Source: a virus
IMG/VR virus record: IMGVR_UViG_3300048587_001123
Location: 1-20,550 of that record
Length of the DNA stretch: 20,550 nucleotides
Strand: one strand, 5' to 3'
The position numbers and the translations under genes were made by a program. Of the stretch, positions 1 to 20,550 are shown one piece after another; positions within the stretch are counted from its first letter, which is position 1, and every line of letters starts with the position of its first letter. The notes beneath the pieces were generated by a model. That model did not search any database and was not told where the DNA came from. It saw only the letters and a program-made list of their open reading frames with translations.

Positions 1-237
1 TCAGAGGGCGTATTCGCCGCGGCGGAAATGCTGGTCCGCGATGTCCTTCAGCTTCGCGGTGGCGTCCGAAAGCCAGGCCGCTTCGCCCCAGAGCACCGTC
101 TCGGGGTCCGCGCCGAAATGGTCCGCGCTGGCCTGCGTGAGTTCCGCAAGAAGGGCGTCGAATTCGGCCTTCTTCGCGAGGAAGGCGGCCAGGCTGCGTT
201 CCTGGTTGCGGGCGGCGCGGGCGGTGCGGTCGGTCAT
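1..237 (-). CDS. Small conserved phage protein, 78 aa, function unknown
   Basis: A 78-residue protein beginning MTDRTARAARNQ, charged and probably mostly helical, with heptad-like spacing in its first half (FLAKKAEFDALLAEL). I recognise it only as a type of small protein common in alphaproteobacterial phages and plasmids and know no function for it. The ATG at 237 is preferred over an upstream in-frame start at 303 because GGAG lies seven bases before it on the minus strand. The stop codon is at the very edge of the window. It is separated by about 140 bp from the gene behind it and may have its own promoter, so it may not belong to the methyltransferase/DUF488 cassette. Confidence 0.7.
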   Translation of the reverse strand: MTDRTARAARNQERSLAAFLAKKAEFDALLAELTQASADHFGADPETVLWGEAAWLSDATAKLKDIADQHFRRGEYAL

Positions 238-325
238 GCTGGTCTCCGTCGTGGTGCAGGGCTTCCCCTGCGTGTGACGGACCATTCGCGCTGTGGCGCG
301 CACGAGCCAAGCAAGATGCAGCGTT

Positions 326-354
326 ATCTTATTGCGATGATTGGGACTTCTGAA
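326..354 (-). promoter_or_regulatory. Weak sigma-70-like promoter candidate for the leftmost gene
   Basis: Reading the minus strand, TTCAGA (354-349) is followed after 17 bases by TAAGAT (331-326), within a locally A+T-rich patch of an otherwise G+C-rich window. It lies about 90 bp before the start of the 78-aa gene, in the only gap of the left cassette. Each hexamer matches the consensus at four of six positions, so this is a suggestion only. Confidence 0.25.
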
Positions 355-377
355 TCATGGAGTGTGCTGCGCTGACT

Positions 378-1151
378 TTAGAACAGCGTGAGCTGCTCCA
401 CCTCATCGAGCCGAACGACGCCGTTGATCAGCCACGTATCTGGGTAGAGCGAGTGGGTGCCCATCGCCATCAGCATCCCCTTCGTCGGATACTCCTCGCC
501 AAACACGCGCTGCATCTCTGCAAGCGCCCGCTGCTCCCCATACGCTTGCCGCCACTTGTAGAATGTCGCCTCGATCTCCCAATCCTGGCAGGTCCCTTGG
601 CGGATGCCGTCGTCCGTCTCGTAGCGGTACTGGAACCTAAACGGGCAAGGCTGATACGGGATCAGCGGTTTGGTGTTGAAGAGATCGCTCTGGTTGTGAA
701 GAGCAGCAAAGGCCGTGCCTTCTCGCGCGAGTTCCTCATCCGTCTTCCGCTCATGGGAGAAGCCGAGGATGCGCGCCTTCAGCAGCGCAAGACTGCGCTT
801 CGCTTCGCGTTCACGCTTGAGACCAGTGACGATACGGGCCGCCAGAAACCGCTGGCGCTCCGTTTGCCGAAGCTCGCCGACCACTCGGATACTGTCCTGA
901 TCGACCCGCCGACTCTCCGGTCGGGGGTCGTCATTAGGCAGGCGCCACCGAAAACGAATGCGATCCCATCGGCCGAATTTCTGTCCCTCATCCAGCGTGC
1001 GGAAGGCAACGGGATACAGCCGCAACCAACTACCCTGCAGGTCAATTCCCGCGCAGCACACTGTCTCGCCGTGCTTTTGCCCAAGCTGCGGCGCAGCTTT
1101 GACGATGACGACCGCCTCGGCCTCACCAGAGGTGGGTGGTGGCGCGCTCAT
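378..1151 (-). CDS. Uncharacterised partner protein of DUF488, 257 aa
   Basis: This family is often encoded directly beside DUF488 proteins, but I know no biochemical role for it. The N-terminal part (about residues 13-60) is compact and strand-rich (VVIVKAAPQLGQKHGETVC, then WLRLYP). A basic middle follows, and the C-terminal third has aromatic-rich conserved-looking blocks (FRFQYRYETDDG, DWEIEATFYKWRQAYG, GTHSLYPDTWLINGVV). No nuclease, kinase or membrane signature is obvious. The ATG at 1151 is chosen because GAGG sits five bases upstream; a TTG at 1187 would add 12 residues. It overlaps the end of the DUF488 gene by 29 bases, which implies coupled translation and perhaps a physical complex. 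It closes the four-gene cassette that starts with two methyltransferases. Confidence 0.75.
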   Translation of the reverse strand: MSAPPPTSGEAEAVVIVKAAPQLGQKHGETVCCAGIDLQGSWLRLYPVAFRTLDEGQKFGRWDRIRFRWRLPNDDPRPESRRVDQDSIRVVGELRQTERQRFLAARIVTGLKREREAKRSLALLKARILGFSHERKTDEELAREGTAFAALHNQSDLFNTKPLIPYQPCPFRFQYRYETDDGIRQGTCQDWEIEATFYKWRQAYGEQRALAEMQRVFGEEYPTKGMLMAMGTHSLYPDTWLINGVVRLDEVEQLTLF

Positions 1152-1695
1152 CGCTGCCTCGGGAACTGGGCCGAGCTGGTGGATCAACGCGGAGATGCGT
1201 CACTCGGATGCCGGTTGCTGCGGTCATGGCATCCGCCACGATCGAGCGGTGGCAGCCGTCGTGGTCTCGCTCGAAGCAAAGTAGGCAGGATCGCACGGCG
1301 GTGGCTTGGCGGCTCGCCTCTGCCAAGGCCGTCTGTGCAGCGGTCCCGGCGAGGTGCCGTGTGTAGATGCGCAGAAAGCCAGGATGGTCGCCTCGTCGCG
1401 CAGCTTCACGCCCAGGCTTTGGGTCTCCGAGATCGCGCAGGTGCAGATACTGGATCCCGCTCTCAGCGAGCGCGGCGGCGAGGGCTGACTTCGAGAAGCC
1501 ACGCTTTCTGGAGAGCGGCAGCTCTCGCACGTCGATCACCTGCTTGATGCTGGCGGAGGCCAGCTTCGCAAGGAACGACGCCAGATCCGCTCCTTCATAG
1601 CCAATGGTGTATACCTGTCGCTGCGGCACAGCCGGTCCTCGAAACGGGTTGGTCAAAAGGCCTAGCGAGGGGGTAGCAGTGTGCCCCGTGGTCAC
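1123..1695 (-). CDS. DUF488 family protein
   Basis: A DUF488 (COG5483-type) protein of up to 190 aa. Visible family blocks are TIGYEG at residues 30-35, DVRELPLSRKRGFSK at 55-69, HLRDLG at 85-90 and a Cys/His cluster with C137, C140, C148 and H149 inside CLLCFERDHDGCHRS. The clustered Cys/His and Arg residues suggest a catalytic or metal/nucleotide-binding site, but the reaction of the family is not established to my knowledge. The GTG start at 1695 overlaps the stop of the preceding methyltransferase as GTGA, so translation is probably coupled; the first 25 or so residues look unconserved and a later start cannot be excluded. It overlaps its downstream partner gene by 29 bases. It is probably cytoplasmic, as no signal peptide or membrane segment is seen. 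Confidence 0.85.
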   Translation of the reverse strand: MTTGHTATPSLGLLTNPFRGPAVPQRQVYTIGYEGADLASFLAKLASASIKQVIDVRELPLSRKRGFSKSALAAALAESGIQYLHLRDLGDPKPGREAARRGDHPGFLRIYTRHLAGTAAQTALAEASRQATAVRSCLLCFERDHDGCHRSIVADAMTAATGIRVTHLRVDPPARPSSRGSDERATTHLW

Positions 1696-2948
1696 GCAAT
1701 CACCGTGGCGGTCCCGACATCGCGCGCCGCGGCGATATCGGCAAAGATGCGGTCGTTACCCTCCAGCACCGCCGCTTCGCCGGTCGTTTCCTGCCAGCGC
1801 CGCACGATCACGTCGGCATAGGCGGGGTCGATTTCCAGCAGCACAGCACGCCGCCCGGTGCGCTCCGCCGCGATCATCGTCGTGCCCGAGCCGCCGAAGC
1901 AGTCCAGCACCGTGTCGCGCGGCTTGCTGCTGTTGCGGATCGCGCGCTCGACCAGCGCCACCGGCTTCATCGTGGGATGCAGGTCGTTGCGCGCCGGCTT
2001 GTCGAAGTGCCAGACATTCCCCTGATCGCGCGCGCCGCACCAGTAGTGCTGCGCGCCGGCCTTCCAGCCGTAGAGCATCGCCTCGAACTGCTGGTGGTAG
2101 TCCGCGCGGCCGAGGGCGAAGGTGTTCTTCGCCCAGATGATCGTGCTCGACCACTTCCCGCCCGCCTCCTGCCAGACGCGATGCAGTGTCGGCCATTCGG
2201 AGGAGGACATGCAGACGTAGCAGGCGCCCTTCGTGACCGAGAGCAGGTTGGCCAGCGCGGGACGGAGGAACTCGGGAAAGCCACCGCCGAGCGCGTCATT
2301 CGCAATGGTCATCTTGGCGGCGGTGCCGCCCTCATAGGCCACGTTGTAGGGCGGATCGACGAAGCCCATGTCGGCCAGGTGACCGGCACCGAGCGCGCGC
2401 TGGACGTCCGCCATCTTCGTCGCGTCGCCGCAGAGGAGTCGGTGGTCGCCGCAGCGCCAGCGATCGCCCGTGCGCGTGACGGGCACCACCGGCGGTGGCG
2501 GCGCCTCGTCAGCATCATCGCCGAGGCCGGCATCCGCCGCGGCCAGCAGCCGGTCCAGCTCCATGCCGGAGAAGCCGAGCACGTCGAGGTCCACAACCGC
2601 CTCGTCGCGGATGCGTGCGATCTCGGCGGCCAGCAGCGCCTCGTCCCAGCCCGAGTTCAGCGCGATCTGGTTGTCGGCGAGACGGAGCGCCCGGGCCTGC
2701 GCCTCCGTCAGGTGCGCGAGACGGATCGCCGGCACCGCCGCCATCCCGAGGCGCTTGGCGGCCATGACCCGGCCGTGGCCCGCCACCAACACGCCGGCGG
2801 CGTCCACCAGCACGGGGTTCACGAAGCCGAACTCGGCGATCGAGGCGGCGATCTGCGCCACCTGATCCGGGGAATGCGTTCGCGCGTTCTCGGCATAGGG
2901 CATCAGCGCGGCGACGGGGATGGTGGCGACCGCGAGATCAGGCAGCAT
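1692..2948 (-). CDS. ParB-like domain fused to DNA methyltransferase (DPPY type), 418 aa
   Basis: Predicted to transfer a methyl group from S-adenosylmethionine to an exocyclic amino group in DNA. Residues about 8-100 form a ParB/sulfiredoxin-like domain with the GHGR motif at 57-60. The methyltransferase follows, with motif IV DPPYN at 198-202, HPTMKP at 324-329 and the SAM-binding FGGSGTT at 351-357. The order IV before I fits the beta class, and DPPY favours N6-adenine over N4-cytosine. The target sequence cannot be read from the protein. The ATG at 2948 overlaps the end of the first methyltransferase gene by 11 bases and has GGAGG nine bases upstream; its own stop overlaps the DUF488 start. 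No cognate restriction endonuclease is adjacent, so it may be an anti-restriction or epigenetic enzyme, or the modification arm of the cassette. Confidence 0.92.
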   Translation of the reverse strand: MLPDLAVATIPVAALMPYAENARTHSPDQVAQIAASIAEFGFVNPVLVDAAGVLVAGHGRVMAAKRLGMAAVPAIRLAHLTEAQARALRLADNQIALNSGWDEALLAAEIARIRDEAVVDLDVLGFSGMELDRLLAAADAGLGDDADEAPPPPVVPVTRTGDRWRCGDHRLLCGDATKMADVQRALGAGHLADMGFVDPPYNVAYEGGTAAKMTIANDALGGGFPEFLRPALANLLSVTKGACYVCMSSSEWPTLHRVWQEAGGKWSSTIIWAKNTFALGRADYHQQFEAMLYGWKAGAQHYWCGARDQGNVWHFDKPARNDLHPTMKPVALVERAIRNSSKPRDTVLDCFGGSGTTMIAAERTGRRAVLLEIDPAYADVIVRRWQETTGEAAVLEGNDRIFADIAAARDVGTATVIA

Positions 2949-4404
2949 CGACCAACGCCTCCGTCCGCGCCGCGGCAACGGCGTCGTAACCTCGGCCGTC
3001 GCCATCCAGCGTGACGTTCAGTTCGGGGAACAGCATGCGGTAACGGGCGATCGCCAGATCGACATAGGCCGGCGCGAGCTCGATCGCCCGGACCTTCCGT
3101 CCCGTGCGCTGCCCGGCGAGGATGGTGGTGCCGGAGCCGGCAAAGGGCTCGAACACCGCGTCGCCGAGGTTGGCGTAGGTCTGCATCAGGAACTCCGGCA
3201 GCGCGACGGGGAACACCGCCGGGTGCTCGGTCTCGATGCCGCGCCCCTTGTGCCGGGTGATCCGCAGCACGCTGTCCGGGATGCGCATCTCCTGCACCGG
3301 CAGGCCGATATGGGTGTAGGCCTTTACCTCGCCGTCCGCGGCGCGCAGCCCGCTGCCCTTGTTCGGCGTGCCGGCCCACTTGCACGGCACGATCTTGTTC
3401 GGAGTGCGGGCCTCGCGGTTGAAGTGGAAGACCAGCTCGAAGGCCGGCGCGAGACGGCCGTTCCAGTCGCCCGGCAGGCCGGGGCCCTGGTCCCAGGCGT
3501 AGAGCCCGAAACGACGCCACCCCTGCGCGCGCATCCAGTCAAGCCAGCCCTGCCAGTAGGGCTGCCATTCCCCCTCACGATGGATCAGGCCGAGATTCAC
3601 CAGCACCTGACCGTCGCCGCGCAACGCGCCGGAGGCAGCAGCGAAGACGCCGCGCATCAGCGCATCCCAATCGGGGACGCCGCCGGTGGTGTAGGCGCGC
3701 TGGTTCCCGTAGGGCGGGCTGGTGAACAGCAGCGCGGCGCGGTCCTCGCCCATTACGCGCGCCACTGAGGCGGCGTCGGTGCTGTCGCCGCAGAGCAAGC
3801 GATGATCGCCCAGCAGCCAGAGATCGCCTGGACGGGTGACGGCCTGGCGCGGCGGCTCCGGGTCGGCGTCGGCGGGATCGTCCGAAGGCTCCTCCGCATC
3901 CGCAGCGCCTGCCGGACCGCCCCCCTCGGCGGGATCCGCGGACAGAGCCTCGGGCGCGTCGCCGTCGGACACGGCGTCTCCAGCCGCCGCGAGGATGTCT
4001 GCGAGCTCATCCGCCGAGAAGCCGAGTGCGCCGAGGTCGATGTCATGCGCCGCCTGCACCGCGGCCAGTGCATCACGCAGCAGCGCCTGGTCCCAGGTCG
4101 CATTCTCCGCGATGCGGTTGTCGGCGAGGCGCAGCGCCTCCTTCTGCGCGGCGGACAGATGCCGCAGCACGATCACCGGCACCTTCGCCATGCCGAGCGC
4201 GGACGCCGCCTCGAGCCGGCCGTGGCCGGCGATCAGCACGTCCGCCTCATCGACCAGCAGCGGGTTGGTGAAGCCGAAGGCCAGCATACTGGCCTTGATC
4301 TGCTCCAACTGCTCGGCGCTGTGCACGCGGGCATTGCCGGCATGCGGGCGCAGCTCCGCCACCGGACGCAGCAGGATCTTCGCCGCCATCCAGGGGAGCG
4401 TCAT
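2938..4404 (-). CDS. ParB-like domain fused to DNA methyltransferase (SPPY type), 488 aa
   Basis: A second methyltransferase with the same architecture as its neighbour but clearly divergent from it. A ParB-like domain occupies about residues 8-105 (AGHGR at 59-63), then comes an acidic, Pro/Ala-rich linker at about 143-188, then the catalytic domain with TSPPY at 228-232 and FAGSGTT at 421-427. SPPY is frequent in N4-cytosine enzymes, so the two paralogues may modify different bases; this is family knowledge applied by inference. The start is uncertain. ATG codons at 4404 and 4389 are both in frame, neither has a clear Shine-Dalgarno sequence, and the frame stays open to 4590 through repeat DNA that does not look coding. 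Four copies of a 9-bp repeat sit just before the start. It heads the overlapping cassette. Confidence 0.9.
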   Translation of the reverse strand: MTLPWMAAKILLRPVAELRPHAGNARVHSAEQLEQIKASMLAFGFTNPLLVDEADVLIAGHGRLEAASALGMAKVPVIVLRHLSAAQKEALRLADNRIAENATWDQALLRDALAAVQAAHDIDLGALGFSADELADILAAAGDAVSDGDAPEALSADPAEGGGPAGAADAEEPSDDPADADPEPPRQAVTRPGDLWLLGDHRLLCGDSTDAASVARVMGEDRAALLFTSPPYGNQRAYTTGGVPDWDALMRGVFAAASGALRGDGQVLVNLGLIHREGEWQPYWQGWLDWMRAQGWRRFGLYAWDQGPGLPGDWNGRLAPAFELVFHFNREARTPNKIVPCKWAGTPNKGSGLRAADGEVKAYTHIGLPVQEMRIPDSVLRITRHKGRGIETEHPAVFPVALPEFLMQTYANLGDAVFEPFAGSGTTILAGQRTGRKVRAIELAPAYVDLAIARYRMLFPELNVTLDGDGRGYDAVAAARTEALVDAA

Positions 4405-4414
4405 GATGCCATCC

Positions 4415-4495
4415 GGTTTGCAGGAGGTTTGCAGGGCCGCGGCCCGCGTCGGTTTGCAGCTAACGATCTGAAGCCGCGCGGAAAGGCTGCAAACC
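4415..4495. repeat. Four copies of GGTTTGCAG upstream of the methyltransferase
   Basis: GGTTTGCAG occurs at 4415-4423, 4426-4434 and 4451-4459, and its reverse complement CTGCAAACC at 4487-4495. All four copies are exact and lie within 81 bp immediately before the methyltransferase start. The spacing of the first two starts is 11 bp, about one helical turn. The arrangement suggests an operator for a regulator of the methyltransferase cassette, possibly autoregulation through the ParB-like domain; this function is inferred. Confidence 0.65.
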
Positions 4496-4584
4496 GCAAC
4501 CCATATTTCCGACCTGGCGCTAGCGATGTTGCGCGCTTCCGCCCCCCGCATACGCCGAGCCCAGGAAGGACCCTGCGGCTGGCG

Positions 4585-4616
4585 AGCCACAGTGGCTGCT
4601 CAGCCGCGCTGTGGCT
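4585..4616. repeat. Nested inverted repeat (possible structured RNA or cruciform)
   Basis: Outer arms AGCCACAG (4585-4592) and CTGTGGCT (4609-4616) are perfectly complementary and enclose an inner hairpin GGCTG-CT-CAGCC (4594-4605). AGCCAC-A-GTGGCT (4585-4597) is also an alternative palindrome. No T-tract follows on either strand, so it is not a canonical intrinsic terminator. It lies in the non-coding gap between divergent genes. Confidence 0.45.
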
Positions 4617-4779
4617 GATGAGCCGCGGTGCCGAAGGCTGCTCCCGCAATTCATCATCGTGGGGAGAGTCTACGAGATGCGGATTCCGCTCCGCCAGCCG
4701 GTGAATTGTAACAGCGCTGTTGATGCGGGCCTGATGTGCCGCTTACCCTCGTCGCACTCATTGGCAGGGTCTGGGATAC

Positions 4780-5304
4780 TTGAACGACATCGCGATCACT
4801 GCCGCAGGCAGGCGAACATATCCAGGCGAGCTCGCTGCACCACACGTCGTTCGGCGGCTCGCCGATGAGTATCGGAGCGCCGCTCACCTCCTTCTTCCTA
4901 CCGGACGTCGCGGTGACCCATTGTCTCGTGCCCCATATCGGTTCGCGGCAATCCACGCCATCGAGCTTTACCTCAACGCGTTCCTTTTGAAGCAAAGCGT
5001 CGAACCAAGCGTCGTTCGCCGTATGCAGCACGATCTATCCGCCCGCACCAAGCTGGCGATCGATTCTGGCCTCAGACTACGCAAACGGACGGAATCGCAT
5101 CTCCACGACATGACTGGAAATCGGGAATATCTCATCACGCGCTATGGTGCTGAGCTGACCGCGACCATGTCGCAAATCAACCGATTGACGGCCACGCTCG
5201 ACGAGGTGGCGAAGAAGGTCACGGTGGCGGTCCCCAATCCGGCCGGTTGTGCAGGCACGTCGTCCGCGACCCGCAACGCGCAAGGCGAAGGAACTGTCGT
5301 CTAG
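4780..5304 (+). CDS. HEPN-like protein, 174 aa, candidate phage cargo gene
   Basis: Residues about 22-147 resemble small HEPN-fold proteins: an alpha-helical core with AIHAIELYLNAFLL at 57-70, MQHDL at 82-86, a polar RKRTESH stretch at 101-107 (R-X5-H, compatible with the HEPN RNase signature) and NREYLITRYG at 114-123. The last 25 residues look unstructured. HEPN proteins are commonly RNases of toxin or abortive-infection modules, or their non-catalytic partners; which applies here is unknown. The start is a TTG at 4780 with only a weak GGCAGGG upstream. It is transcribed against the surrounding operon and has its own upstream gap, which is typical of a moron (a host-benefit gene carried by a prophage). 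No antitoxin such as MNT lies beside it on the same strand. Confidence 0.6.
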   Translation: MNDIAITAAGRRTYPGELAAPHVVRRLADEYRSAAHLLLPTGRRGDPLSRAPYRFAAIHAIELYLNAFLLKQSVEPSVVRRMQHDLSARTKLAIDSGLRLRKRTESHLHDMTGNREYLITRYGAELTATMSQINRLTATLDEVAKKVTVAVPNPAGCAGTSSATRNAQGEGTVV

Positions 5305-5330
5305 CGTTGGCGAAAGAGGCAGCCGCCCGC

Positions 5331-5666
5331 CTACAGCGTGTCCCGCGCCCGCTCTACCGCATCCCGCGTCGCGACAAGCGCCGCCAAGGTGACGCCAGCC
5401 TGCTTCACCGCGGCTGCCTCGTCGGGATCGACGTAGGAGACCTGCTCCTCGGCATCGACGACACCGGACGCCAACTGCTCGTGCAGTTCGTCGAGCCGGG
5501 TCTTCACCTCAGCCGGATCGGCATCCGCCTCGCCAAGCCATTCACCGACGATGATCTCGACCTCGCGCGCCATGCGGGTCGGCTGCACCCCACGCACCGC
5601 CATCGTCTGCAGGCGCACCAGCGCCGCATCGAGAGGGCGTGTCGCTGCCCGGCGACGTGCTGCCAT
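5331..5666 (-). CDS. Small phage protein, 111 aa, function unknown
   Basis: The N-terminus is very basic (MAARRRAATR), followed by a helical middle (VGEWLGEADADPAEVKTRLDEL is interrupted by acidic patches) and an Asp/Glu-rich centre. I do not recognise a functional family. The ATG at 5666 is preferred over the open frame to 5702 because GGAGG stands seven to eight bases before it. The gene is convergent with the HEPN-like gene (26-bp gap) and divergent from the 68-aa ORF at 5741. A perfect LexA box lies 37 bp upstream of its start, so it may be SOS-controlled. Confidence 0.75.
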   Translation of the reverse strand: MAARRRAATRPLDAALVRLQTMAVRGVQPTRMAREVEIIVGEWLGEADADPAEVKTRLDELHEQLASGVVDAEEQVSYVDPDEAAAVKQAGVTLAALVATRDAVERARDTL

Positions 5667-5702
5667 GACCGTCCTCCTTCGTGAGCACGGCCTCTCTATC
5701 AT

Positions 5703-5717
5703 GTTCTTGTATTGTTC
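5703..5717. promoter_or_regulatory. LexA (SOS) box, GTTC-N7-GTTC
   Basis: GTTC at 5703-5706 and GTTC at 5714-5717 are separated by exactly seven bases (TTGTATT). This is the direct-repeat LexA site known from alphaproteobacteria. It lies in the A+T-rich gap between the divergent genes that start at 5666 (minus) and 5741 (plus), where an operator is expected, and could repress either or both. A second perfect copy occurs at 16240. Confidence 0.75.
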
Positions 5718-5740
5718 TCATAGGGGCGATATGCGTCCGC

Positions 5741-5947
5741 ATGCCCGATGGCGAGCCACCCCGCCTTCCTCCGCCATGGCTCAGCCCGTCGACACTGGCC
5801 GCCGCGCGGGCTGCGCGGCGACCTCCCGATCCGTTCACCAGGGTCGACACCAGCAAGGCGGTGTACGACGCCATTCTGGCCCATCATCCCGCCCTGCCAT
5901 TCACGCTGATCGGCGAGGCCGCCGCCTTCGTGCTCGGCATGGAGTGA
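5741..5947 (+). CDS. Small ORF, 68 aa, possibly SOS-regulated
   Basis: No other plausible gene occupies 5667-5952, and this frame fills the gap exactly, ending six bases before the convergent gene's stop. Third codon positions are strongly G/C in this frame, unlike the overlapping Arg-rich frame starting at 5731. The N-terminal half is Pro/Ala/Arg-rich and the C-terminal half looks folded (TSKAVYDAILAHHPALPF, then IGEAAAFVLG). I do not recognise it. The ATG at 5741 has AGGGG 14 bases upstream, longer than usual; the longer frame from GTG 5681 would place the LexA box inside the coding region, so I reject it. If expressed from the box upstream it would be a damage-induced phage protein, for instance an antirepressor or inhibitor, but that is speculation. 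Confidence 0.5.
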   Translation: MPDGEPPRLPPPWLSPSTLAAARAARRPPDPFTRVDTSKAVYDAILAHHPALPFTLIGEAAAFVLGME

Positions 5948-5952
5948 CCAAC

Positions 5953-6507
5953 TCACGCTGCTCGCCGGGCCGGCGCCAGTCCATAGACCGCGGCCAGGAC
6001 ACCCAGCGCGGCAACGAGCATGCCCTGCGCCTGCGCGTGGCCAACGCTGCGACCACCCCAGCCCTGGCGCTGCGCCCATTCACGCACCGAGCATTCCAGC
6101 CCGACCACGTGCCAGACGCAGGAGCCCGCGGCGCTTTCGAAGCCGCCCAGCGTCATTATGGCATGCGCGACCCGCTCGCGTGCTGCGACCTGGCGATCGG
6201 TGAGGGAATCACCGGAGCCGCCGGGAATGCGGATCAGCGGCATGGCGCGCAGCTGATCCAGCGCGGCGACGCGGAACTGCCGGCGGAACACCGCGCCGGC
6301 GTCGTGCATCTCCTGCGTGATGGTGCCGTTGATGAGCATCTGGCCGAGGGTGTCGACCGTGCGACGGTGCACGACCGGCAGCCCCGTCTCCGGGTCAGCT
6401 TCGCGCATCGGCTCCCCCACTGGCCCGTGCTGGAGCCGCCATTTCGAGGGCATTGCCAGATCCTCGCCCTTGGGCTTCGCGGTCCTGGTCCTGCGCTTAC
6501 CGGCCAT
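5953..6507 (-). CDS. DUF6456-like phage protein, 184 aa
   Basis: After a basic N-terminus (MAGKRRTRTAKPKG), the protein contains the block pattern I associate with DUF6456-like proteins of alphaproteobacteria: ITQEMHDAGAVFRRQFRVAALDQLRA in the middle, then RQVAARERV, a LGG turn, CVWHVVGLECSVREWA and an Ala/Leu-rich C-terminal helix (MLVAALGVLAAVYGL). The family is thought to have DNA-binding relatives, but no function is established. The ATG at 6507 has GGGAG upstream and overlaps the end of the 76-aa gene by 11 bases. It ends the coupled RuvC/76-aa/DUF6456-like run. The family name is from memory of the pattern and should be checked by profile search. Confidence 0.7.
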   Translation of the reverse strand: MAGKRRTRTAKPKGEDLAMPSKWRLQHGPVGEPMREADPETGLPVVHRRTVDTLGQMLINGTITQEMHDAGAVFRRQFRVAALDQLRAMPLIRIPGGSGDSLTDRQVAARERVAHAIMTLGGFESAAGSCVWHVVGLECSVREWAQRQGWGGRSVGHAQAQGMLVAALGVLAAVYGLAPARRAA

Positions 6508-6727
6508 GGTGGTTCTCCCTGTTGCGTCGGCCCCAGCGCCGGTTGGCCTCGTTGGTGATCGCCTGGCGCAGCCAGTCGTCGGTGATGTCGGCGACGGGCA
6601 GAGCGGCGATGCCGTGCCGATGCCAGGCGGCCGCACGCATGGCGTTCACCTCGCTGTCGTTGGTCGGGCTGCGCGTCCCGCGGTCGAGGCAGGAGCGGGG
6701 TGGTTGCGGTGCGCCGTGTATGCTCAT
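6497..6727 (-). CDS. Small phage protein, 76 aa, function unknown
   Basis: The C-terminal part (HGIAALPVADITDDWLRQAI followed by an Asn/Arg-rich tail) looks folded, while the first 30 residues are Pro/Arg-rich and low in information. The ATG at 6727 overlaps the stop of the RuvC-like gene as ATGA, which supports translation from there; a second ATG at 6640 would give a 47-aa protein that keeps only the well-folded part. It in turn overlaps the next gene by 11 bases. No family recognised. Confidence 0.6.
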   Translation of the reverse strand: MSIHGAPQPPRSCLDRGTRSPTNDSEVNAMRAAAWHRHGIAALPVADITDDWLRQAITNEANRRWGRRNRENHHGR

Positions 6728-7269
6728 GCGCCGTCTCCGGTGGGTTCGGTCACCCACAGCAGCAGCGCGATGGCGTCCGCCTCGTTGTCATCGGCCGGTA
6801 GAAAGCCGCGGACTCGAATGGCTGCGATCATCGCCGCTTTGTCGGCGTTGCCCTTGCCGGTGGCGTAGCGCTTGATCGTGCCGACCGGGACGCCCTCGTA
6901 GGGGACCTCGTGTTCCTCGCACCAGGCGGTGAGCGTGCCGAGAAAGCCGCCGTAAACGTGGCTGGCGTCGGTGCCGGCATGCCGGCGCACCTCCTCGAAC
7001 ACGACGCGTCGGAGGCCGTGCGCATGCATGGCGATCTCGACGAGCCAGTCGGTGAAGCGGAGATAGCGCATGCCACCGCCCTCGAAGCGGCCTGGCTTGA
7101 AGGTCATGGTGCCGGAAGTCGTCCCGCCGTCCCCGAAGCGCAGGGCCCAGCCGGTGGTGGTGCCGAGATCGAGGGCCAGGATGCCGGGCTTGCGCGGCCG
7201 GTAGAGATTGGGATCGGGCAGGACGGTGCTTGCGCCGGGTGCGGGCATGGTGAGAGTCGTGAATTCCAC
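6724..7269 (-). CDS. RuvC-like Holliday junction resolvase (phage type), 181 aa
   Basis: A RuvC/RNase-H-fold nuclease predicted to cut four-way junctions or branched replication intermediates. The first strand carries LALDLGTTTGWAL with the catalytic Asp at 34; the second acidic site is FEEV with E92/E93; VGTIKRYATGKGNADK at about 128-143 corresponds to the conserved loop before the last helix; and the last acidic cluster is DDNEADAIALL near 159-169. All expected carboxylates are present, so it is likely active. The GTG start at 7269 has GGAG seven bases upstream. It follows the repeat-rich gap and is coupled to the 76-aa gene by ATGA. In phages such proteins resolve DNA before packaging or during recombination, which fits its place after the replication genes. 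Confidence 0.88.
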   Translation of the reverse strand: MEFTTLTMPAPGASTVLPDPNLYRPRKPGILALDLGTTTGWALRFGDGGTTSGTMTFKPGRFEGGGMRYLRFTDWLVEIAMHAHGLRRVVFEEVRRHAGTDASHVYGGFLGTLTAWCEEHEVPYEGVPVGTIKRYATGKGNADKAAMIAAIRVRGFLPADDNEADAIALLLWVTEPTGDGA

Positions 7270-7413
7270 GGTGGTCTCCGAGAGGAGATGATCCTGGTGA
7301 GGGCGGCGACGGCGCGGTTCTTTGCCGGAGCTCGTCGTCGCTGCCCGGCTTGGATGGATTGACCTTGGTGGGGGGTGGTCCCCGAACCCGAACCAGGCGC
7401 CCCGGGGTGTGGT

Positions 7414-7458
7414 GTGCGCGCGTCTTTGGGACGCGCACGCACACCCCCCGTAGGGGGG
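7414..7458. repeat. Two adjacent G+C-rich hairpins
   Basis: GCGCGTC (7418-7424) pairs with GACGCGC around TTTGG (7430-7436), and CCCCCC (7444-7449) pairs with GGGGGG (7453-7458) across a GTA loop. Neither is followed by a T-tract in the direction of transcription; on the minus strand the T-run precedes the hairpin. They could slow transcription or form part of an origin, but a terminator call is not supported. Confidence 0.4.
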
Positions 7459-7467
7459 AGGAAAAAA

Positions 7468-7661
7468 CCGAAACTGCCAAACTGCTCCAAGACGCTGATT
7501 TCATTGATCGAAAAGCAGTTTTGGGAGCAGTTTGGGCAGATTCGTTACGCCAAACTGCTTTCGTCTGGAACTCCTTGATCTGATTGACGAAAAGCAGTTT
7601 GGCAGTTTCGGCAGGGGAGCAGTTTCGGTCCGAAACTGTGCAGTTTCGGGAGCAGTTTCGG
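7468..7661. repeat. Iteron-like cluster of CAGTTTCGG and CAGTTTGG repeats
   Basis: Six perfect CAGTTTCGG copies occur: direct at 7603, 7620, 7641 and 7653, inverted at 7468-7476 and 7630-7638. Five variants have TGG in place of CGG (starts 7516, 7528, 7595; inverted at 7477-7484 and 7549-7557). CAGTTTCGG-T-CCGAAACTG (7620-7638) is a perfect palindrome. A longer repeat, ATTGA..CGAAAAGCAGTTT, occurs twice (about 7503 and 7583). The cluster lies directly behind the primase-helicase gene. Dense short repeats beside a replication protein are typical of iteron origins; multiple operators are the alternative. Confidence 0.7.
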
Positions 7662-7686
7662 TCAGTACGAAGGCGATCTGAGTGAG

Positions 7687-10041
7687 TCATTCACCGCCTT
7701 CCTCGGGGTCGTGCAACACCCACACTTCCGGGTTCTCGACCTCCAGCAGAGCCTCGCTGCGTGGGCAGAGAAAATGGCTGGGCAGGACGCGCAGGGTCGC
7801 CTGTGTGATCTCGCCGGTCTCGGCGTCGACCACCTCTTCATCGGTGGCGACCACCATGTCCTTCACGACAAGGTAGCCCTTCTTGGACCTCGTGTAGGGC
7901 TGGCCGAGATCGCGCGCGTCGCGACGAAACTTGATGTAGCCCTTCGTCGCCAGAACGGTGATGCGGTCGCTAATGGTGTCCTTGCCGCCAAGGCCTCGGC
8001 TGTTCTCGAACTTCGATGCGAACGCGTTGGTGGTGCAGAGACGGCCTGCCTCTGCCTCCTCCGCGATCAGATGCAGGATGACGTCGTGGCGGCGCGTGCG
8101 CTCGGCATCGAGCTTGCGGCCGATGTCTTTCCTGACCAGACGGTCGCCGCGGCGATCGAACTCCACCCAGCGCCCCGCCACCTTGTCGACCAGCATGGGT
8201 TCGAGGCCGGGGCCGTTCCGCATTTCGATGTGCAGTTCGCGTTGGGTCTGCTCCTCGTCCGGCCGGAAAAGGATCATCCCGGAGGTGTAGAAACTGCGCA
8301 GCGCGCTGGCGCCGGACAGCGCCAGGAAGGGGTCGTCCTTCACCTGTTGCTTGCTCAGCTTCTTCGTGTGGTGGGCGAGGATGATGCCCGCCTCGGGGGC
8401 GACCTGGTCGCGCAGCGCCTCGACCCGGCTCTGCAGGAAGAACATCATCGCCGCGTTGTCGTTCTCGCCTTCGCCGCCGGGCCCGCCATCGAAGAGGTTG
8501 CGGATGGGGTCGATGCAGATGATGTCGGGCGGCGCATCGGGGAATCCGGCGCGAATGGCCGCGGCCACGAGGGGCACGCCCTGGTCGTCGAGCAGCATGC
8601 GTAGTTTGGGGGTGACGACGAGAGTGTCACGGGCGCGGGCCACGATCGCGGCGTCGAGCCGGAGCTGCTGCAGCCGCTCGCGCAGGTAGTGGTACTGGAT
8701 CTCCGCCTGAAGATAGAACACCCGCAGCGGGCGCGGTGCGGTGAAGCGTAGGAAGGGTGCGCCGGCGGCGGCGTGGACCAGGAGGCTGATCAGGAAGTCG
8801 GATTTGCCGACCTTCGGCGCGCCGCCGAGGACCAGCATGCCGCCCGGCGTCAGCACGCGCGGCCCGATCAGGTCGTCGGGCATCGGTGAGGTGTCGTCGA
8901 GCAATGCACCGAGGGTGTGCGCGGGGATGGCGCTGGGTACTGCTGCTGTGGCTCGCAGCAGCGGCGGCCCGTTCCGCTCGACGTGTAGCGCCCAGATGCT
9001 GTCTGCCTCGACCTTCAGCCTCGGCAGCGGCCATTCCGGCCGGAGGCACGCGGCGTTGTATTGGCAGATCGCCTCCCAGCCCTCGTCGCCGGTGATGCGG
9101 CCCTCGTGGACCATGCGGACGAAGTGGCCGATCGCAGCGCTGGCGCCCTGGAAGCGGGTCCAGCTGTCCTGGCTGCCCTCGCGCACCGGCGTGGTCAGGA
9201 CAGCATCGAGTCCGGGGCGGGTGGCGCCAGGGGCGGCGGTGGACGCCTCCAGGCCCGGCATGGTGGGCATGGCCGCGACGGCCGCGGCGAAGTCGGGCAG
9301 CTCGACCTCGACCCTGGGACGGTGCTCCCGGATGATGACCCGCCGCTGCACGCCATGCTTCTGGTGGACGGTGCCGGGAACGCGGATCGGCTGGTGAGCG
9401 GATCGGAAGTGCAGGTCGCCACCGACCTTCTCGGCGATCTCGCCGCGCAGCGCGCAGAGGCGGAGCAGATCCTCGCCCTCGGCCGGCTCGGTGAGCCGCC
9501 ACCATGCGTGCAGCTTGGCGGCACCCTCGGCGGTGCGGCCGCCGCTCTCGACCAGGAGGGTGGGCGCGCCCAGGTGGTGGACCAGATGCGCCAGCTTGGC
9601 GGTGAGGTCGCCGGCATCGAGATCGACCACCACGGTCTGCATCTGCAGCACATGTTCGGCGCGGGCATGGCCCTGCTCGGCGACAGTGCCGGGGATGACA
9701 TAGACGGCGCTGCCCTCGCGCGCGGCCCAGGTGGCATAGGCGCTGAGGGAGGCAGCGGCGTGCCGATCGGCCGGGACCCAGATGTTGTGTGGCTTGGTGT
9801 CGAGCCCCTGGCCCTGATCGACGAAACCGCGGACCGGGATCAGCCCGTCGCAATAGCCGAACACCACGTCGAGGAAGGCGGCGATCTGGTCGATGTCCGG
9901 AGCGATGGGCCCAGCGGCTTCCAGCATCGACTGCCCAGCGCCGGGAAGTTGATCGAGGACGATCTGCCCACTGGCGGGAATGTCGCCGACGCCCTGCTCC
10001 AGCAGCGGTGCGGCATCGTTGAAGTCGCCCCATGCGGTCAT
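7687..10041 (-). CDS. AEP-type primase / RecA-fold helicase fusion, 784 aa
   Basis: Likely the replication initiator-primase and helicase of the element. The N-terminal domain looks like an archaeo-eukaryotic primase/PrimPol: VVVDLDAG at 137-144 provides the paired Asp residues, KLHAWWRL at 176-183 the s-x-H site, and HFRSAHQPIRVPGT at 211-224 the third region. The C-terminal half is a hexameric RepA/AAA_25-type ATPase with Walker A GGAPKVGKS at 406-414, Walker B DIICIDP at 506-512 and AHHTKK at 556-561. A winged-helix-like tail follows at about 645-720. The ATG at 10041 overlaps the stop of the nuclease gene as ATGA; the open frame continues to 10557 but only as a shadow of that gene. The repeat cluster behind its stop is a candidate origin for it. 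Confidence 0.9.
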   Translation of the reverse strand: MTAWGDFNDAAPLLEQGVGDIPASGQIVLDQLPGAGQSMLEAAGPIAPDIDQIAAFLDVVFGYCDGLIPVRGFVDQGQGLDTKPHNIWVPADRHAAASLSAYATWAAREGSAVYVIPGTVAEQGHARAEHVLQMQTVVVDLDAGDLTAKLAHLVHHLGAPTLLVESGGRTAEGAAKLHAWWRLTEPAEGEDLLRLCALRGEIAEKVGGDLHFRSAHQPIRVPGTVHQKHGVQRRVIIREHRPRVEVELPDFAAAVAAMPTMPGLEASTAAPGATRPGLDAVLTTPVREGSQDSWTRFQGASAAIGHFVRMVHEGRITGDEGWEAICQYNAACLRPEWPLPRLKVEADSIWALHVERNGPPLLRATAAVPSAIPAHTLGALLDDTSPMPDDLIGPRVLTPGGMLVLGGAPKVGKSDFLISLLVHAAAGAPFLRFTAPRPLRVFYLQAEIQYHYLRERLQQLRLDAAIVARARDTLVVTPKLRMLLDDQGVPLVAAAIRAGFPDAPPDIICIDPIRNLFDGGPGGEGENDNAAMMFFLQSRVEALRDQVAPEAGIILAHHTKKLSKQQVKDDPFLALSGASALRSFYTSGMILFRPDEEQTQRELHIEMRNGPGLEPMLVDKVAGRWVEFDRRGDRLVRKDIGRKLDAERTRRHDVILHLIAEEAEAGRLCTTNAFASKFENSRGLGGKDTISDRITVLATKGYIKFRRDARDLGQPYTRSKKGYLVVKDMVVATDEEVVDAETGEITQATLRVLPSHFLCPRSEALLEVENPEVWVLHDPEEGGE

Positions 10042-10805
10042 GCAGGCTGTGCCCAACAGCGCTTGGCCCAGGGGCAGAAGCGGCACTCGAAGTGATCGGC
10101 CTGGGCGGCAACGCGGGGCAGCAACTCGCCGGCATCCGTCGCGGCCAGGATGCGCACCGCCCGGTCCGACATGCGCTGCGCCAGCTCGGCGTTGAACGGC
10201 ACCAGCTCGTGGTGAAGCTCGGCGGTGTCCTTGTTGATGGCGGTGAACAGCGCCGGATGGTCGGCCACCCCCGGCACGGCGGCGTCCATGTAGGCCTGGT
10301 AGACCGCGATCTGCGCCGCGTAGATCGGCTTGGCGACGGCAACCCCCTTGCTCGCCGTCTCGCGCCACGCCTTGGCGTTCATGGTCTTGCATTCCCACAA
10401 CGCGGGGAACGCCATACCGGGGATCGCGGGGCCGCCGGCGAGGATGCCGTCGACATGGCCGCGGATGCGCCCACCGGCCACAGCGAAGCCGAACTGCTCG
10501 CCATGCTCGCCACCGCCACGGCGGGTGTAGAGATCGAAGCCGGCGGCGCGCAGCCAAGCGACGGCCACGTCCTCCAGCGCGTGGCCGATCCCGAAGATGC
10601 GCAGCAGCCGGCCGTCGAAGTCGGCGCCCTCATCCTTCGGCGCCTTCACGAACTCGAACTGCAGCGCGCGCTCGCAAGCGTGGCCGAGGCGGGAGCCGCC
10701 GAGATAGTTGCGCGGCGGCGCTGCCTGGTTCGCCTTTACCAGCGCGGCGTCAATCGCGGTGTTCACGTGCGCGGAGGTCTGGCTGCGGCTGTTGAAGTCG
10801 AGCAT
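10038..10805 (-). CDS. Cas4-like PD-(D/E)XK nuclease with predicted Fe-S cluster, 255 aa
   Basis: A RecB/Cas4-type exonuclease probably acting on DNA ends during recombination or replication. The core is GHVDGI with D119, followed by ECK with E138 and K140; Q189-type motif residues follow in the helix after it (YAAQIAVYQAYM). Four cysteines are placed as in Cas4 and AddB: C44 in the N-terminal helix and C241, C244 and C250 near the C-terminus (CRFCPWAKRC), consistent with a 4Fe-4S cluster. No CRISPR array or other cas gene is present, so this is a phage recombination nuclease, not an adaptation protein. The ATG at 10805 overlaps the preceding stop (TGATG), and its stop overlaps the primase start. 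It sits between a helicase and a primase. Confidence 0.88.
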   Translation of the reverse strand: MLDFNSRSQTSAHVNTAIDAALVKANQAAPPRNYLGGSRLGHACERALQFEFVKAPKDEGADFDGRLLRIFGIGHALEDVAVAWLRAAGFDLYTRRGGGEHGEQFGFAVAGGRIRGHVDGILAGGPAIPGMAFPALWECKTMNAKAWRETASKGVAVAKPIYAAQIAVYQAYMDAAVPGVADHPALFTAINKDTAELHHELVPFNAELAQRMSDRAVRILAATDAGELLPRVAAQADHFECRFCPWAKRCWAQPA

Positions 10806-11176
10806 CAGAAGGGCACCTCCGCCGCCGTGTCCTGCCGGGCGATCGCCTGCATGGCCTCCTGGAAGCCACCGACCGCAACCTCGATCAGGGTGAGCACCTG
10901 CGCCTCGCTCAGCTCCTGGAAGCGGGTGCCCCAGCCGATCTCGGCCATCGTCTCCGCTACGCGGCGCATAGCCGCGCGGATCGCGGCCTTCTCCTGCTCG
11001 GTGAGGTCAACCATGGCGGACGACCTCCCTGCCAAGCGCGACCAGAAGCCCTGGCAGGCGATGCAGCAAAAGGAGACCGAGGGCCGCGGCTTCTTCCGCG
11101 GCGCCGGGTCGAACCAGCCAAAGCCACGCGCCGGGCGGGAGCAGACGGCGCAGGGCGGTTCCGGGGCGCGGGCCAT
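10805..11176 (-). CDS. Small Cys-rich phage protein (DUF6511-like), 123 aa
   Basis: The N-terminal 42 residues hold a likely zinc-binding site: C9 and C12 (CAVC) plus C37, C38 and C41 (CCIAC), separated by an aromatic/basic segment (GFGWFDP). The C-terminal part is a helical domain starting MVDLTEQEKAAIRAAMRRV that resembles small phage proteins annotated DUF6511; this match is from memory. The ATG at 11176 lies three bases after the helicase stop and its own stop overlaps the nuclease start. It could be an accessory factor for either neighbour. Function unknown. Confidence 0.72.
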   Translation of the reverse strand: MARAPEPPCAVCSRPARGFGWFDPAPRKKPRPSVSFCCIACQGFWSRLAGRSSAMVDLTEQEKAAIRAAMRRVAETMAEIGWGTRFQELSEAQVLTLIEVAVGGFQEAMQAIARQDTAAEVPF

Positions 11177-11179
11177 CGA

Positions 11180-12856
11180 TCATGCGGCCTGTCCCAGCGC
11201 CGCGGGCTGGGCGCTGCGCACGAGATGCTGGATGGCCTGGCGGTTGAACTTGAATGTCAGCAGCGCCGAGGCCTGGTACCGGGTCATGCCGAGATCGGCC
11301 CTTGCCGCCGGGGGCAGATGGATCAGCTGCCGCTCGGTCGGTGGCTCGCGCAGCCAGCGCTTGCTCTTGTGGGCGCTCTCGTCGGTCTCGTGCGCGTTCA
11401 GCCAGTCATCCGCAGCCGCCAGGCATACCAGGCGCTCCCCGATTGACAGGAGGCGGGTGGACTCTCCCTTCGCACCGCCGACTGCGTGCCAGGCCCCGTT
11501 CAGGAAGAAGATGCCTGCCCAGCCGTTGAACCCGTTGGCCAGCAGCGCCGCGTCGTCACCGAACAGATCGCACCACTGGAAGGCGGAGCGGCGGAGGAGA
11601 TCAATCTCCGTCATGATGAAATCGGCCAGCGGCGCCGTATCGCGTCCGCGGGGCTCGAAGACGTGGCCGCAGATCGGACACTCCATCACCGCGATCGGGA
11701 TCTCGGCCTCGCAGGACGGGCAGGTCTTGGTGGGCGGCTCGCCCTCGCCGGGCTGGCTGTCGAGATCGACGTCCTGCTCCAGGCAGCCGTGCATCTGCGA
11801 GGAGGTGCCGAAGTCGAGCACGATGCAGTCGCGCTTGACGATGCCGGGATGCTCGTTGGGATCCACGGTGCGCAGCCCGCGACCGACCATCTGGATCATT
11901 GTGCATTTGAAGGAGCTGGGCCGTAGCAGCACGACGCAGGATGTGGGGGGATGGTCCCATCCCTCGGTCAGCACCGCGACATTCACGACGATGCGCGCCT
12001 CACCCCTGGCATAGGCGGCCAGAACGGAGCGTCGCTCGGCATCTGGCATGTTGCCGGTCACGACCACGGTTGGCACGCCGGCGGCGTTGAAGGCCGCGGC
12101 GACGTGTTCGGCATGGGCGACGGTGGAGCAGAAGGCCACGGTCTGGCGATCGCCGGCTTTCTCGCGCCAGTGCCGCACCACCGCGTCGGTGACCGGCACC
12201 GTGTCCATGACCCGAGCGACCTCGCCCATGTCGAAATCATCGCCACTGCGGCGGACGGCCCGGAGTTCGTCCTGGACGCCGACATCGATGATGAAGGTGC
12301 GCGGGGGGACCAGGTGGCCGGCCGCGATCAGCTCAACGAGCCGGATCTGATCGGCAACGTTCGAGAAGACCTGGCGCAGCCCGATCTTGTCGCCGCGGTT
12401 CGGCGTGGCGGTGACGCCATAGATCCGACAGTCGGGGTTGCGATCGCGGGCGCGATCGATGATGCGGCGATAGCTGTCAGCGACGGCGTGATGAGCTTCG
12501 TCGATCACCAGCAGGTCCAGTGCCGGCATGGCTTCGAGATTGACCGCGCGCGTCAGGGTCGGGACCATGGCGAAGGTGACCCGGCCGGCCCAGGACTTCT
12601 GGCCGGCATCCACCACCGAGGTGGTGATGCCCGGATTCACGCGGCGAAACTTCGAGAGGTTCTGCGCCGTCAGTTCATCCCGGTGCGCGAGGACGGCGGC
12701 CTTGGCGCCGCCGCCATCGATGTGTTCTCCCACTGCTGCCGACAGCATGATTGTCTTGCCGGCGCCGGTGGGCGCGACGCCGAGGGTGTTGCCGTGGGTG
12801 TCGAGCGCACGAAGGCTGCGCTCGACGAACTGCCTCTGGCGGGGGCGGAGCATCAT
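11180..12856 (-). CDS. SF2 DEAD/DEAH-box helicase, 558 aa
   Basis: An ATP-dependent DNA helicase or translocase of superfamily 2, related in layout to RecQ/XPB-like phage helicases. Motif I is APTGAGKT at 28-35, motif II DEAH at 119-122, motif III TATP at 149-152, and motif VI QMVGRGLR at 322-329; TEGWDHP at 298-303 is motif V. A four-Cys zinc ribbon follows (C379, C382, C393, C396), then a C-terminal domain of about 150 residues without recognised motifs. The ATG at 12856 is chosen because GAGGG lies eight bases upstream; a TTG at 12880 would add eight residues and overlap the previous gene more. It belongs to the replication/recombination block and is cytoplasmic. Confidence 0.92.
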   Translation of the reverse strand: MMLRPRQRQFVERSLRALDTHGNTLGVAPTGAGKTIMLSAAVGEHIDGGGAKAAVLAHRDELTAQNLSKFRRVNPGITTSVVDAGQKSWAGRVTFAMVPTLTRAVNLEAMPALDLLVIDEAHHAVADSYRRIIDRARDRNPDCRIYGVTATPNRGDKIGLRQVFSNVADQIRLVELIAAGHLVPPRTFIIDVGVQDELRAVRRSGDDFDMGEVARVMDTVPVTDAVVRHWREKAGDRQTVAFCSTVAHAEHVAAAFNAAGVPTVVVTGNMPDAERRSVLAAYARGEARIVVNVAVLTEGWDHPPTSCVVLLRPSSFKCTMIQMVGRGLRTVDPNEHPGIVKRDCIVLDFGTSSQMHGCLEQDVDLDSQPGEGEPPTKTCPSCEAEIPIAVMECPICGHVFEPRGRDTAPLADFIMTEIDLLRRSAFQWCDLFGDDAALLANGFNGWAGIFFLNGAWHAVGGAKGESTRLLSIGERLVCLAAADDWLNAHETDESAHKSKRWLREPPTERQLIHLPPAARADLGMTRYQASALLTFKFNRQAIQHLVRSAQPAALGQAA

Positions 12857-12867
12857 GCGCGCGGCCC

Positions 12868-13536
12868 TCAGCGCGCCCAAGCGGGCCGCGGATCGGCGCC
12901 GGCGGCGGGTTGCTGCGGAGGCGCTGGGAAGGCGCCCTGATGCATCGCCGGCGGCGCCCCGGACGGCTGGGGCGGCCCGAAGCCCTGTTGCGGCGATCCG
13001 GCGTAGGCCGGCGGGGCCGCATAGCCGCCCGGCGCAACGTGCTGCCCCATCGCCTGCGCAAAGCCCCTGTGATCGGGCGTCACCGCGCCGCGGATCTCGT
13101 TCTTGGCCTCGCCATTGGTGTCGGTGCCGACATCGATGCGGGCGACGAACTCGAGCCCATCGAGATCTGCGAAGCCGCTGATGCGGCGCGCGGCCTGAGC
13201 CTGGGGCGAGACGTCCTTGTCGGAGATGCCGCGCGCAGAGTTCAGCATGCTGCGCACGAAGCTGCGGCCCATGTTGCCCCAGTCCGGGCCCTTCGGGCTG
13301 TACAGCCCGATCAGCGTGAAGATCTTCCGTTTGGCGTAGGGCCCCTCCAGCACGGTGAACTCGCCATTCAGATAGACGGCGCCGGTGCTGCCGCGCGTGG
13401 CGTAGCCACCGGTCCAGCCCTGGCTCGGATCGTCGAAGCCGCCGGGGCGGATGGTGAGGCGGACCTTCGCCAGCGTCCCCTTGGGGATCAGGTTCGGGTT
13501 CGACTGGGCGTCGTTGTAGTCGTTCCAGGACGTCAT
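12868..13536 (-). CDS. Probable phage ssDNA-binding protein, 222 aa
   Basis: The first 155 residues look like a beta-rich, OB-fold-type domain: GTLAKVRLTIRPGG, then VYLNGEFTVLEGPYAKRKIF, LIGLYSPKGPDW and DLDGLEFVARIDV. The remaining tail is low-complexity, rich in Pro, Gly, Ala and Gln, as in SSB proteins, but it ends in PRPAWAR and lacks the acidic DDDIPF-like tip that bacterial SSB uses to bind partners. I infer ssDNA binding from the domain appearance and from position directly between the candidate Sak4-like ATPase and the helicase; the pattern is common in alphaproteobacterial phages but is usually annotated hypothetical. AAGGAG stands seven bases before the ATG. Confidence 0.65.
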   Translation of the reverse strand: MTSWNDYNDAQSNPNLIPKGTLAKVRLTIRPGGFDDPSQGWTGGYATRGSTGAVYLNGEFTVLEGPYAKRKIFTLIGLYSPKGPDWGNMGRSFVRSMLNSARGISDKDVSPQAQAARRISGFADLDGLEFVARIDVGTDTNGEAKNEIRGAVTPDHRGFAQAMGQHVAPGGYAAPPAYAGSPQQGFGPPQPSGAPPAMHQGAFPAPPQQPAAGADPRPAWAR

Positions 13537-13552
13537 GCGCGTTCTCCTTGGA

Positions 13553-14425
13553 TCAGGCGGTCGGGGTGTCGGAGGAAGCGGGGAGCGCAGGTGCCGGCAC
13601 CGGCAGGGCCAGTCGTTCGGCAGCCGGGCGAGCAGGGCCGCGGATCTTCGCGAACAGGCGGCCGAGATGCGGCTCCTCGACCATGTCGAGTCGGCCGCTA
13701 CGGTCCTTCGCGGGGTATCCCCAAGGATTGAGCGTCTGGCACACGAGAGCGCGACGCTGCTGGCCGTCCTCGCCCTTGATGGCGGCGAGCGTCAGCACCT
13801 CGTCGACGATGCCGGGCAATTCCAGACCGGTCTTGCTGCCCTCGATCTGCGGCACGAAGAGCTTGCGATTGAAGTCATCAACCTTCTCGTCGAGGATGCC
13901 GACGAAGATCACGTTCTTGCCGCGGGTGTGCTGCAGCTGGGTCAGCCACGCGATCATCTCGCGTCCATGCAGGCCATAGGCGCCACGGATGTCGGGCTTG
14001 CCGGTGCGCTCGGCGAAAGCCTCGGGCTGCCCACGGCACCACTGGAAGCACAGCCGCCCGGCGACGGTGATGCTGTCGATGAACAGCGTGTCGTAACGAT
14101 CGAGCGATGCAGGATCGCCGAACGTCGTGCAGACGCGGGCGTAATGCGCCTGCGAGTAGGGCTGCTCGTCGCGCAGCGCGGGGTTGGGCCCACCGATGAA
14201 AGCCGCGAGGTCGCGGCATTCCTCCCAGGTCCGCGGGCGCACCGTGTCGCCCGGCCATCCCTCGACAGCGAGGTCACCGGCCTCGAGGTCCCAGAAGAGC
14301 GTCGTCGTCGCCAGCAACGTCCACAGCAGGCTGGTCTTGCCCGAGCCACTCGCCCCGAAGATGGCGGCCTTGATCATTCGTTGGATGGCGAGCCGCTCAT
14401 CGGCGGTGATGATGCGCAGCGCCAT
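13553..14425 (-). CDS. P-loop ATPase, AAA_24 type, candidate Sak4-like recombinase, 290 aa
   Basis: A phage ATP-binding protein of the AAA_24/RecA-like class. Walker A is GASGSGKT at 24-31, DLEAG near 46-50 follows the first ATPase strand, and Walker B is DTLFIDSI at 112-119. A QLQHTRGKNVIFVGILDEKVDD segment (about 160-185) matches the sensor strand of these ATPases. The C-terminus is Pro/Ala-rich. Such proteins often act as single-strand annealing or RAD51-like recombinases (Sak4) and are usually encoded next to an ssDNA-binding protein, as here. The ATG at 14425 overlaps the preceding stop as TGATG; the frame is open to 14683 but only as a shadow of the neighbour. The exact function is inferred. 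Confidence 0.82.
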   Translation of the reverse strand: MALRIITADERLAIQRMIKAAIFGASGSGKTSLLWTLLATTTLFWDLEAGDLAVEGWPGDTVRPRTWEECRDLAAFIGGPNPALRDEQPYSQAHYARVCTTFGDPASLDRYDTLFIDSITVAGRLCFQWCRGQPEAFAERTGKPDIRGAYGLHGREMIAWLTQLQHTRGKNVIFVGILDEKVDDFNRKLFVPQIEGSKTGLELPGIVDEVLTLAAIKGEDGQQRRALVCQTLNPWGYPAKDRSGRLDMVEEPHLGRLFAKIRGPARPAAERLALPVPAPALPASSDTPTA

Positions 14426-14967
14426 CAGCCGATCCCCCCAAAGGCCGCGGGGACACTGGCATGCGGGCTGTCGCGCCGCTCCGTCTCGGACAGGATGGTG
14501 AGCCGGTAGGTCGGCTTGCCCGTCCGCACGGTGCGTGCAGGCTCGAAGGCCAGGCGAATGCGCTCGGGCCACGCGGCATAGGACCGCTCGGCCACCTTGA
14601 AGCTGACCTCGACATACTCGCCGGGGTCCTCGCCGCCGGCGCGGATCTGCTCCGCGAGCGCGTTGAGCCGGTGCTGGTCCCATTCCACGCGCTTCGGGAG
14701 ATCAGCCGTGACCTCGACGTTGCCGTCCTGGAAGCGGACCGTGCCGGTGTCCTTGCCGGCTGCCGCGCGGGCGCCGACGGCGCGCTGCTCGTAGCGCATG
14801 GCGATGGCACCATCGATCCAGTCGAGCGCCCGCTTGGCGATGTCGAGGCGGGAGCGCGCCTCCTCCTGCAGCAGAGCGAGGTGCTCGGCCGGCAGGTCGA
14901 TCACCTGGCCGATCGGCAGCAGGCGCATATCATCGATCGTCGGGTGGTTGCGGCGGGAGGCTTCCAT
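14425..14967 (-). CDS. Conserved phage early protein, 180 aa, function unknown
   Basis: An Arg/Ala-rich, largely helical N-terminal half (ALLQEEARSRLDIAKRALDW) is followed by a block with mixed strands (GTVRFQDGNVEVTADLPKRV and YVEVSFKVAERSYAAWP) that looks well folded. I recognise the pattern only as a conserved hypothetical of alphaproteobacterial phages. By position, just before the P-loop recombinase and SSB, it may take part in recombination or inhibit host nucleases, as Gam does in lambda, but no sequence feature shows this. The ATG at 14967 overlaps the previous stop as TGATG; an in-frame start at 14994 is less likely. Confidence 0.7.
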   Translation of the reverse strand: MEASRRNHPTIDDMRLLPIGQVIDLPAEHLALLQEEARSRLDIAKRALDWIDGAIAMRYEQRAVGARAAAGKDTGTVRFQDGNVEVTADLPKRVEWDQHRLNALAEQIRAGGEDPGEYVEVSFKVAERSYAAWPERIRLAFEPARTVRTGKPTYRLTILSETERRDSPHASVPAAFGGIG

Positions 14968-15356
14968 CACGCCGCCTCCCGCAACCGCAGGCACGCCAGA
15001 GGTGCAGCGTCACGTGAGCGCTGCTGGCGGGGCCGGGGCCGCACGATGACGAGATAGGCGAAGCATTCCGGCCCGACACGACGCTGGGCCAGATGCGCCC
15101 ACCCGGCCTCGGCCAACCGCCAGGCGTAATCCGCGGTCGCATCAAGCTCGATGCGCTGTTCCGGTGGCAGACGGGAGGCGAGCCGATCGCGGTCGCGCGC
15201 CAGCATGCCGGCGAAGTACGCGATGGCATCGCCGGGGGCGGCGGTGGTGACACGATCGCAGAGCGCATTGGCATCGATGACGACATCGCGCCAATCGTTC
15301 TTCTCGGTGATGGAAGGAGGGCTGACGGCAAGCGGAGGGCTGACGATGACGTTCAT
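14967..15356 (-). CDS. Small phage early protein, 129 aa, function unknown
   Basis: An alpha-helical, Asp/Arg/Ala-rich protein. Its first 20 residues are loose (PPLAVSPPS) and the core spans about 21-110, with VVIDANALCDRV and AIAYFAGMLARDRDRLASR. No catalytic motif is evident. AAGGA lies about 11 bases before the ATG at 15356. It is coupled to the 180-aa gene by TGATG and follows the sigma-like gene by 42 bp, in which I see no promoter or terminator. No family recognised. Confidence 0.65.
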   Translation of the reverse strand: MNVIVSPPLAVSPPSITEKNDWRDVVIDANALCDRVTTAAPGDAIAYFAGMLARDRDRLASRLPPEQRIELDATADYAWRLAEAGWAHLAQRRVGPECFAYLVIVRPRPRQQRSRDAAPLACLRLREAA

Positions 15357-15398
15357 CGACGCGGTATCCTTTCGACGAATTGTGCTGCTGCCTGGTAT

Positions 15399-16139
15399 CT
15401 ACCGATTGAGCTCGCGATTTTTCCCACGGGGGTGAGACGCGACGCTCAGACCGCCGGCACGGAGCCACAGGCGCAGCTCATCGACCGTGCGGTAGAAGGC
15501 GGAACAGGAGCGACCGCTCCCACGCTGGGCACTGGCGATGTCGCCGTGTGTCGCGATCAGCAGCAGCAGTGTCTCCCGCGGCTGTGCCGGCAGGTCGTCG
15601 AGCAGGGTGTCCAGATCGACGCGGCGCGCGATGGCGGCGTCCTCGTCGCACGGCTCCGGTTGCGTCGCCGAGGTGAGGGGCATTCCCGCGTCGAAGTCGA
15701 GGAGATCGAGCGGGACCATGGTCACCCGGCTCGGATGGCTGTCGGCCCTCAGACGGTCGGCCACGACGTGCCGTGCCAGTAGCCCAACGAAGGCTGCCCA
15801 ATTCGCCTGACCGGCATCGAAGTGCCGGGCGCGTTCGACAATGGCGAGCAGGATGTCCTGGCTCAGATCCTCGCGGTCCGCCCGCCCGTGGCGACCGCAC
15901 CGCGCCCAACGGGCGGCCTGGCGGTGGGCCGCGTCGAGTGCGACGCGGGTATGATGATCGTCCCATTCGTTGGGACGATGGGCGTCGGTGGGGTGTTGAT
16001 CGAGCAAGGTCAGATCCTCGGTCTGGGCAATGTGACGACACCCAGACCGCAGCACGCCGCTCACCGGGGCGACGAGGCGCAATGGGGCCGAATGGGGCGG
16101 CGACGCCCGTCGAGGGTTTCGGCGCCGATTGTATTTCAA
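15399..16139 (-). CDS. Sigma-70 family-like protein at head of early operon, up to 246 aa
   Basis: The middle resembles sigma region 2: HTRVALDAAHRQAARWARC, then REDLSQDILLAIVERARHFD and FVGLLARHVVADRL (about residues 63-130). The C-terminal part (about 185-232) resembles region 4: LLDDLPAQPRETLLLLIATHGDIASAQRGSG followed by a helix with FYRTVDELRLWL. It may therefore direct RNA polymerase to phage promoters or act as an anti/co-sigma; ECF-like proteins of this kind do occur in alphaproteobacterial phages. The TTG at 16139 has no Shine-Dalgarno sequence and the first 40 residues are basic and unconserved-looking, so the true start may lie inside. The divergent control region with a LexA box is directly upstream, suggesting damage-inducible expression. 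Confidence 0.7.
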   Translation of the reverse strand: MKYNRRRNPRRASPPHSAPLRLVAPVSGVLRSGCRHIAQTEDLTLLDQHPTDAHRPNEWDDHHTRVALDAAHRQAARWARCGRHGRADREDLSQDILLAIVERARHFDAGQANWAAFVGLLARHVVADRLRADSHPSRVTMVPLDLLDFDAGMPLTSATQPEPCDEDAAIARRVDLDTLLDDLPAQPRETLLLLIATHGDIASAQRGSGRSCSAFYRTVDELRLWLRAGGLSVASHPRGKNRELNR

Positions 16140-16220
16140 TAGGTTAGCGCTGACGCGCCGGGGTTTGCGGGCGGGACGGGGCGGAATTCCGATTTCCGCA
16201 CCCCCTCACTCACGCGACGC

Positions 16221-16248
16221 TGGACTCCCGCATCATGTCGAACATAAT
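16221..16248 (+). promoter_or_regulatory. Candidate promoter of the immunity/integration operon
   Basis: TGGACT (16221-16226) and CATAAT (16243-16248) are 16 bases apart; the -10 matches five of six consensus positions and the -35 four of six. The -10 lies within the LexA box. On the opposite strand TATTAT (16249-16244) is a matching -10 for the early operon, though no good -35 is seen for it. Confidence 0.4.
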
Positions 16249-16254
16249 AAGAAC
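16240..16254. promoter_or_regulatory. LexA (SOS) box, GAAC-N7-GAAC (GTTC-N7-GTTC on minus)
   Basis: GAAC at 16240-16243 and GAAC at 16251-16254 are exactly seven bases apart (ATAATAA), a perfect alphaproteobacterial LexA site read on the minus strand. Bound LexA would cover the -10-like sequences of both divergent transcripts, so cleavage of LexA after DNA damage could switch on the early genes. Confidence 0.78.
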
Positions 16255-16297
16255 ATCGCCGTTGACGAAACCGTTCACCCCATAGGACCCCCGTCCG

Positions 16298-17029
16298 ATG
16301 CCCATCGCCGTGCACTACCCGTGTCATTCAGGGTCAGGCGCCCCGCGCGCCCTTTCCGTCGCTGCTATCCGGGCGGTCGCCGCTCAGGTGCGCCAACAGA
16401 TCGCCCGCGAACCCGACAGCCTGGCCGTGACCGTCCCGGCACTGCTGCAGGCCGGCCAGCGTGTGGCGGTGAATGGCCGGACGATTGGCGTAGTCTGGGA
16501 CCTGGCGCACCCGCTGCGTGATGAGGCGGGGCGGCGGGTGCTGGGCATCTGCGACACCGACCCTGAGGAGCCGGACTGCGCCTTTGTCTCGGTCAACGTT
16601 GAGCTGACACAGCATCGGCCGGATCTCGCGCTCAGCACCGCGGCGCACGAGTTCGGCCATGTGCTGTTCGACGTGCCAGCGGCCTTGCAGACCGGGATGC
16701 GCCGGTTCCGGGCCGTTGCTGCCGACGCGGCGGCGCTCGATCGGGTCGGGCGCAGTGCAGAGGGGCGCGCCAACGAGTTCATGGGCGCGCTGCTGGCACC
16801 CCCCGTCGCATTGCACACGCGGCTGCTCGCGCATGCGCGCAGCGAAGGTCTGCGGCTGGCCCGCGGGCCGCATCAGGGGCGCCCCGGTAGCCCCATTCTG
16901 GCCGCCGGGAATGCAGTGGATGGCCTCGCAGGCGTCCTGGCTGCGTTGGCAGGTGACTTCGGCGTATCGGAACGGTTCATCGCCGTGCGTCTGGCGCGCT
17001 ACGGGCTGTTGGAGGGAGGCGTGCCATGA
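16298..17029 (+). CDS. ImmA/IrrE-family metallopeptidase, 243 aa
   Basis: A cytoplasmic zinc peptidase. The HEXXH motif is HEFGH at 117-121 and the third ligand is probably E160 in RANEFMGALLAP, the arrangement seen in ImmA/IrrE proteins. The N-terminal 95 residues contain a separate, strand-rich segment without a recognised motif. In ICEBs1 and related elements ImmA cleaves the XRE-type immunity repressor when the cell is damaged; here the XRE gene follows directly, overlapping the stop as ATGA, which supports the same pairing. The order is peptidase first, regulator second. The ATG at 16298 has AGGA ten bases upstream. The expected target is the downstream regulator or another repressor encoded outside the window; this is inference. 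Confidence 0.88.
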   Translation: MPIAVHYPCHSGSGAPRALSVAAIRAVAAQVRQQIAREPDSLAVTVPALLQAGQRVAVNGRTIGVVWDLAHPLRDEAGRRVLGICDTDPEEPDCAFVSVNVELTQHRPDLALSTAAHEFGHVLFDVPAALQTGMRRFRAVAADAAALDRVGRSAEGRANEFMGALLAPPVALHTRLLAHARSEGLRLARGPHQGRPGSPILAAGNAVDGLAGVLAALAGDFGVSERFIAVRLARYGLLEGGVP

Positions 17030-17307
17030 GTTTCGGCGCGGTGGTCCGCGCCAAGCGCCAGGCGCTTGGTATCGGACTCAATGATTTCTCCGAACGGCTC
17101 GGCATCTCGCCGGCCTATTGGTCGCGCATCGAGCGCGGCCATGAGAAGCCGCCCCGGGACGAATTGATTGAGCGCGCCGCGGCCATTCTCGGTGAACGGC
17201 TGGATGATCTGTTCGTCCAGGCTGAGCGGCTGCCCCCCGATATGCGACGGGACATGGGCAAGGTGGTGCTGGCCTATCGGCGTATGCGGGCCATCGGTTT
17301 TCGGTGA
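17026..17307 (+). CDS. XRE-family (Cro/CI-like) DNA-binding regulator, 93 aa
   Basis: A single helix-turn-helix domain: FGAVVRAKRQALGIGLNDFSE leads into the recognition region around residues 26-40 (GISPAYWSRIERGHEKPP), followed by ELIERAAAILG. At 93 residues there is no C-terminal peptidase or oligomerisation domain like that of lambda CI, so it should be inactivated, if at all, in trans; the ImmA-type peptidase just before it is the obvious candidate. It most likely binds operators in the divergent control region, its own operon promoter included. The gene overlaps ImmA at ATGA and its own stop overlaps the frame of the following gene. Confidence 0.88.
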   Translation: MSFGAVVRAKRQALGIGLNDFSERLGISPAYWSRIERGHEKPPRDELIERAAAILGERLDDLFVQAERLPPDMRRDMGKVVLAYRRMRAIGFR

Positions 17308-17318
17308 TGGAGAGGACG

Positions 17319-18011
17319 ATGGTCGCGCGCGCACATCGCAAGCCGTTCTATCGGCTGGAGGAAGTCTGCGAGGCATGGGGCATGTCCATCTGGGACATCG
17401 CTGCCTATGCGATCGAGAAGGAGCTTGTTGTCTCGATCGTCGCCGCCGGCGTGCTGGTTCAGGAGGGCATCCTGGACCAGGCCGCGGATAGCGCGCCCTA
17501 CCGCATTTCCAACGGCGAGCGGCTGCTCAGCGGCCTGATCGATCTGCATGGGGATGACGCGTGGATGATTCTGCAGCGCGGCTCGCATCGGGTTCATCGG
17601 TTTGTCGCCGATCCCGGCAAGTACCTTGAACCATGCACCTCCGCCGGTGAGCCAGATCCGATCGAGGTTCTGGTGCAGGAGATGGTCGTGCGCCACCCCG
17701 AGCGTGTGCGGTTTGAGGCGGCGCAGGAGCTATCGCCCAAAGCCGAAGACGCCGCATCATCCCCCGTTCTAGTTCTGCCACCCAGGTCGCGTGGTGCCCA
17801 GGCGACGCATGATTGGGAAGCGTGCTGGGTGGAGACCTGCCGCACGCTGTACTTCGACGGCGTGCCCGAGAGCCTGACGGCGCTGGCCCGACGTCAGCAG
17901 GACTGGTTCGCGGCGCAGGGCAAGAAGGTTCCCGACGAGAGCACGCTCAAGAAGAAACTGAAGGTACTTTGGCGGGTGTTCGCGCCGGAGGCTGAGCGGA
18001 AGTCGGCGTGA
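17319..18011 (+). CDS. Unknown protein with HTH-like N-terminus, 230 aa
   Basis: Residues about 11-40 (YRLEEVCEAWGMSIWDIAAY, then AIEKELVVSI) look like the first helices of a MerR/excisionase-like or other HTH domain; a mixed region follows, then a variable Pro/Ser-rich linker (about 145-165) and a C-terminal helical domain rich in Lys (KKLKVLWRVF). I recognise it only as a conserved hypothetical of alphaproteobacterial prophages. The ATG at 17319 is preferred for its GGAG six bases upstream; a GTG at 17304 would overlap the XRE stop as GTGA and add five residues. It ends the immunity part of the operon, and a regulatory role is plausible. Confidence 0.65.
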   Translation: MVARAHRKPFYRLEEVCEAWGMSIWDIAAYAIEKELVVSIVAAGVLVQEGILDQAADSAPYRISNGERLLSGLIDLHGDDAWMILQRGSHRVHRFVADPGKYLEPCTSAGEPDPIEVLVQEMVVRHPERVRFEAAQELSPKAEDAASSPVLVLPPRSRGAQATHDWEACWVETCRTLYFDGVPESLTALARRQQDWFAAQGKKVPDESTLKKKLKVLWRVFAPEAERKSA

Positions 18012-18102
18012 GGCGGCGCAACGGTGGTGGCGGCACTCGGCTTGGGAAAATCGTGGGCGCCGATCGGTAGATAGAGGGCAGGACCATTTTTGTTGGATTG
18101 CG
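18012..18102. other. 91-bp gap before the recombinase cassette
   Basis: The only gap in the rightward operon. It is A+T-richer near its end (CCATTTTTGTTGG) and may contain a separate promoter for the recombinase cassette, but I find no pair of hexamers at proper spacing and no terminator hairpin. Confidence 0.4.
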
Positions 18103-18315
18103 ATGCCCCCGCCGACCCCGATCAATCACCACCTGCCGCCGCACCTCCGCGAGGTGTGCACCATCCTCGCCGCGGGCTTGGTGCGGCTGCGCAGCCGCGC
18201 TGCTGAGGATCATGCCCGTGATGCCGCCGAGGTCGAAGCTCGCGGAGACATTCGCCTACACTCCACTGCCCGCCAGCGCCGTCATGCGAATCCCAGGAGA
18301 AAGGGAGTCGCATGA
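18103..18315 (+). CDS. Small basic protein of serine recombinase cassettes, 70 aa
   Basis: Begins with a Pro-rich stretch and the block HLPPHLREVCTILAAGLVRL, then an Arg/Ala/Glu helix and a strongly basic C-terminus (ARQRRHANPRRKG). I associate this pattern with small hypotheticals located just before DUF2924 and recombinase genes in alphaproteobacteria. The stop overlaps the DUF2924 start as ATGA. Basicity and position suggest a DNA- or recombinase-binding accessory role, for example in directionality, but nothing shows this. Confidence 0.68.
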   Translation: MPPPTPINHHLPPHLREVCTILAAGLVRLRSRAAEDHARDAAEVEARGDIRLHSTARQRRHANPRRKGVA

Positions 18316-18809
18316 CCAGACGATCCACCGCCGCAGCCGCAGCGGCACCCACCATCCCGAAAATTCCGCCGACGCAGGTGCTGAGCCGGCTCGCCGCGCT
18401 GCAGGCGGCGCCCACCGCCGACCTGAAGCAGCAGTGGCGGGAATTGTTCGGCAAGGAGCCGCCGCCCTGGAACCGCGCCTATATCCAGAGCCGGCTGGCG
18501 TACCGCATCCAGGAGCTCGCGTATGGCGGGCTGAAGCCCGAAACCGTCGATCGGCTTGTGGCGCTGGGGGAACAGCTGGATGGCGGCAATGTCGTCCTGC
18601 GCCGCATTCGCGCCGACAGCCGCCCGCTGGCAGGCACGCGCCTCATCCGGGAATGGCAGGGCGTGCAGCATGTTGTCACGGTGCGCGTCAACGACTTCGA
18701 ATTCGAGGGGCGGCCCTATCAGTCGCTCTCGGCCATCGCGCGCCACATCACCGGCACGCGCTGGAACGGCTGGACGTTCTTTGGCCTGCGCGCGCGAGGT
18801 GAAGCATGA
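18312..18809 (+). CDS. DUF2924 family protein, 165 aa
   Basis: Matches the DUF2924 pattern: a helical N-terminal half with LKQQWRELFGKEPPPWNR (about residues 38-55) and LAYRIQELAYGGL (62-74), then a strand-rich C-terminal half with GTRLIREWQGVQHVVTVR, then FEFEGRPYQSLSAIARHITG and RWNGWTFFGL. The C-terminal part resembles DNA-binding modules in other phage proteins. The family is commonly encoded immediately before large serine recombinases, as here, with ATGA overlaps on both sides, so an accessory function in recombination is likely but not established to my knowledge. Confidence 0.88.
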   Translation: MTRRSTAAAAAAPTIPKIPPTQVLSRLAALQAAPTADLKQQWRELFGKEPPPWNRAYIQSRLAYRIQELAYGGLKPETVDRLVALGEQLDGGNVVLRRIRADSRPLAGTRLIREWQGVQHVVTVRVNDFEFEGRPYQSLSAIARHITGTRWNGWTFFGLRARGEA

Positions 18810-20158
18810 CCCGGCGCGCCCGCATCGAGCCGGCCATGCCGGCCACCACGAAGAAGCTTCGCTGCGCGGTCTACACGCGGAAATCCACGGACGAGGGTCT
18901 GGAGAAGGAGTTCAACACCCTCGATGCGCAGCGCGATGCTTGCGAGGCGTACATCACCAGCCAGCGCGCCGAAGGTTGGTTGCTGGTCCGCGACCGCTAC
19001 GACGATGGCGGCTTCTCCGGCGGGACTCTGGAGCGGCCGGCGTTGCAACGCCTGCTGCGCGACATCCAGGCCGACCTGGTTGACGTCATCGTGGTCTACA
19101 AGATTGACCGGCTCTCGCGCTCGCTGATGGATTTCGCCAAGCTGGTGGAGGTGATGGACGCGCATGGCGTGACCTTCGTCTCGGTCACTCAGAGCTTCAA
19201 CACGACGACCAGCATGGGGCGCTTGACGCTCAACATCCTGCTGAGCTTCGCGCAGTTCGAAAGAGAGGTCATCGGCGAGCGCATCCGCGACAAATTCGCC
19301 GCCTCCCGCACCCGCGGCATGTGGATGGGGGGCAAGGTGCCGCTCGGCTATGACGTGGTGGCCAGGAAGCTGGTGGTGAACGAGGACGAGGCGCCGCGGG
19401 TGCGTCGGGTGTTCGAGATCTTCGCCGAGACGGGATCGGGCATCGAGACGGTGACCCGCCTTCGGGCCGAGGGCGCCACCAGCAAGGCTGGGCGCCCACT
19501 GGACAAAGGTGATGTCTACAAGCTGCTGAACAACCGGACCTATGTCGGCGAGGCCGCGCACAAAGGGCAGGTCTATCCCGGCGAGCACCAGGGCATCGTG
19601 CCGCGGGACCTTTGGGACCGGGCGCACGCCGTGCTGCAGATCAGCCCTCGGGTCCGCGCCAACCAGCATCGGGCGCAGACGCCGGCGCTGCTGAAGGGGC
19701 TGATCTTTGGGGTGGACGGGCGGGCGCTGTCGCCGACCCATTCCCGGAAAAACGGCCGGCTCTATCGCTACTACGTAGCGCAGCGCGTGCTGAAGGGCGA
19801 CGCTGCCGGCGACGCCAGCATCGTACGCCGGGTGTCGGCGGCGGAGATCGAGGCGGCGGTGGTGGACCAGGTCCGCGTGCTGCTGCGGCAGCCGGAGATC
19901 GTGGTCGGCACGTGGTTCGCGGCGCGGCGAGAGGCACCTGACCTGACCGAGGGCGAGGTGCGGGATGCGCTCCATCGGCTCGACCTGCTGTGGGACGAGT
20001 TGTTCCCGGCCGAGCAGGCACGGATCGTACGGGCGCTGGTGGAGCTGGTAGTGGTCGGGCCTGCTGGTGCGGACATCCGCCTGCGCGTCGAGGGGCTGGC
20101 CGGCTTGGTCCGGGATATCGGCGTTGTCGCGCCCGCAGCACTGAGCGCAGTGGCATGA
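18806..20158 (+). CDS. Large serine recombinase, probable integrase, 450 aa
   Basis: Predicted to integrate and excise the element by serine-mediated strand exchange. The catalytic domain starts with AVYTRKSTDEG, nucleophile S27, and continues with FNTLDAQRDACEAYI, VVYKIDRLSRSLMDF (102-116) and LNILLSFAQFEREVIGERI. The recombinase domain follows at about 180-265 (PLGYDV, LLNNRTYVGEAAHKG). The zinc-ribbon region is present by pattern (LLKGLIFGVDGRALSPTHSR and LYRYYV) but has lost its cysteines: the protein has only C20 and C46. The C-terminal end is shorter than in phiC31-type enzymes. The ATG at 18806 overlaps the DUF2924 stop as ATGA; a later start at residue 11 is possible. Attachment sites are not identifiable in the window. 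Confidence 0.92.
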   Translation: MTRRARIEPAMPATTKKLRCAVYTRKSTDEGLEKEFNTLDAQRDACEAYITSQRAEGWLLVRDRYDDGGFSGGTLERPALQRLLRDIQADLVDVIVVYKIDRLSRSLMDFAKLVEVMDAHGVTFVSVTQSFNTTTSMGRLTLNILLSFAQFEREVIGERIRDKFAASRTRGMWMGGKVPLGYDVVARKLVVNEDEAPRVRRVFEIFAETGSGIETVTRLRAEGATSKAGRPLDKGDVYKLLNNRTYVGEAAHKGQVYPGEHQGIVPRDLWDRAHAVLQISPRVRANQHRAQTPALLKGLIFGVDGRALSPTHSRKNGRLYRYYVAQRVLKGDAAGDASIVRRVSAAEIEAAVVDQVRVLLRQPEIVVGTWFAARREAPDLTEGEVRDALHRLDLLWDELFPAEQARIVRALVELVVVGPAGADIRLRVEGLAGLVRDIGVVAPAALSAVA

Positions 20159-20550
20159 CTGCCGCAACCAGAATCACGGTTCGGGTGCCGCTGACGATCC
20201 GGCGGCGGCCGGGGCGGAAGACGATCGTCACGCCGGTATCCCTGGGGAGCGATGACAACGTGATCCCGACACGCGCCGACCCGGCGCTGGTGAAGGCGCT
20301 GGCGCGGGCGTTCAGGTACCAGAAGCTGCTCGACGAAGGGCGGTACGCTTCGATTACGGAGATGGCTACGGCAGAGCAGATGGAGCGTGGATATCTGGGT
20401 ACGCTGATGCGTCTCACTTTGTTGGCCCCAGATATCATCGAGGCGATCTTGAACGGACGGCGGCTGGAAGACATCACGCTCCCACGGCTGCTGGAGCCAT
20501 TCCCGCTCAATTGGTCGCAGCAGCAACCCGAATTGGATCGTGGCGGGTGA
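20155..20550 (+). CDS. Recombinase-linked phage protein, 131 aa
   Basis: Starts ATGA over the recombinase stop. The N-terminus is basic with short strands (ITVRVPLTIRRRPGRK), followed by a helical block with an HTH-like look: VKALARAFRYQKLLDEGRYA, then ITEMATAEQMERGYLGTLMRL and LPRLLEPFPLNW. This pattern is frequent directly after DUF2924/serine recombinase pairs in alphaproteobacteria and is usually called a phage-related or resolvase-associated protein. The helix pattern resembles the DNA-binding end of some recombinases, so it might supply a function missing from the shortened integrase; that is inference. The stop codon falls on the last base of the window. Confidence 0.72.
   Translation: MTAATRITVRVPLTIRRRPGRKTIVTPVSLGSDDNVIPTRADPALVKALARAFRYQKLLDEGRYASITEMATAEQMERGYLGTLMRLTLLAPDIIEAILNGRRLEDITLPRLLEPFPLNWSQQQPELDRGG

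Follow-up and report, generated by a model that had tools for sequence, protein, structure and literature searches.

The DUF488 gene and its partner gene are understood here, with moderate confidence, as an independent accessory module (the candidate defence pair PDC-M19) that is carried as cargo between a methyltransferase tandem and the small open reading frame g1 of a temperate phage. The two genes occur as a near-obligate pair and are under purifying selection, they are present or absent among near-identical phages, and they have moved repeatedly between phage, plasmid and chromosome.

The window analysed is the whole 20,550-base IMG/VR virus record IMGVR_UViG_3300048587_001123, a temperate alphaproteobacterial phage or prophage fragment whose gene content includes a serine integrase, an ImmA/HTH region, a sigma-like factor, Sak4, a helicase, a Cas4-type exonuclease, a primase-helicase and RuvC. 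The same stretch is found in a Roseococcus MAG contig (L017) at 93% nucleotide identity to the window. The final genes on the minus strand, placed downstream of the DNA-metabolism genes, are arranged as follows, the first four in agreement with a preliminary description made from the DNA:

MTase1: 2938..4404, minus strand; ParB-N6/N4 DNA methyltransferase, motif SPPY, PHROG 498 (1.5e-98); fixed phage gene
MTase2: 1692..2948, minus strand; ParB-N6/N4 DNA methyltransferase, motif DPPY, PHROG 498 (3.3e-144); fixed phage gene
DUF488 protein: 1123..1629, minus strand; 168 aa from the probable GTG start at 1629; Pfam PF04343, PADLOC PDC-M19A
DUF488 partner: 378..1151, minus strand; 257 aa; PADLOC PDC-M19B, PHROG 25907; predicted N-terminal OB-fold
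g1, small conserved ORF: 1..303, minus strand; 3' of the partner here, directly (~50 nt) 3' of MTase2 in most pair-less sister phages
Accessory insert, ends approximate: 324..1720, no strand assigned; sequence identity to the pair-less phage L051 breaks off between the flanks

A fixed methyltransferase tandem and the cargo slot behind it

Both methyltransferases combine a ParB-like N-terminal domain with an N6/N4 methylase and match PHROG 498 strongly. The methylase part is recognized by the Pfam family N6_N4_Mtase (2.4e-24 and 2.9e-18); ParB_N is found at 1.2e-5 and 1.5e-4, slightly below the Pfam cut-off, and the PHROG ParB families match far more strongly. The distinct catalytic motifs described before, DPPY in MTase2 and SPPY in MTase1, are confirmed. 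Fusions of this kind are enriched in phages and prophages (PMC12704722), and the two enzymes resemble them in domain composition; they differ in standing as a tandem, conserved in the lineage, whose two members share 11 bases, and are otherwise ordinary. Sister loci with the tandem number well over 100; g1 usually lies ~50 nt 3' of MTase2 in them, and the 11-base overlap is kept in most sister phages. The ParB-methyltransferase tandem is a fixed component of this alphaproteobacterial phage lineage.

The DUF488 pair, by contrast, is an optional insert in the slot between MTase2 and g1. Comparison with the near-identical phage L051 reveals 94% identity to the window up to ~1721 and 93% again from ~323, with the ~1.4 kb in between, comprising both genes of the pair and the last codons of MTase2, missing in L051. 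The GC content of the insert genes is 61.5% and 65.3%, as compared to 70-71% in the methyltransferases. Neither DUF488 nor partner was detected in any of 119 sister loci having more than 2.5 kb after MTase2, a count in which some phages appear twice (two queries) and which excludes the pair-bearing L001-L003. Among relatives of the divergent L007- and L004-type methyltransferases, the pair was present in 1/69 and 2/71, the three exceptions being the query contigs themselves or the contig of L005. Of the 74 distinct sister phages in which the slot itself was evaluated, 49 have an empty one (150 nt at most) and 22 carry other sequence exceeding 400 nt there. Its other cargo (MTase2-to-g1 stretch, L051-L205) includes a ParE toxin, DUF429, DUF5943/V4R, an IS110 transposase and PD-(D/E)XK. 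In the slots inspected, the end is marked by a conserved CATCTTGCTTGGCTCG ahead of g1. A second contig of the Roseococcus MAG (L048:2404-2553) shows the methyltransferase tandem followed by the last 50 codons of the partner (94%) and no DUF488; this remnant is a decayed copy, with loss in progress.

The gene junctions are in keeping with two separate units. The start of DUF488 is probably the GTG at 1629 and not that at 1695. Because the 22-codon extension from 1695 is interrupted by in-frame stops in L001, L002, L003 and L018, and because relatives begin at the position equivalent to 1629, MTase2 and DUF488 would be separated by ~62 nt and would not share the GTGA overlap. An overlap at every junction, as claimed earlier, is thus upheld for the 11 bases of MTase1/MTase2 and the 29 bases of DUF488/partner; most of the 46 loci compared, non-phage loci included, retain the latter overlap at 10-40 nt. 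With the MTase2/DUF488 overlap missing, joint production of the four proteins is narrowed accordingly: translation coupling is supported within each gene pair and not between them. The DUF488 pair is probably co-transcribed with the methyltransferases simply through its landing site.

The pair on plasmids, chromosomes and other phages

Outside the sister phages, the pair persists on its own. Profile search located the partner in 10/398 Pseudomonadota and 12/385 Alphaproteobacteria genomes, these genome draws including centre genomes already known as partner carriers. In the 17 sampled genomes whose neighbourhood was fetched, drawn irrespective of methyltransferases, DUF488 and the partner were side by side every time; a ParB-methyltransferase was found in none of these 17 neighbourhoods (~8 kb where that much was available, a few contigs being short), as judged with our own methyltransferase profile, to which strongly divergent methylases would be invisible. 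The pair likewise occurs without ParB-methyltransferase on plasmids of Rhizobium, Burkholderia, Arthrobacter, Pseudomonas, Massilia, Streptomyces and others. Locations overall comprise plasmids, including conjugative ones, prophages and chromosomes, and the two genes are arranged on the same strand or convergently. The preliminary description, which had tied the pair to the methyltransferases, regarded the association as accidental should the pair usually be found without them and next to housekeeping genes. This is the outcome of the reciprocal survey, in which the pair usually lacks a ParB-methyltransferase and often lies beside unrelated or housekeeping genes, just as it is rare behind the methyltransferases and missing from the otherwise matching site of L051.

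Evolutionary evidence is consistent with these distributions. When 61 partner proteins were placed in a tree, phage/methyltransferase and other contexts were interleaved, with 7 changes, 6 of them forced by starred branches. In L003, the partner is 91% identical to that of the window and MTase2 just 54%, and the pair and the methyltransferases therefore evolve separately. Values of dN/dS against L001-L003 are 0.04-0.05 for the partner and 0.11-0.16 for DUF488; the pair is therefore maintained, with purifying selection acting on both genes. Roughly 20 of the 26 viral contigs with the pair have it adjacent to a ParB-methyltransferase, which we ascribe to use of a common slot rather than to function, with a small residual chance of a loose functional link.

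The annotated Gordonia phages with the pair encode an integrase and a repressor and are therefore temperate. Their "immunity repressor" (gene 44) was considered as an HTH-DUF488 fusion; this proved wrong, since DUF488 is gene 42 and converges on gene 43, which encodes the partner. Outside prophages, no neighbour gene recurred in more than three of about 27 loci, and the chromosomal neighbours are mostly housekeeping or variable genes. Three chromosomal loci (L025, L039, L042) have a gene for a class II ribonucleotide reductase in the vicinity of the pair, which may be chance.

The status of a conserved unit of unproven function, assigned to the pair in the preliminary description, is reinforced by its independent listing as a defence candidate. 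The PADLOC profiles PDC-M19A (6.7e-31) and PDC-M19B (1.6e-34) match the two genes strongly, and these are adjacent as in the system; different from it, DUF488 here is a short form (model positions 148-288 of 294) located behind phage methyltransferases. PDC systems are putative candidates derived from "guilt-by-embedding" and mostly unvalidated (PMC12988326), and our literature search on DUF488 and PDC-M19 returned neither a functional study nor an anti-phage test of PDC-M19. A test for enrichment of defence genes, in which 14 neighbourhoods of the pair were set against 14 control regions taken from those genomes, gave a few defence hits on both sides, and no co-occurrence with any given defence system was seen in the neighbourhoods surveyed. 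A defence role is plausible but unproven, and the pair is a candidate only.

Predicted folds of DUF488 and its partner

The DUF488 assignment (PF04343) is secure by profile match (1.8e-28; 100 bits vs a curated cut-off of 22.2). The AlphaFold2 model (pLDDT 91) exhibits a Rossmann-type fold as in diphthine synthase and the tetrapyrrole methylases (CbiL-type) at Z 8.7-9.9, where a Z of about 9 is modestly above background, for this model as for that of the partner, and fold resemblance is no proof of activity. A similarity to an archaeal PTP-fold phosphatase is weak (E 0.06). From alignment and model, the invariant residues C118xE120...C126H127R128 are positioned between a strand and a helix, which suggests a Rossmann-type enzyme with the conserved CxE...CHR residues at a strand-loop-helix junction. 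DUF488 has reportedly been placed in the rhodanese-phosphatase superfamily, and the modelled fold is in line with that placement; the likeness would consist in the Rossmann-like fold and the invariant cysteines and arginine, a catalytic cysteine loop being a further hallmark of that superfamily.

Variant forms of DUF488 were also noted. A Streptomyces plasmid (L221:7203-7889) encodes a protein with an N-terminal extension that is HTH-like by eye, and a form with an N-terminal extension domain of ~150 aa (L266:7080-7994) is present in three other genomes. A Panacea-like domain considered for the extension of the long forms (L266, L277, L281) gave no match at those positions. In one phage contig, the methyltransferase is preceded by an additional, divergent DUF488 (31%; L010:1637-2137).

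The partner has the invariant residues K18, E29, C32, R44, R61, W62, D75, R77, E79, C188, D190, W191, E192 and H233. Its AlphaFold2 model (pLDDT 85) contains an OB-fold at residues 4-106, and the best matches are nearly all OB folds (RecO, telomere end-binding protein, PriB, SSB; Z 7.8-9), with RecO at Z 9.0 over 88 aa and a top Foldseek E of 2.6e-4. The likeness to these proteins lies in the N-terminal half of the model, whereas identity to the partner is ~10% and no sequence relationship was found. The fold suggests a protein of the kind binding single-stranded nucleic acid or DNA ends. Sequence searches of solved structures with both proteins, singly and as profiles, gave no meaningful match. 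On the Sulfolobus plasmid pSOG2 (L220:7986-9346), the partner is present with DUF488 nowhere on the plasmid; the gene next to the partner resembles, by eye, a small PD-(D/E)XK-type nuclease.

Possible functions of the pair

The preliminary description envisaged a modification-dependent defence or a hypermodification path, in which the methyltransferases mark the DNA and DUF488 and partner act on marked or unmarked DNA. Location of the genes next to each other on one strand, probably in one transcript, and the proximity of the pair to a ParB-methyltransferase in most of the viral contigs would be expected from it. Yet the pair does without a methyltransferase on plasmids and in each of the 17 sampled genomes, the methyltransferases do without the pair at 119/119, 68/69 and 69/71 loci, L051 lacks just the pair, and partner and MTase2 of L003 have diverged to different extents. 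With each found without the other, such a system is very unlikely; reciprocal co-occurrence, empty site and tree all reveal an effector not constantly linked to a methyltransferase. The pair could instead serve its carrier as a DNA-end or recombination factor, processing intermediates of replication or recombination on behalf of the element and not for host defence. Resemblance of the partner's modelled OB-fold to RecO, PriB and SSB, carriage by phages and conjugative plasmids, and the position downstream of DNA-metabolism genes in the window phage are suggestive of this role, which we nevertheless consider unlikely, given that the pair is absent from almost all sister phages with the same replication module and is a lone module in chromosomes.

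Maintenance of the mobile element by a toxin-antitoxin-like pair, one protein harming the cell and the other restraining it, would account for near-obligate, overlapping genes on mobile elements, and ParE-type toxin genes do occupy the same slot in sister phages. It is rendered improbable by the many invariant enzyme- or binding-like residues in both proteins, by the convergent order that is common for this pair and unusual for toxin-antitoxin pairs, and by the pSOG2 partner without DUF488. An anti-defence function, shielding phage or plasmid from host immunity (e.g., by repairing or masking DNA ends or by removing signalling nucleotides), fits carriers that are incoming elements and a slot of variable cargo. 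We give it an equally low probability: the pair is also found in chromosomes without visible element, the annotated pair-carrying Gordonia phages are temperate with integrase and repressor, and no association of the pair with a given defence system emerged.

How an independent accessory module of this type might work can be proposed tentatively from the two models. The partner would recognize unusual ends or single strands that arise when another phage or plasmid replicates; DUF488 would then modify or remove terminal groups there, or act on nucleotides, with the outcome that the lysogen excludes competing elements. Exclusion of competitors is favoured because the carriers are lysogenic phages and plasmids, for which the pair is optional cargo. 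The scheme as a whole, in which an OB-fold partner hands the ends or single strands of an invader to a DUF488 with new catalytic activity, so constituting a mobile immune pair across bacteria and archaea, is possible but should be viewed as speculative.

Lastly, our analysis has importance in separating an ordinary, fixed methyltransferase tandem of the phage from a mobile pair that is a defence candidate. The two genes are kept together in proteobacterial phages, on plasmids and in actinobacterial phages, and they appear as a widespread couple, already listed as a candidate, of a putative enzyme and a putative nucleic-acid binder. The slot behind the methyltransferases is a place to seek further phage-borne accessory genes, and the phage family offers natural comparisons between near-isogenic members that have or lack the pair, for direct tests of the pair's role.
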